From: Luteibacter sp. dw_328
GTDB taxonomy: Bacteria; Pseudomonadota; Gammaproteobacteria; Xanthomonadales; Rhodanobacteraceae
DNA length: 64,000 nt
Direction of reading: 5' to 3'
Assembly (NCBI RefSeq): GCF_018449605.1
Contig: NZ_JAAVUW010000001.1
Location: 372,001 to 436,000 of the forward strand
Part shown: positions 1 through 64,000 of the stretch, one piece after another
How positions within the stretch are numbered: the stretch's first letter is position 1
How the letters are laid out: the number at the start of each line of letters is the position of its first letter
The notes under the pieces: model-generated
The model's input: only the letters and a program-made list of their open reading frames with translations
What the model was told of the DNA's origin: nothing
Databases searched by the model: none
Program-made: the position numbers and the translations under genes

Positions 1-579
1 CATGCGCAGGCGCCGTGCACGCCGCCGCCAGCGGTGCAGGTTGGCGACCGAGCCGTCCTTGCGTACCCGCTTTTCGGCACGAGCCACCCGTTGCTCCGAG
101 CGTGCGATGGCTTGTTCGATCGCGCGACGCGTGACCGTCTTCCAGGGCAGGACTTCGATAGCGTCACCGAGGTCGCGAACCTGGTGGCGCCGCTTGAGAA
201 AGCGCGGATCCTTGGTCAGCGCCGCGGCAAGCCGCCCGTCCCGGCGATTTTCCAGGGCGTGGATAGCCTGCTGCCATTCGGCGGAGGGTCCCGGGCCCGC
301 CAGGGTCTGCGCTGTATGTACCGCTACATGGGCATCGCGAAGCGGGGACAGTCCGGTAGCCAGTTTGCCGATCCGCTCATTGAGGGTTGGCAGTTGATTC
401 GCGAAAGGTTCCGCCCCGAGCGCAAGTAGGCTCTTGAGTCGCCGTAGGGATTTTCGGGCCTCGTGGATGCCGCGATGGCGGTCCTTCACGTCGGCCAGGG
501 CGCGAGCGGCGCCGCGACATTCCCGTCCTGCCAGAGCGGCGAGGGCGGCTTGGATGCTGGGCGCGGGGGTCTGTGGCAT
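1..579 (-). CDS. CHAD domain protein (partial, 3' end outside window)
   Basis: Reading the minus strand from an ATG at 579 gives 193 codons open to the window edge, so the C-terminus is missing. The visible protein starts MPQTPAPSIQAAL and carries the CHAD hallmark HRGIHEARKSLRRLKSLLAL near residues 40-60, followed by LSPLRDAHV and a very Arg/Lys/His-rich helical stretch ending HRWRRRARRLRM. CHAD domains are alpha-helical, bind polyphosphate through conserved basic residues, and often associate with polyphosphate granules or occur fused to CYTH domains. No CYTH domain precedes it here, so this is a stand-alone CHAD protein or the fusion lies outside the window. It is divergent from the next gene. 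Family call is solid; the exact role is inferred. Confidence 0.8.
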   Translation of the reverse strand, partial: MPQTPAPSIQAALAALAGRECRGAARALADVKDRHRGIHEARKSLRRLKSLLALGAEPFANQLPTLNERIGKLATGLSPLRDAHVAVHTAQTLAGPGPSAEWQQAIHALENRRDGRLAAALTKDPRFLKRRHQVRDLGDAIEVLPWKTVTRRAIEQAIARSEQRVARAEKRVRKDGSVANLHRWRRRARRLRM

Positions 580-718
580 CGGGATTAAATACCACGAGAT
601 GCCGCGGCAAGCTCGTGTTGTGTGCCAGGTGGCGGTCCATTACCATGCCGCACGTTTTGCGCGGCGCTTGCTCGGACCAGCGCAGGCGACACAAGAAAAT
701 CTACAGGGATGCGAGGAA

Positions 719-1252
719 ATGAAAGGCCATGGAACCGGCATGCGAATTGAAGGCTGGGACATTCGGAACTGGCTGATAGCAGGGGTAGGGGTGTTATGGC
801 TATCGGCGATGGTCTACGCCTTGTTCAACCCCGCCGCAGCTGATGGAAGCGTCTTCTTTCACCACTTGTCCAAAATGAAAATAGAGTCGATCGAAGTGAC
901 ATCGCTAGACGGTGGAATCGCTCAGGGGAGCACCGTGGAGATCGTCGATAAGAACGACCTAGACAAATTTATCGACGCTTGGCGTGGCATGGATACCTTT
1001 TTTCCGAACCATCCAAAAATTACATCGTCAGACCGGGTCACATTTCACACCTCTAAAGGTAGGTACTCAGGGGTACTCCAAAGAACGAGCAATCAGGGTG
1101 TCATGTTTATCTTCGACGACAGTCCCACAGGCTGGCCCGTCAGTCGTTCTTATCAACTTGTCGGTACGCCGGAACACATGGATGCTGTGCTGCGAAGCCT
1201 GACCAGCTCGCGCATCAGGACGAAGCGCCCCACGTCTCCTCCCTATCTTTGA
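719..1252 (+). CDS. Hypothetical membrane-anchored protein
   Basis: I do not recognise this 177-residue protein. It has one N-terminal membrane segment (NWLIAGVGVLWLSAMVYALF, about residues 17-36) followed by a soluble domain of about 130 residues with alternating short strands, so a type II topology with an outside C-terminal domain is likely. The reading frame stays open well upstream to 434, but that part is antisense to the CHAD gene and has Arg-rich shadow composition. I start at ATG 719 (GAGGAA lies immediately upstream) or alternatively at ATG 740. Base composition is lower in GC than the surroundings, as for the next gene, which suggests recent acquisition. Confidence 0.5.
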   Translation: MKGHGTGMRIEGWDIRNWLIAGVGVLWLSAMVYALFNPAAADGSVFFHHLSKMKIESIEVTSLDGGIAQGSTVEIVDKNDLDKFIDAWRGMDTFFPNHPKITSSDRVTFHTSKGRYSGVLQRTSNQGVMFIFDDSPTGWPVSRSYQLVGTPEHMDAVLRSLTSSRIRTKRPTSPPYL

Positions 1253-1313
1253 GTATCGCGACGACACGTGCGCGCTGCTCTAAGGGCGAAAGCGTCGTCG
1301 GCGTCGTGATGGA

Positions 1314-1475
1314 TTGTTCGAGCGGGAGTATCTCGCGGTGCTCTTCCTAGCGAGCCTGCCGCGATGTATGACACCAGAGCTCCGACAAGCGGGCGTAGAA
1401 CGCAAGGAGATATTCGTTGGAGATTTCGGCCGCTCAAGACAGAGCAATTGGCGACTTCGTCGCGCAAAGCGCTGA
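1314..1475 (+). pseudogene. Possible coding remnant, no start context
   Basis: A 53-codon open stretch reads LFEREYLAVLFLASLPRC... and continues MTPELRQAGVERKEIFVGDF, ending at TGA 1473-1475. The amino-acid mix looks protein-like, but there is no ribosome-binding site and no obvious start, and it sits in a 246-base gap between two lower-GC hypothetical genes. It may be the tail of a decayed gene. I cannot assign a family. Confidence 0.2.
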
Positions 1476-1498
1476 ATCGAATTGAAAGAAGGAACTTA

Positions 1499-1930
1499 AT
1501 GTCAATGACGGCTAACTACGCAGGCGCTCTCATACCATCGGTAGGATCGCTGCTGATTCCGTATCTTTTACTTGTACTGGTCTTGTACGTTGTCCCTCCG
1601 TACTTGGCGCGATGCCTCTGTCGATTCGAATATAAGCAGATCTTCGCTGGCGGGATTGCGGTGTTCTATGTGGTCTTCTGGGCTTTGTGCAAGGCGCACA
1701 AGCAACTGCCGGGTGCGATATACGCTTTCTACACCTATGCCCGATCGCCGTTCGTTGTGTTGCTCGCGGTCGCATGTAGCGGGTTCCTGGTTTTCACCGT
1801 ATGGGTGTTTTCATCCCGCACGACATCGCGCAGGGAAGCTGTTCGCACTGGAAGCGCCATTGAGAGCGCTGCAGAAGCTATATCGTCAGATTGTGGCGTG
1901 ACAGCTAGCGAAGAACCCAGAGCGCATTGA
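1499..1930 (+). CDS. Hypothetical three-TM membrane protein
   Basis: A 143-residue protein starting at ATG 1499 with AAGGA at 1489-1493 at good spacing, which is preferred over the upstream in-frame ATG at 1364. Three hydrophobic segments are visible: SVGSLLIPYLLLVLVLYVV, IFAGGIAVFYVVFWALC and SPFVVLLAVACSGFLVF. The last 35 residues are hydrophilic and lie over a second frame that looks like a decayed gene end (1830-1997), so the C-terminus may have been created by a fusion at about 1820. Function unknown. Base composition is less GC-rich than the chromosome around it. Confidence 0.5.
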   Translation: MSMTANYAGALIPSVGSLLIPYLLLVLVLYVVPPYLARCLCRFEYKQIFAGGIAVFYVVFWALCKAHKQLPGAIYAFYTYARSPFVVLLAVACSGFLVFTVWVFSSRTTSRREAVRTGSAIESAAEAISSDCGVTASEEPRAH

Positions 1931-1997
1931 AACCTTTCGCTCGCACGTGATGGGCTTCATCGCGGCGGAGCATCGATCACTTTCCCAGCAGATGTAG
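1830..1997 (+). pseudogene. C-terminal remnant of a gene, interrupted by a stop
   Basis: In the frame ending at TAG 1995-1997 the sequence reads LRALQKLYRQIVA, a TGA at 1899-1901, then QLAKNPERIETFRSHVMGF and IAAEHRSLSQQM. The two halves together look like one helical C-terminal region broken by a single stop codon. It overlaps the tail of the three-TM gene in another frame. The family was not identified. Confidence 0.3.
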
Positions 1998-2003
1998 TCT
2001 CGG

Positions 2004-2522
2004 ATGATTTCAACAATGATCAAGAAAAAAGTGCACCTCTCCCTGGCGTTGATCAGCATGGCCTTGTCTGGTCATGTCTCTTCCGCCGATGCATCCGGGG
2101 ATCCAATTGTCGCCGCTCCAGGCCGCGAGGTATGCCAGGTGCGACCGGTCACGATTTCCGATAAGCAGGTGGACGCCAAACTCTGCGTCACCAGCGGAAA
2201 CTTCAGCCACGACAAGTACAGCGTAAGAATCGGCTGGTCCAGGGTCGTCGAAGGCATCGACGATGAGACGACCTGGGGCATCGCAGGCACGTACAAGGGC
2301 AACGCTGTCAGTCTGACCTGCGTTCCACAGGTTAAGCAGCCGGGCACGGACCAGGGCGCCGCGGTGGACGCCATGGCGAAATCCCTGCAGGAGCACGGCG
2401 GCGATAAGCCGGAGCAGGCCCACGATCTTGCCATCCACATGCTCAGCGTCGAAACCGGCCGACTGTGCACCTTCCGCCAGGGCGACCAGGCATTGATGGC
2501 CATTCAGGTCGATTTTCACTAA
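2004..2522 (+). CDS. Hypothetical secreted protein
   Basis: A 172-residue protein with a clear signal peptide (MIKKKVHLSLALISMALSG followed by HVSSADA). The mature part has four Cys residues (REVCQV, KLCVTS, LTCVPQ, RLCTF), suggesting two disulfides in a periplasmic or secreted fold. The start could be ATG 2004 or ATG 2016; the second gives a more conventional signal peptide. I do not recognise a family. It lies just upstream of the phosphate permease in the same direction but is separated from it by about 60 bases, so co-transcription is possible but unproven. Confidence 0.6.
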   Translation: MISTMIKKKVHLSLALISMALSGHVSSADASGDPIVAAPGREVCQVRPVTISDKQVDAKLCVTSGNFSHDKYSVRIGWSRVVEGIDDETTWGIAGTYKGNAVSLTCVPQVKQPGTDQGAAVDAMAKSLQEHGGDKPEQAHDLAIHMLSVETGRLCTFRQGDQALMAIQVDFH

Positions 2523-2582
2523 CTGACACAAGACGGTCACACCCCCTTGTTACCTCTGGTCTGTCTTAACCGGAGGCGCACC

Positions 2583-4169
2583 ATGAACAGTACGGTTTTG
2601 AGCGAGCCGACCGCCGGCTCCCCGCTTACCCGCTACCTGAGCCTGGGGGTGTTCGCCGCCGTCCTGCTCGCCGCGGCGATCTACGTCGGTTCGCAACTGG
2701 GTCACGACCTCCACGTCGCGCCCACCAGTCCTGCTTTCGAATACGTCCTGCTCGGCATCGCTCTGCTAATCGCGCTGGGCTTCGAGTTCGTCAACGGATT
2801 TCACGACACCGCTAACGCGGTGGCGACGGTGATCTACACACGCTCGCTGCCTGCGACCTTCGCGGTGGTCTGGTCGGGCGGCTGGAACTTCGTTGGCGTC
2901 ATGATCTCCAGCGGCGCGGTGGCTTACGCGGTGCTGCAGTTGCTGCCTATCGCACTCGTGCTCAACGTGGGCTCATCCGTCGGCTTCGCCATGGTGTTCG
3001 CCTTGTTGCTGGCAGCCATCATCTGGAATCTCGGCACCTGGTATCTCGGCCTTCCCTCATCGAGTTCGCATACGTTGATCGGTTCGATCATCGGCGTGGG
3101 TCTCATGAATCAGCTGATGAATTCAGGTAACGCGAATGCGGCCGTCGACTGGAGCCAGGCGCTGAGCGTTGGCAAGGCGCTGTTGTTTTCACCATTGATC
3201 GGCTTCGGTCTGGCCTTTGCGTTGCTGATGCTCCTCAAGCGCTTCGTCAAAGCGCCCGAACTCTACGCGGAACGGCATGGCGACCAGCCGCCACCGTTCT
3301 GGATTCGCAGCCTGCTGATCCTCACCTGCACGGGCGTGTCGTTCGCGCATGGCTCGAACGACGGGCAGAAGGGCATGGGCCTGATCATGTTGATCCTGAT
3401 CGGCACGGTGCCCAGCGCGTACGCCTTGAACAAGGCGGTGACGCCCGGGGAAACGCAGACCTTCGTTTCGGTGGCGCACCACGCCAGCGAAACGCTGTCC
3501 AAGTACGCCACCGGTGCGCCGGCTGTCGCCTCGCCGCGCGACGAGATCGAGCACTACATCCAGACCAAGCAGGCCACGCCGTCGACCTTCGCTGCGCTGG
3601 TTGCCCTCACCGATCGCATCGGCGACCAGGTGGCGCAGCGTCCGACGCTCGCCGACGTGCCGCAGGGCGAGATCAACAACGTGCGTAACAGCATGTATCT
3701 CAGCTCAGAAGCGCTGCGTTTGATGGAGAAGAGCAAGCAACCGCAGTTCGCGCCCGAGGACCAGGCGGTGCTCGGCAACTACCATGGCCTGCTCGATAAA
3801 TCGACGAAGTTCATCCCGACGTGGGTCAAGGTCGCCGTGGCGATCGCGCTGGGTCTGGGCACCATGGTCGGCTGGCGACGGATAGTGCGCACCGTCGGCG
3901 AGCGTATCGGCAAGGAGCATCTCACCTATGCGCAGGGTGCTTCGGCTGAGTTGGTGGCCATGATTACGATCGGTGCGGCGGATCGTTTTGGCTTGCCGGT
4001 CAGTACCACCCACGTGCTGTCGTCGGGTGTCGCCGGTTCCATGGTGGCTAATGGGTCGGGGCTGCAGTGGGGCACGGTGCGCAGCATGCTGATGGCCTGG
4101 GTGCTGACCCTACCGGTTTCCATCGCGCTGGCGGCCGGGTTGTTCTGGATGTTGGTCAAGGTGTTTTAG
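2583..4169 (+). CDS. pitA: Low-affinity inorganic phosphate transporter, PitA family
   Basis: A 528-residue polytopic membrane protein of the PiT family (proton- or metal-phosphate symport across the inner membrane). The family signature GFEFVNGFHDTANAVATVIY sits in the N-terminal repeat, the internal duplicate SFAHGSNDGQKGMGLIMLIL near residue 255, and a third conserved stretch RFGLPVSTTHVLSSGVAGSM near the C-terminus. A long soluble loop (about residues 285-410) separates the halves, as in other PitA proteins. The start is ATG 2583 with GGAGG just upstream; the in-frame upstream ATG at 2547 has no site. It is followed by a REP element and a strong palindromic terminator, so the transcript ends there. 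Confidence 0.92.
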   Translation: MNSTVLSEPTAGSPLTRYLSLGVFAAVLLAAAIYVGSQLGHDLHVAPTSPAFEYVLLGIALLIALGFEFVNGFHDTANAVATVIYTRSLPATFAVVWSGGWNFVGVMISSGAVAYAVLQLLPIALVLNVGSSVGFAMVFALLLAAIIWNLGTWYLGLPSSSSHTLIGSIIGVGLMNQLMNSGNANAAVDWSQALSVGKALLFSPLIGFGLAFALLMLLKRFVKAPELYAERHGDQPPPFWIRSLLILTCTGVSFAHGSNDGQKGMGLIMLILIGTVPSAYALNKAVTPGETQTFVSVAHHASETLSKYATGAPAVASPRDEIEHYIQTKQATPSTFAALVALTDRIGDQVAQRPTLADVPQGEINNVRNSMYLSSEALRLMEKSKQPQFAPEDQAVLGNYHGLLDKSTKFIPTWVKVAVAIALGLGTMVGWRRIVRTVGERIGKEHLTYAQGASAELVAMITIGAADRFGLPVSTTHVLSSGVAGSMVANGSGLQWGTVRSMLMAWVLTLPVSIALAAGLFWMLVKVF

Positions 4170-4180
4170 TGGGGGAGAGC

Positions 4181-4281
4181 ATCGCCGATGAATCGGCTCC
4201 TACAAAAGACCTGCGCAGGTCGTCTGTTACAAAAGACCTGCGCAGGTCTTTTGCATTTGTAGGAGCCGATTCATCGGCGAT
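4181..4281. repeat. REP pair (BIME) between convergent genes
   Basis: An inverse copy of the REP core (ATCGCCGATGAATCGGCTCC, 4181-4203) and a forward copy (GTAGGAGCCGATTCATCGGC, 4259-4281) flank a spacer containing two direct copies of ACAAAAGACCTGCGCAGGTC (about 4202-4221 and 4230-4249). It sits between convergent pitA and the bestrophin gene. Confidence 0.85.
4231..4252. terminator. Bidirectional terminator-like perfect palindrome
   Basis: Perfect 22-base palindrome with arms AAAAGACCTGC and GCAGGTCTTTT, giving an A-run/T-run hairpin that can stop transcription on either strand between the convergent pitA and bestrophin genes. An imperfect upstream copy lies at 4203-4221. Confidence 0.6.
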
Positions 4282-4283
4282 CT

Positions 4284-5180
4284 CTAAGCGACGGCGTCAG
4301 CCGAGCCGTCGCCAACAAGCGCAACCAGGTCGTTCTTCACCGTAAGGCAGTACGCATCCAGCGGCAGATCGTTCGGCAGGATGTCGAACGGGTCCTCGAT
4401 CTGGTCGCCCAGGGCGTCCAACCCGAAGAACGTATAGGCGAGCACGCCCACAAGCAGCGGCGTGAACCAGCCAACCAGCCCGACCAGGCAGAACGGCAGC
4501 AGGAAGCAATAGATGTGCACCGTTCGGTGCAGAAGCAACAGGTAAGCGTAGGGCAGGGGTGTGCCCTGGATGCGCTCGCAGCCACCCAGCACGTGCGACA
4601 GCCCACCCAGCTCCTTGTCGATGGACGCCAGCAGGATCGGGCTGGTGTCCTGGGCCCGTGCGGCGGTCGCAAAGGCAACGCCCATGTGAGCGAGCAGCGC
4701 GCTCGGCCGGTTGGGCGAGGCCATGACGGCGGCAAGCATCTGGGGTGGCAGCCATGGCGTCAGGTCGGCCGTGGGATCCTTGGCGCGCAGGTGATGTCTC
4801 ATCGCATAGGCAAACGCGATCAGTGAATGCACGAGTTCGCGCCGTGTGGCCTGGCTTGCATCCGGCAGGAAGGCCAGCGTCTGCCGTGCCGCGTTGCGGC
4901 TGGCGACGATCAGCTCACCCCAAAGCGTGCGAGCGTCCCACCAGCGCTGATAGGCCACCGTGTTGCGAAAGCCGAGGAAGATCGCCAGCGTCAGGCCCAT
5001 CAGGGTGAGCGGCGCCGCGTTCAGGCCGACCTTCAGCGTGAACAGATGAAAATCCGCCCAGACGACGGCGACCGACAGAAGCACGGTGTACAGCACGCGC
5101 CGCCAGATGACCGGGATGATCGACCCGTTGAGGGTGAACAGGATGGAACGGACGCTCGGGGTGCGAGAGTGGACGGTCAT
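4284..5180 (-). CDS. Bestrophin family chloride channel-like protein (YneE-like)
   Basis: A 298-residue bestrophin/UPF0187 protein. Bacterial members are pentameric inner-membrane ion channels. The family signature AIFLGFRNTVAYQRWWDARTL is visible near residues 65-85 and the conserved C-terminal acidic motif DQIEDPFDILPNDLPLD near 260-275; hydrophobic segments lie at about 28-45, 55-72, 215-235 and 238-255. Length is normal for the family. Its stop lies three bases from a REP element. The downstream neighbour on the same strand upstream of it is a small AT-hook-like protein gene, 11 bases away, so the two may be co-transcribed. Ion selectivity cannot be told from the sequence. Confidence 0.85.
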   Translation of the reverse strand: MTVHSRTPSVRSILFTLNGSIIPVIWRRVLYTVLLSVAVVWADFHLFTLKVGLNAAPLTLMGLTLAIFLGFRNTVAYQRWWDARTLWGELIVASRNAARQTLAFLPDASQATRRELVHSLIAFAYAMRHHLRAKDPTADLTPWLPPQMLAAVMASPNRPSALLAHMGVAFATAARAQDTSPILLASIDKELGGLSHVLGGCERIQGTPLPYAYLLLLHRTVHIYCFLLPFCLVGLVGWFTPLLVGVLAYTFFGLDALGDQIEDPFDILPNDLPLDAYCLTVKNDLVALVGDGSADAVA

Positions 5181-5191
5181 CGAGCGGCGGC

Positions 5192-5563
5192 TTATTCGGC
5201 GTCCGGCGAGGGTTTGGTCCGGGGTTTGCGCGGCTTGGGCTCCGCACTCGCGATCAGCGACTGCAGGTAGGCGATGCCTTCTTCCGGCGGGAACCAGGCC
5301 ACCACGTCGGCCACGCTGAGGCCGTAACTCACGCGCAACGCGTTGAACGCGGCGCGGGCTTCGGCGAGCGGATCGACCTTGGGTGGACGGCCACGGCGGG
5401 GCTTTTCGACAGGTTTGGCGGGGAGGGGCGGCTCGACCCGGGTTTCGACCGGCGTTGGCACGGGCGTTGCGGCTACCGGCGGCTTGTTCCCGGCATTCTG
5501 GCGGTCGAGCGCGGCAAGTTCGTCCTGGAACTGCTTGAAGTCATATTTACCGGACGAATTCAT
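5192..5563 (-). CDS. Small basic protein with AT-hook-like motif
   Basis: A 123-residue protein starting MNSSGKYDFKQFQDELAALD. A Pro-rich linker (about residues 27-58) leads to KPRRGRPPKVDPLAEARAAF: the RRGRPPK core resembles an AT-hook, which binds the minor groove of AT-rich DNA. A short helical domain ending VADVVAWFPPEEGIAYLQSL and a basic tail KPRKPRTKP follow. It may be an H-NS-like or nucleoid-associated accessory protein, but that is inference. The start at 5563 is preferred because upstream residues are low-complexity and antisense to the AraC-type gene's upstream region. Confidence 0.55.
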   Translation of the reverse strand: MNSSGKYDFKQFQDELAALDRQNAGNKPPVAATPVPTPVETRVEPPLPAKPVEKPRRGRPPKVDPLAEARAAFNALRVSYGLSVADVVAWFPPEEGIAYLQSLIASAEPKPRKPRTKPSPDAE

Positions 5564-5702
5564 GGCACTGCTTCGGTCGAAAGTGGCTCCATTGTCGCAC
5601 GGCGGCCTGGTCGATTCGCGCCGGACAGGGCCCGCAATCGCGATCAAGTGCGTTATCTGACACGGCGCTAGGATGACTCCTACTTCGACAAGGACAGCCA
5701 CG

Positions 5703-6530
5703 ATGGCGGCCGCGCAGAAAGCTCTCTGGTACATCGAAAGCCATTTCGGCGCCGGGCTGGCCCTGGGCGATGTCGCCGCGGCGGCGGGTGTTTCGCCCTT
5801 CCACCTGACGCGTGTCTTCCAGGCGGCGACCGGTTGGCCCGTCGTGCGCTACCTGCGGGCGCGCCGCCTTTCCGAGGCCGCCCGTGAGCTGGCGGCGGGT
5901 GCCCCCGACATTCTCGACGTGGCCCTTTCGGCGGGCTACGGCTCGCACGAGGCGTTTACCCGGGCGTTCCGCGAACAGTTCGGGGCCACGCCGGAAGAGG
6001 TCCGCCAGCGTGGTTCGCTCGAAGGATTGTCGGTTGTCGAGGCGATGCGGGTGATGCAGGAGCCCGTGCCCGAGGCGCAGGTTCCTCGGGTGGAAGAGGC
6101 CGGCCCGCTGTTGATCGCCGGGCTGGGCGCGCGGTACCTCGCATCGAACTCCGCTGGCATCCCTTCTCAGTGGCAACGCCTGGAGCAGGACGCCCGTGCG
6201 CGCTCGAAACGACCGTATTCCTATGGGGTGTGCTTTAACCAGGACGACGAAGGCAACTTCGATTACCTGTGCGGTTACGAAGTCCAGAACTTCTCCGCGG
6301 TGCCCACCGACTTCACGCGGCTTCGCCTTGCACGGCGTCCTTACGCGGTCGTCAGGCACAACGGGCACATCGGCTCGATACCGCTGACGTGGCGCGCCTT
6401 CCTCGAGACCTGGCTTCCCGCCTCGGGACTTGTGGCAGCCGACGCACCGGATTTCGAACGTTACGATGCCGCTTTCGACCCCCTGACTGGCATGGGTGGC
6501 GTCGAAATCTGGGTGCCACTGGCGTCCTGA
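5703..6530 (+). CDS. AraC family regulator with GyrI-like effector domain
   Basis: A 275-residue transcription factor. Residues 1-105 form a double helix-turn-helix AraC domain (VAAAAGVSPFHLTRVFQAAT and DVALSAGYGSHEAFTRAFRE); residues 120-275 resemble the GyrI/Rob effector-binding domain (SYGVCFN, YEVQNF, VVRHNGHIGSIPLTWRAFLE, EIWVPLAS). Such two-part regulators sense small hydrophobic or cationic ligands. Start ATG 5703 has AAGGA eight bases upstream; ATG 5673 lacks one. The alpha/beta hydrolase gene follows 35 bases downstream in the same direction, a plausible target or operon partner. Confidence 0.85.
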   Translation: MAAAQKALWYIESHFGAGLALGDVAAAAGVSPFHLTRVFQAATGWPVVRYLRARRLSEAARELAAGAPDILDVALSAGYGSHEAFTRAFREQFGATPEEVRQRGSLEGLSVVEAMRVMQEPVPEAQVPRVEEAGPLLIAGLGARYLASNSAGIPSQWQRLEQDARARSKRPYSYGVCFNQDDEGNFDYLCGYEVQNFSAVPTDFTRLRLARRPYAVVRHNGHIGSIPLTWRAFLETWLPASGLVAADAPDFERYDAAFDPLTGMGGVEIWVPLAS

Positions 6531-6565
6531 GGCCTCCCATCCGTCACCAAGAGAGGGGATCCACC

Positions 6566-7639
6566 ATGCATGACATTACCCGCGCCTGCCTGGCGCTGGC
6601 GCTTACCTCGGTCCTCGGCGTAGCGTCGGCGACGACCGTCGGCGAGACGCATCGCTCCACGACCACACCGACCGCTGCCATGCGCGATGCGTCGCATTCC
6701 GACGCGCTGGCTATTACGGTCTGGTATCCCGCCATTGACGGGGCGAAAGAAGAGCCGTTGGATATGGGCTCGCCCGGTCATCCGCTATTCCTCGCCGGTC
6801 GTGCCGCGCAGGAAGCGCCGTTCGCGCCGGGCCGTCACCCGGTGGTGTTGCTATCGCACGGCTTCGGCGGAACGGCGCGCATGATGAGCTGGTTCGGTAC
6901 GGAGCTGGCGCGCGACGGGTATGTCGTGGTCGGGGTGAATCATCCGGGCAACAACGGCATGGGACCGATGACCGCGGCGGGTGCGGCGATGTGGTGGGAG
7001 CGCGCCGAGGACCTCAAGGCAGCGTTCGCGGCGGTTCGCAAGGATAAGGACATCGCGGCCCATATCGATCCGGCGCGCCTGGGTGTGGCGGGTTTTTCGG
7101 CAGGCGGATTCACGGCGTTCCTGCTGGCGGGTGCGCGCACCGATATTCCCCACCTGAGGGCGTTCTGCGACAGCCATCCGGACGACGGCGTGTGCAAGCC
7201 GCAGAAGGAAGCGCCGGAGATCAGCGGACCCGCGCTCTTCCATAAGGCGTACGACGATCCCGCGATCAAGGCGCAGATCGCGCGCGCGGCGGACGATCAT
7301 TCGATTCCGGAAGTGAAGGCCGTCTTTACCCTCGCGCCGGCGCTGGTGCAGGCGATCGCGCCCGATAGTTTTGCGCAGATACACGTGCCCACGGCGATCG
7401 TTGTCGGCCTGGATGACAAAGTGGCCGAAGCCGCCACGAACGCGAATATCGCAGTGAAGGCGATTCCGGGCGCGACGATCACGCGGTTGCCCGGGGTGGG
7501 GCACTACGACTTCCTGAGCACCTGCACGGAGGCGGCGAAGGCGAGTGTTCCGATCTGCGCGGATGTGAAGGTGTCGCAGGGTGTGACTCATGGGGAAGCG
7601 CTGGCCAAAGCGAAAGCACTTTTCGACGCGACGCTCTAA
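6566..7639 (+). CDS. Secreted alpha/beta hydrolase, predicted dienelactone hydrolase type
   Basis: A 357-residue protein with a signal peptide (ACLALALTSVLGVASA) starting at ATG 6566 behind GAGAGGGG. The alpha/beta-hydrolase core is clear: HPVVLLSHGFGG (oxyanion loop), DGYVVVGVNHPGNNG, the nucleophile elbow LGVAGFSAGGFTAF (G-F-S-A-G-G), and the catalytic His in PGVGHYDFLSTC near the end. It belongs with COG4188-type predicted dienelactone hydrolases. The true substrate is unknown. It lies downstream of the AraC/GyrI-type regulator and ends before a REP pair. Confidence 0.8.
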   Translation: MHDITRACLALALTSVLGVASATTVGETHRSTTTPTAAMRDASHSDALAITVWYPAIDGAKEEPLDMGSPGHPLFLAGRAAQEAPFAPGRHPVVLLSHGFGGTARMMSWFGTELARDGYVVVGVNHPGNNGMGPMTAAGAAMWWERAEDLKAAFAAVRKDKDIAAHIDPARLGVAGFSAGGFTAFLLAGARTDIPHLRAFCDSHPDDGVCKPQKEAPEISGPALFHKAYDDPAIKAQIARAADDHSIPEVKAVFTLAPALVQAIAPDSFAQIHVPTAIVVGLDDKVAEAATNANIAVKAIPGATITRLPGVGHYDFLSTCTEAAKASVPICADVKVSQGVTHGEALAKAKALFDATL

Positions 7640-7660
7640 TCATGGCCGTCGCGCTTCTGT

Positions 7661-7741
7661 GTAGGAGCCGATTCATCGGCGATTGGGTGCTCGCGACACC
7701 CTTGCCCGCTGCCGCGGGATCGCCGATGAGTCGGCTCCTAC
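7661..7741. repeat. REP pair (BIME)
   Basis: Forward core at 7661-7683 and inverse core (with one change, GATGAGTCGG) at 7719-7741, separated by a GC-rich spacer with CCCGCTGCCGCGGG. It separates convergent genes. Confidence 0.85.
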
Positions 7742-7761
7742 AGAAATAGCGCGTGGTTTAT

Positions 7762-8283
7762 TCAGGAAGGAACGCTGGCTTCCGACCCGCTGGAGATGTC
7801 GTCGGCGTTGTTGCGCTTGAAGACATCCTTGGCCACGTCGCGCTGCTGGCTGCTTTCGGTGTGTACCGAAATCAGGATGCTGCCTTCGCGTACCTTGGCG
7901 TCGTAACGCTTGGCTTCGAATTCGGGAATGCCCATGCCGACGAGCGCGCCGATGATCCCGCCCGTCGCCGTGCCGACTGCCGCGCCGCCAAGCGCGGCCA
8001 TGATCGGTCCGGCAGCGATGAACGGACCGACGCCGGGGATCGCCAGCGCACCAATGCCGGCCAACCAGCCCAGGCCGGCACCCAGGCCGAGGCCGACGAC
8101 ACCCCCGGTGGTCGCACCTTCGGGCGCCTTGGTGTGATGTTCGTGGGCGAAGTCACGCGTGCCGCGACGGTCGGGAAGGAGCGCCGAGATGTCGTCGCTG
8201 GTGAAGCCGGCCTGCTTGAGTTCGAGGACGATGTGCTCGGCCTGTTCGACGGTGCGGGTCGTGCAGTAGACAGATGCTTTCAT
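7762..8283 (-). CDS. YflT-like general stress protein with glycine zipper
   Basis: A 173-residue protein. The N-terminus MKASVYCTTRTVEQAEHIVL and ELKQAGFTSDDISALLPDR matches the heat-induced stress protein YflT domain; the middle (about residues 57-115) is a long Gly/Ala-rich membrane-type zipper (GVVGLGLGAGLGWLAGIGAL), and the end has the repeated strand EGSILISVHTES. Proteins of this layout are commonly stress-induced. It follows the BON-domain gene by 15 bases on the same strand, so the two probably form a stress operon. Confidence 0.7.
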   Translation of the reverse strand: MKASVYCTTRTVEQAEHIVLELKQAGFTSDDISALLPDRRGTRDFAHEHHTKAPEGATTGGVVGLGLGAGLGWLAGIGALAIPGVGPFIAAGPIMAALGGAAVGTATGGIIGALVGMGIPEFEAKRYDAKVREGSILISVHTESSQQRDVAKDVFKRNNADDISSGSEASVPS

Positions 8284-8298
8284 GATGGTCCTCGCGGG

Positions 8299-8667
8299 TC
8301 AGTGTTTGCTGTCGAGCTGGTTCTGGACATTCGCCACGCCGGGCACGCCTTTCACGATCGACTCGACGCGCGCCTTCTCGGCCTCGTCCTTCACAGGGCC
8401 GCGCAGGATGACCGTGCCGTCGGAGGCGATGAACTTGACGTTGTGCGCGGACAGGGAGAGCGAATCGTCACCCACGATGGCCTTGCGTACGGCGGCGGCG
8501 ACCTTGATGTCTTCCGCGTCGTTCGGCTGGTCGAAGGCGGTGGTCTGTCCACTGTGCCGGTCGCGCTGGTTGATCTTCGTGTTGTCGGCTTTCGGCGCGT
8601 CCTGGGCAAACGCGGCGGTCGCCGCGAGGGCGGTGACGAGGAACAGGACAGTGGATCGTGTGGTCAC
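8299..8667 (-). CDS. Periplasmic BON domain protein (OsmY-like)
   Basis: A 122-residue secreted protein: signal peptide MTTRSTVLFLVTALAATAAFA, a hydrophilic linker, and one BON domain (about residues 50-120: DIKVAAAVRKAIVGDDSLSL, VKFIASDGTVILRGPVKDEA, VKGVPGVANVQNQL). BON domains bind membranes or phospholipids, and OsmY-type proteins are periplasmic and induced by osmotic or stationary-phase stress. The YflT-like gene follows 15 bases downstream. Confidence 0.8.
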   Translation of the reverse strand: MTTRSTVLFLVTALAATAAFAQDAPKADNTKINQRDRHSGQTTAFDQPNDAEDIKVAAAVRKAIVGDDSLSLSAHNVKFIASDGTVILRGPVKDEAEKARVESIVKGVPGVANVQNQLDSKH

Positions 8668-8741
8668 GGTGAGGCTCCGTGGCTGCGGTGCGCGCAGTAC
8701 GCCTCAGCGACCGTGAAACGCCGGTGCAGCCGGCGCGATGG

Positions 8742-9473
8742 TCACGCTGCGCGGAAGGTCACGACCAGCACATCCCGGTGGGAGGCCTTGCTCTGGTCCA
8801 GCGGCGTGACCGGCGTGACGCCGTGGAACACGCGCGGATCGTGGATCAGGGCTGCGTCGAATGCGTGGGCGAGCGTGAACTCACCCAGCGAACGCCCGTC
8901 GGGCGCGTGAATCGTCGTCGTGCCGCTGGCGATGTTTTCGCGATCGATCAGGAGCACCAACACGTAATCGACGCCGTCACGGTGGCTGCCTTCGGGCGTC
9001 GGCTCGCCTGCCGCACCGGCCGTGGCCTCGATACGGAACTGGTGTGCCTCGACGTGCCACTGGGCCACCTCCGGGGACAGTCCGCCGAAAAAGTCACGGC
9101 AGAAGTCGAGGATCGCGCGCAGGGTCTCGCTCTGGGCGATCTCCGGCAGCACCGGCGCGAACCAGCGCTCGATGTCGCCTTGCAGCGTGTTGTACGAGAG
9201 TGTCTGGAAGTGCGCCTGGTGCGGGCGGGCTTCGACGTGACCGAACGGCGATGCAGCGAACACGGCATGGCGGCGTCGGCGAAAGCGCCCGGTTGCCGCG
9301 AGGTACGTGTCCGGCTCGAGCGCATTCCAGCTGGCGGCGAATGCCTCCCAGTCGGTCACCGGCGCGATGTGCTCGACCAGTCGGCGCATGGCGTCACCCT
9401 GCACGAAGGCGAAGCCCTCGTCGCGAACCTGGTCGTGGAGGGTGGTTTCGGTCGCTTCGAGGGGGACGTTCAT
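8742..9473 (-). CDS. 2OG-Fe dioxygenase family protein
   Basis: A 243-residue protein starting at ATG 9473 (MNVPLEATETTLHDQVRDEG). The HxD iron-binding motif is visible in GSHRDGVDYVLVLLIDREN near residue 160, with GTTTIHAPDGRSL following and the distal His in LIHDPRVFHGVTPVTPLD near residue 220, then SHRDVLVVTFR. This matches the bacterial 2OG-Fe dioxygenase family whose members include amino-acid hydroxylases. The substrate cannot be deduced. It precedes the BON/YflT-like pair on the same strand by 74 bases. Confidence 0.75.
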   Translation of the reverse strand: MNVPLEATETTLHDQVRDEGFAFVQGDAMRRLVEHIAPVTDWEAFAASWNALEPDTYLAATGRFRRRRHAVFAASPFGHVEARPHQAHFQTLSYNTLQGDIERWFAPVLPEIAQSETLRAILDFCRDFFGGLSPEVAQWHVEAHQFRIEATAGAAGEPTPEGSHRDGVDYVLVLLIDRENIASGTTTIHAPDGRSLGEFTLAHAFDAALIHDPRVFHGVTPVTPLDQSKASHRDVLVVTFRAA

Positions 9474-9525
9474 CGCCCCAGTATACGACCCCGACGCCCG
9501 GGCCACCTGCGGCAAACAGGCCCGC

Positions 9526-11262
9526 TCAGGGCGTGCGTAGCGGCTGGGGCTTATCCAGCGCGGCAAGGAGCGCGCCGTCGCGCTGGTATACGTCCGGCTT
9601 GTAGGCCAGCTTGCCATCCTCGCCGATGTCCACGGTCCAATAGGCCAGCAGCACCGGTACAGAGGTGGGTAGCGTCACGTTCTGCGTCTTCTTCGTGGCG
9701 ATGCGATCGTCGATGGCCTGCCGATTCCATTTCTGGTCGTCGTTGAAAAGTAACTGCACGAGTTCGAGAGGGTGCTCGACGCGGATACAGCCCGAACTGG
9801 TGTCGCGCCTGGCCTTCGAGAAGAGGTCCTGGTGGGGCGTGTCATGCAGGTAGACGGAGAAGGAATTGGGGAAGCGGATCACCACCTGGCCCAGCGAATT
9901 GCCCGGGCCTGCATCCTGACGCAGCGTGATGCCGCGCGGGTTCGACCAGTTCACACCCGATGCGGAAATCGTGTTGCCGGCGCTGTCGAGCACGCGGATG
10001 CGGTTGTTGGCCAGGTAGGCGCTGTTGGCGCGGACCTTCGGCAGGATGTCGTTCTTGAGGATCGTCGGCGGGACGGTCCAGGTCGGATTGAACGTGATGT
10101 AGGTGATCTGCGAGCGAAAGATCGGCGTGCTGCGGTAAGGCTTGCCGACCTGCACGCGTGACTTCCACACGGGCTTGCCATCCCGGTAGAAACTGATCTT
10201 GTAGCCGGCCACGTCGACGACCACGAAGGTGCCCTCCAGGGCATGCAGCAGCCAGCGCGCGCGTTCAAGGTTCACACGCACCTGGCCGATGCGTGTTTCG
10301 ACCGGTACGTTCAGTGCCGCGAGCGTATCGGTACCGACGCTGCCGTCGGCGTCCATGTACTGATCGGCCTGGAAGCGCTTTACGGCGTCGGTCAAGGGCG
10401 AGTCATAGCGATCCCCGTGGGCGAGGGTAGGGTCCAGGTAGCCTCCGGCGACGAGCCTCGCCCTTAGTGCACCCACACGTGGATCCTTCATGCCCGGCTT
10501 CAACGACGGGCCATCGGGAACCAGGGGCCAACCGCCCTGGGCCGCGGTGGCGCGCAGCTGCGTGAGTGCGTCGCGCAGTTGGGCATAGAGCGGGTTTTGC
10601 GGACGTGCCATGGCGAAGGCCTGGTCCACGCTGCTTTCGTCGATCGCGGTCTGCAGCATGGACATGCCCTGCTGTGCATCGATCGAGGCGGGATCGAAGT
10701 TCCAGGTGGGGTCCAGGCGCATGGGGTCCACCTTGCCGCGTGCCAACTGGACCAGTGCGGTGATGTACGCACCGGTCGCGGCGACATCGAAATCCGCACG
10801 CCGCTCGGGTGAAGCCGTGGCCCAGTCGGGCGCCTCCGTGGTGGCTTTCAGGGCGGTCAGGCCGTAATCGTCCGGAAGCAGACCGTCGCCTTCGACCGAG
10901 GCGAGGCCGGCCAGCAGCTGCTGGACGTTAGCGGGCTGGGACCACGCGGCGGTGAAGTGGCGCTGGGCATAGAAGTCGCTCACCGCCTTGCCGAGTGCGG
11001 CGTCGGGCCGGCTCAAGGGACCGCCCTGCAGAGGGGTCATCTGCTGGATGCGCCCATAAATCGCGGTACCCACGAGGTCGTCGGCGGGTGGGGGCGTGGG
11101 TGCCGCGACGGTGGCTGCGGTGGCGGGTAGCTGGGCCACGATCGGCGGAGGCGAGGCCGCGGAGGCTGCGCTTGGCGGTGCTTGCGCCGCGACGGAAAGC
11201 GGCAGGAGGGCGGCGATGAGCGATACGCAAAGCCTGCCGTGTACGTATTTTTCCATAGTCAT
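9526..11262 (-). CDS. L,D-transpeptidase, YcbB/LdtD type
   Basis: A 578-residue periplasmic enzyme that makes 3-3 cross-links in peptidoglycan. It has a signal peptide (LCVSLIAALLPLSVAAQA), an Ala/Pro-rich linker, an N-terminal scaffold domain, a peptidoglycan-binding domain (about residues 265-315, LRARLVAGGYLD and AVKRFQADQYMDADGSVG), and a C-terminal YkuD catalytic domain (about 345-530) with FVVVDVAGYKISFYRDGKPV, FSVYLHDTPHQDLFSKAR and the catalytic motif SSGCIRVEHPLELVQLL. Length and domain order match E. coli LdtD (YcbB). A second transpeptidase-type gene of another family is divergent from it. Confidence 0.88.
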   Translation of the reverse strand: MTMEKYVHGRLCVSLIAALLPLSVAAQAPPSAASAASPPPIVAQLPATAATVAAPTPPPADDLVGTAIYGRIQQMTPLQGGPLSRPDAALGKAVSDFYAQRHFTAAWSQPANVQQLLAGLASVEGDGLLPDDYGLTALKATTEAPDWATASPERRADFDVAATGAYITALVQLARGKVDPMRLDPTWNFDPASIDAQQGMSMLQTAIDESSVDQAFAMARPQNPLYAQLRDALTQLRATAAQGGWPLVPDGPSLKPGMKDPRVGALRARLVAGGYLDPTLAHGDRYDSPLTDAVKRFQADQYMDADGSVGTDTLAALNVPVETRIGQVRVNLERARWLLHALEGTFVVVDVAGYKISFYRDGKPVWKSRVQVGKPYRSTPIFRSQITYITFNPTWTVPPTILKNDILPKVRANSAYLANNRIRVLDSAGNTISASGVNWSNPRGITLRQDAGPGNSLGQVVIRFPNSFSVYLHDTPHQDLFSKARRDTSSGCIRVEHPLELVQLLFNDDQKWNRQAIDDRIATKKTQNVTLPTSVPVLLAYWTVDIGEDGKLAYKPDVYQRDGALLAALDKPQPLRTP

Positions 11263-11396
11263 TATCTATCGATTCCAGATTCGTTGGTGTAACTGCACGC
11301 TTTCACACAGTTCAAGGGCAGCGATGTGACGGTGTTGTGGTCAATAAATGATCAGCGCGTTAGGATGCCCCGTCGCAACACCACCCGGCTCACCGC

Positions 11397-12119
11397 ATGA
11401 TTCGATCGCTCCGAACGCTTATCGCGTCCGCGCCGCTCCTCGGCGCCGCATTTTTCCTCCCCGCCCAGGCCCACGCCGCCGACACGCTCGGCGATGCACT
11501 GGCCAAGCTGGCGCCCTCCGCCGACCCCAAGGTGATCGGACTTGCCGTCCAGGCATCGGAATGCGCGCAGACACAGGGTGGTGCCCCCTCCGACCGCCTG
11601 GCCGTGATCGATTATTCGAAGCCGTCCTCGGAGCCGCGCCTGTGGGTGTTCGATACCGTGAAGCGGAAGCTGTTGTTCCAGGAGCTGGTCGCCCATGGCA
11701 AGAACAGTGGTGACGCGAATGCCACACGATTCTCCAACGCGCCGGAGAGCCTCGCCTCCAGCATCGGCCTCTTTCGCACGTCGGATACCTACATGGGAAA
11801 GAACGGGTATTCGCTGAGGCTGACCGGGCTCGAGGCCGGTGTGAACGACCAGGCGCTGGCCCGGGCCATCGTGATTCACGGCGCTGCCTATGTGAACGAG
11901 GCCATGGCGAAGGTCGCGGGTCGCATCGGTCGCAGCTGGGGCTGCCCGGCCGTCCGTATCGCGATCGCGCACCAGTTGATCGACGCCCTCAAGGGCGGAC
12001 AGATGGTGTTCTCGTACTACCCCGACAAACGCTGGCTGGCCTCGTCCGGCTACCTCAAATGCACGAACGGCCAGCTGGCACATGTCGAAGCCAACGCGAT
12101 CGCTCGCGCCGGTGGCTGA
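11397..12119 (+). CDS. Murein L,D-transpeptidase catalytic domain family protein (YkuD_2)
   Basis: A 240-residue secreted protein with signal peptide (LIASAPLLGAAFFLPAQAHA). The core RLAVIDYSKPSSEPRLWVFD, SSIGLFRTSDTYMGKNGYSL, ARAIVIHGAAYV and GRIGRSWGCPAVRI places it in the YkuD_2 family, a distant relative of L,D-transpeptidases; the His (IVIHGA) and Cys (SWGCPA) would be the catalytic pair. It is divergent from the LdtD-type gene across 134 bases, so both may share control. Confidence 0.82.
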   Translation: MIRSLRTLIASAPLLGAAFFLPAQAHAADTLGDALAKLAPSADPKVIGLAVQASECAQTQGGAPSDRLAVIDYSKPSSEPRLWVFDTVKRKLLFQELVAHGKNSGDANATRFSNAPESLASSIGLFRTSDTYMGKNGYSLRLTGLEAGVNDQALARAIVIHGAAYVNEAMAKVAGRIGRSWGCPAVRIAIAHQLIDALKGGQMVFSYYPDKRWLASSGYLKCTNGQLAHVEANAIARAGG

Positions 12120-12171
12120 TGGCAAGCGTCCGAACCCGCTAGAATCCCGGGACCTAACCGTGGAATCCAGC

Positions 12172-12603
12172 ATGAAACACGTTCTTGCGATCGCCGCCAC
12201 CGTCCTCCTCGCCGGTTGTGCCACCAGCGGCATGAAGGACACCTTGCCCAAGCTCAGCAGCAAGTCGGACAAGACCGTGACGGCCTACGTGCAGTGCGTG
12301 TTGCCCAAGTGGCAGGCGCTGGCGCCCGATGCCAAGGGCGACGCGAAGGACGCCAAGGGTACGGTCACGGCCAGCAAGGATGGCTCTTATGAGCGCCTGG
12401 AAATCACGGCCAACGGATCCGGTTCGCAGGTCGTGATGTACGAACTGAAGAAGCCGAAGAGCGACTACAACAGCAGCTATCGCGACGAAGCGATCTCGTG
12501 CCTCTCGTCGGCTGCCCCCGCCGCGCCGATAGCTCCCGCGGCACCGGTTGCCCCCATGGCACCGGCTGCTCCGTCGTCGTCGGCTACGCCTCCGGCCCGG
12601 TAA
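12172..12603 (+). CDS. Small lipoprotein with Pro/Ala-rich tail
   Basis: A 143-residue predicted lipoprotein: signal peptide MKHVLAIAATVLLAGC with the lipobox Leu-Ala-Gly-Cys at residues 13-16. The folded part (about 25-115) contains VTAYVQCVLPKWQAL and YERLEITANGSGSQVVMYEL; the tail is a repeat of APAAPVAPMAP type. Function unknown. Its last 20 bases overlap, convergently, the end of the SRAP gene on the other strand. Confidence 0.7.
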   Translation: MKHVLAIAATVLLAGCATSGMKDTLPKLSSKSDKTVTAYVQCVLPKWQALAPDAKGDAKDAKGTVTASKDGSYERLEITANGSGSQVVMYELKKPKSDYNSSYRDEAISCLSSAAPAAPIAPAAPVAPMAPAAPSSSATPPAR

Positions 12604-13291
12604 CCGGGAGCTCGATGGGCTCGACCAGTTCGGGCCCATTGTTTTTTGGCGAGCTGACGGCCTTCGTCACGGGGTAGTGGACGAGGTCCGGTTCGTTAGC
12701 CGCGTCCAGCAGCGCGACGGCCTTGTCGGGCGCTGCAAACAGCCAGTCTTCCCAGGCATCCGGCGCGAGAATCACCGGTTGCCGGTCGTGGATGTCGCCG
12801 CCGATCTTGCCGGGTTCACCGGTGATGATGGTGTACGTGCGCAGCGGTTGGTTGTCCGCGTCGCGCCAGGTTTCCCATAAGCCCGCGAACAACATCAGGC
12901 TGCCGTCGGGCGGCCGGATGAAGAACGGCTGCTTGTGGCCTTTCTCGCCCTGCCACTCGTAGTACCCCGATGCGGGAATGAGGCAGCGCCGACGGCGCAT
13001 GGCGGCACGGAAGGCGGGCTTGGCGGCGATGCCTTCGCGGCGTGCATTGATCAGCTTCGCTCCGATGCTCATGTCCTTCGCCCAGGAAGGAATGAGCCCC
13101 CATCGGTGCAGACCCACGTGCAGTTCGGCATCTTCCGCCGTGACCACGAGTGCGCGCTGGGTAGGTGCGATATTGAAGTGATCGTCGCGCTGGTTGATCT
13201 CGCTGGTCAGGTCCAGCTCGAGGCGCTCGAGCACCTCGCGGGCATCGCGCGACATGCTTACCGGGCCATAGGTGGCATAGCGTCCGCACAT
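12584..13291 (-). CDS. SRAP/YedK (HMCES) abasic-site processing protein
   Basis: A 235-residue SRAP-family protein. HMCES/YedK proteins form a covalent link between Cys2 and abasic sites in single-stranded DNA, shielding them during replication. The start at 13291 gives MCGRYATYG, putting the catalytic Cys at position 2 after Met removal, so this start is near certain. Other conserved features: NIAPTQRALVV, WGLIPSWAKD, INARREGIAAKPAFR (Asn), IPASGYYEWQ (Glu) and GDIHDRQPVIL (His). Length is typical. The REC-like gene lies upstream on the same strand. Confidence 0.92.
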   Translation of the reverse strand: MCGRYATYGPVSMSRDAREVLERLELDLTSEINQRDDHFNIAPTQRALVVTAEDAELHVGLHRWGLIPSWAKDMSIGAKLINARREGIAAKPAFRAAMRRRRCLIPASGYYEWQGEKGHKQPFFIRPPDGSLMLFAGLWETWRDADNQPLRTYTIITGEPGKIGGDIHDRQPVILAPDAWEDWLFAAPDKAVALLDAANEPDLVHYPVTKAVSSPKNNGPELVEPIELPVTGPEA

Positions 13292-13313
13292 GTCGACGGC
13301 GTCGGTGCGTCCG

Positions 13314-13703
13314 TCAGGCGACCGGCCGTGCCAGGCGGGCCCGTTCGACGGCGTCAAGCAATTGCTCGCGGTCGAAGGGCTTGACGAGGAACACGGCCGA
13401 ACGCGGTGCCGGCTCGAGGTCTTCCGGCAACCGGCTCGATACGATCACGATGGCGGTGTCCGGCCGATCGCGAAGCGCGGCATTGAGCAGTTCCCTGCCA
13501 CGCCGCTCGCCCGGGGTGTCCGCGTGCACCACCATCAGGACCAGCTCACTCATTTCCTGAAACGCGCGCCGGGCCTCCCGATAGGTCACCGTCGCCCGGG
13601 TCTGATAGCCGGCGTCCTCGAGGACCATGGCCACCGTCTCGGCAACCATGCTCGCCCGATCGAAGACCAGGGCGGAGGGAATGGCTGATGGATTAGAGTT
13701 CAT
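13314..13703 (-). CDS. Degenerate response-regulator receiver domain protein
   Basis: A 129-residue single-domain protein with the CheY-like order: SALVFDRASMVAETVAMVL, LVLMVVHADTPGERRG, AIVIVSS and AVFLVKPFDREQLLDAVERA. Residue Lys108 (VKPF) is retained, but the position of the phospho-acceptor Asp, four residues before the conserved Pro, is His60, and the paired acidic residues are reduced to Asp15 followed by Arg. It is therefore probably a non-phosphorylated receiver that acts by protein contacts. It sits 22 bases upstream of the SRAP gene on the same strand. Confidence 0.7.
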   Translation of the reverse strand: MNSNPSAIPSALVFDRASMVAETVAMVLEDAGYQTRATVTYREARRAFQEMSELVLMVVHADTPGERRGRELLNAALRDRPDTAIVIVSSRLPEDLEPAPRSAVFLVKPFDREQLLDAVERARLARPVA

Positions 13704-13740
13704 GGGCGGATTCTATCCCTCCCAGACTCTCCGTGGGGTG

Positions 13741-14145
13741 TCAGCCCGTGGGTTCCCGCGGCGGCCAGGCGCCGTTGATCGTCTTGACCCGCGCCATCAG
13801 TTCGCGAACCTCCTGATTGCGATCGGCGACGCGCTGCTCCTCCGCCGCTTTTTGCGCGGCGAAGTCCTGATTGGTGCCCTGCACGGCGTCGTTGACCAGG
13901 CGACAGGTCTCCTCGACGTTGCTGGCGCGGGTGTGAAAACCCAGTCGGTCGGCGAGGATTTCCATCTTCAGCCCCGGGTGGGTCTGTTCGAGGGCACGGG
14001 CGCGGACGATGAAGAACTGCTGCCAGTCGCGCTCGGGTGCGCCGCTGAGCACGGCCTCGACACGGGGAATGTCAGGACGGTCGAATTGCTCGGTGTCGTC
14101 GATCGCTTCAAACGATTCGATGTCGATCCAGTCTCGGCTGGCCAT
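13741..14145 (-). CDS. Hypothetical protein
   Basis: A 134-residue acidic, helical, soluble protein starting MASRDWIDIESFEAIDDTEQ. The N-terminal third is Asp/Glu-rich; the C-terminal third (residues 85-130) has coiled-coil-like composition (FAAQKAAEEQRVADRNQEVR). No signal peptide or membrane segment. I do not recognise it. It is 37 bases upstream of the degenerate receiver gene, in the same direction. Confidence 0.5.
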   Translation of the reverse strand: MASRDWIDIESFEAIDDTEQFDRPDIPRVEAVLSGAPERDWQQFFIVRARALEQTHPGLKMEILADRLGFHTRASNVEETCRLVNDAVQGTNQDFAAQKAAEEQRVADRNQEVRELMARVKTINGAWPPREPTG

Positions 14146-14287
14146 GGGCGCTTCCTTAGGGAGTGTGGCGCGGGATTGTTGGCGGGCGGGTGTCTACGCG
14201 GCGTGGCGGCGCTGATGCGGGTGCGTATTCACAGATCGTGCACGGGCGGAAACCAATGCTCTTCACATTCCCCGCGGAGCCACTCCC

Positions 14288-14692
14288 ATGCGTTATCTCG
14301 CCCTTGCCGGCGTCGTGCTGCTCGCCGGCTGCGCCACCCAGAACCAGCGCCACGTCGGCATACACGACGTCCTTTCGAGCACCACGTTCTCGAATCAGGA
14401 CACAACCGATGGCGACGCGACGCTCAATATCGTCCGCGAACAAGGCCTGTGGGGCGCCGGCTGCTCCAATGCCGTCTATCTCGACGACAAGGTCGTGGCC
14501 GATATGGAAATTGGGCAACAGCTGGTCCTTCATGTCCCTGCCGGCACGCGCAAGCTGAGCGTCCTGACGCATGGCGCATGCAGCGGCGATCGTCTGGATG
14601 TCGACGCGTCGGTCGGCCAGGGCGAGACGAAATCCTTCTCGATCCCCGCCAGCGGCGAGGGCTTGACGGCACAGGCTCCGCCCAAGGCCTGA
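14288..14692 (+). CDS. Lipoprotein of unknown function
   Basis: A 134-residue predicted lipoprotein with signal peptide MRYLALAGVVLLAGC (lipobox Cys15). The mature part contains LNIVREQGLWGAGCSNAVYL, VVADMEIGQQLVLHVPAGTR and ETKSFSIPASG, a small beta-rich layout resembling DUF2846-type lipoproteins that carry a surface-exposed beta sandwich. That resemblance is loose. It starts behind a short gap after the divergent hypothetical gene. Confidence 0.65.
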   Translation: MRYLALAGVVLLAGCATQNQRHVGIHDVLSSTTFSNQDTTDGDATLNIVREQGLWGAGCSNAVYLDDKVVADMEIGQQLVLHVPAGTRKLSVLTHGACSGDRLDVDASVGQGETKSFSIPASGEGLTAQAPPKA

Positions 14693-14764
14693 AGCGGCTT
14701 GTTATCTTCGCCGTGAGGGCGTAAGAATCGAGACAGGCACAACCGCCCGAATGGGAGTGGCATC

Positions 14765-15004
14765 GTGCATCGTCGAACCGTTGGCCAGTATTCGGTGGAA
14801 GTACGGACGCTGAGAGCACCCTCCGGGGTCTGGAAAGCGGCGTACATCGTCGAGCCCGCACTTCATGCGGGCCCGCGTGATTTCGTCATGATCACGCTGC
14901 TCGAAGAATTCGAGGACGAACGGGTGGCGGTGAATGCGGCGATGGAGCGGGGCATCAGCCATGCAGACTGGCTCGACCTGGCGCGCACCACCTCGGCCGG
15001 TTGA
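14765..15004 (+). CDS. Small hypothetical protein
   Basis: A 79-residue soluble protein starting MHRRTVGQYSVEVRTLRAPS (GTG or ATG context at 14765, read here as ATG). It contains GVWKAAYIVEPALHAGPRDF and ends ADWLDLARTTSAG. It resembles the short proteins of unknown function common in Xanthomonadales; the next small gene, in the same direction, has a similar size and beta-alpha layout. No function assigned. Confidence 0.5.
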   Translation: MHRRTVGQYSVEVRTLRAPSGVWKAAYIVEPALHAGPRDFVMITLLEEFEDERVAVNAAMERGISHADWLDLARTTSAG

Positions 15005-15105
15005 CGTGACCGGCCCGGCGACCTCCTCGTAACGCCTCCGCGACGATAAGCCACCTAGCTTCGCTTGCATGAGGGCCGCCGGCCCTCTCCGGCGGAGTGT
15101 CATCC

Positions 15106-15330
15106 TTGCAGCGCACGATCCTCTACGTTCCCTTCAATGCCTCGGCACACGGTCAGTGGACCCTGCGCCGTAATGCCGAACTGGTCGGTCAGTTCGCGAC
15201 CCGTGACGATGCCATGCGCCATGCGCTGACCCTCACCAGTTCGATCCAGAATCTGCCGGGACATGAGGTGGCGATCAAGGTCGAGGATGAAGCCGGCATC
15301 TGGCGGGTTGCCGACGGGGGCACGCCCTGA
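15106..15330 (+). CDS. Small hypothetical protein (DUF2188-like)
   Basis: A 74-residue protein reading RTILYVPFNASAHGQWTLRR then NAELVGQFATRDDAMRHALT and ending VAIKVEDEAGIWRVADGGTP. The pattern of a strand, a helix after FATRDDAMRHA, and a second strand resembles DUF2188-type small proteins. I place the start at TTG 15106, which has GGAG at 15094-15097 at the right spacing; an in-frame GTG at 15097 has no such site. Function unknown. Confidence 0.55.
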   Translation: MQRTILYVPFNASAHGQWTLRRNAELVGQFATRDDAMRHALTLTSSIQNLPGHEVAIKVEDEAGIWRVADGGTP

Positions 15331-15419
15331 CCCTCGAGGTATGAACAGTTTCGGCAGGCGTCGCACGATTTGAGATCGCCGGGCGGGATAAGAGGCGTCC
15401 CTGCCTCCCGGATGCCGCC

Positions 15420-17837
15420 ATGGCCGCCTACCTCACATCCCGCCTGACCGACGAGGCGGATTCCGCACTGGCGACTAACCATGACGGAAGCACGCTTGCG
15501 CGGCGACTCAGCGACAAATACAGCGACCGGGTCGCGACGGCCTTCACCGTCTTCGGTCGGGAAGGGCAGTTCGTACCCTTGCCCGACAATCTGCCCGCCG
15601 GCCTGTCGAAGGCACTGACCGCCCACGGTATCGAGCGCCTTTACAGCCACCAGCAGGAGGCCTGGGAAGCCGCCCGCTCGGGCAGTCATGTCCTCGTATC
15701 GACGCCGACCGCCTCGGGCAAGACGCTTTGCTACACGTTGCCGGTGATCGCCTCGGTGCTGGAGGCCGGCGCCAAGGCCTTGTACCTCTTCCCGACGAAG
15801 GCACTCGCCCAGGACCAGGTCGCCGAGTTGCTCGAGTTGAACCGGGCGGGCGACCTCGGCGTCAAGGCCTTCACTTTCGACGGCGACACCCCGGGCGACG
15901 CGCGTCAGGCTATCCGCCTGCACGGCGATGTGGTCGTCAGCAATCCCGACATGCTCCATCAGGCCATTCTTCCGCATCACACGAAGTGGGCACAGTTCTT
16001 CGAAAACCTCCGTTACGTGGTGATCGACGAGATCCATACCTATCGCGGTGTGTTCGGCTCGCACCTCGCCAACGTGTTGCGGCGCCTGAAGCGCATCTGT
16101 GCATTCTACGGGGTGAAACCACAGTTCATCCTGTGCTCGGCCACCATCGGCAACGCTACCGAACATGCCCAGGCCCTGATCGAGGACGAGGTCGCCACCA
16201 TCACGCGCAGCGGTGCGCCGAGCGGCGACAAGCACATCCTTTTGTGGAACCCGCCGGTGATCAACCCGGATCTCGGTCTGCGCGCATCCGCACGGTCGCA
16301 GACCAACCTGATCGCCCGTGTGGCGATCAAGGCGAAGATGAAGACACTGGTGTTCGCGCAGTCGCGGCTGATGGTCGAGGTACTCACCAAATACCTGAAG
16401 GATGTCTTCGATCACGACACGCGACTGCCGGCGCGCATTCGCGCGTACCGTGGCGGATACCTGCCCACCGAGCGGCGCGAGGTGGAGCGTGCGATGCGCG
16501 CGGGCAACGTCGACGGCATCGTGTCCACGTCCGCGCTGGAGCTCGGCGTCGACATCGGCAGCCTCGACGCGGTCGTGCTCAATGGGTATCCGGGCTCGAT
16601 TGCCGCCACGTGGCAGCGATTCGGTCGCGCCGGACGACGCCAGCAGCCGTCGCTCGGCGTGCTGGTCGCCACCAGTGCGCCGCTCGACCAGTACCTTATG
16701 CGACATCCGGCCTTCCTTACCGAGGCGACCCCGGAGCAGGCGCGCATCCAGCCCGACCAGCCGCTGATCCTGCTCGACCACATCCGTTGTGCCGCCTTCG
16801 AACTGCCGTTCGTCGCGGGGGATGCGTTCGGCCCCGATGATGCCGGGCCGTATCTCCAGGTCCTCGCCGAAGCGGAGGTGTTGCACCAGGAAGGCGAGCG
16901 TTGGGAATGGATTGCCGACAGCTACCCGGCCAACGCCGTGAGCCTTCGCTCGGTGGCCGATGGCAATTTCGTCGTCGTCGACCGTACGGAAGGCAGGCAG
17001 ACGATCATCGCCGAGGTGGACTACTCGGCCGCGGCGCTGACGTTGTACGAGGGAGCGATCCACATGATCCAGTCGGTGCCTTACCAGGTCGAAAAACTCG
17101 ACTGGGACGGGCGCAAGGCGTACTGCACGCGCACGCGCGTGGATTACTACACGGATGCCATCGACTACACCAAACTGAAAGAGCTCGAGTGTTTCGACGG
17201 TAGCAAGGCGGGCGAGGGCAGTGCACGTCATGGCGAGGTGCATGTCGTGCGTCGCGTGTCCGGCTACAAGAAGATTCGTTACTACACGCACGAGAACATC
17301 GGCTATGGACCGGTGAACCTGCCCGACCAGGAGCTTCATTCCACCGCCGTCTGGTGGCAGTTGCCGCAGACGGTGCTCGACGAAGCGTTTCGCTCACGCC
17401 AGCACGCGCTCGACGGATTCCTCGGTGCGGCCTATGCGCTGCACACGGCGGCCGTGGTGGCGGTGATGGCTGAGCCGCGCGACCTGCAGAAGGCGGTGGG
17501 TTCGGGCGACGGCGGCTGGTCGGCGCAGGTGGATGCCGCGGGTCGTGGACAGATTCGTGCGCAGGATGGCGGGCTCGCCCTGGCGGACGCGCTCGAGCGC
17601 TTCCTGCCCACCGTCTATCTCTACGACAACTTTCCCGGGGGCGTCGGCCTCAGCGAGCCGTTGTTCCGGCGTGCGCCGGAGCTTGTCACGCATGCACTGG
17701 CCACGATCGAAGGCTGCGAATGCAAGGCTGGCTGCCCCGCCTGCGTCGGCCCCGTGCTCGCCGCTGATGAGAACCGGGAGGAGACGCCGCGCGCACTCGC
17801 CGCGCGCGTGCTACGCCTGCTCGGAGCCGCCGCATGA
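15420..17837 (+). CDS. mrfA: DEAD/DEAH helicase with C-terminal DUF1998, MrfA (YprA) type
   Basis: An 805-residue superfamily 2 DNA helicase. Walker A is STPTASGKT (about residue 95), the DEAD-box variant DEIH is at residues 203-206, the motif III region is LCSATIGNATEHA, and motifs IV-VI run through STSALELGVDIGSLDAVV and QRFGRAGRRQQPS. The C-terminal DUF1998 region carries four Cys at 766, 768, 772 and 775 (GCECKAGCPACVG), a likely metal-binding cluster. This is the layout of B. subtilis MrfA/YprA, which acts with MrfB in repair of mitomycin C damage. The stop overlaps the start of mrfB by four bases, as expected for that pair. Confidence 0.88.
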   Translation: MAAYLTSRLTDEADSALATNHDGSTLARRLSDKYSDRVATAFTVFGREGQFVPLPDNLPAGLSKALTAHGIERLYSHQQEAWEAARSGSHVLVSTPTASGKTLCYTLPVIASVLEAGAKALYLFPTKALAQDQVAELLELNRAGDLGVKAFTFDGDTPGDARQAIRLHGDVVVSNPDMLHQAILPHHTKWAQFFENLRYVVIDEIHTYRGVFGSHLANVLRRLKRICAFYGVKPQFILCSATIGNATEHAQALIEDEVATITRSGAPSGDKHILLWNPPVINPDLGLRASARSQTNLIARVAIKAKMKTLVFAQSRLMVEVLTKYLKDVFDHDTRLPARIRAYRGGYLPTERREVERAMRAGNVDGIVSTSALELGVDIGSLDAVVLNGYPGSIAATWQRFGRAGRRQQPSLGVLVATSAPLDQYLMRHPAFLTEATPEQARIQPDQPLILLDHIRCAAFELPFVAGDAFGPDDAGPYLQVLAEAEVLHQEGERWEWIADSYPANAVSLRSVADGNFVVVDRTEGRQTIIAEVDYSAAALTLYEGAIHMIQSVPYQVEKLDWDGRKAYCTRTRVDYYTDAIDYTKLKELECFDGSKAGEGSARHGEVHVVRRVSGYKKIRYYTHENIGYGPVNLPDQELHSTAVWWQLPQTVLDEAFRSRQHALDGFLGAAYALHTAAVVAVMAEPRDLQKAVGSGDGGWSAQVDAAGRGQIRAQDGGLALADALERFLPTVYLYDNFPGGVGLSEPLFRRAPELVTHALATIEGCECKAGCPACVGPVLAADENREETPRALAARVLRLLGAAA

Positions 17838-18787
17838 GCGACCTCGCCTCGAGACTGGCCGCCCTCCGTAAGCAGGCCGGCGGCCGATCTCCAGCTTCTG
17901 TAGGAGCCGATTCATCGGCGAACCAACCCGGCCTCAGTCCGAACAAGGTCGGCCCCGCTCCGCCGGAATCGCCGATGAATCGGCTCCTACAGAAGCCTGG
18001 CGTCGACCTGGCGGCCCTGCGCCGGATGGCGGGGGTGCGCGAGCGCCTCGGCCAGCCGCGCATGCCACCACGCACCTTTAGCCGTGACGTCCCCGGCGAG
18101 GAGATCGCCCCTGGTCTGCGCTACCTCGAGCAGCGCTACGCGTGGCCCGATGCGCCGTCCGAACTCGATCTCACGTTCGCTCGCCTCACCAGCGCGCGTC
18201 GCGAACACGTGCTGCATTTCGATACCGAAACCACGGGGCTCGCCGGCGGCACCGGCACACGCGCCTTCATGATCGGTGCGGCCGACTGGCACGATGGCGG
18301 CTTGCGCGTACGCCAGCTCTACATAACCACCATGGCGGCGGAAAGCGCCATGTTGCGATCGTTCGCCGACTGGATCGACGCCGACACGGTGCTGGTCAGT
18401 TACAACGGAAAATCCTACGACGCGCCACTGCTCGCGACGCGTTATCGGCTCGCTCGCATGACGAATCCACTCACCGGGCTGACGCATGTCGATCTGCTGC
18501 ACCCCGTGCGCCGCCGATACCGCCAGGTGTGGGAGAACTGCAAGATGCAGACGGCGGAACGAAACCTGCTGCGCATCGTGCGCGAAGACGATCTGCCGGG
18601 ATCGGAAGCACCGCGGGCATGGCTCACGTATCTTCGCGGCGGGTCGTCAGGGGATCTCGTGCGCGTCGCTGCACACAACCTGCAGGACGTGCGCAGCCTC
18701 AGCGGCCTGCTCGTCGAGGCGCACGGTTGGGCCGCGCTGGATGCACGGCATGCGCAGGAAGGTTCGCTGCACGGTAACGAAAAATAG
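17834..18787 (+). CDS. mrfB: RNase H-like exonuclease, MrfB (YprB) type, with in-frame REP insertion
   Basis: A 317-residue DEDD-type nuclease domain protein. The first catalytic motif is HFDTETTGLAGGTGT (Asp130, Glu132), followed by LVSYNGKSYDAPLLATRYRL, HVDLLHPVRRRYRQ and VAAHNLQDVRSLSGLL, matching the YprB ribonuclease H-like domain; MrfB is the exonuclease partner of MrfA. The long TPR tail of the Bacillus protein is absent. Residues 23-53 (VGADSSAN through PMNRLLQ) are encoded by an inverted pair of REP elements inserted in frame in the N-terminal linker ahead of the nuclease domain. It overlaps mrfA by ATGA. Confidence 0.85.
   Translation: MSDLASRLAALRKQAGGRSPASVGADSSANQPGLSPNKVGPAPPESPMNRLLQKPGVDLAALRRMAGVRERLGQPRMPPRTFSRDVPGEEIAPGLRYLEQRYAWPDAPSELDLTFARLTSARREHVLHFDTETTGLAGGTGTRAFMIGAADWHDGGLRVRQLYITTMAAESAMLRSFADWIDADTVLVSYNGKSYDAPLLATRYRLARMTNPLTGLTHVDLLHPVRRRYRQVWENCKMQTAERNLLRIVREDDLPGSEAPRAWLTYLRGGSSGDLVRVAAHNLQDVRSLSGLLVEAHGWAALDARHAQEGSLHGNEK
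17900..17990. repeat. REP pair (BIME) inside mrfB coding sequence
   Basis: Forward core at 17900-17922 and inverse core at 17968-17990, with outer flanks CCAGCTTCTG and AGAAGCCTGG continuing the inverted repeat. The 91-base block is read in frame and codes residues 23-53 of MrfB. Confidence 0.9.
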
Positions 18788-18844
18788 ACGCGGTTCCGCG
18801 CACGCTCGCTCGAATCCCGTTGAAAGCGGTAAGGAGGCGAAGGC

Positions 18845-19003
18845 ATGAGCGAGGCGACCAAACCCTGCGATCACGACGGGTGCAACTGCCAGGTCCCGGT
18901 GTCGCGTGACTTCTGCAGCGAAAGTTGCCGCATGGCGGCCGAAAGCCAGAACGTGGGTGGCGCCTGCGAGTGCGGCCATGCGGCCTGCCAACAGCGGCGC
19001 TGA
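18845..19003 (+). CDS. Small bacterial metallothionein-like protein
   Basis: A 52-residue protein starting MSEATKPCDHDGCNCQVPVS with eight Cys (8, 13, 15, 24, 28, 41, 43, 48) and two His. The spacing CNC near the start, FCSESC in the middle and GGACECGHAAC at the end resembles the bacterial metallothionein family of SmtA (which has YYCSEAC and GCGHTGC at matching places). Such proteins bind zinc, cadmium or copper in the cytoplasm. AAGGAGG at 18831-18837 is an excellent ribosome-binding site seven bases before the ATG. A small hydrophilic protein gene follows after 23 bases. The gene is easily missed because of its length. Confidence 0.8.
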   Translation: MSEATKPCDHDGCNCQVPVSRDFCSESCRMAAESQNVGGACECGHAACQQRR

Positions 19004-19026
19004 CGACGATACGCGAGGAGTACAAC

Positions 19027-19173
19027 ATGACCGACGAAAAGAAACAGCCGACGTCCGGCTACCGCGAAGAGAATCTCAAGCCGTCGCAGGGAAAGCCAAA
19101 GGTGCCCGGCGAAGGCCATCCGAAGGAATCTCAGAATAATCCCAACCAGAAGCCCGGCAAGCAGGGCTCCTGA
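19027..19173 (+). CDS. Small hydrophilic, disordered protein
   Basis: A 48-residue protein starting MTDEKKQPTSGYREENLKPS and ending NNPNQKPGKQGS, rich in Lys, Pro, Gly, Asn and Gln, with no hydrophobic core, so probably disordered. GAGGAG at 19015-19020 is a strong site six bases before ATG 19027. It follows the metallothionein-like gene by 23 bases and is probably co-transcribed with it. Function unknown. Confidence 0.65.
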   Translation: MTDEKKQPTSGYREENLKPSQGKPKVPGEGHPKESQNNPNQKPGKQGS

Positions 19174-19183
19174 TGGTGACAGG

Positions 19184-19231
19184 CAAATATGGGAGCCGCC
19201 AAATGTGGGAGCCGCCAAATGTGGGAGCCGC
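19184..19231 (+). repeat. Three tandem 16-base repeats
   Basis: Three consecutive copies of CAAATRTGGGAGCCGC (19184-19199, 19200-19215, 19216-19231); the first differs by one base. The last copy runs straight into a GTGGGAGCC-type REP hairpin, so these are stepped duplications of the REP head. Confidence 0.8.
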
Positions 19232-19287
19232 TTCAGCGGCGATAGCCAGGGTGCCGCACCCCCATCGCCGGCATAGCCGGCTCCCAC
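19221..19287. repeat. Variant REP pair (GTGGGAGCCGCTTCAGCGGC type)
   Basis: Forward core GTGGGAGCCGCTTCAGCGGC at 19221-19243 and an inverse variant ending CCGGCTCCCAC at 19264-19287. The stem sequence differs from the GATTCATCGGC family found elsewhere in the window. It lies between convergent genes. Confidence 0.75.
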
Positions 19288-19294
19288 AACGGAC

Positions 19295-19882
19295 TCAGGC
19301 CGCCTTGCGCAGCAGTCCACCGATCGAAGCGATAGCGCCACCGATCGCCTGCGTCTTGTGGTCGTCGCTCATGGCGACACCCTCGGCGCGGACGAACTCG
19401 ATGTCGGTGACACCGAGGAAGGCGAACACCGCGCGCAGGTACGGCTCCTGGAAGTCCATGCCGGCAGCTGGCGAACCCGGGAGGCTGTAAACGCCGCCAC
19501 GCGAGGACGCGATGATCACGCGCTTGCCACCTGCCAGGCCCTCGGGGCCGGCCGCGGTGTACTGGAAGGTCTTGCCCGCGACGGCAATGCGATCGATCCA
19601 GGCCTTGAGCGAGCTCGTAATGCCGAAGTTGTACATCGGCGCACCGATGACAATGACGTCGGCGGCGAGGAATTCCTCGAGAACCGCGGCGTTCTCGGCG
19701 GCAGCCGGATCGTTTTCACCGGCCGGCAGGCCCCAATGGCCGAGCGGTGCGGCGTGCAGGTCACGGTAGGTCACGTCGACGCCCGGGTGGTTCTTCACGA
19801 ACTCCGCCACGACGGCCGCCGTCAGACCGCGGGAAACAGAATAGGCGCCAAGCGCGCTGGCATCGAGATGCAGGAGTTTCAT
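19295..19882 (-). CDS. azoR: FMN-dependent NADH-azoreductase
   Basis: A 195-residue flavodoxin-like quinone/azo reductase. The FMN-binding region is [18 protein letters not shown] at the N-terminus, [20 protein letters not shown] (residues 78-97) is the AzoR signature, and [12 protein letters not shown] is the third flavin loop. Length is typical of AzoR (about 200 residues). These cytoplasmic enzymes reduce quinones and azo dyes with NADH. A LysR-type regulator is transcribed divergently from the adjacent region and probably controls it. Confidence 0.9.
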
Positions 19883-20003
19883 GGGTGTTCCTCAGTCGTA
19901 GACCGCAGGATGCGGGACGGAGGAAACGATACGCCGGCGACAATCGCCTGATTAGCCCGCCTGGAGTAGACTCATTGTTCCGAATGAGAAACGACGGATT
20001 CCG

Positions 20004-21032
20004 ATGGAAGGCGCGCTGCAGGACCTCAACGATCTGTACTTCTTCGCCTCCGTGGTCGAGCACGGGGGCTTCTCGGCCGCCGGGCGCGCCCTGGGTATCC
20101 CGAAGTCCCGCTTGAGCAAGCGCATCGCCCAGCTGGAGGATCGGCTGGGTGTGCGGCTGCTCCAGCGGACCACGCGTCGCTTCGTCGTCACCGAAATCGG
20201 TGAGCGCTTCTACGCCCATTGCCGCGCCGTTCTGGAAGAAGCACGGGCGGCGCAGGACGCCGTGGACGAGCTGCGCACCGAGCCGCGGGGCATCGTGCGC
20301 GTGAGCTGTCCCGTCTCGCTCGCCCAGAACGTGCTCGGTCCGATGCTGCCGGCCTTTCTGCTCGAACACCCCAAGGTGCAGGTGCGCGTGACCGCGACCA
20401 ATCGCCGGGTCGACGTTATCGGCGAAGCCTTCGACGTGGCGATCCGGGTGCGCGAGAAGCTCGATACGGACGCCACCCTGGTCCTGCGCAGCATCGGCTT
20501 CGCGCGCAACCTGCTGGTGGCCAGCCCGAAGTTCCTCGACAGCAACGGTCGCCCGAAGACCCTCGACGAACTGGCCGCGCTGCCGGCCTTGTCCATGTAC
20601 GAGCATGAAGGCGCGCAGGTGTGGGAGCTGGTCGACTCCAACGGCAAGAAGGCCGCCGTCGAGGTCAAACCGCGGCTGGTCAGTGGCGATTTCTCGATGC
20701 TGATCGCGGCTGCCGTGCAGTGCTGTGGCGTCGCGCTGTTACCCGAGGATTACTGTGGCCCGTTGATTTCCAGCGGCGAGCTGGAATGGGTGCTGCCCGA
20801 GTACACCACGGCCCAGGGGACGCTGCACTTCGTCTACCCGAGCCGCCGTGGCCTGCTGCCGGCCATTCGCAGCTTCGTCGACTTCCTCGCCGATCGCCTG
20901 CCCAAGGCGCAGGCCGAGTTCCACAAGGACTGCGACAAGGTGGCGGCCGATCCCAGCCAGGCAGGAGCGATCAAGATGGCGCGCATGTTAGGATCGAGCC
21001 CTTCGGCCACGTTTGGCCATCCAAACGAGTAA
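20004..21032 (+). CDS. LysR family transcriptional regulator
   Basis: A 342-residue LysR regulator. The N-terminal winged helix-turn-helix is MEGALQDLNDLYFFASVVEH then GGFSAAGRALGIPKSRLSKR (residues 1-60), followed by a substrate-binding domain starting GIVRVSCPVSLAQNVLGPML. It is somewhat long at the C-terminus (extra 30-40 residues after DFLADRLPKA). It is divergent from azoR across 121 bases, the usual arrangement for a quinone- or drug-responsive regulator of an azoreductase. The aminotransferase gene follows by nine bases, but its function belongs with methionine salvage. Confidence 0.85.
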   Translation: MEGALQDLNDLYFFASVVEHGGFSAAGRALGIPKSRLSKRIAQLEDRLGVRLLQRTTRRFVVTEIGERFYAHCRAVLEEARAAQDAVDELRTEPRGIVRVSCPVSLAQNVLGPMLPAFLLEHPKVQVRVTATNRRVDVIGEAFDVAIRVREKLDTDATLVLRSIGFARNLLVASPKFLDSNGRPKTLDELAALPALSMYEHEGAQVWELVDSNGKKAAVEVKPRLVSGDFSMLIAAAVQCCGVALLPEDYCGPLISSGELEWVLPEYTTAQGTLHFVYPSRRGLLPAIRSFVDFLADRLPKAQAEFHKDCDKVAADPSQAGAIKMARMLGSSPSATFGHPNE

Positions 21033-21041
21033 GGATGTTCG

Positions 21042-22187
21042 ATGCAGCTCGAAACCAAGCTTCCCAAGGTCGGCACGACCATTTTCAGCGTGATGAGCCA
21101 GCTCGCGCTGGAACACAAGGCGGTCAACCTGGGCCAGGGCTTTCCTGATTTCGAGCCGCCGGAGCCCCTGCGCGAAGCGATCACGCGGGCGATGGCCGAG
21201 GGCAAGAACCAGTACGCCCCCGGCATCGGCATTCCAAAGCTGCGCGAGCAGATTGCCGCGAAAACCGAGCGCCTGTACGGTCATCGGGTCAGCCCGGACA
21301 CCGAGGTCACGGTCACCTCGGGTGCCACGGAAGCCTTGTTCTCCGCTATCGCCGCCGTGGTGAGGGCAGGGGAGGAAGTGATCGTTTTCGACCCCTGCTA
21401 CGACAGCTACGAGCCAGCCATCGAACTCCAGGGCGCGACCGCGGTGCATATCCCGTTGACGCTGCCTGCGTTCGGCATCGACTGGCAACGCGTGCGTGAG
21501 GCCGTGACGCCGAAAACCCGCATGATCCTGATCAACTCGCCGCACAATCCGTCGGGGGCGGTGCTTTCGCGAGCCGACCTTGACGAGCTGGCGTCCATCG
21601 TGCGCGACACCAACATCGTCGTGTTGTCCGACGAAGTCTACGAACACATCGTGTTCGACGGTGCGGAACACCAGAGCGTGTTGCGCCACGAGGAACTGGC
21701 CACGCGCAGTATCGTGGTCTCGTCGTTCGGCAAGACCTACCACTGCACGGGCTGGAAGGTCGGCTACGCGATTGCGCCCAAGGCATTGACGGCCGAGTTC
21801 CGCAAGGTTCACCAGTACCTGACCTTCTGCACGTTCAGTCCGGCGCAGTGGGCATTCGCCGAGTTCCTCGAGTCCACGCCGGAGCATTACCTCGAACTGC
21901 CGGCGTTCTACCAGGCCAAGCGCGATCGTTTCCGTGAACTGATCGCACCATCGCGGTTGAAACTGCTCGATGTTCCGGGCGGCTATTTCCAGCTGGTCGA
22001 CTACAGCGCCATCCGCGATCTCGATGACATCAATTTCAGCGAATGGCTCGTGCGCGAAGGCGGCGTGGCCGCGATTCCCCTTAGCCCGTTCTACGAGAGT
22101 GCGCCGGATACGCGGCTGGTCCGGCTCTGCTTCGCCAAGAACGACGCCACCATGGAAGCCGCTGCGGAGCTGCTGTGCAAACTCTGA
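21042..22187 (+). CDS. ybdL: PLP-dependent aminotransferase, YbdL/MtnE-like methionine aminotransferase
   Basis: A 381-residue class I aminotransferase. Visible features: NLGQGFPDFEPPEPLREAI, TSGATEALFSAIAAV, INSPHNPSGAVLSRADLDEL, LSDEVYEHIVFDG and the PLP-Lys in SSFGKTYHCTGWKVGYAI (Lys231). It matches the YbdL group, which transaminates methionine and its keto acid 2-keto-4-methylthiobutyrate, the last step of methionine salvage. An omega-amidase overlaps its 3' end and mtnC, mtnD and mtnB lie within 5 kb, supporting that role. Start ATG 21042 sits nine bases after the LysR gene. Confidence 0.88.
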   Translation: MQLETKLPKVGTTIFSVMSQLALEHKAVNLGQGFPDFEPPEPLREAITRAMAEGKNQYAPGIGIPKLREQIAAKTERLYGHRVSPDTEVTVTSGATEALFSAIAAVVRAGEEVIVFDPCYDSYEPAIELQGATAVHIPLTLPAFGIDWQRVREAVTPKTRMILINSPHNPSGAVLSRADLDELASIVRDTNIVVLSDEVYEHIVFDGAEHQSVLRHEELATRSIVVSSFGKTYHCTGWKVGYAIAPKALTAEFRKVHQYLTFCTFSPAQWAFAEFLESTPEHYLELPAFYQAKRDRFRELIAPSRLKLLDVPGGYFQLVDYSAIRDLDDINFSEWLVREGGVAAIPLSPFYESAPDTRLVRLCFAKNDATMEAAAELLCKL

Positions 22188-22978
22188 CCGTTTCCCTCGT
22201 CCAGGGCGCGACGCGCTGGCACGATGCCGCCGGCAACCGCGACTATTACGGCAAGCTGGTGCGCGGCGCAGCGCCCAGCGACCTCATCGTGCTTCCGGAG
22301 ACCTTCCTCTCCGGCTTCACTAACGACACGCTCGGCAACGCCGAAACGATGGACGGCGTCAGTGTGGCGTGGATGCGCGCTTTGGCCACCGAAGTGAACG
22401 CCACACTCACCGGCAGCCTGGTGATCCGCGAAGGCGATACGGTCTTCAACCGGCTCCTGTGGGCATCGCCGGACGGTTCGCTGGCGTATTACGACAAGCG
22501 CCATCTGTTCCGCATGGCGGGCGAGCACACACGCTACGGCGGCGGTAACGAGCGCCTCATCGTGGAACTGAAAGGTTGGCGCATCCTGCCGCAGGTCTGC
22601 TACGACCTGCGCTTTCCGGTATGGCTGCGCAACGGACGTCGCGAAGAAGCGGCCGGCGGCATGGACTACGACCTGGCGCTGTTCGTGGCTAACTGGCCGG
22701 CGGCGCGGCGCCATCCGTGGCGGACCTTGCTGCGGGCGCGCGCGATTGAGAACCTCGCGTACGTCATCGGCGTGAACCGTGTCGGCGTGGACGGCAACGA
22801 TCTGCCTTACGCCGGCGATAGCGCCGTGATCGACACGGTCGGCGAGCCGCTGGTGGAACTGGGCGCGCAGGAGCAGGTCATCACCGTGGTCCTGGACCCC
22901 GCTTCGCTAAAGGCACACCGCGAGCGTTTCCCGGCGTGGATGGACGCCGACCGCTTCGCCCTCGATACCTCGGCCTGA
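22175..22978 (+). CDS. yafV: Omega-amidase, nitrilase family (YafV/MtnU type)
   Basis: A 267-residue carbon-nitrogen hydrolase with the nitrilase triad: Glu42 (VLPETFLSGF), Lys108 (YYDKRHLFRM) and Cys142 (PQVCYDLRFPVWLRN). The length and motifs match the YafV/Nit2 omega-amidase group, which hydrolyses 2-oxoglutaramate, the product when glutamine is the amino donor to a keto acid. Paired with the aminotransferase it pulls the methionine salvage transamination forward. The GTG start at 22175 overlaps the aminotransferase stop by 13 bases, with GGAG at 22166-22169, implying translational coupling. Confidence 0.88.
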   Translation: MQTLTVSLVQGATRWHDAAGNRDYYGKLVRGAAPSDLIVLPETFLSGFTNDTLGNAETMDGVSVAWMRALATEVNATLTGSLVIREGDTVFNRLLWASPDGSLAYYDKRHLFRMAGEHTRYGGGNERLIVELKGWRILPQVCYDLRFPVWLRNGRREEAAGGMDYDLALFVANWPAARRHPWRTLLRARAIENLAYVIGVNRVGVDGNDLPYAGDSAVIDTVGEPLVELGAQEQVITVVLDPASLKAHRERFPAWMDADRFALDTSA

Positions 22979-23012
22979 CCGGCCAATCAGTTAACCGGAT
23001 AACCGGCTCTTC

Positions 23013-23093
23013 GTGGGAGCCGATTCATCGGCGATCCCGCGGCGGCGGGCAAGGCTGCCGCAAGCACCCATTCGCCGATGAATCGGCTCCTAC
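23013..23093. repeat. REP pair (BIME) overlapping the stop of the C13 peptidase gene
   Basis: Forward core (GTGGGAGCCGATTCATCGGC) at 23013-23035 and inverse core at 23071-23093. The inverse copy holds the TAG stop (23090-23092) of the C13 peptidase gene on the minus strand. Confidence 0.85.
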
Positions 23094-24139
23094 TTCGCGG
23101 GTTCGAACGGAACCGCTGCGCCCGGCTTCAGGCTCTTCCGCCACGCCGCCAGCTTGTCCTCGATCCCTTCGCCGATAGCGATCTGTGGCTCGGACGCCTC
23201 GAGCGCGCCCTTCTTCTCCCACGCAGCGATTTCCGTTTTCGCCTTGCCGAACGCTTCGACGAAGTCCGGCGTCGCGTTCAGTCCATCGACGAGCCACGCG
23301 CGGCCGAAATATGTGATGTCCGAGTCGACGCCGCAGCCGAACGAGGTCCGGTCGGTGCGTGCCGAGGTCATCACCAGGGTGCCCGGTCCACTCAGCTTCG
23401 GGACGAAGCCGCCGGAATAGCAGGCGTTGACCACGACCACCTTCCAGCGGAAGGCGTGCCGCGAGAGGATTTCGGAGACGCCATCGGCGTCGAGCTGGTC
23501 GAGCGGGATGGGATCCATGTCGACGAGGAGCGAGTGATCGCTTCCACCGTGCGTGGCGAGATAGACGACGAGGATGTCCTCACGCGTGTCCATGACCTTC
23601 GCGAGGCCGTCGATCGCACCTTCGAGATTGGTCCAGCTTGCGAGCGGCCGCGTCGTCAATGTCGCCGGATTGTTCTCCAGCACCAGTGTATGACCGGGGC
23701 TGGCCAAGCGCTTGCTCACCAGCGTGTCGACGTACTCGGCCTCGTTGCGGAAGACGTCTTCCGACCCATCGCCGCCGAAAGCCAGAGCGTAGATGTTGGT
23801 CTTGCCGGGCGTGCGCGGGGCCAGGGCGGCGACGGCCTTGCGTAACGTTTCCGGCTGGGCGGTAAAGATCTGTTCCGGCGTCGGCGCGTCGTTCGGCCAG
23901 TCGCCGGAGTCGACATCCACCGATTCATCGTCGGTGGCCGTGCTCGTCGCGGCAGCGGGTGCGGCCCCGGTCGGCGCCGTGGCGGCAGGGGTGGGCGAGG
24001 TTGCCGCAACGGGCTCGCGGGTTGCCGTTACAGGGGCAGGGCCCAGGTGCAGCACGCCGACGGTGAGCAGCACGCCGGCGACGAAGGCGCCCAGCACATA
24101 GATCGGCGTCCGCCGCCGTGGATCAAGGTGTGATGGCAT
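23090..24139 (-). CDS. Membrane-anchored C13 (legumain-like) peptidase family protein
   Basis: A 349-residue protein with an N-terminal anchor (PIYVLGAFVAGVLLTVGVLHL, residues 12-31), an Ala/Pro/Thr-rich linker to about residue 90, and a caspase-fold domain with the C13 dyad His197 (VVYLATHGGSDHS) and Cys240 (VVVVNACYSGGF). C13 covers legumain and GPI transamidase subunits; bacterial relatives are little studied. Its start overlaps the mtnC stop by 17 bases, suggesting coupling to mtnC, though no functional link is known. An upstream ATG at 24169 is also in frame. The stop codon comes from a REP element, so the natural C-terminus may once have been different. Confidence 0.75.
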   Translation of the reverse strand: MPSHLDPRRRTPIYVLGAFVAGVLLTVGVLHLGPAPVTATREPVAATSPTPAATAPTGAAPAAATSTATDDESVDVDSGDWPNDAPTPEQIFTAQPETLRKAVAALAPRTPGKTNIYALAFGGDGSEDVFRNEAEYVDTLVSKRLASPGHTLVLENNPATLTTRPLASWTNLEGAIDGLAKVMDTREDILVVYLATHGGSDHSLLVDMDPIPLDQLDADGVSEILSRHAFRWKVVVVNACYSGGFVPKLSGPGTLVMTSARTDRTSFGCGVDSDITYFGRAWLVDGLNATPDFVEAFGKAKTEIAAWEKKGALEASEPQIAIGEGIEDKLAAWRKSLKPGAAVPFEPAK

Positions 24140-24806
24140 CGAAATCCGCCACGGCAGGGTGGCCGGCATCCGTCAGCGCCTGTGGCGGCCGGATCAACTG
24201 GGTGGTCCGCATGCCTGCCTCACGCGCAGCGTCCAGCTCTTCCTTGATATCGGAGAGGAACAGCACCTGGCCGGGCGGCAGGCCGATGGCTTCGGCGATC
24301 TTCCGGTACGAATCGGTCTCGCGCTTGTGTCCGGTCTGGGTGTCGAAGTAGTCGGAGAAGAGCGGGGTCAGGTCGCCCATCTCGGTAAAGCCGAACAGCA
24401 GCTTCTGCGCGGCGACCGAGCCCGACGAATACACGTAAAGCTTGAGGCCCTGGGCGTGCCAGGCGCGCAACCGCGCGGCCACCTCGGGATACATGTGGGA
24501 GGTAAACACACCGGACTCGTAGCCTTCCCGCCAGATGAGACCCTGCAGGGCCTTCAGTGCGGTGGACTTGCGGTCTTCGTCGATCCAGCCGATCAGCAGG
24601 TCGATGATCTCGCCGCGCGAGGCCTCGACAATGTTAGCTTCCTTCGCCGCTTCCGAAAGCCAGTGCTGCACCTCGGCTTCGTCGGTATGTGTTTCGACGT
24701 AGGCCGGCAGGTGCTTACGGGCGTACGGGAAGAGTACGTCCTTGACGAAGTCGATTGAACTGGTGGTGCCCTCGATGTCGGTGAGGACGGCGCGGATGTC
24801 GGACAT
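24123..24806 (-). CDS. mtnC: Enolase-phosphatase MtnC, methionine salvage
   Basis: A 227-residue HAD-family bifunctional enzyme that enolises and dephosphorylates 2,3-diketo-5-methylthiopentyl-1-phosphate to the acireductone. HAD motif I is VLTDIEGTTSSIDFVKDVLF (Asp10, Glu12), motif II is LYVYSSGSVAAQKLL, motif III is in THLS-type position TGHKRETDSYRKIA, and motif IV is VLFLSDIKEELDAAREAGM. Length is typical. In this cluster it is separated from mtnD and mtnB by two gene fragments, though all are on the same strand. Confidence 0.92.
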   Translation of the reverse strand: MSDIRAVLTDIEGTTSSIDFVKDVLFPYARKHLPAYVETHTDEAEVQHWLSEAAKEANIVEASRGEIIDLLIGWIDEDRKSTALKALQGLIWREGYESGVFTSHMYPEVAARLRAWHAQGLKLYVYSSGSVAAQKLLFGFTEMGDLTPLFSDYFDTQTGHKRETDSYRKIAEAIGLPPGQVLFLSDIKEELDAAREAGMRTTQLIRPPQALTDAGHPAVADFDAITP

Positions 24807-24879
24807 GAGAGGGCTTACCTGCGGAGCGGGGAGATTCAGCAGGATAAACGACGCGACGTGGAGGCGAAATGCCCGAGCC

Positions 24880-25050
24880 TCAGCGCAGGCTCCGCACCGT
24901 GAAGAACTCGCTGGCGATCTTCCATCCGTCGGCGGTCTTCACCAGTTGCAGAACCTTCCAGCCGACGCTGCCGTCATCGCCACGACGGGTCACGAAGTCC
25001 AGCGAGGCCTGGGCGAGCGAGCCGTCCTGTTCGATACGCGAACGAGCGCG
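24880..25050 (-). pseudogene. C-terminal fragment of an NTF2-like (SnoaL-type) protein gene
   Basis: Ends at TGA 24880-24882 and reads RIEQDGSLAQASLDFVTRRG then WKVLQLVKTADGWKIASEFF and TVRSLR, a typical last half of a nuclear transport factor 2-like domain. Upstream of about 25050 the frame turns into Arg/Pro-rich shadow of the LysR fragment on the other strand. Only about 50-55 residues of a usual 120-140 remain, so the gene is truncated at its 5' end. The exact breakpoint is uncertain. Confidence 0.6.
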
Positions 25051-25052
25051 AG

Positions 25053-25301
25053 GGATTTCATCGGCGGGTGGCCAGCAGCGTATCGGCGCTGTGGGCCGCG
25101 GCGGAGGCGGGACTCGGGGTCGTGCCCCGAACGGCCTTGCACGTGCCACCCGCACTGAAGCCGGTCAGCGAGACATGGGGCCTGCCGGCCTTGCCGTCGA
25201 CGGGGATTCATCTGCTGGTTCGCGGTGCGGGCTCGCCTGAGGCCGCCCACCACCTCGCGCGCGTGATCCGCGAGGTGGTTGACGAGGTGGTGCGCGCCTG
25301 A
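25053..25301 (+). pseudogene. C-terminal fragment of a LysR-type regulator
   Basis: Reads RRVASSVSALWAAAEAGLGV, VPRTALHVPPALKPVSETWG and LPALPSTGIHLLVRGAGSPE, ending VIREVVDEVVRA and TGA 25299-25301. The GLGVVPRT element and the ending match the last 75-80 residues of a LysR substrate-binding domain. The helix-turn-helix domain and most of the effector domain are missing, and no start site is present. It abuts the NTF2-like fragment back to back. Confidence 0.6.
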
Positions 25302-25316
25302 GCACGCACATTCGAC

Positions 25317-25892
25317 TCAGGCGGCGGTGGATGCCTTGGCGGACGGGTGCGGGCTCATGCGCGGGAAGCGCTCGGCGATGTCCTCGCCGGTGAAGCTTGC
25401 CACCCAGCCTTCCGTATTGGTGAACAGGCGAATAGCCACGAAGTAGGGCGATTCGCTCATGTCGAACCAGTGCGGGGTGCCGTCGGGCACGCCGATCAGG
25501 TCGCCCTTTTCGCAGAGCACTTCGTAGACTCGGCCGTCGATATGCAGGGTGAACTGGCCGGCCCCGGCGACGAAGAAGCGGACTTCGTCTTCGCTGTGCG
25601 TATGCTCGTTCAGAAACTTCTGACGGAAGGTGGCGCGGTCCGGGTTGTCGGGCTTGAGGCTGATGACATCTACCGACTGGTAGCCGTTCTCGGCCATCAG
25701 GCGGTCGATGTCCGCACGATAGGCGGCGATGACCTCGTCCTGGGTGGCGCCGGGGGCGATGTCCTGCGTCGCCTCCCACTGTTCGAAGCGCACACCTACC
25801 GCGTTCAGGGCGGCAGCGATGTCGGCGTGCGCGGTGTGGACCACTACCGGGGTGTCGTGCTGGTTGTCGTCGTAGATACGCAGACGGCTCAT
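25317..25892 (-). CDS. mtnD: Acireductone dioxygenase MtnD, methionine salvage
   Basis: A 191-residue cupin enzyme that splits the acireductone with O2; the iron form gives the methionine keto acid precursor and formate. The metal ligands are His97, His99, Glu103 ([11 protein letters not shown]) and His141 ([15 protein letters not shown]). Start ATG 25892 gives the family N-terminus [10 protein letters not shown] and overlaps the mtnB stop by four bases (25889-25892), so mtnB and mtnD are coupled. Length is normal. Confidence 0.93.
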
Positions 25893-26533
25893 GGGGAAAG
25901 CCTCCTCAGGTCGAGTTCGCAGCCCAGCAGGAATTCCAGGGCCTCGAGATGGCGGCGTGTTTCGGCCATGTCGCGGCCCCAGGTATAAATGCCGTGGCCA
26001 TTGATCAGATAGGCATACAGCGGCTTGCCGCCGTCGATCCAGGCGTCCACCTGGGCCTCCAGCTCGGGCATCTGCTGCGTGTTGGGGAAAACGGGGATGT
26101 CGAGCACGCTTTCGTGCGTGGTGTAACCGGAAATCGCCTTCTGCAGCTCCCATCCTTCCAGCCGGACACGGCCTTCCGCGGCAAAGAGTCGCGAGGCGAC
26201 GCTCTGCGTGCGCGAATGGGTGTGAAGCACCGCGTTGGCTTCAGGAAAACGCCGATAGATCTGCGTATGGAGCCCGGTTTCGGCCGAAGGGCGGTTGTCC
26301 GAGCCGACGGCCTTGCCTTCCATGTCCACCACCATGATGTCGTCGCGGCCGAGGCGTCCCTTGTCGCGTCCCGAGATAGTGATCGCGGCCAGATCGTCGT
26401 CGATGCGCATCGAGAAGTTGCTGCTCGTCGCGGGCGTCCAGCCAAAAGCCGCCAACTCGCGTGCGGCGTCGGCGATGGCATCGGCGCGCTCGGCCAGCAG
26501 GGCGGGATCGACGTGGGAGAGGGTCTTCGGCAT
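25889..26533 (-). CDS. mtnB: Methylthioribulose-1-phosphate dehydratase MtnB, methionine salvage
   Basis: A 214-residue class II aldolase-fold zinc enzyme that dehydrates methylthioribulose 1-phosphate. Features: [60 protein letters not shown] (metal His pair) and [20 protein letters not shown] (third His). ATG 26533 is preferred; a TTG six codons upstream (26551) is also open. It is the first gene of the mtnBD pair, with mtnC further downstream on the same strand. Confidence 0.92.
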
Positions 26534-26688
26534 GGGGATTTGGACGTCCAAACAGGGGGCGAATATACCACGGGCCGGAAACCGGTCCCCGCGCTAATGG
26601 GAACCACTCCTTTTTCCGTGAACGGGTACGATTTCGGTCAGCACCGGCCCAGATGCAGGCCGGATCACCATCGACGGAGGTTTTACCC

Positions 26689-27021
26689 ATGTCGGAACAC
26701 GATACGAATAATGAGGGGCGCCGGCGTTTCCTCAAGGTCGCCGCCGGCGGCGTTGCCGTAGCCACCGTGCTCGGCACCCTGCCGCGCCTGGCCCGGGCCC
26801 AGGACCTGCCCCACCTTTCGCCCTCCGATCCCACGGCGGCCGCCCTGAAATACACCGAGGACGGCAGCAAAGCCCAGGGCAAGAAGACCGCCAGCGACGC
26901 CTGCATGAACTGCAACTTCTACCAGGGCAAGGCCGCTGCCGCCTGGGGCCCGTGCCAGCTCTTCCCGGGCAAGGCCGTTGCCAGCAAGGGCTGGTGCATT
27001 TCCCACGCTGTCATGATCTGA
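26689..27021 (+). CDS. High-potential iron-sulfur protein (HiPIP)
   Basis: A 110-residue Tat-exported electron carrier. The twin-arginine leader is GRRRFLKVAAGGVAVATVLG, cut near ARAQ; the mature part has the four Cys of the HiPIP 4Fe-4S cluster (DACMNCNFYQGK, WGPCQLFPGK, GWCISHAV). HiPIPs act in the periplasm between respiratory or photosynthetic complexes and oxidases. GGAGG lies nine bases before ATG 26689. A strong terminator follows 70 bases after the stop. It is divergent from mtnB. Confidence 0.92.
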   Translation: MSEHDTNNEGRRRFLKVAAGGVAVATVLGTLPRLARAQDLPHLSPSDPTAAALKYTEDGSKAQGKKTASDACMNCNFYQGKAAAAWGPCQLFPGKAVASKGWCISHAVMI

Positions 27022-27090
27022 GGCTGGGAGGGCTCGCCCTCGGCCTCGCGTTTTGCCGCGAGCCGCCCCCCGCAGACGCGAAAGAGCCAA

Positions 27091-27118
27091 AAAAAACCAG
27101 CCCGCAGGCTGGCTTTTT
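27091..27118 (+). terminator. Rho-independent terminator after HiPIP gene
   Basis: Stem CCAGCC (27097-27102), loop CGCA, stem GGCTGG (27107-27112), then CTTTTTT; an A-run precedes it so it could also work on the minus strand. Confidence 0.85.
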
Positions 27119-27121
27119 TGT

Positions 27122-27335
27122 CCGAAATATTCATGTGAGACACAAAATGCAGCTCAGGCGCGCCAGGCCGAGGAGCTGACTCGCCTGACGCGCTGAGCGG
27201 CAATCCGGGGCCCACTGCCAAGTGATTTACCCACGGAACCGGGATCATACTCCCCTCCGGGGGCGACCGGCCAATGGCAGTTAAATGACACTCGCCTTTC
27301 TGCGCATTATTTCGCAAAAACAACCGCTTAACGAA
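27122..27335. other. Gene-free stretch between two terminators
   Basis: About 214 bases between the HiPIP terminator and the permease terminator. I see no convincing gene; short GC-rich inverted segments (for example GGAACCGGGATC, CCTCCGGGGGCGACCGG) are present. It could carry a small RNA but nothing in the sequence proves it. Confidence 0.3.
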
Positions 27336-27362
27336 AAAACCTCGCCTATTTAGCGAGGTTTT
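27336..27362 (-). terminator. Rho-independent terminator after first amino-acid permease
   Basis: Stem AAAACCTCGC (27336-27345) and GCGAGGTTTT (27353-27362). On the minus strand the stem is followed by a run of six T, so it ends the permease transcript whose stop is at 27384. Confidence 0.85.
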
Positions 27363-27383
27363 AACGAGCCCTTTGGAGGGGTA

Positions 27384-28823
27384 TTACGCCTGGTGTCGAA
27401 GGCGGCTGTGGCGATAGCCGTAGGCCGCGTAAAGGGCCATGCCGACCACCGTCCAGACGCCCATCAGTGCCCAGTTGTACCAGTTCATGAAGCAGAGCAG
27501 GCCGATGCAGCTGACGATGCCCGCGATGCACGTGAACCACACCCAGGGCACGCGGAAGGTGCGCGGCAATTCCGGCGCGGTGAAGCGCAGGATCAACACG
27601 CCGCCGCATACCGCGCAGAACGCGACGAGGGTGCCCATCGATACGAGATCGCCGAGGATGTTGAGCGGGAACACCGCGGCGAGGATCGCGATGCCGACGC
27701 CGGTGATCACCGTATTCAGATGCGGCGTGCGGTACTTCGGGTGGATCGTCGTGAAGACCTTCGGCAGCAGACCATCGCGTCCCATGATCATGAAAATGCG
27801 CGGCTGCGCGATGATCATGACGAGTACGACGGACGACAGACCAATCAGCGCGCCGACCTCGACCACGCCACGCAGCCAACCGAGTTCCGGATGGCTGCGG
27901 ATCGCCGTGACGACGGGCTCATCGGTGCCGAGCTGCGCGAACGGCACCAGCCCCGTCAGCACGGCAGCCATGGCGATGTAGAGCACGGTGCAGATGGCGA
28001 GGGAGGCGAGCGTGCCGATAGGCATGTCGCGTTGGGGATTCTTCGATTCCTGCGCCGCCGTCGATGTCGCTTCGAAGCCGATGTAGGCAAAGAACACCAG
28101 CGCGGCGCCGCGCAGCACGCCGGACCAGCCGTACTTGAAGCCACCCTGGTTCTCCGGAATGAACGGATGCCAGTTGGCCGTGTCGATGTGCTGGGCGCCG
28201 ACGATGATCACGATAAGGATCAGCGCCACCTTCAGCGCCACCATGGCCATGTTGATGCCGGTGGATTCCTTGATGCCGACGTAGCAGAGCCAGGTCAGCG
28301 CCAGCGTGATGCCAACCGCCGGCATGTTGAAAAGGGCGCCGGTGGGGACGAGATGTCCGTCGACGTAGTCGAGCGGTGCATTCGTCAGCGCGGGAGGGAT
28401 GTGGATACCGACATGGTCCAGCAGGCTGACGAAGTAGCCGGTCCAGCTGACGGCGACCGCCGAGGCGGAGACACCGTACTCGAGAACCAGGTTCCAGCCG
28501 ATGAACCAGGCGGCGCCTTCGCCGAGCGTGGCGTAGGCGTAAGAATAAGCGCTGCCCGAGATGGGAATCATCGAGGCGAATTCGGCGTAGCACAGCGCCG
28601 TGAACAGGCTGCAGATCGCGGCGAGGATGAACGACAGGATGATCGCAGGGCCGGCGTGGTCAGCGGCCGCGACGCCGGTGATGACGAAGATGCCGCCACC
28701 GATGACCGCCCCGATACCGAGCGCGGTGAGCCCCCAGGGGCCAAGTGTGCGGCGCAGGGCGGGGCCGTGCGCGTCGTCGGGTTCGGCCTGGGGAGCTTTC
28801 TTGGCAAGTAACTGCTTGAGCAT
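27384..28823 (-). CDS. APC family amino-acid permease (YfnA/CAT-like)
   Basis: A 479-residue polytopic transporter with about twelve to fourteen membrane segments. APC hallmarks: LTALGIGAVIGGGIFVITGV (TM1 with the substrate-binding GxGIF loop), CYAEFASMIPISGSAYSYAY (TM3) and FFAYIGFEATSTAAQESKNP (TM6-7 loop). It matches the cationic amino-acid transporter-like YfnA group. Start ATG 28823 (MLKQLLAKKA) aligns with the start of the neighbouring paralogue. The second permease gene lies upstream, separated by a terminator, so each has its own transcript end. Confidence 0.9.
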   Translation of the reverse strand: MLKQLLAKKAPQAEPDDAHGPALRRTLGPWGLTALGIGAVIGGGIFVITGVAAADHAGPAIILSFILAAICSLFTALCYAEFASMIPISGSAYSYAYATLGEGAAWFIGWNLVLEYGVSASAVAVSWTGYFVSLLDHVGIHIPPALTNAPLDYVDGHLVPTGALFNMPAVGITLALTWLCYVGIKESTGINMAMVALKVALILIVIIVGAQHIDTANWHPFIPENQGGFKYGWSGVLRGAALVFFAYIGFEATSTAAQESKNPQRDMPIGTLASLAICTVLYIAMAAVLTGLVPFAQLGTDEPVVTAIRSHPELGWLRGVVEVGALIGLSSVVLVMIIAQPRIFMIMGRDGLLPKVFTTIHPKYRTPHLNTVITGVGIAILAAVFPLNILGDLVSMGTLVAFCAVCGGVLILRFTAPELPRTFRVPWVWFTCIAGIVSCIGLLCFMNWYNWALMGVWTVVGMALYAAYGYRHSRLRHQA

Positions 28824-28861
28824 GGACGGCCCGGGAAGAAGTGTCATGGAGAGAATAGTCG

Positions 28862-28898
28862 CAAAAGGAAAGGCCGGCGGGTGACCGCCGGCCTTTCC
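28862..28898 (-). terminator. Strong hairpin terminator after second amino-acid permease
   Basis: A 14-base-pair stem, GGAAAGGCCGGCGG (28867-28880) and CCGCCGGCCTTTCC (28885-28898), loop GTGA, followed on the minus strand by TTTTGC. It lies 14 bases after the stop of the 28912-30405 gene. Confidence 0.85.
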
Positions 28899-28911
28899 CG
28901 GTTCGTTTCTA

Positions 28912-30405
28912 TCAGCCGAGCGACTTGCGCAGCTTGCTGTGCCCGTAGCCGTACAGGAAGTAGATCAGCTGGCCGATGACGATCCAGCCGAGCATCAGGC
29001 GCCAGTGCTCTTCGAAGGCCTGCCAGAACAGGTAGACGCAGGAGACCGCGCCGATGATGGTGATCGGCCAGACGAACGGCACGCGGAAGCTGCGCTTCAG
29101 GTCCGGACGGGTGTAGCGCAGGATCAGCACGCCGATGCAGACGGTGGCGAACGCGAGCAGGGTACCCATCGAGACCAGCTCACCGAGCACGCTGACCGGG
29201 AACAGGCCGGCCATGGCAGCCGCGGAGACGCCGACGATGATCGTACCGATGTAAGGCGTGCGGAACTTCGGATGCACCTTGGCCATGGTGTTCGGGAGCA
29301 GGCCGTCCTTCGCCATCGAGAAGAAGATGCGCGGTAGGCCCATGAGCATCACGAGGATGACCGAGGACAGGCCGGTGATCGCACCGAGGATGACCAGCGC
29401 CTTCAGCCACGACAGCTGCGGGTACAGGCCCAGCGCGGTGGCGACCGGCTCCGGCGTGTTAAGCATGCGGAACGGCGCGATACCGGTGAGGACAAGTGCC
29501 ACGGCGATGTAGAGCACGGTGCAGACGGCCAGCGAGCCGAGGATGCCGATGGGCATGTCGCGCTGCGGGTTCTTCGCTTCACCGGCGGCGGTCGACACCG
29601 CGTCGAAGCCGACATACGAGAAGAACACGATGGTCGCGGCGCGGAAGATGCCGCCCCAGCCGAACGCGCCCGGACCTTCGGACGCCGGGATGAACGGATG
29701 CCAGTTAGCCGGGTTGATCACCTGGATGGCAAAGGCGAGAAACAGCAGGATGACCGTGACCTTGATCGTCACGATGATCGAGTTGACGAAGGCGGACTGC
29801 GTGATGCCGACGTAGCACAGGCCTGACAGCGCGGCGATGATGACCACGGCCGGCAGGTTGATCAGCGTGCCGGTGGCCTGGATATGGCCCTCGACGAACT
29901 GGTACGGTGCCGAGGCGAGCTGCATGGGGAGCTCGAGGTTGGTACCGACCAGATGGCCGACCATCCCCAGCATCTCGTTGAAGTAGCCCGACCAGCCCGC
30001 GGCCACGGTGGCCGCGGCAAAGAGGTATTCGAGGACGAGGTTCCAGCCGACGAACCAGGCGACGTACTCGCCGAGCGTGGCGTAGGAATAGGAGTAGGCG
30101 CTGCCGGAAACCGGAAGCATGGCCGCGAATTCGGCGTAGCACAGGCCTGCAAGGGCGCAGGCGAAACCGGCGATGAGGAAGCTGATGACCAGGGCAGGGC
30201 CGGCATGAAGTGCGGCGGCCTGGCCGGTGATAACGAAGATACCTGCGCCGATGACGGCGCCGACACCGAGAAGAACCAGATGCTTCGCGGTGAGTACCCG
30301 CTTGAGCTCGCCATTGTTTGCATGTGCGCCGGTTTCAATGTGCTCACCAGCGTCTACGTGCGGCGCGGCCTCGATCGGATGCGTCGCGAACAGGTGTTTC
30401 AACAT
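28912..30405 (-). CDS. APC family amino-acid permease (YfnA/CAT-like), paralogue
   Basis: A 497-residue polytopic transporter, close paralogue of the permease gene just downstream (shared HAGPA, CYAEFA, SGSAYSYxYATLGE, GWNLVLEY, NPQRDMPIG segments). It has a longer hydrophilic N-terminus with His-rich EAAPHVDAGEHIETGAHANN. TM1 carries LGVGAVIGAGIFVITGQAAA. GGGGAGA precedes the ATG at 30405. The pair arose by tandem duplication; the divergence in the N-terminal tail and binding segments suggests different substrates or control. Confidence 0.9.
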   Translation of the reverse strand: MLKHLFATHPIEAAPHVDAGEHIETGAHANNGELKRVLTAKHLVLLGVGAVIGAGIFVITGQAAALHAGPALVISFLIAGFACALAGLCYAEFAAMLPVSGSAYSYSYATLGEYVAWFVGWNLVLEYLFAAATVAAGWSGYFNEMLGMVGHLVGTNLELPMQLASAPYQFVEGHIQATGTLINLPAVVIIAALSGLCYVGITQSAFVNSIIVTIKVTVILLFLAFAIQVINPANWHPFIPASEGPGAFGWGGIFRAATIVFFSYVGFDAVSTAAGEAKNPQRDMPIGILGSLAVCTVLYIAVALVLTGIAPFRMLNTPEPVATALGLYPQLSWLKALVILGAITGLSSVILVMLMGLPRIFFSMAKDGLLPNTMAKVHPKFRTPYIGTIIVGVSAAAMAGLFPVSVLGELVSMGTLLAFATVCIGVLILRYTRPDLKRSFRVPFVWPITIIGAVSCVYLFWQAFEEHWRLMLGWIVIGQLIYFLYGYGHSKLRKSLG

Positions 30406-30621
30406 GTGTCTCCCCTACTGCCGGAATGTAGCCTTTTATTATTGGGACCGCCGCGTGAGTTACGGTGGACACGCAGCTGCCCTGAAGCGCTGGCACGGCA
30501 CCATAGCCCAGCGGGGCAAGGCCGTACAAGTTGCATTGCGAGGCACGCCAACGCATTGCATACAGGAGTTGCGGATGTCGACCATGACTTGCGGCGGTTG
30601 TGCTCGGACAAGGCGCGATGC

Positions 30622-31578
30622 TCAGAAGACCATGTTCAGCGCGACCTGCGGTGCCACGTCGTCGGTGGCGTTGCGGCCATCGACGGTGAACTGGACGCCG
30701 GCGATCAGGCCGACTTTCGGGTTGAAGTGGTATTCCACGGCGGGCGCGAGGCTGAAGGCATGGCCCGAAGGGAAGGTGTAGGCCGCAAGGCCGTTTGCCT
30801 TTCCGTTAACGCGGGTACCGCTTTCGCGGTTCCAGATTGCCTCGCCGACCAGCACCCATCGGCGATCGAGTACGTATTCGGCCGCCACCGAGGCGTTCCA
30901 GGCCTGACCGGGCGTCGCGTGGCCGCGGAATCCGGCCGGCGTGCCGTAGACACTCGCGCCACGCAGACGCACGCGGCCGGGCGACGGACTCCAGGCCAGT
31001 TGACCACGCCAGCGCAGCGCGTGACCGTTGTCCAGCCACTGGAGCTGTTGGGCGCCAAGGGCGAGCGTCGTGCGCGTGGCGCCGGAGCCCGTGCCGTTGA
31101 GGGGATTGTTCTCCAACCGGTGATATTTGCCGGTGGGCAGTCGCTGCGCCGCCGAGACGGCGAGCACCAGTCCGGTGCCGTCGGCCTCCGGGGCCTTGAG
31201 ACGGCTCTGCACGCGAAGGGCGGAATCGCCCATGCGCAGGCCATCGCTGTGCCTGCCGTCGACCGACGTGCGTGCCGCGTTCAGGGTGAGCTGCACCGAA
31301 ATGTTTTCGGTGAGACCGTAGATCATCGGCAAGGCAATCTGCCACTGGCGTGCCGTTGGCTTCTCGGCGTGGCGCTGGCCGGTGCTGTCGAACCAGCCGC
31401 GGCTGTTGGTATGGACCAGGTAGGGCTCGACGTTGACCATGCCGGCGGGCAGGGTATTGACGGCCGGCGTGACCAGGGGGCCGGTGAAGTTCGCCTCACC
31501 GTGGGCGGATTCAGCGAGGGCGGAGGCCGGGATGGCGGCGGTAACGAGCGTGGCAATGAGGAAACGACGGGGCGACAT
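30622..31578 (-). CDS. Outer-membrane transporter-like beta-barrel protein
   Basis: A 318-residue secreted protein with signal peptide (RRFLIATLVTAAIPASALA) starting at ATG 31578. The rest is alternating amphipathic strands typical of an outer-membrane barrel (LPMIYGLTENISVQLTLNAA, HAFSLAPAVEYHFNPKVGLI) and ends ...QVALNMVF with the C-terminal Phe used by the BAM machinery. It resembles the MetA-pathway/phenol-degradation-type transporter barrel family. Substrate unknown. It faces away from the Nudix gene. Confidence 0.7.
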   Translation of the reverse strand: MSPRRFLIATLVTAAIPASALAESAHGEANFTGPLVTPAVNTLPAGMVNVEPYLVHTNSRGWFDSTGQRHAEKPTARQWQIALPMIYGLTENISVQLTLNAARTSVDGRHSDGLRMGDSALRVQSRLKAPEADGTGLVLAVSAAQRLPTGKYHRLENNPLNGTGSGATRTTLALGAQQLQWLDNGHALRWRGQLAWSPSPGRVRLRGASVYGTPAGFRGHATPGQAWNASVAAEYVLDRRWVLVGEAIWNRESGTRVNGKANGLAAYTFPSGHAFSLAPAVEYHFNPKVGLIAGVQFTVDGRNATDDVAPQVALNMVF

Positions 31579-31732
31579 GCGCGGGTCCTTGCGGTTTGCA
31601 GCGGCGGCTGCGGGGCGTCGACGCGCTTCGTGCGCGGCGGAGTCCATCGTAGGCAGGTCATAGCTGCGACCGACATCGGACTTGTCTGAAAAAGACGTGC
31701 GAGAATTCCCGCCCGTTTGCCCGAGCCCCGCC

Positions 31733-32302
31733 ATGGACCATCCGTACCCGAGCCTCTCAGCCGCGTTCGAGCGCTATGCGGCGCGTTTTCCGCGCGAGTC
31801 GGATGTCGTACGTTTCCACGAGTGGCTGCGCGGCGAGGCACGTCCGTTTCACCGCGAGACGCAGAGCGGACACTTCACGGGATCGGCATGGCTGGTGAGT
31901 GCCGACGGCGAGCGCGTCCTGCTGATGCACCACCGCAAGTTGCAGCGCTGGCTGCAGTTAGGCGGGCATGCCGACGGCGATGCGGATCTCTCGGGCGTCG
32001 CCCTGCGCGAGGCGCGGGAGGAATCGGGGCTGGCCGATCTCGAGGTGCTCCCCGAGATCTTCGACATGGACCTGCACGTGATCCCCGCACGCCGCGACGA
32101 GCCCGAGCACTGGCATTACGACGTGCGCTACGTGGTCATCGCCCGTGCCAGCGAGGTGTTTACGGTGAACGTGGAGTCGCTGGCGTTGGCCTGGCGGCCC
32201 ATCGCGGAACTGGCGACCGAGCCGACGGCGGATCCGTCGCTTCGCCGGATGGCCGCCAAGTGGCTGGCCACCCGCCAGCACACGCAGCCGCTGTTGCCGT
32301 AG
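31733..32302 (+). CDS. Nudix hydrolase
   Basis: A 189-residue Nudix enzyme. The box is GGHADGDADLSGVALREARE then ESGL: the REAREESGL half is perfect, but the first Glu of GX5E is Ala (a neighbouring Asp may substitute). Before it stands VLLMHHRKLQRWLQLGGHAD. Such proteins cleave nucleoside diphosphate derivatives; the substrate is not evident. Start ATG 31733 (MDHPYPSLSAAFERYAARF). The stop codon TAG 32300-32302 is provided by a REP element. Confidence 0.82.
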   Translation: MDHPYPSLSAAFERYAARFPRESDVVRFHEWLRGEARPFHRETQSGHFTGSAWLVSADGERVLLMHHRKLQRWLQLGGHADGDADLSGVALREAREESGLADLEVLPEIFDMDLHVIPARRDEPEHWHYDVRYVVIARASEVFTVNVESLALAWRPIAELATEPTADPSLRRMAAKWLATRQHTQPLLP

Positions 32303-32379
32303 GAGCCGATTCATCGGCGATCCCGCGGCAGCGGGCCGGGTTGTCGCGAACACCCATTCGCCGATGAATCGGCTCCCAC
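32299..32379. repeat. REP pair (BIME) overlapping the Nudix stop codon
   Basis: Forward core at 32299-32321 (its TAG is the Nudix stop) and inverse core ending GGCTCCCAC at 32357-32379, with spacer CCCGCGGCAGCGGG. Confidence 0.9.
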
Positions 32380-32393
32380 ATAGGGCGGGGTGA

Positions 32394-32918
32394 TCAGTCG
32401 GCGTACTTCGCCGGTGCCGGGTGCACCGTGCCGCACTGCTTGCACGTGCGTGCGTCGAGCGAGCGGTAGAACTTTTCGAAGACCGGCGGAAAGTCCGATT
32501 CGATGCTGTCGAGGACGAAGTATTCCTCGTAGAGCTTATGGTTGCAGTTCTCGCAGAACCACAGCAGGCCGTCACGCTCACCGGCAACGCGGCGCCGTTC
32601 GACCACGAGGCCGATGGATTCGGGCATGCGTTGCGGGGAATGGGGTGTGCGTGCAGGCAGATAGAAAATCTCGCCCGCGCGGATCGGGATATCCCGTGCC
32701 ACGCCGTCGTCCTGGACCTTGAGCACCATCTCGCCTTCGAGCTGGTAGAAGAACTCGGGGCCTTCGTCGTAGTGATAGTCGGTGCGCGCGTTCGGTCCGC
32801 CGACGATCATGATGATGAAGTCGCCGTCGACGATGCATTTGTTTCCCACCGGCGGCTTGAGCAGCGCGCGGTTCTCGTCGATCCAGCGTTTCAGGTCGAT
32901 GGGGGGTAGCAGGCTCAT
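32394..32918 (-). CDS. nbaC: 3-hydroxyanthranilate 3,4-dioxygenase
   Basis: A 174-residue cupin dioxygenase of the kynurenine pathway; it opens the ring of 3-hydroxyanthranilate. Iron ligands lie in [20 protein letters not shown] (His, Glu) and [12 protein letters not shown] (His). The C-terminal rubredoxin-like metal site has two CxxC motifs ([15 protein letters not shown] and [12 protein letters not shown]), as in bacterial enzymes. Start ATG 32918, length typical (about 174-176). Other kynurenine genes are not in the window. Confidence 0.93.
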
Positions 32919-32958
32919 GGGAGGGCACCGTCAAGACGTTCGCACATCTTACCCGTGT

Positions 32959-33038
32959 GTAGGAGCCGATTCATCGGCGATCCCGCGCAGCGGGCCAGGT
33001 CGTCGCGAACACCCTATCGCCGATGAATCGGCTCCTGC
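32959..33038. repeat. REP pair (BIME)
   Basis: Forward core at 32959-32981 and inverse core (ending GGCTCCTGC) at 33016-33038, with spacer CCCGCGCAGCGGG. It separates the dioxygenase gene from the oxidoreductase gene, in the shared promoter region of a divergent pair. Confidence 0.85.
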
Positions 33039-33162
33039 CGGGGAAAGTGGCGGGCAAAGTAGCGGGCAGGGTGGCGAGCGCGGTGGCCTTCGCACCTCCG
33101 GTACTTCCACAGGTCCGCTCACTGCCGTAAAACTCACGCTCCCTGCCGAAGGATCCCGCCCC

Positions 33163-34437
33163 ATGCCGTCGTGGTACCACGAACGCGCTCCCGTGCCGCC
33201 GCTTCGCCCCCCGCCGGAAGGCCGGCGCGAAGCCTCGGTCGTGATCGTGGGCGGCGGTTTCGCCGGGCTGAACACCGCGCTCGGCCTCGCCGCACGCGGC
33301 GTGCGGGACATCGTGTTGCTGGAATCGAAGTCGATCGGCTTCGGTGCGTCGGGACGCAACGGCGGCTTCGTCTTCGCCGGGTACTCGCTCGGCGAGAAGG
33401 CGTTGCTGGAGCGGGCTGGGCCCGAGCGGGCACGGGCCCTCTATGGCCGCACCGTCGACGCGGTGAACCTCATTCGCGAGCGCATCGCGGCCTGGTCCAT
33501 CGACTGCGATGCGGTCGACGCCGGGGTGGTCTGGGCGAACTGGTTCCGTGATGCGGGCGTGCTCCGTTCTCGCCAGCAGCTGCTCGCCGAGCGCTTCGGC
33601 GCCGACTGGCAGTGGATTCCTGCCGATGCCATGCATGAGTTCGTGCACAGTGAGCGCTATCACGACGGTCTCTACGAACGAAACGCCCTGCACATCGATC
33701 CACTGGCGTATGCGCGTGGGCTTGCAGGTGCGGCGGAAGCGGCTGGTGTGTCGATCCACGAAGGATCGCGCGTGCGCATGCTGGAACGTCACGGTCCACG
33801 CTGGGTGTTGCGGGTGGGTGGGGCAGAGATCGAAACGGCCAACGTGGTCCTTGCCTGCGGTGGCTATCTGGCTGGCCTGGACCGACGCATCGATCGCGCG
33901 GTTCTGCCGATTGCGACCTACGTGATGGTAACCGAGCCGCTGGGCGACCGCCTCGCCGCCTGCCTTCGCACGCGTGCGGCAATCTACGACACGCGCTTCG
34001 CTTTCGATTATTACCGTCCCCTGCAGGACACGCGCCTGCTCTGGGGTGGTCGGATTTCGATTCGCGATCGCGCTCCGGCGGCGGTCAAGCGTCTGCTGAA
34101 GCGTGACCTCGAGCGTGTCTTTCCTTCACTCGAAGGCGTTCGGATAGAGCAGGCGTGGTCGGGATTGATGAGTTACGCGCGCCACGAAATGCCCCAGGTC
34201 GGCACGCATGGAAACGGCCTGTGGTACGCCCAGGCCTTCGGTGGGCATGGTCTGGCTCCCACGTGCGCCGCGGGCGAGGCTCTGGCGGATGCGATCGCCG
34301 GCGGGGACACGTCGCTGGCGGCGTATGCCGGCTTCGGGCTCGATCCGGTGCACCGGCCGTTCGGGTATCTGGCAGCGCAGGGCGCGTACTGGAAGGCGGA
34401 GCTGGCGGACTGGTTCAAGTCGCGGCTGGAAGGGTGA
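33163..34437 (+). CDS. FAD-dependent oxidoreductase (DAO/PuuB-like)
   Basis: A 424-residue D-amino-acid-oxidase-fold enzyme. The FAD-binding Rossmann motif is SVVIVGGGFAGLNTALGLAA (residues 26-45), with IGFGASGRNGGFVFAGYSLG as the typical OrdL/PuuB-type second loop, and VVLACGGYLAGLDRRI plus QAFGGHGLAPTCAAGEALAD near the C-terminus. It resembles gamma-glutamylputrescine oxidase-type or other small-molecule amine oxidases; the substrate is not known. Start ATG 33163 has AAGGA nine bases upstream; an open upstream extension is REP-derived and not coding. Confidence 0.85.
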   Translation: MPSWYHERAPVPPLRPPPEGRREASVVIVGGGFAGLNTALGLAARGVRDIVLLESKSIGFGASGRNGGFVFAGYSLGEKALLERAGPERARALYGRTVDAVNLIRERIAAWSIDCDAVDAGVVWANWFRDAGVLRSRQQLLAERFGADWQWIPADAMHEFVHSERYHDGLYERNALHIDPLAYARGLAGAAEAAGVSIHEGSRVRMLERHGPRWVLRVGGAEIETANVVLACGGYLAGLDRRIDRAVLPIATYVMVTEPLGDRLAACLRTRAAIYDTRFAFDYYRPLQDTRLLWGGRISIRDRAPAAVKRLLKRDLERVFPSLEGVRIEQAWSGLMSYARHEMPQVGTHGNGLWYAQAFGGHGLAPTCAAGEALADAIAGGDTSLAAYAGFGLDPVHRPFGYLAAQGAYWKAELADWFKSRLEG

Positions 34438-34460
34438 ATGGCTTAGGCCGCCTGGGAAAC

Positions 34461-35384
34461 TCAGTGCGAACCCCGATCCAGCCAGACCAGGATGCCTTGC
34501 GCATTCAGGCGGATATCGATTTTCAGCAGCTTGACGATAGCGTCCCTGGGCATCGTCACGCCCTGGCGCCGTGCGCGGTCCACGTAAAGATCGGCGAACT
34601 CCGCTTCGATGCGTTGCTCGCGGTCTGCGACCGTTGCGTGTCGTTTCGCGATCGCCACCATGGCGTCGATCGTCTCATGTAGATCGCCTGCGAGGCGGGC
34701 CACTTCCGTAACGCGGCCATAGTGCGTGAGGTACATCGCCTCAGGCTCATAGCCAAGCATGCGGTCGATGGAATGGTGTGCCGCGTCGGGTTCGAACTGG
34801 ACGGGCGACGTGGTAGGAATGATGAAGGCGCCGCCGGGCGAATCGAGTTCGCGGTAGGAGAGGCCGAAGATGTCACCGGTAAAAAACGCGTTGGAGCGAT
34901 CGTCGTGGATCGCTATGTGGTGGCGTGCGTGTCCCGGTGTGTCCAGGCACAGGAGTGCGCGTCCCGCGAGATCGACGACGAAACCGTCATGCGCTTCGAC
35001 GACCCGATCGGCCGGCACCGCGGCGATCTCGCCGTAACTGCGTCGGACTTCCTCTTCGCCGTAGACACCGGCTGCGCCAGCGATCAGGGCGGAGGGATCG
35101 ATCATGTGCCGCGCGCCGCGTGGGTGCACGGCGAGCTTCGCGTAGGGCAGGTGCTTCATCAGCTGGCCCGCGCCACCCGCGTGGTCGAGATGCACGTGCG
35201 TGAGGATGACCCAGTCGATGTCCTTCGCCTCGAGGTCGGCCGCTTTTATCGCATCGAGAAAATGCGGCAGCGAATGCGTCGTGCCGCTGTCGATAAAGGC
35301 CCCACGACCGCGTTCCACCACGAGGTAGGCGGCGTCAAACGTCGGGCGGCCGAAGCCGGTGTCGATGGTGTGGATGCCGTGCAT
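34461..35384 (-). CDS. MBL-fold metallo-hydrolase
   Basis: A 307-residue metallo-beta-lactamase-fold protein starting MHGIHTIDTGFGRPTFDAAY. The metal-binding motif is ILTHVHLDHAGGAGQLMKHL (HxHxDH), with CLDTPGHARHHIAIHDD, FFTGDIFG and the last His in YLTHYGRVTEVARLAG. The size and C-terminal extension resemble the broad hydrolase branch rather than a true lactamase. An open upstream extension (to 35732) is REP/gene-free DNA and is not included. It converges with the FAD oxidoreductase gene. Confidence 0.82.
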   Translation of the reverse strand: MHGIHTIDTGFGRPTFDAAYLVVERGRGAFIDSGTTHSLPHFLDAIKAADLEAKDIDWVILTHVHLDHAGGAGQLMKHLPYAKLAVHPRGARHMIDPSALIAGAAGVYGEEEVRRSYGEIAAVPADRVVEAHDGFVVDLAGRALLCLDTPGHARHHIAIHDDRSNAFFTGDIFGLSYRELDSPGGAFIIPTTSPVQFEPDAAHHSIDRMLGYEPEAMYLTHYGRVTEVARLAGDLHETIDAMVAIAKRHATVADREQRIEAEFADLYVDRARRQGVTMPRDAIVKLLKIDIRLNAQGILVWLDRGSH

Positions 35385-35404
35385 CGGCCAAGCATATTCC
35401 AATT

Positions 35405-35427
35405 GTAGGAGCCGATTCATTGGCGAA
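35405..35427 (+). repeat. Single REP copy (unpaired)
   Basis: GTAGGAGCCGATTCATTGGC..., one base from the consensus; no inverse partner is near. It lies just upstream of the MBL gene start. Confidence 0.75.
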
Positions 35428-35469
35428 AGGCCGGTCGCTACGCGCCCGATGTAACCAGCGGCGTTCGCC

Positions 35470-35511
35470 GCGGCGGGCGCGGACGTCGCGGCGGGCGCGG
35501 ACGTCGCGGCG
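35470..35511 (+). repeat. Tandem 18-base repeat
   Basis: GCGGCGGGCGCGGACGTC occurs twice in a row (35470-35487, 35488-35505) with a partial third copy (GCGGCG, 35506-35511). Confidence 0.85.
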
Positions 35512-35517
35512 CAGAGC

Positions 35518-35651
35518 CTTCGGTGTCCACCCTCGCTGCTCAGACACGTCCTCCGCGTTTCGTACCGGAAAGGCCGCTGCGCGGCCGTGTACTTATTTGG
35601 CCTACGGCCGATCCACTTGTGCGGAACTCGCCTCGAGGGTGGGCACCGAAG
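35518..35651. other. Structured gene-free element bounded by an 18-base inverted repeat
   Basis: CTTCGGTGTCCACCCTCG (35518-35535) pairs with CGAGGGTGGGCACCGAAG (35634-35651) with a single G-T type mismatch. Inside are smaller hairpins, GGCCGC-TGC-GCGGCC (35572-35586) and GGCC-TAC-GGCC (about 35599-35609). No ribosome-binding site or recognisable gene was found between 35385 and 35898; this could be a structured RNA, a MITE-like repeat or a decayed element. Confidence 0.45.
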
Positions 35652-35898
35652 ACTCTTCCCATCCCTGAGGTTCGTGGGGTCGAGCCGACGAAGCAAGGCC
35701 GCTTCGGCTGCTGGTCCGTCGCCATCGTCCAACGGTCAACCGCGTCGCGCCGGTCGCGATCGTCCTCGCGAGCCGCCCAAGTGTACGAAGCGACGGCAAA
35801 GCCGAGCCCGCGAGGCCGAAGGCGAGCCATGCGCGAGGTGCGTAAGAATGCCCGGCAAGAACGCCGGGCGCCCGGGCCCCGGTAATCCACGATGAACC
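35652..35898. other. Gene-free stretch
   Basis: Open frames exist on both strands but are Arg/Pro/Ser-rich and have no homology that I recognise. Several short inverted pairs are present. I see no gene here. Confidence 0.35.
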
Positions 35899-35926
35899 AA
35901 AAAAAAGCCCCGGCGTTAGCCGGGGC
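35899..35926 (-). terminator. Rho-independent terminator after fadA
   Basis: Stem GCCCCGGC (35907-35914), loop GTTA, stem GCCGGGGC (35919-35926); on the minus strand it is followed by eight T. It lies 22 bases after the fadA stop. Confidence 0.9.
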
Positions 35927-35948
35927 CCGATTGTCGGACGTGAGGTTG

Positions 35949-37157
35949 TTACAGCGCTTCGAAAATACCTGCGGCGCCCATGCCGGTGCCGATGCACATG
36001 GTGACCATGCCGTACTTCTGCTTGCGACGGCGCAGGCCGTGGATCAGCGTGGCAGCGCGGATGGCGCCGGTGGCACCGAGCGGGTGGCCGAGGGCAATCG
36101 CGCCGCCAAGCGGGTTCACCTTGGACGGGTCGAGGCCGAGGTCACGAATGACGGCCAGCGCCTGCGCGGCGAAGGCTTCGTTGAGCTCGATCCAGTCCAG
36201 CTGGTCCTGGGTGATGCCCGTCTGCTTGAGTGCCTTGGGAATCGCTTCCTTCGGACCGATGCCCATGATGTCCGGCGCGACGCCGGCTACGGAAAAGCCG
36301 ACGAAGCGTGCCAGCGGGGTCAGGCCGTAATCCTTGATCGCTTTCTCGCTGGCGATCAACAGGGCGCCGGCACCGTCGGACATCTGCGAGGAATTGCCCG
36401 CCGTGACCGAACCGCCGAACTGGCCGTTACGGAACACCGGGCGCAGCTTGCTCAGCACCTCGAACGTGGTGTCCTTACGCGGACCCTCATCCGTATCGAT
36501 GATGCGACGGTCTTCGCGGATGCTGTGGTTGAGCAGGTCCGGGTAGCGGTCGTCGAGCTGGAACGGCGTGATCTCGTCCTTGAACTCGCCTGCGGCGATG
36601 GCCGCGAAGGCCCGCTCGTGCGATTGCAGGGCAAAGCGGTCCTGGTCCTCGCGGCTGACCTTCCAGCGCTCGGCGACCTTCTCGGCGGTGATGCCCATGC
36701 CGAAGGCGATCGCGCGGTTTTCGTCGTTCTCGAAGATCGCCGGGTTCATGGCGATCTTGTGGCCCATCATCGGCACCATGCTCATCGACTCGGTACCGCC
36801 GGCGAGCATGAGGTCGGCCTCACCCAGGCGGATGCGGTCGGCGGCCATGGCGATGGCCTGCACGCCGGACGAGCAGAAACGGTTGATCGTGACGCCCGGT
36901 ACCTGTTCCGGCAGACCGGCCAGCAGCACGCCGATGCGAGCGACGTTCATGCCTTGCTCCGCTTCGGGCATGGCACAGCCGATGATGGCGTCGGTAATCA
37001 GTGCCGGGTCGATGCCTGGGGCTTGTTCGATGACGGCGCGGATGACGTGCGCGAGCAGGTCGTCCGGGCGGGTATTGCGGAACACGCCGCGCGGCGCCTT
37101 GCCTACCGGGGTGCGGGTGGCGGCGACGATGTAGGCATCTTGCACTTGCTTGCTCAT
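35949..37157 (-). CDS. fadA: Acetyl-CoA acyltransferase (3-ketoacyl-CoA thiolase)
   Basis: A 402-residue thiolase, last step of fatty-acid beta-oxidation. Catalytic Cys lies in TINRFCSSGVQAIAMAADRI (about residue 90), the His in NPLGGAIALGHPLGATGAIR, and the second Cys in TMCIGTGMGAAGIFEAL at the end. The length is normal. It is the last gene of the tetR-fadN-fadA unit, 52 bases after fadN, and is followed by a strong terminator. Confidence 0.92.
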   Translation of the reverse strand: MSKQVQDAYIVAATRTPVGKAPRGVFRNTRPDDLLAHVIRAVIEQAPGIDPALITDAIIGCAMPEAEQGMNVARIGVLLAGLPEQVPGVTINRFCSSGVQAIAMAADRIRLGEADLMLAGGTESMSMVPMMGHKIAMNPAIFENDENRAIAFGMGITAEKVAERWKVSREDQDRFALQSHERAFAAIAAGEFKDEITPFQLDDRYPDLLNHSIREDRRIIDTDEGPRKDTTFEVLSKLRPVFRNGQFGGSVTAGNSSQMSDGAGALLIASEKAIKDYGLTPLARFVGFSVAGVAPDIMGIGPKEAIPKALKQTGITQDQLDWIELNEAFAAQALAVIRDLGLDPSKVNPLGGAIALGHPLGATGAIRAATLIHGLRRRKQKYGMVTMCIGTGMGAAGIFEAL

Positions 37158-37209
37158 GGGGTGGTTCCTTTAAGTGGGAAAGTCGTCAGGCGTAAGAGCG
37201 CGTGGCGCG

Positions 37210-39579
37210 TCAGTTACGCAGCGGCTTCCCCGTCGTCATCGTGTGCGCGATACGGGCCTGGGTCTTTTCGGTCTGCGCCAGTTCGACGAAGTGACGACGC
37301 TCGAGGGCGAGCAGCCAGGTTTCGTCCACCGGCGAACCGCGTTCGATCCGACCGCCCGAGAGGGTGTCGGCGATGCGGCTGGCGATGTCGATGTCGTGCG
37401 GCGAGGCGAAGTAGCCCTCGGCCATGTTCGCCAGCGAGGCCTTGAAGGTCGCCGTGGACGTGTCGCCGGCAGCGGTGATCGCGCGCGCCGGCATCGGCGG
37501 ACGGTAGCCGGACTCGGCCAGCGCGATCGCCTGGGCCTTGGCGACATGCAGTACTTCATAGGTGTTGAAGACGATGATGTCGTCCTTGCGCAGCAAGCCC
37601 AGCGACTTGGCCTCGATCGCACTGGTCGACACCTTCGCCATGGCGACGGTCTCGAAGATCTTCTTCAGGTATTCGAACGGGTCTTCCGGGTTCGCCTGCC
37701 ACGCACGCACGGCGAACTCCTTCAGGCCACCACCAGCGGGCAGCAGGCCCACGCCGGCCTCGACCAGACCGATGTAGCTCTCCAGCGCCGCGACGGTGCG
37801 CGCCGAATGCATCTGGAACTCGCAGCCGCCACCGAGGGCAAGGCCACGAACCGCGGAGACCACCGGCACCAGCGAGTACTTGATGCGCATGCTGGTGGCC
37901 TGGAAGTTCGCCACCATCGCTTCGAACTCGGCGAGCTTGCCGGCCTTGAGCAGACCCAGCGCGCCCTTGAGGTCCGCACCGGCCGAGAACGGCTCGGACG
38001 GCTGCCACAGCACGACACCGCGGAACTGCTGCTCGGCAAGGCCGATCGCATGCTGAATGCCGTCGAGCACGTGGTCGTTCACCGTGTGCATCTTGGTCTT
38101 GAACGAGATCACGCCGATGTCGTCGCCGCTGGTCCACAGGCGTACGCCGTCGTTCTCCCAGACCGTGGTGCCCTGGTCGAATTTCTCGCCCAGGATCGGA
38201 TCCGGGAACGCCTGGCGCTTGTACACCGGATGCGTCGAACGCGGCTTCTCGGCGTTGGCGCTGGCCGAGTACGAACCCGCTTTGCCGTGCACGCCCGTGC
38301 GGCCGTCGGTGACCCAGGCGGGCAGGGGTGCGCTGCTCATGGTCTTGCCGGCGGCGATGTCTTCGGCGATCCAGCCAGCGATCTGCTGCCAGCCGGCGGA
38401 CTGCCAGATCTCGAAGGGACCGAGCTTCCAGCCGTAGCCCCAGCGGATGGCAAAGTCGACGTCACGCGCCGTCTCGGCGATGTCGGCCAGGTGGTAGGCG
38501 GTGTAATGGAACAGGTCGCGGAACACGGACCAGAGGAACTGTGCCTGAGGGTCCGACGACGCGCGGAGCTTCGCGAACTTCTCGGCGGGATCCTTGATGG
38601 CGAGAATGGCGGACACGTCGTCCGACGCTTTCTGCTCGGAAACGCGGTAATCCTGCTTCTGCAGGTCGAGCACCACGATGTCCTTGCCGGCCTTGCGGTA
38701 GAAGCCCGCACCGGCCTTCTGGCCCAGCGCGCCCTTGTCGATCAGGCCCTTCAGCCACACCGGCGGCTGGAAGTACTTGTGCCACGGGTCGTCGGGCAGG
38801 GTGTCGCCCATCGTCTTGATCACATGGGCGAGGGTGTCCAGGCCGACGACGTCGGCCGTGCGATACGTGGCGCTCTTCGGGCGGCCGATGGCCGGACCGG
38901 TCAGTGCGTCGGCGGTGTCGAAGCCCAGGCCGAACTGCTCAGTGTGGTGCATGGTGGAGAGCATCGAGAACACACCGATGCGGTTACCGATGAAGTTCGG
39001 GGTGTCCTTGGCGTAGACCACGCCCTTGCCCAGGGTGGTCGTCAGGAAGGCTTCGAGGCCTTCGAGCACGCCCTTTTCTGTCAGGCGGGTAGGGATCAGC
39101 TCGACCAGGTGCATGTAACGCGGCGGATTGAAGAAGTGCACGCCGGTGAAACGGTGGCGCATGTCTTCCGGCAATGCCTCTGCCAGGCCGTTGATCGACA
39201 GGCCCGAGGTGTTGCTCGCCAGCACGGCGGTCGCGGACACGTGCGGCGCGATCTTCTGGTAGAGGTCGAGCTTCCAGTCCATGCGCTCGGCGATCGCTTC
39301 GATCACCAGGTCGACGTCGGCCAGCAGGGCGAGGTCGTCCTCATAGTTGGCCGGGATGATCGCGGCGGCCAGGCCTTTCTCGGCCAGCGGCGCCGGTGAG
39401 AGCTTGGCGAGGTTGGCGATCGCCTTGAGGGCGATGCCGCTCTTCGGGCCTTCCTTCGAGGGAAGGTCGAAAAGCACGGTTTCCACGTTGGCGTTCGTCA
39501 GGTGCGCGGCAATCTGCGCGCCCATGACGCCGGCGCCGAGTACTGCGGCCTTGCGAATGCGTAACGGTGTTGCAGTCAT
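37210..39579 (-). CDS. fadN: 3-hydroxyacyl-CoA dehydrogenase/enoyl-CoA hydratase, FadN-type order
   Basis: A 789-residue multifunctional beta-oxidation enzyme. The NAD-binding dehydrogenase domain comes first (AAVLGAGVMGAQIAAHLTNA, residues 10-30; SNTSGLSINGLAEALP; GVHFFNPPRYMHLVELIPT), a second dehydrogenase C-domain follows, and the enoyl-CoA hydratase-like domain is C-terminal (FSAGADLKGALG, RGLALGGGCEFQMHSART). This order is the reverse of classical FadB and matches B. subtilis FadN. Together with FadA it completes a beta-oxidation cycle. It lies 34 bases after the TetR gene. Confidence 0.9.
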   Translation of the reverse strand: MTATPLRIRKAAVLGAGVMGAQIAAHLTNANVETVLFDLPSKEGPKSGIALKAIANLAKLSPAPLAEKGLAAAIIPANYEDDLALLADVDLVIEAIAERMDWKLDLYQKIAPHVSATAVLASNTSGLSINGLAEALPEDMRHRFTGVHFFNPPRYMHLVELIPTRLTEKGVLEGLEAFLTTTLGKGVVYAKDTPNFIGNRIGVFSMLSTMHHTEQFGLGFDTADALTGPAIGRPKSATYRTADVVGLDTLAHVIKTMGDTLPDDPWHKYFQPPVWLKGLIDKGALGQKAGAGFYRKAGKDIVVLDLQKQDYRVSEQKASDDVSAILAIKDPAEKFAKLRASSDPQAQFLWSVFRDLFHYTAYHLADIAETARDVDFAIRWGYGWKLGPFEIWQSAGWQQIAGWIAEDIAAGKTMSSAPLPAWVTDGRTGVHGKAGSYSASANAEKPRSTHPVYKRQAFPDPILGEKFDQGTTVWENDGVRLWTSGDDIGVISFKTKMHTVNDHVLDGIQHAIGLAEQQFRGVVLWQPSEPFSAGADLKGALGLLKAGKLAEFEAMVANFQATSMRIKYSLVPVVSAVRGLALGGGCEFQMHSARTVAALESYIGLVEAGVGLLPAGGGLKEFAVRAWQANPEDPFEYLKKIFETVAMAKVSTSAIEAKSLGLLRKDDIIVFNTYEVLHVAKAQAIALAESGYRPPMPARAITAAGDTSTATFKASLANMAEGYFASPHDIDIASRIADTLSGGRIERGSPVDETWLLALERRHFVELAQTEKTQARIAHTMTTGKPLRN

Positions 39580-39613
39580 GGTGATCTCCGGGGGTGCAAA
39601 GGATCGTCCGCGG

Positions 39614-40276
39614 TCAGCGAGTGGCCGTGGAGGTCGAAACGGAAGGATTGCGCAGGCCGGCTGCGGCGAAGCGGATCAGGTGCTCGGCGGCGGTTTCGCG
39701 GTGGTCGCGCTCGTCGACGTCACTCTTGCGCTGGATGATGCCGAAGTCGGCCATCGCGTACGTCAGCGCGCCGGTGACGATGTCCAGGCGCCAGTAGATT
39801 TCGTCCTTCGCCAGGCCAGGCAGCAGTCGGGCGAATTCACCGGCGAACTGGCGCAGTACATGGCCATAGTTCTCGGACAGGAACTTGCGCAGGGTCTCGT
39901 TGTGTTCGGCGTAGGCTCGGGCCAGGACCCTGACAAAGGCCGCGGCGCCGCCATCGTTCCGGGACAGGTCCAGCGCCGGGCGGATATAGGCGTCGAGGAC
40001 GTCCTCCAGGGAGGTGTCTTCCTGGCCCGCGACCTTGGCCAGGGCGGCTAGGCGCCGGGTATTCAGCTCATCCAGTCGGCGGCGGAACACCTCCTCGATG
40101 AGCTTGTCCTTCGAGCCGAAGTGATAATTCACCGCCGCCAGATTGACCCGGGCCGCTGCCGTGACCTGGCGGAGCGAGGCCCCGGCGAAGCCGTGGGTGG
40201 CAAATAGGGCCTCGGCGGCGCCCAGGATCCGCTCCTTGGTGCTGCGTTCGCGGGACGCGTAGGGTGCGCTCGTCAT
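39614..40276 (-). CDS. TetR family regulator, probable PsrA-like control of fatty-acid degradation
   Basis: A 220-residue TetR repressor. The helix-turn-helix is ERILGAAEALFATHGFAGAS, LRQVTAAARVNLAAVNYHFG and SKDKLIEEVFRRRLDELN; the rest is a helical ligand domain. It is the first gene of the unit with fadN and fadA, so its ligand is likely an acyl-CoA or fatty acid, as for PsrA of Pseudomonas. The perfect palindrome TCAAACGATCGTTTGA lies 31-46 bases upstream of the start and is the obvious autoregulatory operator. Confidence 0.85.
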   Translation of the reverse strand: MTSAPYASRERSTKERILGAAEALFATHGFAGASLRQVTAAARVNLAAVNYHFGSKDKLIEEVFRRRLDELNTRRLAALAKVAGQEDTSLEDVLDAYIRPALDLSRNDGGAAAFVRVLARAYAEHNETLRKFLSENYGHVLRQFAGEFARLLPGLAKDEIYWRLDIVTGALTYAMADFGIIQRKSDVDERDHRETAAEHLIRFAAAGLRNPSVSTSTATR

Positions 40277-40306
40277 GTCGGCGACTCCGGAGGCGGGTGG
40301 TTTGAA

Positions 40307-40322
40307 TCAAACGATCGTTTGA
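40307..40322. promoter_or_regulatory. Palindromic operator for the TetR/PsrA-like regulator
   Basis: TCAAACGATCGTTTGA is a perfect 16-base palindrome just upstream of the TetR gene. It fits the CAAAC-N-GTTTG pattern described for PsrA-type regulators. No second copy is seen in front of fadN or fadA, consistent with one operon. Confidence 0.75.
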
Positions 40323-40391
40323 GAATACGCCTGGGCCCTTGGGCGGGTCAATCTGCAACCGCACATCCCTGCAAACGGCTTGCGATTGAGC

Positions 40392-40397
40392 TAGAAT
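40392..40397 (+). promoter_or_regulatory. Candidate -10 element for ndk
   Basis: TAGAAT at 40392-40397 with CTGCAA 17 bases upstream (40369-40374) resembles a sigma-70 promoter about 120 bases before ndk. Weak evidence. Confidence 0.35.
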
Positions 40398-40518
40398 CTG
40401 TCAAGATTTCGTGAGCTAAGTCCGTCATTCGTGACGGCTTTGGCCCCAGACTTTCACCAGGCGTCCCCAGAGGCGCTGGCAACCTTATTTGTCTTTTCTC
40501 ATTTCCCGGAGCATCCGT

Positions 40519-40944
40519 ATGGCGCTGGAGCGCACCCTTTCGATCATCAAGCCCGACGCCGTCAAGAAGAACGTCATCGGCGAAATCCTCTCCCGCTTCG
40601 AGAAGGCCGGTCTCAAGATCGTCGCCGCCAAGATGAAGCAGCTGACCAAGGAAGAGGCCGAGGGCTTCTATGCCGTTCATAAGGAACGCGGTTTCTTCAA
40701 CGACCTCGTCGCCTTCATGATCTCCGGTCCGGTGATGATCCAGGCCCTCGAAGGCGAAGGCGCCGTTCTCAAGAACCGCGACCTCATGGGTGCCACCAAT
40801 CCGAAGGACGCCGAGAAGGGCACGATCCGTGCCGACTTCGCCGACTCGATCGACGCCAATGCCGTGCATGGCTCCGATTCGCTCGAGAATGCCGCCATCG
40901 AGATCAAGTACTTCTTCAACGACTCGGACGTCGTTTCGCACTGA
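40519..40944 (+). CDS. ndk: Nucleoside diphosphate kinase
   Basis: A 141-residue NDK, which makes nucleoside triphosphates from diphosphates. It starts [20 protein letters not shown] and has the active-site His in [20 protein letters not shown] (about residue 117). Length and sequence are standard. Start ATG 40519 follows CGGAGC. rlmN follows after eight bases, giving the ndk-rlmN-pilF order. Confidence 0.96.
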
Positions 40945-40952
40945 GAATTGCC

Positions 40953-42077
40953 GTGAACACCCCCGCTGACAAGGTCAACCTGCTCGATTTCGATCGCAAG
41001 GGGCTGCGCGATTTCTTCGCGGAGCTCGGCGAGAAGCCGTATCGTGCCGAGCAGGTCATGAAGTGGATCTACCACCGTCTCGAAAGCGATTTCGAGAACA
41101 TGACCGATGTCGGCAAGGCGTTACGCGAAAAGCTCAGTGCCAGCTGCTACGTCGGCCCGCCGAAGACCGCATTCGAAAAGACCGCGGTCGACGGCACGCA
41201 GAAGTGGCTGCTCGGCATGGATGGCGGTAACGCCATCGAAACCGTCTATATCCCGGAGCCGACCCGCGGCACGCTTTGCGTGTCGTCGCAGGTCGGTTGC
41301 GCCCTGAACTGCCAGTTCTGCTCCACGGCAACCCAGGGTTTTTCCCGCAACCTGTCCACCGCCGAGATCATCGGCCAGGTCTGGGTCGCGGCCAAACACC
41401 TCGGCAACGTGCCGCACCAGCAGCGCCGTATCACCAATGTGGTGATGATGGGCATGGGCGAGCCGCTGCTGAACTTCGACAACGTGGTGAAGGCCATGAG
41501 CCTGATGCGTGACGACCTCGGCTTCGGCCTGGCCGGCAAGCGCGTCACGCTGTCCACGGCCGGCCTCGTGCCGATGATCGACAAGTTGTCGGTCGAGAGC
41601 GACGTGTCGCTTGCGGTGTCGCTGCACGCGGCCAACGACGAGCTGCGTACCGAACTCGTCCCGCTCAACAAGCGTTACCCGCTCGCCGAGCTGGCGGCGG
41701 CGTGCGAGCGCTACATCAACCGCGCGCCGCGTACGACGATCACCTTCGAATACACGCTCATGAAGGGCGTGAACGACAAGCCCGAGCATGCGCGTCAGCT
41801 GATCAAGTTCATGCGCCGCCTGCCGGGCGTAAACAAGGTCAACCTGATCCCGTTCAACCCGTTCCCGGGGACGCGATTCGAGCGCTCGGGGCCGGACGAG
41901 ATCCGCAACTTCCAGACCCAGTTGCTCAATGCCGGCGTTCTGACCATGCTGCGCCGCACGCGCGGTGACGACATCGATGCCGCATGTGGCCAGCTGAAGG
42001 GACAGGTCGTGGATCGCACCCGTCGTCAGGCGGAATTCCGCAAGAAACTCGAAGAGGGAGTGGTGAATGCGGCTTGA
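40953..42077 (+). CDS. rlmN: Dual-specificity 23S rRNA/tRNA adenine C2-methyltransferase RlmN
   Basis: A 374-residue radical SAM enzyme that methylates A2503 of 23S rRNA and A37 of some tRNAs. The radical-SAM Cys motif is [20 protein letters not shown] (CxxxCxxC). Other features: [20 protein letters not shown] and [17 protein letters not shown]. The second catalytic Cys lies in [13 protein letters not shown] near the end. The start is GTG 40953. pilF overlaps its end by 11 bases. Confidence 0.95.
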
Positions 42078-42837
42078 GCGTTGGGGGATGGTGGCTGCGC
42101 TCGCGTTTGCGTGCGCGGGCTGTATGGGTGGGGAATCGGGGCTGAAGCCTACGACAGCTGCCGACGAGAAGGCCAAGGGGGCCGAGGTTCATACCGAGCT
42201 CGGACAGCGTTACATGCAGCGAGGCGACCTCAGTGGCGCCATGGAGAAACTGCAGCAGGCCATCAAGTTCGACCCCAACTATGTGCCGGCCCGTACTGTG
42301 ATTGCCGTGCTCTACGAAAAGATCAACGATCCAGCCAACGCCGAGCTGAATTATCGCAAGGCGGTGGAGCTGGACCCGAAGAAGGGTTCGGTCAACAACA
42401 ATCTGGCCGTTTTCCTGTGCAAACAGGGGCGGGCGGGCGAATCGAAGGTCTACTTCGACCGGGCACTGGCCGACCCGTTCTACGAGACGCCCGACCTTGC
42501 CATGACCAACGCGGGCACTTGCCTGCTGGGTTCCAAGGACTACGACGGCGCCGAGGTCTACTTCCGGAAGGCGCTCGACCGTAATCCCAACAATGCCGAT
42601 GCGCTGTATCAGATGGCGAACGTGTTGTACCTTAAGAACGATGCTTTCAGGGCCCGTGCCTTCCTGCAGCGCCTGGAGGCGCAGGGTCAGCCGAGTCCGA
42701 CTGCTTTGAAGCTCGGTCACGACATCGAGCTCCGTCTGGGCGACGGGGAGGCCGCCCAGGATTACGCCAAACGCTTGCGCGAAAAGTTCCCGGATTCGGA
42801 ACCCGCGCGGGCACTCGAAGCCACTGCACGTCAATGA
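42067..42837 (+). CDS. pilF: Type IV pilus biogenesis/stability lipoprotein PilF (PilW)
   Basis: A 256-residue outer-membrane lipoprotein with lipobox at Cys19 ([10 protein letters not shown]) and about six TPR repeats ([40 protein letters not shown]). In Pseudomonas, PilF pilots the secretin PilQ to the outer membrane. It overlaps rlmN by 11 bases and the next gene by four, typical of this operon. Confidence 0.92.
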
Positions 42838-43901
42838 CTACCGTATCTTCGAATTCATCCGGTCGGGACGGTCGCGAGCAGGACTTGTTCGCAGGCATCG
42901 AGCCACATGCATCCAGGGGGGAAGCCATGGACCCGCAGACCGAAGTAAACGCCGACGAGGCTGGCCGCGTGCTGTTCAATCACGTCGCGGATCCGGGTTT
43001 CGGGAGTCGCCTGCGCGCGGCCCGTGAAGCACGGGGCTACACCGTCGAGGCCTGCGGCCAGGCATTACGCCTGCCGACGCGCCTGATTCGCCAGCTCGAG
43101 GCCGGCGAGTACGGCGGCATCGACTATCAGGTCTACCTTGCCGGTTACCTGACCAAGTACGGCCGCTACGTCGGCGTCGACGAAGAGGCCATCCAGGCCG
43201 AACTCGCCCGCATGACGCCCCGCCAGCCGGACCTCGTCGTTACCGGCGGGGTGTCGCATTCGCGCTATCTGCTCGAGCGCTACGTCACGGCGGCGACCTA
43301 TGTCGTGCTGACGGCGGTGATCGTCGTTCCGATGGTCTGGCTGGGCGTGCGTGGCACGCTCGACCGCGACATGGCTCGCCTTGCGCCCCTGGACGCTGCC
43401 CCGGTAGCCCAGCAGGACGCTCCCGCGCCCGCAGTGGCTTCGTCGAGCGGCCTGGTTGCCGACACGGCGGAAAACAAGCCGGCGCCGGCAGCCGAGCCGC
43501 GTGCCGAGGAGCAGCAACCGCTGCTCGCTTCCATGGCCATGTTCCCGCCACTGGATCACAGCGTTTCCAAGTCGCCCCTGGCAACAGCGGCAGCTCCCGC
43601 GCCCGCAGCGGAAGCGGCCAATGGTGTCGGCGCGCATGGCCTGACGCTCAGCCTGCCTTCGGCGAGCTGGGTCGAAGTCACCGCGGCGGATGGGTCGCGT
43701 CTGGAATACGGCATCCTGCCGGCCGGCACGCAGAAGTCCTATCGCAGCGACAAGACCCTCGACGTCCGCATCGGCAACGCCGCGGGTGCCCAGGCGACGA
43801 TCGACGGCCAGCCGGTGGAGATCGACACCTTCCGCCGTGCCAACGTGGCTCGCTTCCGCGTCGATATCCACGACGGCAAGGCGGCACCGGTCTCCTACTG
43901 A
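42834..43901 (+). CDS. rodZ: RodZ-like helix-turn-helix membrane protein
   Basis: A 355-residue protein: N-terminal xenobiotic-response-type HTH (about residues 60-120, SRLRAAREARGYTVEACGQA LRLP in two parts), one membrane segment near 150-170 (ATYVVLTAVIVVPMVWLG), a Pro/Ala-rich periplasmic linker and a C-terminal DUF4115 domain (LTLSLPSASWVEVTAADGSR). RodZ links MreB to the cell-wall machinery and sets rod shape. The start overlaps pilF by four bases at 42834, but ATG 42927 has a stronger site (GGGGGGAAG), so a shorter protein is also possible. Confidence 0.88.
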   Translation: MTTVSSNSSGRDGREQDLFAGIEPHASRGEAMDPQTEVNADEAGRVLFNHVADPGFGSRLRAAREARGYTVEACGQALRLPTRLIRQLEAGEYGGIDYQVYLAGYLTKYGRYVGVDEEAIQAELARMTPRQPDLVVTGGVSHSRYLLERYVTAATYVVLTAVIVVPMVWLGVRGTLDRDMARLAPLDAAPVAQQDAPAPAVASSSGLVADTAENKPAPAAEPRAEEQQPLLASMAMFPPLDHSVSKSPLATAAAPAPAAEAANGVGAHGLTLSLPSASWVEVTAADGSRLEYGILPAGTQKSYRSDKTLDVRIGNAAGAQATIDGQPVEIDTFRRANVARFRVDIHDGKAAPVSY

Positions 43902-44053
43902 CCGGTTCCCTCGACCGTAGCGTGTACGCGCGGGCCCGCCGGCCCGCGCTTTCGGTTATCCTTACCTATTGATCCACGCCACTCCATCCCTGATGGCCGG
44001 TGTGGGCTCGTTCCCTCCAAAGTTTGGCTGCGCGGAGCGCAGTGGGTGATTGC

Positions 44054-44704
44054 ATGTCTTTCGACGTATACGACGATTACGAGCAGGGCGAGCGAGTCCA
44101 GCAATGGCTTCGCAAGAATGGCGTGTCCATCCTCGTGGGGATTGTGCTCGGCCTGGTCCTGATCTTCGGCTGGCAGCAGTGGAAGTCGCACCGCGCCGGT
44201 CACGAACAGGCCGCCGCCGGTGAGTATTCGGCGTTGCAGCTTGCCGTCGCCCAGAACAAAACCACCGAAATCGACGTGCGCACCGAGAACCTGTTGAAGG
44301 ATTACTCGGACACGGCGTGGTCGGTGTTTGCTGCTAGCGAACGCGCCCAGCGCAACCTGCTCGCAGGTCAGCTGGACAAGGTCGGTGGCGACCTGGAATG
44401 GGCCAAGGCCCATGCCAAGGACGAAACGCTCAAATCCCTGGTCGATCTGCGCATTGCGCAGCTGAAGTTCGCCCAGGGCAAGGCAGAAGAAGCCATCGCG
44501 ACGGTCGACGCCATGCAAGGCAAGTCGTTCGCTGCGATCGCACAGGAACTCCGTGGCGATGCGCTGGTCAAGCTTGGACGCCACGACGACGCACGCAAAG
44601 CCTATCAGGCGGCGATCGCCGCGATGGGCGACAGCGCACCGCAGCGCGGTGTGGTTCAAACGAAGCTCGATGATCTGGCAGTGGCCGGGAAGCAGGGTGC
44701 ATGA
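44054..44704 (+). CDS. yfgM: YfgM family ancillary SecYEG/periplasmic chaperone protein
   Basis: A 216-residue inner-membrane protein with a short cytoplasmic N-terminus (MSFDVYDDYEQGERVQQWLR), one membrane segment (ILVGIVLGLVLIFGW) and a periplasmic TPR-like domain. YfgM associates with SecYEG and PpiD and helps outer-membrane protein traffic. bamB overlaps by four bases. ATG 44054 is used; upstream frame is not coding. In E. coli ispG and hisS lie between rodZ and yfgM, but here they are absent. Confidence 0.9.
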   Translation: MSFDVYDDYEQGERVQQWLRKNGVSILVGIVLGLVLIFGWQQWKSHRAGHEQAAAGEYSALQLAVAQNKTTEIDVRTENLLKDYSDTAWSVFAASERAQRNLLAGQLDKVGGDLEWAKAHAKDETLKSLVDLRIAQLKFAQGKAEEAIATVDAMQGKSFAAIAQELRGDALVKLGRHDDARKAYQAAIAAMGDSAPQRGVVQTKLDDLAVAGKQGA

Positions 44705-45900
44705 AACGTTTTTGGGCAATCGCGTTGACTTCGTCGCTGGTCGTACTGGCCGGCTGCCATTCGTTCAAGAAGGAAAACGTCGAGCCGCCGACCCCGCTTG
44801 ACAAGAAATTCGTGCCGACCGTCAAGGTCGAGCGCCTCTGGAAGTCCAGCATCGGCGACGGTGCGGCGGAATCCGGCGTGCGCATGCGTCCGACGGTCTC
44901 TGACGGCGTGGTCTACGCCGCCAGCACCGACGGAAAGATGGCGGCATTCGAAGCCGCTACCGGCAAGAGGTTGTGGTCCAAGAGCATCCGCCAGCACGGC
45001 TGGTTCGGGTGGGGCGACGCCAAGCGTGAAGATGCCCGTTTCTCGGGTGGTCCCGGTGCATCGGGTGACCTCGTCGCCATCGGCACGCTCGACGGCCATC
45101 TTTACGGCATCAACGCGAAGGATGGCGAGCGTCGCTGGGCCGCCGAGGTTTCCTCGGAAGTCATCACGGCGCCGGTCATCGTTGGCGATCTGGTTGTGGT
45201 CCGCTGCAACGACGGTCGCGTCTACGGCATCGACGCCACCACCGGCGAGCGTCGCTGGGCCTACGATCAGGCGGTGGTACCGCTGCTCAGCCTGCGTGGC
45301 AATGGTCGCCTGCTCGTCGCCAACGGCGTCGTGTTCATGGGCACCGATGCCGGCAAGCTCACGGCTATCCGTCTGGACAACGGCGAGAAGCTCTGGGAGC
45401 AGACCCTCGCCACCGGCGAAGGCCGTACCGAGATCGATCGCCTGAGCGACGCCGATGGCGCGCTCGTCCTCGACGGCTCGACGATTTACGGCGCCGCCTA
45501 TCATGGTCAGCTGACCGCGATCGACGGTCCCAGCGGTCGCCCGTTGTGGAACCACGGCTTCTCGACCTTCACCTCGCTGGATGTGCACGAAAACGCCATC
45601 TACGGTGTGGACGACGACTCCCAGGTGTTCGCCTTCGACAAGTCGACCGGCGCCAGCATCTGGAAGCTGGCTGACCTCAAGTACCGTTGGCTCTCCGGTC
45701 CTGCCGCGCAGGGCAAGTACGTCGTGGTCGGCGATCTCGACGGCCACCTCCATTGGATCGACGGCAGCGACGGCAAGATAGTCGCCCGCGAGCGTCTGTC
45801 CAGCAAAGCCATTCGTGCCCAGCCCGTTGTGGTGGGTGACACCGCATACGTCGAAGATGTCGAGGGCCATATCGGCGCCTACCGCATCGCGACGAACTGA
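44701..45900 (+). CDS. bamB: Outer-membrane protein assembly factor BamB
   Basis: A 399-residue lipoprotein (lipobox at Cys19, SSLVVLAGC) with an eight-bladed PQQ-type beta-propeller; repeats such as [35 protein letters not shown] and [17 protein letters not shown] are visible. BamB is part of the BAM complex. Start overlaps yfgM by four bases; der follows after 23 bases. Confidence 0.93.
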
Positions 45901-45923
45901 TCCACAGGAATACTGCCCCTCCC

Positions 45924-47321
45924 ATGTTGCCCGTCGTCGCCCTGGTCGGCCGCCCCAATGTCGGTAAGTCGACAATCTATAACGCGCTGACGCGCAGCAG
46001 GGACGCCCTCGTCGCCGACATGCCCGGCGTCACTCGCGACAGACACTACGGTGTCTGTCGTCTTGGTCCGCGGCCCTTCGTGGTCGTGGACACGGGTGGT
46101 CTGTCGGGTAGCGATGAGGGCATCGAAGGCCTCACGGCAACCCAGGTCCGCCTCGCCATCGAGGAAGCCCACCTGCTGGTCTTCGTCGTTGATGCCCGTG
46201 ACGGCGTGCTGCCACAGGACGTCAGCATCCTCAATGAGCTGCGCCGTAGCGGCAAGCCGGTCATGGTCGTCGTCAACAAGACCGATGGTGTGGACGAAGC
46301 GGTAGCACTTGGCGAGTTCGCCTCGTTCGGCATGGCCGAAACGCTGCCCATGTCCGCGGCGCACAACCGCGGCATCGACGTGCTGGTCGAGCGGTCGCTC
46401 ACGCATCTGCCCGACGAGCGCGATGACGACCCCGCCCTTGCCGACCAGGGTATCCGTGTCGCTATCGTGGGGCGCCCGAACGCGGGCAAGTCCACCTTGA
46501 TCAATCGCCTGCTGGGCGAGGAGCGCCTCATCGTTTCCAATGTGGCGGGCACGACGCGCGATCCCATTCGCGTGCCGCTCCTGCGAGATGGCAAGCGCTT
46601 CACGCTGATCGACACTGCCGGCGTCCGTCGTCGTGCCCGTGTTGAAGAGGCCATCGAGAAATTTAGCGTTATCAAGACGTTGCAGTCCATTGCTGCCTCG
46701 CAGGTTACGGTGGTGATGATCGATGCCCGCGAGAATCTTGCGGACCAGGATCTCACCCTGATCGGTGGCGCCATGGAAGAAGGGCGCGCGCTGGTCATTT
46801 GCGTCAACAAGTGGGACGGCATGGACAAGTACGCTCGCGACCAGTGCATGGCTGCGCTCGGCCGCCGTCTGGCCTTCGTCGAGTGGGCGAAGACCGTCTT
46901 CATCTCTGCGCTCAACGGCTCCGGCCTCAGCGAACTGATGAAGGCTGTCGTTCGGGCACACGCGGCGGCGACGAAGGTCATCACCTCCAGTGACCTGACG
47001 CGCACGCTCGAGAAAGCCTACGAGGCCTATCAGCCGCCACTGGTTCGCGGCCATGCGCCGAAGCTTCGCTACGCGCATCCCGGTGGTAACAATCCGCCGA
47101 CGATCATCATCCACGGCAGCCGTACCAAGCACATCGCGCCGGCGTATCGTCGCTACCTGGAAGGCTTCTTCCGTAAGCGGTACAAGCTGGAAGGCACGCC
47201 GATCCGCATCGATTTCCGTGATGGCGAGAATCCGTACGCAGGCAAGAAGAATGTCCTGTCGGATAGTCAGCAGCAGAAACGCCAGCGCATGATTCGTAAC
47301 GCGAAACGACGCGAAAAGTAA
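45924..47321 (+). CDS. der: Ribosome biogenesis GTPase Der (EngA)
   Basis: A 465-residue tandem GTPase. First G domain: [18 protein letters not shown] and VDTGGLSG; second: [18 protein letters not shown] and [21 protein letters not shown] and VNKWDGMDK are the NKxD motifs. A KH-like C-terminal domain follows ([20 protein letters not shown]). Der acts in 50S assembly. Length is typical. Confidence 0.96.
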
Positions 47322-47347
47322 GCGTCGCCCTCATCGGGGAGCCTCGC

Positions 47348-48517
47348 ATGTCTGAAAGTCTGGATCGGGAACGCTGGCTGGCGGATCTGCGCCTCCGCGT
47401 TCCTGAAGTCGCCCCTGCCGAGGCACTCATCCGGCAGGCGGGTGGCGCGTTGCTCGTCGACGTCCGCGAGGACAATGAGCGCGCCAGCGGCATGCCAATC
47501 GGCGCATTGGGTCTCTCCCGCGGTTTTCTCGAACTGCGTATCGAACAGGCCGAGCCCGACCGCGACCGCGATATCCTTCTTCTCTGTGGCAGTGGCCAGC
47601 GCTCGTTGCTTGCTGCCGAAGCCCTGCAGCGCATGGGCTATCGGAGCGTCTCATCCGTTGCGGGTGGCGTTGGCGCCTGGAAGGCTGCCGGCTTGCCGGT
47701 GGTTGCTGGTTCGCTCGATGCCGACGCCGCCGAGCGGTACGCACGCCAGGTCTTGCTGCCGCAGGTGGGCGAAGCCGGGCAGGCGAGGCTGGCCGATGCC
47801 CGCGTGGCCGTGATCGGAGCGGGTGGACTCGGTGCGCCCGCGCTGCTCTACCTGGCCGCGGCCGGCGTCGGTCATATCACCATCATCGACGATGATCGTG
47901 TCGAGCGCTCCAACCTGCATCGTCAGGTCGTCCATGCGGATGCCCGCGTCGGCATGAGCAAGGCCGAGTCCGCGCGGATGACGCTTGCTGCGTTGAACCC
48001 CCGTATCCACGTGCGCGCCGTGAACGAACGCCTGCGCGCGAACAACGTGGAAGCTCTGATTGGTGACCACGAGGTGGTCATCGACGGCGCCGACAATTTC
48101 GCGACGCGCTACCTCCTGGCTGCCGCGACACGCCGGCTCGGCATCCCCATGGTCTACGCGGCGATCGAGCGATTCACGGGGCAGGCGAGCGTGTTCGATC
48201 CGCGCCGCGAGGATTCGCCGTGTTATCGCTGCCTGTTCCCCGAGCCGCCCGCCGCAGCGGACGCGCCGAACTGCAGCGAAGCCGGCGTGCTCGGCGTGCT
48301 GCCGGGCCTGGTTGGGCTGGTGCAGGCGACCGAGGCGATGAAGCTGATCCTGGGTATCGGTCAGCCTCTCGTCGGACGGTTGCTCACGTATGACGCCCTC
48401 GGCATGCGTTTTCGCGAACTGACGTTGAAGCGCGATCCGGCATGCCCGGGATGCAGCCGCGACGCCCGGTTTACGGGTTACGTCGACCTCGAGCGAATGT
48501 GTGCAGCGGCGGGGTAG
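47348..48517 (+). CDS. moeB: MoeB/ThiF-family adenylyltransferase with N-terminal rhodanese domain
   Basis: A 389-residue E1-like protein. Residues 1-110 form a rhodanese domain (LLVDVREDNERASG, ILLLCGSGQRSLLAAE, active Cys in CGSGQR); residues 125-389 are the MoeB/ThiF adenylyltransferase (VAVIGAGGLGAPALLYLAAA, DDDRVERSNLHRQVVH, AAAD region, CYRCLFPEPPAAAD). MoeB activates MoaD for molybdopterin synthesis or ThiS for thiamine. The rhodanese domain is N-terminal here rather than C-terminal as in eukaryotic MOCS3. The stop codon TAG (48515-48517) lies in a REP-like hairpin. Confidence 0.9.
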   Translation: MSESLDRERWLADLRLRVPEVAPAEALIRQAGGALLVDVREDNERASGMPIGALGLSRGFLELRIEQAEPDRDRDILLLCGSGQRSLLAAEALQRMGYRSVSSVAGGVGAWKAAGLPVVAGSLDADAAERYARQVLLPQVGEAGQARLADARVAVIGAGGLGAPALLYLAAAGVGHITIIDDDRVERSNLHRQVVHADARVGMSKAESARMTLAALNPRIHVRAVNERLRANNVEALIGDHEVVIDGADNFATRYLLAAATRRLGIPMVYAAIERFTGQASVFDPRREDSPCYRCLFPEPPAAADAPNCSEAGVLGVLPGLVGLVQATEAMKLILGIGQPLVGRLLTYDALGMRFRELTLKRDPACPGCSRDARFTGYVDLERMCAAAG

Positions 48518-48539
48518 GAACCGAGGCATCGGCTCCTAC
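48514..48539. repeat. Short REP-like hairpin holding two opposed stop codons
   Basis: A 26-base imperfect palindrome with arms GTAGGAACCGA and TCGGCTCCTAC around loop GGCA. TAG 48515-48517 ends moeB (+), and CTA 48536-48538 is the TAG that ends the GNAT gene (-). Convergent neighbours thus terminate in the same repeat. Confidence 0.85.
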
Positions 48540-49105
48540 ACGAGCAGGTCGCTGGGAATGACGGAGTACATGGCTGCGTCTACTGATTTACCTTTTAAAA
48601 CAAGTCGGTTACGTAACATTCCTTCGAATGTACCTCCGATGCGTTCAGCTGTTCTGCGACTCGCCAGGTTGTCGTGCGCGACCACGATCTCAAGGCGCGA
48701 AATGCCTACCGTTTCGAAGGCAAAGCGAGCGGCAAGTCGGCCAGAATGACCTGCAATACCAGTACCTTGCGCTGACTCTCTCACCCAATACCCGAGGTTC
48801 GCCAGGCGATGCTCGCGGTTGAAGTGATTGACTCCCATGCCGCCGAGGATGGCATCGGTGCTGGCGTCGACGATGAGCATTTCGAAACCCTCGCCGAGGA
48901 ACCACGCCTGCCGACATATACCGATCCAGTTGTCGGCCGCCGGGGTGTCATAGGAACTCGTGCACCAGTCTTGCCAGCGACCGACAGTCGAAACCGACTC
49001 ACGTACGGCGTCGGCAAGGCTCGGCGCATCGGCCATGCGATGTGCGCGGAGGCTGACGACGCCGTCGGTGAGGTCGTGCGGATAGGGCAAGGTATCTAGA
49101 GTCAT
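48536..49105 (-). CDS. GNAT N-acetyltransferase (RimJ/RimL type)
   Basis: A 189-residue acetyltransferase of the RimJ/RimL/PhnO kind. Features: [39 protein letters not shown] (acetyl-CoA region start), [40 protein letters not shown]. The substrate (protein N-terminus or small molecule) is not evident. ATG 49105 is preferred to the GTG at 49120. The stop codon comes from the REP-like hairpin shared with moeB. Confidence 0.85.
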
Positions 49106-49200
49106 GCGGGAAGTATGCACGCCTCCGGTTCCGCGGACCCGGCTATCTACGCACGCGGCTTTGCAGCGATAATGTCTCGTTTTCGCAGGGCAGATCCTTC

Positions 49201-50055
49201 ATGACCGCACGCATCCTCGACGGCAAGCGCATCGCCCACGAACTGCTCGAGCACATCGGGCGGCGGGTCGCCAAGCGCGTTGCCGAGGGTCGACGGAAGC
49301 CCGGTCTCGCGGTGGTGCTGGTTGGCGAGGACCCGGCCTCCGCGGTTTATGTAAAGAACAAGCGTAAGGCTTGCCAGCAGGTGGGCTTTGAGTCGTTCGG
49401 CTACGACCTGCCGGCGACGACGACTCAGGAAGAGCTGTTCGCTCTCATCGACAATCTCAATGCCGACCCCGCCGTCCACGGCATCCTCGTGCAGTCTCCG
49501 TTGCCGGACCATATCGACGAAGACGCGCTGGTCGATCGCATCGACCCGGGTAAGGATGTCGACGGGTTCCAGGCCGTGAATGTGGGACGCCTTGCGCTGC
49601 GTCGTTTCGGTCTGCGCCCGTGTACGCCCAAGGGCGTCATGACCTTGCTTGGGCATACCGATCATCCGGTCCGTGGACGCCATGCCGTGATCGTTGGTGT
49701 GTCCAATCACGTCGGTAGGCCGCTCGCGCTTGAGCTTCTAATTGCTGGATGTACAGTGACTTGCTGTCACAAGTTCACGCAAAATCTCGAAGGATTTGTC
49801 GGTCAGGCGGACATCCTCGTCGTCGCGGCCGGCAAGCCGGGGCTGGTCAAGGGTGAGTGGGTCAAGCCGGGCGCCGTGGTCATCGATGTCGGTATCAATC
49901 GGCTCGAGGACGGACGGTTGGTCGGCGACGTCGAGTTCGCGCCCGCCGCCGAGCGGGCGTCGTGGATCACTCCCGTGCCGGGCGGCGTTGGCCCGATGAC
50001 CGTGGCGACCTTGATGGAGAATACGCTCGAGGCGGCCGAGGCCATCGACGCGTAG
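49201..50055 (+). CDS. folD: Methylenetetrahydrofolate dehydrogenase/cyclohydrolase FolD
   Basis: A 284-residue bifunctional folate enzyme. Catalytic Tyr50 and Lys54 are in the motif [32 protein letters not shown] and NVGRLALRR follow; the NADP loop is [18 protein letters not shown]; the C-terminal signature is [19 protein letters not shown]. The start is ATG 49201. guaB follows after about 58 bases with its own promoter. Confidence 0.95.
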
Positions 50056-50078
50056 TGTCGTTTTGTTGCAACGCACGG

Positions 50079-51574
<1,496 letters not shown>

Positions 51575-51598
51575 GGCGCTCGCTCCAGGTGACCCAGG

Positions 51599-51626
51599 AC
51601 GCCCGCCGCAAGTGGGCGTTCTGCTT
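51599..51626 (+). terminator. Weak terminator/attenuator-like hairpin between guaB and guaA
   Basis: Stem ACGCCC (51599-51604) and GGGCGT (51614-51619) followed by TCTGCTTTTT. The T-run is interrupted, so it may reduce rather than block transcription into guaA. Confidence 0.4.
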
Positions 51627-51656
51627 TTTCAGACTTTCGAACTGCAGGCTGCCCCG

Positions 51657-53213
51657 ATGACCGACATCCATAGCGACAAGATCCTCATCCTCGATTTCGG
51701 TTCGCAGTACACGCAGCTGATCGCCCGCCGCATCCGCGAGATCGGCGTCTACTGTGAGGTCTGGGCCTGGGATCATGCGCCCGACGAGATCCGCGGCTTC
51801 AACCCGCGCGGCGTCATCCTCTCCGGTGGCCCCGAGTCCGTCACCGAGGACGAGTCCCCGCGCGCGCCGCAGCTGGTCTTCGAGCTGGGTGTGCCGGTGC
51901 TGGGCATCTGCTACGGCATGCAGACCATGGCCGAGCAGCTCGGCGGCAAGGTGGAAGCCGGTCATCATCGTGAGTTCGGTCCGGCCACGATTACCTTCGC
52001 CAGCTGCGCGCTGTTCGACACCGTGGTCGAGGAGGGCGAGTCGCTCGGCGTCTGGATGTCCCACGGCGACCGCGTCACCGCGATGCCGGAAGGCTTTGCC
52101 GCCACGGCGTCGACATCGAGCCTGCCGCTGGCCGCCATGGCCGACGACGAGCGTCACTTCTATGGCGTGCAGTTCCATCCGGAAGTGACCCACACCAAGC
52201 GCGGCCTGGAACTGCTGCGCCGCTTCGTCGTCGACATCTGCGCGTCGGCCACGCTGTGGGACGCCGCCCACATCATCGAAGATTCCGTCGCCCGCGTGCG
52301 CGAGCAGGTCGGTAGCGACCGCGTGCTCCTGGGTCTCAGCGGCGGCGTCGACTCCTCGGTCGTGGCCGCCTTGCTCGAGAAAGCCATCGGTGACCAGCTG
52401 ACCTGCGTCTTCGTCGATACCGGCCTGCTGCGTTTCCAGGAAGGCGACCAGGTCATGTCGACCATGGCCGAGCACATGGGCGTGCACGTCATCCGTGTCG
52501 ATGCGAAGCAGCGCTACTTCGACGCGCTCGCCGGCGTGGAAGACCCCGAAGCCAAGCGCAAGATCATCGGCCGCCTGTTCGTCGAGATCTTCGACGAGGA
52601 ATCGGCGAAGCTCGAGAACGTGAAATGGCTGGCCCAGGGCACGATCTACCCTGACGTCATCGAGTCCGCCGGCAGCAAGACGGGCAAGGCCCACGTTATC
52701 AAGAGCCACCACAACGTCGGTGGCCTGCCGGAGCACATGAAGCTCAAGCTGGTCGAGCCGCTGCGCGAGCTGTTCAAGGACGAAGTCCGCCGCATCGGTG
52801 TCGAGCTCGGCCTGCCGCGCGACATGGTCTACCGCCATCCGTTCCCCGGCCCCGGCCTGGGCGTGCGCGTCCTTGGCGAAGTGAAGCCCGAGTACGTCGA
52901 CCTGCTGCAGCGTGCGGATGCGATCTTCATTGAAGAGCTGCGCAAGCATGGTCTGTACGACCGGGTGAGCCAGGCGTTCGCTGTGTTCCTGCCGGTGCGC
53001 TCGGTGGGCGTGGTGGGCGACGGTCGCGCCTATGAGTGGGTCATCGCGCTGCGCGCCGTCGAGACGATCGACTTCATGACGGCACATTGGGCGCACCTGC
53101 CGTACGACTTCCTTGATACATGCTCGACTCGTATTATCAATGAGTTGCGCGGTATTTCTCGTGTGGTTTATGACATCTCGGGGAAGCCGCCGGCGACGAT
53201 TGAGTGGGAGTGA
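51657..53213 (+). CDS. guaA: GMP synthase (glutamine-hydrolysing) GuaA
   Basis: A 518-residue enzyme converting XMP to GMP. The glutaminase domain is N-terminal ([35 protein letters not shown] with the nucleophilic Cys, and [11 protein letters not shown]), the ATP pyrophosphatase domain has [20 protein letters not shown], and the C-terminal dimer domain ends [10 protein letters not shown]. The last 33 codons (from CTT 53112) switch to codons rare in the rest of the gene (CTT, GAT, ACA, ACT, CGT, ATT, AAT, TCT, GTT, TAT), suggesting that a site-specific element replaced the gene's end while keeping the protein sequence. Confidence 0.95.
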
Positions 53214-53280
53214 TCGCTCCGCTCTCTACTTGACGGACAGGTTCCTATTCGCGAACAGTCGGGTCTCTCCAAGGGGTTGA

Positions 53281-53442
53281 CCCGCCACGGATGGTCGACA
53301 AGGTCACCTCGCTCTGGAGTGTGTCCGTGATGCTGAAAGCGCCGATGCGGCAGTCCAGAGCGCGGTCGCTGATATACAGCGTGCCTTGCCTTTGGCGAAG
53401 CTGCTTGAGGTGGTGCCGGACCCCGCGCGAGCTCGCGCATGA
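53281..53442 (+). pseudogene. C-terminal coding remnant downstream of guaA
   Basis: A frame without ATG/GTG start after TGA 53278-53280 reads HLALECVRDAESADAAVQSA, VADIQRALPLAKLLEVVPDP and ARARA, ending TGA 53440-53442. The composition is coding-like, so it may be the tail of a gene from the integrated element. An open frame on the other strand over the same bases is an alternative. No family recognised. Confidence 0.3.
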
Positions 53443-53510
53443 TCCAGATTGGTAGAATATGTAATCTTCGTGATACTTTAAATCCACTTAATGTCACGCA
53501 AAGCGTACAT

Positions 53511-53840
53511 ATGCCCACCCCGCATGCTGCTCCCGCCGCTGCGCGTCGAGCGCTTCGGAAGCTCGGCGCCGACATTCATGACGCCCGCCGTCGCCGACAA
53601 CTAACGATGGCGGTGGTGGCGGATCGCGCCTTCACGTCCCGCGCCACGCTCCAGCGCGTCGAGGATGGCGACCCGTCCGTAGGCATGGGTATTTACGCCG
53701 CCGTTCTCCATGCGCTAGGGCTGCTTGACGGGCTGGCAGCCCTAGCCGACGTCAGCGCCGACACGCAAGGGCAGATCCTGGGCGCAGCCCAGCTTCCCAA
53801 GCGAGTGAGACTTCCTCGCGGAGGCAAGAGCGATGTCTGA
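53511..53840 (+). CDS. hipB: HipB-type XRE antitoxin (module 1)
   Basis: A 109-residue DNA-binding protein with a helix-turn-helix LTMAVVADRAFTSRATLQRV then EDGDPSVGMGIYAAVLHALG, typical of the antitoxin partner of HipA. It overlaps the hipA-type gene by eight bases, so both are translated together. Start ATG 53511 (MPTPHAAPAAARRALRKLG) follows a promoter-like AT-rich region (about 53450-53500), unlike the GC-rich chromosome. It is the first intact gene after guaA. Confidence 0.78.
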   Translation: MPTPHAAPAAARRALRKLGADIHDARRRRQLTMAVVADRAFTSRATLQRVEDGDPSVGMGIYAAVLHALGLLDGLAALADVSADTQGQILGAAQLPKRVRLPRGGKSDV

Positions 53841-55080
53841 TGTCGAAGTGCACATTGAACTCCAGGGCACAAACAGGCTCGTAGGTCTCCTTCGGCACCA
53901 TTCATCCGGCCGCGGTGAAACCGCGACTTTCGAGTACGCCGATGAATGGCTAGGCAGCGACGTCTGCTTTTCCGTCGAGCCTGCTCTTCGGTTGACGAAG
54001 GGTCTGTTTGCGCCACCGCCGGGCTTGACGCTTTTTGGCTCCCTGGGCGATTCGGCTCCCGATGCCTGGGGCCGTCGTCTCATGCAACGCGCTGAACGGC
54101 GAAACGCCGAGCACGCGGGACGTCGTGTGCGAACCTTGGGTGAGCTGGATTATCTACTGGGCGTCTCCGACGAAACTCGACTTGGCGCCATGCGTTTTCG
54201 CCGGGTTGGGGAAGACATCTTCCAGGCGCCCGATCGCGGCGTTCCTCCCGTTGTGGAGCTGGGTCGTCTTCTTCAGGTTACCGAACGACTTCTGAGAGAC
54301 GAGGAAACCGATGAGGATCTGAGGCTGATCTTCGCCCCTGGGTCCTCACTGGGCGGCGCAAGGCCAAAGGCCTCGGTGATCGATCAGCATGACCACCTGT
54401 CGATCGCGAAGTTTCCCAAGGACAACGACGAATACAGCATCGAGACCTGGGAAGAGGTGGCTCTCCGTCTTGCCGAGCGTGCGGGTATCGAAACGCCTCA
54501 TCACGAGCTCGTCCAGATCGCGGGAAAAGCGGTCCTTTTGTCGCGTCGATTCGATCGCCGGGGCACGGCTCGTACGCCGTTCCTTTCCGCCATGTCGATG
54601 CTCGGGGCACGTGACGGCGAGCGCGGTAGCTATCCCGAGCTTGCCGACGCCCTGGCGGCACACGGTGCAAGAGCGCGCGCCGATGCGGAGCAGTTGTACC
54701 TCCGCGTCGTCTTCAGTGTCCTCATCTCGAACGTCGACGATCACCTACGCAATCACGGTTTCCTGTGGCAAGGAAGTGACGGCTGGATCCTGTCGCCCGC
54801 GTACGACCTGAATCCGACACCAGTCGACATGAAGGCACGTGTCCTGGCAACGAACATCGATCTCGACGAAGCGACGTGCTCGGTCGATTTGCTCGAGAGC
54901 GCTTCAGGGTTCTTTGGCCTTCAGCTATCCGTGGCACGCAAGATCATTCGTGGCGTGGCCGAGGTGACCAAGACATGGCGGGATGTCGCTCGTGAGGTAG
55001 GTAGTCGTGAAGCGGAGATCCGCCGGATGGAGAGCGCCTTCGAGCACGACGATCTGGAGAAAGCGCTTAGCGTCGGCTAG
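53833..55080 (+). CDS. hipA: HipA-type serine/threonine kinase toxin (module 1)
   Basis: A 415-residue HipA-family kinase. Features: LTLFGSLGDSAPDAWGRRLM (family N-terminus), GSSLGGARPKASVID (Gly-rich loop), ISNVDDHLRNHGFLW (catalytic DxxxxN-type region) and SPAYDLNPTP (metal-binding Asp). HipA toxins phosphorylate targets such as glutamyl-tRNA synthetase and promote persistence when free of HipB. The sequence is of the GSSLGGARPK branch, unlike module 2. It is codirectional with its antitoxin. Confidence 0.82.
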   Translation: MSDVEVHIELQGTNRLVGLLRHHSSGRGETATFEYADEWLGSDVCFSVEPALRLTKGLFAPPPGLTLFGSLGDSAPDAWGRRLMQRAERRNAEHAGRRVRTLGELDYLLGVSDETRLGAMRFRRVGEDIFQAPDRGVPPVVELGRLLQVTERLLRDEETDEDLRLIFAPGSSLGGARPKASVIDQHDHLSIAKFPKDNDEYSIETWEEVALRLAERAGIETPHHELVQIAGKAVLLSRRFDRRGTARTPFLSAMSMLGARDGERGSYPELADALAAHGARARADAEQLYLRVVFSVLISNVDDHLRNHGFLWQGSDGWILSPAYDLNPTPVDMKARVLATNIDLDEATCSVDLLESASGFFGLQLSVARKIIRGVAEVTKTWRDVAREVGSREAEIRRMESAFEHDDLEKALSVG

Positions 55081-55088
55081 TTCCTGCC

Positions 55089-55748
55089 TCAGTGATGCAC
55101 CTTTGCAGTCTTCGCTCCAGGTTGCCGCAACGGATGTGAATCGGCGAACGCCGGCAGCTCGAAGCAGCGCTTTCCCAGTGCCGTCACCTGGGGAAACGCC
55201 GTAACGTCCAGTTGATAAAGCTCGGCCAGGACGATCTGACCGGCGACGCAGATATCGGCGATCGTTGGCGTGGCACCCAGTGCGAACGGTGCAGCGGGGC
55301 GTCGCGTAAGAAGCCGTTCGTAGGTGGCAAGACCTTCCGTCGTCCAATGCTTGCACCATGCCTCGATCGCTGCCGTATCGGCGCCGAATGCTTCGCCGAG
55401 TTGCTTGCGCACGCGCGGCACGATCAACGGATGGGCATCGGCGACGGAAACCAGGGCGAGTGACCGGGCATAGGCTCGCTCTTTTGCATCTACCGGCAGG
55501 ATGCGCGGCTCTGCCTGGATTTCGTCGAGATACTCCATGATCGCCAGAGACTGGAAAATGCGGTGTCCGTCGTGAACCAGGGTGGGCACGACATGCCCCG
55601 CATTCACCGCGGCGTAGTCGGGATCGAACTGTCGTCCGGACAAGATGTCGATGTCGATTTCTTCGAAGGGCAGTTTCTTCAACGCAAGAGCGACCCGGAC
55701 ACGGAACGCCGCGTTCGAGCGCCAGAAACCGTAGAGTTGGATGGTCAT
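55089..55748 (-). CDS. maiA: Maleylacetoacetate isomerase-like glutathione S-transferase
   Basis: A 219-residue zeta-class GST. Features: GFWRSNAAFRVRVALALKKL (glutathione-binding Ser region) in the thioredoxin fold, VVPTLVHDGHRIFQSLAIME, and a helical C-domain with PFALGATPTIADICVAGQIV. MaiA converts maleylacetoacetate to fumarylacetoacetate in tyrosine breakdown. It stands alone here, between two HipBA modules, with only eight bases from the end of module 1; its promoter shares the region of the module 2 operators. Confidence 0.85.
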   Translation of the reverse strand: MTIQLYGFWRSNAAFRVRVALALKKLPFEEIDIDILSGRQFDPDYAAVNAGHVVPTLVHDGHRIFQSLAIMEYLDEIQAEPRILPVDAKERAYARSLALVSVADAHPLIVPRVRKQLGEAFGADTAAIEAWCKHWTTEGLATYERLLTRRPAAPFALGATPTIADICVAGQIVLAELYQLDVTAFPQVTALGKRCFELPAFADSHPLRQPGAKTAKVHH

Positions 55749-55781
55749 GGGATGGGTCCTTGCAAGCAGGAATATTTACTA

Positions 55782-55840
55782 TATCCAATAAATGGATACT
55801 ATACACCAGAGCCAATATCTGGTAAAAAATGGCTATAGCC
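55782..55840. promoter_or_regulatory. Array of palindromes, candidate HipB operators (module 2)
   Basis: Three symmetric sites in an AT-rich stretch: TATCC-N7-GGATA (55782-55798), ACCAGA-N7-TCTGGT (55805-55823) and GGCTATAGCC (55831-55840). The first nearly equals the E. coli HipB operator TATCC-N8-GGATA. They lie between divergent maiA and hipB module 2. Confidence 0.7.
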
Positions 55841-55872
55841 AATAATTTGCGGCGACCGTCTGAGGTGCCTCC

Positions 55873-56148
55873 GTGGACTATCCCATCCAGATTTCAAACC
55901 AGCTGCGCGAGTATCTACGTGCACTCCGAAAGGAGCGCGGACTGACGCAGGCGGCTCTTGGTCAACTCGTCGGGGTAGGTCAGGCCAGAATCGCGGAGAT
56001 CGAGAATAACCCGGGCGTCGTCAGCATCGATCAGTTAATGAAGCTCCTTTCGGCGCTCCGGGTCTCCCTGGTATTGCGTGAGGGCGGTTCACCGCCGAGC
56101 CTTCAGGCGACAGGGGAGTCCATCACATCCCGAAAGGGTGACTGGTAA
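55873..56148 (+). CDS. hipB: HipB antitoxin (module 2)
   Basis: A 91-residue XRE-family antitoxin reading QISNQLREYLRALRKERGLT QAALGQLVG and VGQARIAEIENNPGVVSIDQ, then a short tail. It starts at GTG 55873 with GAGG seven bases upstream. Its stop overlaps the hipA ATG by one base (TAATG). E. coli-type HipB dimers bind operators like those in front of this gene. Confidence 0.82.
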   Translation: MDYPIQISNQLREYLRALRKERGLTQAALGQLVGVGQARIAEIENNPGVVSIDQLMKLLSALRVSLVLREGGSPPSLQATGESITSRKGDW

Positions 56149-57473
56149 TGGCGACATTGAACGCATGGATGAACGGTGAGCACGTTGGGATGTGGCGGGT
56201 CGATCGCGGGTCTCACACCTTCGCCTATGCGCCGTCCTGGCTGGAATCCGACAGGGCGCGACCCCTTTCCCTGTCATTACCGTTCACTCCGACGCTCACC
56301 GTCACCGGTTCTGTCGTCGAGAATTACTTCGATAACCTGTTGCCCGACAACGATCGTATTCGCGAGCGTATTGGCAGGAGATTCGGCACCCGCTCGCTCG
56401 ATGCCTTTACGCTACTCGAGGCGATCGGTCGCGACTGCGTGGGCGCCGTACAGTTACTTCCCGACAACTCGGTGCCAGATGGCTGGAACCGTGTCGTATC
56501 TGAACCACTGAGCGAGGCCCAGGTCGCTGCGACGCTTCGCTCTGTCCCCATGGATCCGGCAGCCTTTGCCCGTGACGGGACGCCTCCTTTTCGAATTTCA
56601 CTGGCGGGTGCTCAAGAAAAAACGGCGCTTGCCCTGATCGCCGGAAGGTGGTGCAGGCCGCTCGGCGCCACGCCAAGTACCCACATTTTCAAGCTTCCTT
56701 TGGGGGTGATCGCCAATGCGAGTCGGATCGAAATGTTCGATTCGGTCGAGAATGAGTGGCTTTGCGCCCAAATCATCCATTCTCTCGGACTCCCCGCAGC
56801 CCGCACGGATATGGCGACATTCGGGGACCAGCGCGCCCTGATCGTCGAACGCTTCGATCGGGTATGGGCATCTGATGACTCGTGGATCGTCCGTTTGCCG
56901 CAGGAAGACTTCTGCCAGGCCTTTGGCTTGCCACCCCGACTGAAGTATGAGGACGACGGTGGCCCATCGATGTCCGATGGACTCACGTTGCTTTCAGGCA
57001 GTTCAGATGCGGAAGCAGACCGGCTCGTCTTTCAACTGGCACAGCTGGCATTTTGGATGATGGCTGCCCCGGACGGGCATGCAAAGAATTTTTCTATCTT
57101 TTTGCGACAGGGGAATGCTTACAACATGACCCCCTTATACGACGTCTTGTCCATATGGCCGTATATCGGCAAGAAGAGCAGGCAGCTGCACACACGCGAC
57201 GTTCGCCTCGCGATGGCGCTTAGGTCGAAGAACGCGCACTACCATGTCTTCACGATTCATGCGCGTCACTGGCGCGCGCTGGCGCGGAAAAATGGCGGCC
57301 CTGCCGTGTGGGAGGCCATGGTTGCCTTCGTCGAACGCGTTGAGGGCGCTCTTGACGACGTCGAGTCACGCTTGCCCGCTGGTTTTCCTGACAGGATCTG
57401 GGAGCCTGTTTCTCGCGGCATGAGAAAGCAAGCGCAGCTCTTTCTGTCAGAGGCTGCCGCGATGAACGGATAG
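56148..57473 (+). CDS. hipA: HipA kinase toxin (module 2, E. coli-like)
   Basis: A 441-residue HipA. Features: VENYFDNLLPDNDRIRERIG (family core 1), the Gly-rich loop AGAQEKTALALIAGRW as in E. coli HipA, APDGHAKNFSIFLRQGN (catalytic region) and MTPLYDVLSIWPYIGKKS. The branch differs from module 1 and is the classical E. coli type. Codon use and base composition are less GC-rich than the surrounding genome. The gene closes the accessory patch. Confidence 0.88.
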   Translation: MATLNAWMNGEHVGMWRVDRGSHTFAYAPSWLESDRARPLSLSLPFTPTLTVTGSVVENYFDNLLPDNDRIRERIGRRFGTRSLDAFTLLEAIGRDCVGAVQLLPDNSVPDGWNRVVSEPLSEAQVAATLRSVPMDPAAFARDGTPPFRISLAGAQEKTALALIAGRWCRPLGATPSTHIFKLPLGVIANASRIEMFDSVENEWLCAQIIHSLGLPAARTDMATFGDQRALIVERFDRVWASDDSWIVRLPQEDFCQAFGLPPRLKYEDDGGPSMSDGLTLLSGSSDAEADRLVFQLAQLAFWMMAAPDGHAKNFSIFLRQGNAYNMTPLYDVLSIWPYIGKKSRQLHTRDVRLAMALRSKNAHYHVFTIHARHWRALARKNGGPAVWEAMVAFVERVEGALDDVESRLPAGFPDRIWEPVSRGMRKQAQLFLSEAAAMNG

Positions 57474-57490
57474 ACCATGCCCGTGAAAGG

Positions 57491-58372
57491 CTAGTTGCGA
57501 ACCTTCCGCCCCAACCACCGCGCCAGGTTCGTCACATAAAGCTCCGTCGACCGCTTCGCCGCGGGTGTCGCACGCAATGTGCCGCCGGGCGCCTCGCTGA
57601 CAAAACTCGGCTTCCCATGGTCCGGGTCCCAGTTGTAGTCGGCAAAGTGATGAAACGTCGATTGCGCCACGGCCGGGCCCATGCCGTCAGGTTGCGGCTC
57701 GAACGCCACGGCGATGGCAAACGGAGTTCCGGTCACTTCACTCTTTCCCGTCGCGATCACGCGAGCGCTGGCGTCGTCAGGCGGCGCCGTGACGTCACCT
57801 TCGTGCGGATGGGAGGGCAGGTAGCGAAGCGCACTTCCGGGTGCATCGGGATCGGCCAGGATCGGGTGCACGTCACCCACGGGCGCGATCTCCTGGAAGT
57901 CGCCATTGGCGCCGGAGTGGAAGTTTGGCCAGAGAATGGCCGTGGTGTACGGGTCGTCGATGACGCGGCGTGTCGTATCCGGATCCGGATTGTGGGTATG
58001 GAAGTGATGGGCCTTGCCCACGCCCTGGAGGTCGCAGACGGAGCAGCCGAGATCCATGTGATCGCGTGCGACCAGGAGGCCGCCGCCGCGCTGACGAAAC
58101 CGGTCGATCGCCGCGCGTTCGTCGTCATTCAGGCCGTTGCCGACATCCACGGCGAACAACCACAGCTGGTCGAAATCGCTGCTGTCGAGACTGCCCAGGA
58201 CGGGGTCGGTCGACCCGGGAGGCGCCCCTCGATCTCGTGCCACCACGTCGTAGAGAGGTTTGCCGTCCGCCGCGCGCGCACGGCCGAGCAATTCACGAAG
58301 CAGCGAAAAGCGCGCGATGCTCCAGTCGTCTGCGGTCGGTTCGATGGTGGTCTGTAGAAGTATGCGTTTCAT
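57491..58372 (-). CDS. Hypothetical ThuA-like protein
   Basis: A 293-residue soluble protein starting MKRILLQTTIEPTADDWSIA. It has the order expected of a glutamine-amidotransferase-like (ThuA) fold, with GGGLLVARDHMDLGCSVCDL and a His-rich stretch KAHHFHTHNPDPDTTRR that could bind metal. The family assignment is tentative and the function unknown. The start overlaps the trxC stop by four bases (ATGA), so the two are coupled on the minus strand. Confidence 0.5.
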   Translation of the reverse strand: MKRILLQTTIEPTADDWSIARFSLLRELLGRARAADGKPLYDVVARDRGAPPGSTDPVLGSLDSSDFDQLWLFAVDVGNGLNDDERAAIDRFRQRGGGLLVARDHMDLGCSVCDLQGVGKAHHFHTHNPDPDTTRRVIDDPYTTAILWPNFHSGANGDFQEIAPVGDVHPILADPDAPGSALRYLPSHPHEGDVTAPPDDASARVIATGKSEVTGTPFAIAVAFEPQPDGMGPAVAQSTFHHFADYNWDPDHGKPSFVSEAPGGTLRATPAAKRSTELYVTNLARWLGRKVRN

Positions 58373-58854
58373 AAATGAGCCTGAGAGAGCGCATTACCGA
58401 TCCACTGCACGATGGCCTGGGTCGGCATGGCGCCCGATGTTCGGGCGATTTCTCGTCCTTTGTGAATCATGATCATGGTGGGAATGCTACGGACGGCATA
58501 ACGGCTGGACACCTCCGGCATGGCTTCGGTATCGAGCTTGGCCATGCGGACGCGCGGCTCGAGCACCTTCGCGGCGGCTTCGAAATTCGGGCTCATCGTG
58601 CGACAGGGTCCGCACCAGGCGGCCCAGAAATCGATGACCACCGGCAACTCGCTTTTCAGCGTATGTCGCTCGAAGTTCGCCGCCGTCATCTCGACGGCCC
58701 TGCCCGGAAAGAGACTGTTATGGCACGTGCCGCACTTCGGGTCTTGTCCCATCCTGACACGCGGCACGCGATTGAGCGCCGCGTCGACGGGGCAGGCGAC
58801 GATCACCGAATCGGGCTGACTATTCGCCGCGGAGGGTACAGGTTGTTCGGCCAC
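58369..58854 (-). CDS. trxC: Thioredoxin 2 (TrxC) with altered zinc site
   Basis: A 161-residue thioredoxin with an N-terminal zinc-finger-like domain. Redox motif WCGPC is at Cys81/Cys84 (IDFWAAWCGPCRTM). In E. coli TrxC the zinc is held by two CxxC pairs; here the first pair is CPVD (Cys21, Asp24) and the second CGTC (Cys41, Cys44), so one ligand has changed from Cys to Asp. The GTG at 58854 has GAGGA just upstream; TTG 58872 would be an alternative. The start overlaps the end of the MFS gene by 35 bases. Confidence 0.88.
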   Translation of the reverse strand: MAEQPVPSAANSQPDSVIVACPVDAALNRVPRVRMGQDPKCGTCHNSLFPGRAVEMTAANFERHTLKSELPVVIDFWAAWCGPCRTMSPNFEAAAKVLEPRVRMAKLDTEAMPEVSSRYAVRSIPTMIMIHKGREIARTSGAMPTQAIVQWIGNALSQAHL

Positions 58855-60028
58855 GCGCGGTTCCTCGTTCAAGCGTTGCGATCCAGAAAATCATGGCCGC
58901 CAGGCTGACGGCGGCGCCAAGCAGGCAGACGCCCGACCATCCGCTCGTCGCGTAGACCGACGTCGTCGCGATGGCGCCCAGGCCGCTGCCCGACGCGTAA
59001 AAGAGCATGTATACACCCACCATACGACTGTGCGCGTCGGGCCGTCTTGTGAAGATCATGCTCTGGTTCGTTACATGAATCGCCTGGGCACCCAGATCGA
59101 GCAAGACAATCCCGACCAGGAGCGCCCCGAGCGAAGCGCTCATCCATGACAGCGGAACCCATGCTGTCATCAACAGCACCAGCGCAACGGCCGTTGTGCG
59201 CTCGCCGAGCCCCCGGTCCGCCCAGCGACCGGCACGTGCGGCGGCGAGTGCGCCCAGGGCGCCCACCAGTCCGAACGCGCCGATCGCCGTATGAGAGTAC
59301 CCGTAGGGTGACCCGCTCAGCGGCAACACCAGCGCGCTCCAGAAAATATTCAGTGCCGCGAACATGAGCATGGCGAGCGTTCCACGGACGCGAAGCACGC
59401 GTTCCGTGCGCAGCAACTCGATCATGGAGGCGAGCAGTCGTGGATAGCACAGCGGTTCGGAAGCGGCAGGCAGGCGGGGCAGTGCGCGCCACAACAGGCC
59501 CGCCAGGATGACCATGGTCGCGGCCGAACTCATGTAGACCGCGCGCCAGCCCGCGAGGTCACTGATGCCGCCGGCGAGAACGCGAGCCAGCAACAGTCCG
59601 ACGAACACGCCCGATTGTGCCGCGCCGACGACACGACCGCGTTCGTCCGCTGCGGCCGCCGAGGCCGCATAGGCAATCAAGCCCTGTGTCATCGCCGTAC
59701 CGAGCAGCCCGATGCCGAGCATGCCGGCCAGCAGTGCCCACGGTGACGAGGCGAGGGTCACGCCGATCAGCACCAGCGCGAGGGTCAGGGCCTGGGCCAG
59801 CATGAGCCGTCGGCGATTCCACAGATCGCCCAGGGGCACGAGAAGCAGCAAGGCAAGCGCGGAGCCGACCTGCGTGGCCAGTACGACGCTGCCGATGGCC
59901 GCACGGCTGATCGAGAAATCGTCGGCCAGAGCGTCCAGCAAGGGCTGGGCATAGTAGACATTGGCGACGCTCAGACCACTCGCGCAGGCGAACAGTGCGA
60001 CGAGGCTGCGGGGTAGTGGCCCGGACAT
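58820..60028 (-). CDS. MFS transporter, probable drug or sugar efflux type
   Basis: A 402-residue twelve-helix major-facilitator protein. Features: ANVYYAQPLLDALADDFSIS (TM1), LLLVPLGDLWNRRRLMLAQA (signature after TM2), GRVVGAAQSGVFVGLLLARV and FWSALVLPLSGSPYGYSHTA. It resembles YnfM/AraJ-type effluxers. A HxlR regulator is divergent from it. The C-terminal 35 bases overlap trxC on the same strand, so trxC and the ThuA-like gene may be co-transcribed. Confidence 0.85.
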   Translation of the reverse strand: MSGPLPRSLVALFACASGLSVANVYYAQPLLDALADDFSISRAAIGSVVLATQVGSALALLLLVPLGDLWNRRRLMLAQALTLALVLIGVTLASSPWALLAGMLGIGLLGTAMTQGLIAYAASAAAADERGRVVGAAQSGVFVGLLLARVLAGGISDLAGWRAVYMSSAATMVILAGLLWRALPRLPAASEPLCYPRLLASMIELLRTERVLRVRGTLAMLMFAALNIFWSALVLPLSGSPYGYSHTAIGAFGLVGALGALAAARAGRWADRGLGERTTAVALVLLMTAWVPLSWMSASLGALLVGIVLLDLGAQAIHVTNQSMIFTRRPDAHSRMVGVYMLFYASGSGLGAIATTSVYATSGWSGVCLLGAAVSLAAMIFWIATLERGTARGRTTCTLRGE

Positions 60029-60036
60029 GGCGTTCC

Positions 60037-60058
60037 TTCAATCAAGTTTTAAATTGAA
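60037..60058. promoter_or_regulatory. AT-rich inverted repeat, candidate HxlR operator
   Basis: TTCAAT (60037-60042) and ATTGAA (60053-60058) around CAAGTTTTAA, in the intergenic region of the divergent MFS and HxlR genes; further AAACTAGTTGAA follows. It is the only AT-rich spot nearby. Confidence 0.5.
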
Positions 60059-60128
60059 ACTAGTTGAAGGTTAGGATTCGTGGTTGCAAAATGCAACTGG
60101 TGCGCCACGAAGCGCCGGAGGAGATCCC

Positions 60129-60575
60129 GTGTCCGACCAACCCCTGGCAAATGATCGAACGTGTCCCGTCGGCCGCTCGCTCGACGTCATCGGCGACCGC
60201 TGGTCCCTGCTTATCGTTCGCGATGCGTTTGACGGCGTCAGTCGCTTTGGCGACTTCCAGCGCGGACTGGGTGTGGCCCGCAACATCCTTGCCGATCGGC
60301 TGCGCAAGCTGATCGAGGCCGAGGTCCTGGTTAGCCAGCCAGCCGCCGATGGCAGCGCCTATCAGGAATACGTCCTCACCCCGAAAGGTGAGAGCCTCTT
60401 CCCGGTCGTCGTCGCATTACGTCAGTGGGGCGAGAAACATCTCTTCGACCGCGGCGAGAAATTCTCTCGCCTGATCGACACGGACACCGGCAAACCCGTG
60501 CCCGCCATGATGCCGCGTACGGCCTCAGGGAGTCCGCTTTCCCCGGGACAGACAAGAGTGAAGAAGGTCGTCTGA
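60129..60575 (+). CDS. HxlR family transcriptional regulator
   Basis: A 148-residue winged-helix regulator. It has the family pattern CPVGRSLDVIGDRWSLLIVR, FGDFQRGLGVARNILADRLR, LIEAEVLVSQPAADGSAYQE and YVLTPKGESLFPVVVALRQW. HxlR proteins sense oxidants, quinones or aldehydes. It starts at GTG 60129 with GGAGGAG upstream; ATG 60084 lacks this. It is divergent from the MFS exporter and probably represses it. Confidence 0.86.
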   Translation: MSDQPLANDRTCPVGRSLDVIGDRWSLLIVRDAFDGVSRFGDFQRGLGVARNILADRLRKLIEAEVLVSQPAADGSAYQEYVLTPKGESLFPVVVALRQWGEKHLFDRGEKFSRLIDTDTGKPVPAMMPRTASGSPLSPGQTRVKKVV

Positions 60576-60589
60576 GCCGTTCCCCGGGT

Positions 60590-61513
60590 TCAGTCCTGGC
60601 GATACCAATCCTCCGATGCCGGCACCCTTTCGGCGAGAAAATCCACGAAGGCGCGGACGCGGGTTGCCAGGTGTTCGTGCCCTACGAAGACGGCATGGGT
60701 GACCTGCCGTTCACCCGCGTTGAAGGCCTCGAGGATCGGCACCAGTCGCCCTGCGGCGATGTCCCGCTCCACGTGGTACGACGACAGCCGTGCGATACCC
60801 AGTCCGTCGACGGCCATGCGCCGCAGCGTCTCGCCGTTGTTTGCCTGGAAGTTTCCGCTGATCGGCACGGGCCGGCTCTTGCCGGTCGCGGGGTCCAGGA
60901 ACGGCCACGCATTGAATGAGCGGCCCAGGTTGAAGACCAGGCAGTTATGACCTTCGAGATCCTCGGGGCTGCCCGGCATGCCACGTCGTTCCAGATACGC
61001 CGGCGAGGCAAACACTACGTGGCCCGCCTCGCTGATCTTGCGTGCCTTCAGGCCGGAGTCGGGCAGCACACCGACGCGTATGGCCACGTCGGCGCGGTCT
61101 TCCACCAGGTCGACAATGTTGTCGTTGAGGGAAAGGTCGAGCTCGACCAGCGGGTAGGCGGCGAGGAATTCAGGGATCAACGGAACGATCTTGCGCACGC
61201 CGAATGACACAGACGCATTCACGCGAAGTTTTCCCGAGGGCGCCGCCGCGCCGCCATGGGCGACAAGACGTTCGGTCTCGTCGATATCGGCCAATACCCG
61301 CAAGGCGCGCGCGTAATAGGTTTCGCCTTCCGGGGTGAGCTGCAGGGTACGCGTGGTGCGCACGATCAGTCGCGTGCCGAGCCGGCTTTCCAGTCGCGCC
61401 ACGAGCTTGCTGATCGCCGAGGGCGACAAGCCGAAACTCCGTGCCGCGCCCGCGAAGCTGCCGGACTGGACGACCCGCATGAAGGCCTCCATTTCTCCCG
61501 CGCGGTTGTCCAT
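60590..61513 (-). CDS. LysR family transcriptional regulator
   Basis: A 307-residue LysR protein. The helix-turn-helix is MEAFMRVVQSGSFAGAARSF then GLSPSAISKLVARLESRLGT; the effector domain begins GKLRVNASVSFGVRKIVPLI and includes GEFHNCLVF-like GHNCLVFNLGRSFNAWPFLD. It is divergent from the aldo/keto reductase gene across 200 bases and may control it and the following old yellow enzyme. Confidence 0.85.
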   Translation of the reverse strand: MDNRAGEMEAFMRVVQSGSFAGAARSFGLSPSAISKLVARLESRLGTRLIVRTTRTLQLTPEGETYYARALRVLADIDETERLVAHGGAAAPSGKLRVNASVSFGVRKIVPLIPEFLAAYPLVELDLSLNDNIVDLVEDRADVAIRVGVLPDSGLKARKISEAGHVVFASPAYLERRGMPGSPEDLEGHNCLVFNLGRSFNAWPFLDPATGKSRPVPISGNFQANNGETLRRMAVDGLGIARLSSYHVERDIAAGRLVPILEAFNAGERQVTHAVFVGHEHLATRVRAFVDFLAERVPASEDWYRQD

Positions 61514-61713
61514 AAGTCACCTATTCGTGAATCGAGGGCATGAGTGTCGATAGCCGGGCCCGTCTTGCCGCTGGCACCGGCGAGTTTCATATTACTCGTC
61601 GTAAGCCGTGGTGGCGCCCGCTGGCGCACGCGAGAGTGAGGTCGTTCCTGGTCATATTCGTGATGATACGGAACGAATCCCGCCACGGTACCTATTCGAT
61701 CTGGAGACACACC

Positions 61714-62727
61714 ATGACCATCCGCGACAAACTTCTGGCTGGCCCGTTGGGCTTCGGTACCGCCCCGCTGGGCAACATGTTCCGCAACATTCCCGAGGAC
61801 GAGGCTGCCGCCACCGTCGAGGCCGCCTGGGAGCAGGGCACCCGCTTCTTCGACACCGCGCCGTTCTATGGCGCCGGCCTCGCCGAGATTCGTCTGGGCC
61901 AGATGCTGGCCAGGCACCCGCGTGACGAATACACCCTGAGCACCAAGGTCGGTCGTATCGTTCTGGACGAGCTGGAAACCGGCGCCCGGGACCTGGGCGA
62001 GAAGGGTGGCGTGTTCGAGTTTGGTCGCCCGAACAAAGTCGTCGACGACTACACGGAAAAAGGCACCTACCAGTCCATCGAGGACAGCCTGAAGCGCATG
62101 AACGTGGGTCATATCGATTTTGTCTGGGTGCACGACATCGCGCAGGACTTCTACGGCGACGAGTGGCTGGGCAAGTTCGAGATCGCACGCACCGGCGCGT
62201 TCCGCGCGCTGGATCGCATGCGCGACGAAGGCGTCATCAAGGGCTGGGGACTGGGCGTGAACAAGACCGAGCCGGTGGAGCTCCTGCTGGATCTGGCCAA
62301 CGCACGACCGGATGCCACGCTGCTCGCCGGGCGCTACACATTGCTCGATCACGCCCACGCGCTCCAGCGCCTGATGCCAGCGGCTGCCGCAAAGGGCGTC
62401 GACATCGTCGTCGGCGGCCCGTACAGCTCGGGCATCCTGGCCGGTGGCGCCCACTTTGAATACCAGGCGGCGTCGCCGGAAATCATCGCTCGCGTCGAAA
62501 AGATCAAGGCGCTGGCAGCCCGTCACGACGTTCCGGTGAAGGCGGCGGCGGTGCAGTTCGTGCTGGCCCATCCTGCGGTAGCGGCGGTGATTCCCGGTGC
62601 CAGCAAACCATCGCGCATTGCCGAAGACCACGCCGCGCTCAAGGCCGTCATCCCCGGCGACTTCTGGCGCGAGATGCGCCAGCAAGGCCTGGTGTCGCCG
62701 GAAGCGCCGTTGCCCGGCGACGCCTGA
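61714..62727 (+). CDS. Aldo/keto reductase
   Basis: A 337-residue AKR-fold oxidoreductase. Features: LGFGTAPLGNMFRNIPEDEA, GTRFFDTAPFYGAGLAEIRL (catalytic Asp/Tyr region), LSTKVGRIV (catalytic Lys), DFVWVHDIAQDFYG (His), and VAAVIPGASKPSRIAEDHAA near the C-terminus. It resembles the pyridoxal 4-dehydrogenase/fucose dehydrogenase-like branch. ATG 61714 is used. The old yellow enzyme gene follows after 70 bases. Confidence 0.88.
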   Translation: MTIRDKLLAGPLGFGTAPLGNMFRNIPEDEAAATVEAAWEQGTRFFDTAPFYGAGLAEIRLGQMLARHPRDEYTLSTKVGRIVLDELETGARDLGEKGGVFEFGRPNKVVDDYTEKGTYQSIEDSLKRMNVGHIDFVWVHDIAQDFYGDEWLGKFEIARTGAFRALDRMRDEGVIKGWGLGVNKTEPVELLLDLANARPDATLLAGRYTLLDHAHALQRLMPAAAAKGVDIVVGGPYSSGILAGGAHFEYQAASPEIIARVEKIKALAARHDVPVKAAAVQFVLAHPAVAAVIPGASKPSRIAEDHAALKAVIPGDFWREMRQQGLVSPEAPLPGDA

Positions 62728-62749
62728 GCGCCCTTTTTTTCAAGCAACC

Positions 62750-62769
62750 GATACCCCAACACGGGTATC
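62750..62769. promoter_or_regulatory. Perfect inverted repeat upstream of the old yellow enzyme gene
   Basis: GATACCC (62750-62756) and GGGTATC (62763-62769) around CAACAC, 28 bases before the start codon. A candidate operator for a regulator of the aldo/keto reductase-old yellow enzyme pair. Confidence 0.55.
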
Positions 62770-62797
62770 AAGTATCTGGTTTCCGAGGAGACACCCC

Positions 62798-63961
62798 ATG
62801 GCGCAACCCGCGCTGTTCAAACCGATCCGTGTACGCAACCTCGACCTGACCAACCGGATCGTGATCGCGCCGATGTGCCAGTACTCGGCCGTGGACGGCC
62901 AGATGAACGACTGGCACCTGATGCACCTGGGTCAGCTCGCCAACTCGGGTGCCGCCCTGGTGACGATCGAAGCCACGGCCGTGCTGCCCGAGGCGCGGAT
63001 CACCTGGGCCGACGTGGGCTTGTACGACGACGCGACGGAAGCCGCCATGCGGCGCACGCTGGAAGGCGTGCGCAAGTGGTCCAACGTGCCCATCGCGATC
63101 CAGCTCAACCACGCGGGGCGCAAAGCGTCGACTGACACACCCTGGGTCGGCGGCGCCCAGCTGGCGCCGGATGACGCCCATGGTTGGCAAACCGAGGCAC
63201 CGTCGGCCGTGGCCTTCCTCGACGACTATGTGCCGCCCACGGCGCTGGACCGTGATGGCCTGGCCCGTGTCCGCGACGCCTTCGCCGCCGCTGCGGTGCG
63301 GGCCGCGCGGCTGGATATCGATGTCGTCCAGTTGCACGGGGCGCATGGCTACCTGCTGCATCAGTTTCTCTCGCCGATCTCCAACCAGCGGACCGACGAA
63401 TACGGCGGGTCGCTGGAAAACCGCATGCGCTTCCCCCTCGAGGTATTCGACGCCGTCCGCGGGGCATTCCCCGCCGATCGTCCCGTCACGATGCGCGTGT
63501 CGGCGACGGATTGGGTCGAGGGCGGCTGGGACCTGGAGCAAACCCTCGTGTTCGCCCGTGCCCTCGAAGACCACGGCTGCGATGCCATCCATGTGTCGAC
63601 GGGCGGTCTCGATGCCGCGCAGAAGATCCCCGTGGGCCCCAGCTACCAGGTGCCCTTCGCCCGCGCGGTGAAGCAAGCGGTGAAGATGCCCGTCGTCGCC
63701 GTCGGCCTGATCACCGAAGCCGAGCAGGCAGAGGCCATCGTGGCCACAGGCGACGCGGACATGATCGCCCTGGCGCGCACGGTGCTGTTCGATCCACGCT
63801 GGCCCTGGCACGCGGCTGCCCAGTTGGGCGGGCAGATTCACCATCCGCCGAAGCAATACCTGCGGTCACAGCCGTCGCGTTTCCGGCATCTGTTCGCTGT
63901 GCCGGAACATATGGCCGCCGAGGCGGGCTGGACCGAAGACGGTGAAGGTCGTCTGCTTTAA
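62798..63961 (+). CDS. Old yellow enzyme, NADH:flavin oxidoreductase (XenA/NamA-like)
   Basis: A 387-residue flavin-dependent ene-reductase. Features: LTNRIVIAPMCQYSAVDGQM (FMN site with the OYE Cys/Thr region), IAIQLNHAGRKAST, VVQLHGAHGYLLHQFLSPIS, NQRTDEYGGSLENRMRFPLE, and the phosphate loop in KMPVVAVGLITEAEQAEAIV plus GDADMIALARTVLFDPRWPW. It reduces activated alkenes or nitro compounds. GAGGAG precedes ATG 62798. It ends 39 bases before the window edge. Confidence 0.9.
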   Translation: MAQPALFKPIRVRNLDLTNRIVIAPMCQYSAVDGQMNDWHLMHLGQLANSGAALVTIEATAVLPEARITWADVGLYDDATEAAMRRTLEGVRKWSNVPIAIQLNHAGRKASTDTPWVGGAQLAPDDAHGWQTEAPSAVAFLDDYVPPTALDRDGLARVRDAFAAAAVRAARLDIDVVQLHGAHGYLLHQFLSPISNQRTDEYGGSLENRMRFPLEVFDAVRGAFPADRPVTMRVSATDWVEGGWDLEQTLVFARALEDHGCDAIHVSTGGLDAAQKIPVGPSYQVPFARAVKQAVKMPVVAVGLITEAEQAEAIVATGDADMIALARTVLFDPRWPWHAAAQLGGQIHHPPKQYLRSQPSRFRHLFAVPEHMAAEAGWTEDGEGRLL

Positions 63962-64000
63962 CCCGCTTACGGACTGCTGCGACAAGATGCGCCAAGCGCG

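Follow-up and report, generated by a model that had tools for sequence, protein, structure and literature searches.

In the window, which is the whole 64,000-nt stretch of Luteibacter DNA analysed here (contig C1:372001-436000 of the 5.05-Mb genome G000), the mrfB gene contains a head-to-head pair of GTAG-type REPs, a REPIN-like element, that is very probably translated in frame within a predicted disordered tether of the MrfB protein and tolerated there. The best reading of the mrfB linker is that of a tolerated, recurrently occupied site.

The mrfA-mrfB locus and its in-frame REP pair

mrfB adjoins mrfA, an overlapping upstream gene that encodes a MrfA Zn-binding domain and whose stop overlaps the mrfB start at 17834 (Table 1). 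The window protein shares its DEDDh exonuclease core with Bacillus subtilis MrfB (PDB 8UN9): this structure was the top-ranked Foldseek match, the core matched it with E 3.2e-25, and residues D130, E132, D196, H281 and D285, aligned to 8UN9, were invariant in 70 sequences. Pfam detected no TPR family, so the window MrfB is a MrfB-type exonuclease without the C-terminal TPR part of the B. subtilis protein.

Table 1. Features of the mrfA-mrfB locus in window coordinates
Feature	Position	Strand	Description
mrfA	15420..17837	+	DEAD/DEAH helicase with MrfA Zn-binding (MZB) domain
mrfB	17834..18787	+	317-aa DEDDh exonuclease, RNase_H_2 domain at residues 128-293
Conserved N-terminal motif MSDLASRLAALRKQAG	17834..17881	+	Predicted helix 3-14
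Linker, residues 17-61	17882..18016	+	pLDDT <50 at residues 22-46 and 48-53
Left REP arm	17894..17921	+	Core 17900-17921, exact core match
Spacer between REPs	17922..17968	+	47 nt; right end resembles rarer spacer type
Right REP arm	17969..17996	-	Core 17969-17990, exact core match; holds Met48 ATG (17975-17977)
Second conserved motif LRRMAGVR	18017..18040	+	Precedes exonuclease core

An earlier note on this DNA had described an inverted REP pair lying wholly within the mrfB frame. This description held: both cores are exact, the ORF runs through both arms, and the pair encodes residues 23-53 as they had been translated; the true arms extend beyond the cores (Table 1). The arms, 28 nt each and 47 nt apart, are 100% complementary, and a GTAG-type tag plus short palindrome (GTAGGAGCCGATTCATCGGCGA) is present in both. 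A chance inverted repeat was rejected, since 14 core matches with up to three mismatches lie in the window versus 0.00 expected and the REP stretch folds as RNA at -80.1 kcal/mol (z -9.7). The core GTRGGAGCCGATTCATCGGCGA (starting with GTA or GTG) occurs in 446 copies in G000 (reversed control 0), or 622 when the CTTCAG subtype and mixed forms are included. Head-to-head doublets are usual on C1, where 33 of 46 neighbouring pairs are plus-minus, and the right-end spacer type of the mrfB pair had a sole other match in the 1.19 Mb of G000 searched, the pair at C1 462603-462688. A further pair (GTGGGAGCCGCTTCAGCGGCGA type plus a GCCGGC variant) lies at 19221-19287 of the window, 3' of ORF 18925-19173. 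Elsewhere, a RAYT-like (Y1_Tnp) gene at L201:1402-1890 is followed 33 nt behind by a REP pair (1924-1992), a probable REPtron, and six REPs of one orientation form a tandem array with 101-nt spacing at C11:734557-735083 of G004.

The mrfB copy departs from its family in placement. Our survey of G000 covered ~1.19 Mb of the 5.05 Mb, with gene calls on C1 only. Called coding DNA makes up 84% of this contig. Of its 117 REP-like sites, 96 were intergenic, 14 lay within called genes and 7 at edges, so that REPs here are mostly intergenic, in line with the earlier note. At least 4 of the 14 inside-gene matches are chance matches to the loose pattern, and the two mrfB cores were counted as one intergenic and one edge because the caller starts mrfB at Met48. 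The mrfB pair breaks the extragenic habit: it is a stop-free palindromic repeat in frame within a conserved protein gene.

As had been proposed, the pair occupies the linker that precedes the nuclease domain; it contains no stop and seems to be tolerated. The idea that a 91-base insertion had kept the frame stood in part: the frame is open, but 91 is not divisible by three. Likewise, residues 23-53 are REP-coded, yet the net gain is probably below 31 residues, because orthologous linkers without a recognised REP measure 19-40 residues (12 loci) versus 45 in the window MrfB; no REP-free mrfB allele of the window species was found. The expectation that the same peptides would turn up wherever such elements are translated was borne out, as the predicted peptides VGADSSA, VGAASAA, SPMNRLL and SPLKRLL recur in other G000 genes.

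Is the pair translated at all? If the N-terminus had been misread, translation would start at Met48, in the right REP arm, or at Met66, and the REPs would be 5' non-coding DNA between mrfA and mrfB. Existing annotation points that way: four of the first seven database matches start with the MN of a REP peptide, P0001 at Met48 itself and P0005, P0006 and P0007 with an MNRL-like start known from the protein entries alone, and a simple codon-based gene caller also put the start at 17975 (Met48). The accessible text of Di Nocera et al. 2013 (PMC3733652) warns that N-terminal intragenic REPs are often misannotated. Nevertheless, we consider a downstream start highly improbable. The first 16 residues belong to a motif that Luteibacter retains throughout and that can be recognised in Rhodanobacter, Lysobacter, Luteimonas and others, and the pattern MSDLASRLAALRxQAG is conserved with and without REPs, across genera. 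All 106 loci that could be judged have an open frame from this motif to the nuclease despite varied linker length and REP orientation (104 by regular expression, two variant motifs by eye); the survey comprised 110 loci (30 + 80, several genomes twice), of which two were cut by a contig end and two had no match to the nuclease expression. Codons 2-16 gave a pN/pS of 0.40 in the ten REP-bearing loci and 0.26 in the 12 others, ratios by which purifying selection on the motif is moderate.

A GGAG lies 7 nt before the ATG at 17834, and the Met48 codon sits in the hairpin stem. Because a Met48 start would fall within a -80 kcal/mol stem and lose the conserved motif, we take it to be an annotation artefact. 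Thus the conserved motif, the open frame in all judgeable loci and a hairpin that would bury the alternative start favour the start at 17834 as far as sequence can show, and gene callers seem to be misled by REPs at the MrfB N-terminus. A suspected broken gene in G015 was rejected: the flagged TAG is a normal stop at residue 306.

Linker REPs across Luteibacter and genomic REP load

The earlier note had entertained a one-off hit. This was rejected, as REPs occupy the linker in several Luteibacter species; REPs of different sequence are found at this place in the sister species G006 and in other Luteibacter MrfBs, and the species-level relatives examined do not have the same 31 residues. Closer to the window, the near-identical protein P0001, which differs from the window protein at 2 of 270 residues, has the same REP-arm residues at its start; the element thus occurs elsewhere in the species and is not unique to one isolate.

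Twenty-two of 23 genomes of the genus gave an mrfB locus (G014 gave none). Linker REPs were recognised by regular expression in nine of them (L031, L032, L033, L034, L037, L039, L042, L043 and L050), and inspection by eye added a degenerate pair in L044, for a total of ten. Twelve loci have no recognised linker REP. Between relatives, these REPs vary in orientation, number, reading frame and family. Their order is plus-minus in L031 and L032, plus-plus-minus in L033 and minus-plus in L034, L037, L042, L043 and L044, and a second stem family, GTAGGAGCGCGC...GCGCGCGA, forms a pair in L039 and a single REP in L050. The linkers hold 18 REPs in 2,403 bp (reversed control 0). By comparison, none was found in 31,408 bp of mrfA (reversed control 1) or in 1,056 bp of N-motif (reversed control 0), and the remaining 16,647 bp of mrfB contained one chance-like match (reversed control 2), giving densities of 7.5/kb in the linker versus 0.02/kb in other mrfAB coding DNA. 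Downstream DNA contained 19 in 32,712 bp (reversed control 2). The linker averages 49 residues with REPs versus 26 without (Mann-Whitney p 0.001, for species that are not independent).

A tree built from mrfA and the linker-free part of mrfB requires at least seven changes between presence and absence of a linker REP, or six if L044 is dropped or called empty, and these changes may be gains or losses. In this tree, 13 of 23 inner branches are well supported and 7 are drawn open, and the four Rhodanobacter outgroups are labelled empty, two of them carrying another repeat. Alternatively, a single insertion dating from the origin of the genus could later have been inverted, shortened or lost, with no recurrent colonisation. 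The junctions CGCAGGAA-TCGCC and GGCGATGGGTGCTCGC are common to several lineages, and G000 and G006 both have the plus-minus order; junctions shared in this way imply that some elements are probably old, and retention of an old insertion followed by losses could explain part of the recurrence. As an account of the whole pattern, a single ancient insertion is very unlikely, given the number of changes on the tree, the occupation of the linker by two stem families (GCCG and GCGCGC) and, in the exact cases, a REP subtype that matches each genome's own REP population.

Linker occupation indeed follows the genome's own REP population. Exact type-1 counts in 21 genomes were 995 in G006, 661 in G010, 622 in G000, 314 in G004, 248 in G022, 117 in G021, 53 in G002, 6 in G015, 3 in G017 and zero in twelve, and the five highest counts belong to just those genomes whose linker holds an exact type-1 core (G000, G006, G010, G004 and G022). 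Same-stem variant cores occupy the linkers of G021, G015 and G019; with these variants, the eight genomes have counts of 995, 661, 622, 314, 248, 117, 6 and 0 (G019), and counts in the remaining 13 are 53, 3 and zeros. A rank test of linker type-1 REPs against genome count gave p 0.0002 for the exact set and 0.0003 with the three variants, among related species that are not independent. No exact type-1 copy of the G019 linker variant was found in the G019 genome.

Subtypes behaved similarly. The GATTCATC subtype has 446 copies in G000, 475 in G006 and 420 in G010 and is present in their linkers; it has none in the G004 and G022 genomes and is absent from their linkers, whose REPs belong to the non-GATTCATC subtype. 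Type-2 linker REPs were present in G011 (274 genomic type-2 copies) and G018 (1,318). Load is not sufficient, however, since no type-2 linker REP was seen in type-2-rich genomes: G001 (639), G017 (717), G003 (178), G013 (181), G019 (171), G016 (133) and G004 (106). Five of these (G001, G017, G003, G013 and G016), as well as G002 with its 53 type-1 copies, are REP-rich and have no recognised linker REP.

Placement of the element and other intragenic REPs

Why this linker? AlphaFold2 modelling (70 sequences) gave pLDDT >90 in most core blocks and predicts the linker to be disordered; the low-pLDDT stretch (Table 1) is almost exactly the REP-coded part of MrfB. In B. subtilis, the available part of PMC11194089 describes an AlphaFold-Multimer model in which an unstructured MrfB N-terminus wraps MrfA and docks an N-terminal helix, and the window MrfB resembles it in having a predicted unstructured N-terminus with a helix. 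By analogy, the conserved N-terminal motif is possibly a MrfA-docking helix and the linker a tether, which would tolerate insertions. The window MrfB differs from its B. subtilis counterpart in its length of 317 aa, in the missing Pfam TPR and in the REP-coded insert of the tether.

Genomic placement may contribute as well. Of the 58 REP clusters on C1 that neighbour the 3' end of a gene, 46 are no more than 60 nt from a stop codon; convergent gene pairs flank 28 clusters and divergent pairs 4, even though there are more divergent gaps (143) than convergent ones (67). From the mrfA stop to the start of the mrfB element is 56 nt, and the overlap of the two genes makes the linker the first tolerant DNA that follows this stop. 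The same placement, together with the very stable fold, would also suit a hairpin under selection as a signal in mRNA or DNA where mrfA meets mrfB, one that stabilises mrfA mRNA and damps mrfB translation, with translation of the element incidental. Between G004 and G022, the arms differ at 0 of 44 positions and the rest of the linker at 9 of 148, in the direction expected of such a signal but not significantly so (Fisher p 0.12). We regard a selected signal as unlikely: the twelve of 22 Luteibacter loci without a recognised linker REP, the single, partnerless REP of L050 and the variation in REP orientation and spacing all speak against it.

With a translated and tolerated pair as the preferred reading, the following mechanism may be envisaged. 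RAYT-driven copying would supply REPs, a RAYT-like gene being the mover that the literature suggests, and most insertions into coding DNA would be purged. Between the N-terminal helix and the nuclease core, the tether would accept varied extra residues while the frame stays open, and elements could thus survive, decay and be replaced there; the preference of REPs for sites just behind stops would favour the linker next to the mrfA stop. It might further be imagined that the tether is a safe harbour rewritten by each genome's REPs and that its length or sequence tunes MrfA-MrfB coupling, linking REP activity to DNA-repair capacity, but we give this little credence.

REPs also lie within other genes. 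In 1.2 Mb of G010, 168 of 191 REPs were intergenic, 7 were at edges and 16 were within genes. These 16 are spread over 10 called genes, whose products include an FdhE-like protein, a heme-oxygenase-like protein (within the domain match), FecR, PKS/NRPS and ferrochelatase (at the N-terminus). In G000, the in-frame carriers that could be named, apart from mrfB, encode a GH35 beta-galactosidase, a FecR-type regulator and PKS/NRPS proteins; in LpxK and a protein lacking any Pfam match, the REPs are at the C-terminus. A general preference of in-frame REPs for repair genes was not seen in the surveyed part of G000. The GH35 gene (C1:255624-257528; L153:15624-17528) has an in-frame REP at residues 535-542, between two C-terminal domains, and its G006 and G010 orthologues have a REP pair at that place. 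Twelve GH35 loci were aligned and two dropped (wrong frame read); the site bears REPs in 3 of the 10 usable orthologues, all of the G000/G006/G010 clade, so that repeated occupation looks stronger in mrfB than in this one comparison gene. In FecR-type regulators, two in-frame REPs (94-116) lie between DUF4880 and FecR in G000 (C1:882066-883223) and three in G010 (C1:3812009-3813232). One PKS/NRPS gene of G000 (C1:966542-973213) has an in-frame REP pair between domains and one REP within the AMP-binding match span, and another (C1:835872-867914) also has in-frame REPs. REP occupation at the FecR and PKS/NRPS sites is common to G000 and G010.

Outside Luteibacter, some mrfB linkers of Pseudoxanthomonas and Rhodanobacter (L079, L082, L084, L094, L115, L128, L134 and L138) contain other dispersed repeats, some of low copy. 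In Rhodanobacter the repeat is CTGAGCGTAGCGNAGCGAAGTCGAAGGGC, with 4 to 9 matches per genome at up to two mismatches in four genomes (control 0), the mrfB copy itself being among the matches in two of the four. The Pseudoxanthomonas repeat is weaker (1 to 4 matches per genome in five genomes, one with the mrfB copy only), and a linker repeat with 4 matches in one Lysobacteraceae genome is a thinner case than Rhodanobacter.

Relation to known elements and significance

The phenomenon itself is known. In the part of Di Nocera et al. 2013 open to us (PMC3733652), GTAG REPs, mostly dimers, are reported in frame in genes that include the DNA-repair genes uvrA, recB, DNA polymerase I and dnaE2, flexible linkers are proposed as REP-tolerant sites, and recB of X. 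campestris and X. oryzae carries a REP at about the same site. The mrfB pair resembles those intragenic elements, which retain the family name, in being GTAG-tagged palindromes in frame in a repair gene. It also resembles the REPINs of Pseudomonas fluorescens SBW25, which the excerpted text of PMC3116915 presents as inverted REP doublets with a spacer, high copy number, a predicted hairpin and a mostly extragenic location (14 16-mers overlap genes; the most abundant occur 1,067 times), and differs from them in lying within an open, conserved reading frame. PMC3733652 also treats the Rickettsia palindromic elements (RPE), likewise in-frame palindromic repeats in many protein genes; the mrfB case involves another repeat family and organism, and one linker that is repeatedly occupied.

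In-frame GTAG REPs, their repair-gene examples, the flexible-linker idea and the two-species recB site are therefore already published. MrfB, YprB and Luteibacter have 0 occurrences in the main text of PMC3733652, and genus-wide repeated occupation of one linker following REP load is not described in the portion of that paper available. A search of titles and abstract openings, with subscription journals thinly covered, found no literature on REPs in mrfB or Luteibacter among the papers listed. This suggests that the repeated, load-following occupation of the mrfB linker is new, no printed account having been found, and the mrfB linker seems to illustrate a known phenomenon with unusual clarity.

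The finding points to a systematic annotation error, in which the start of MrfB entries is placed within a REP arm, so that the conserved N-terminal helix is missing. It also makes testable a published question, whether repair genes are REP-tagged fortuitously or not. With one linker, many species, two REP families and REP-free relatives, mrfB offers a replicated natural experiment in how mobile palindromes become protein.
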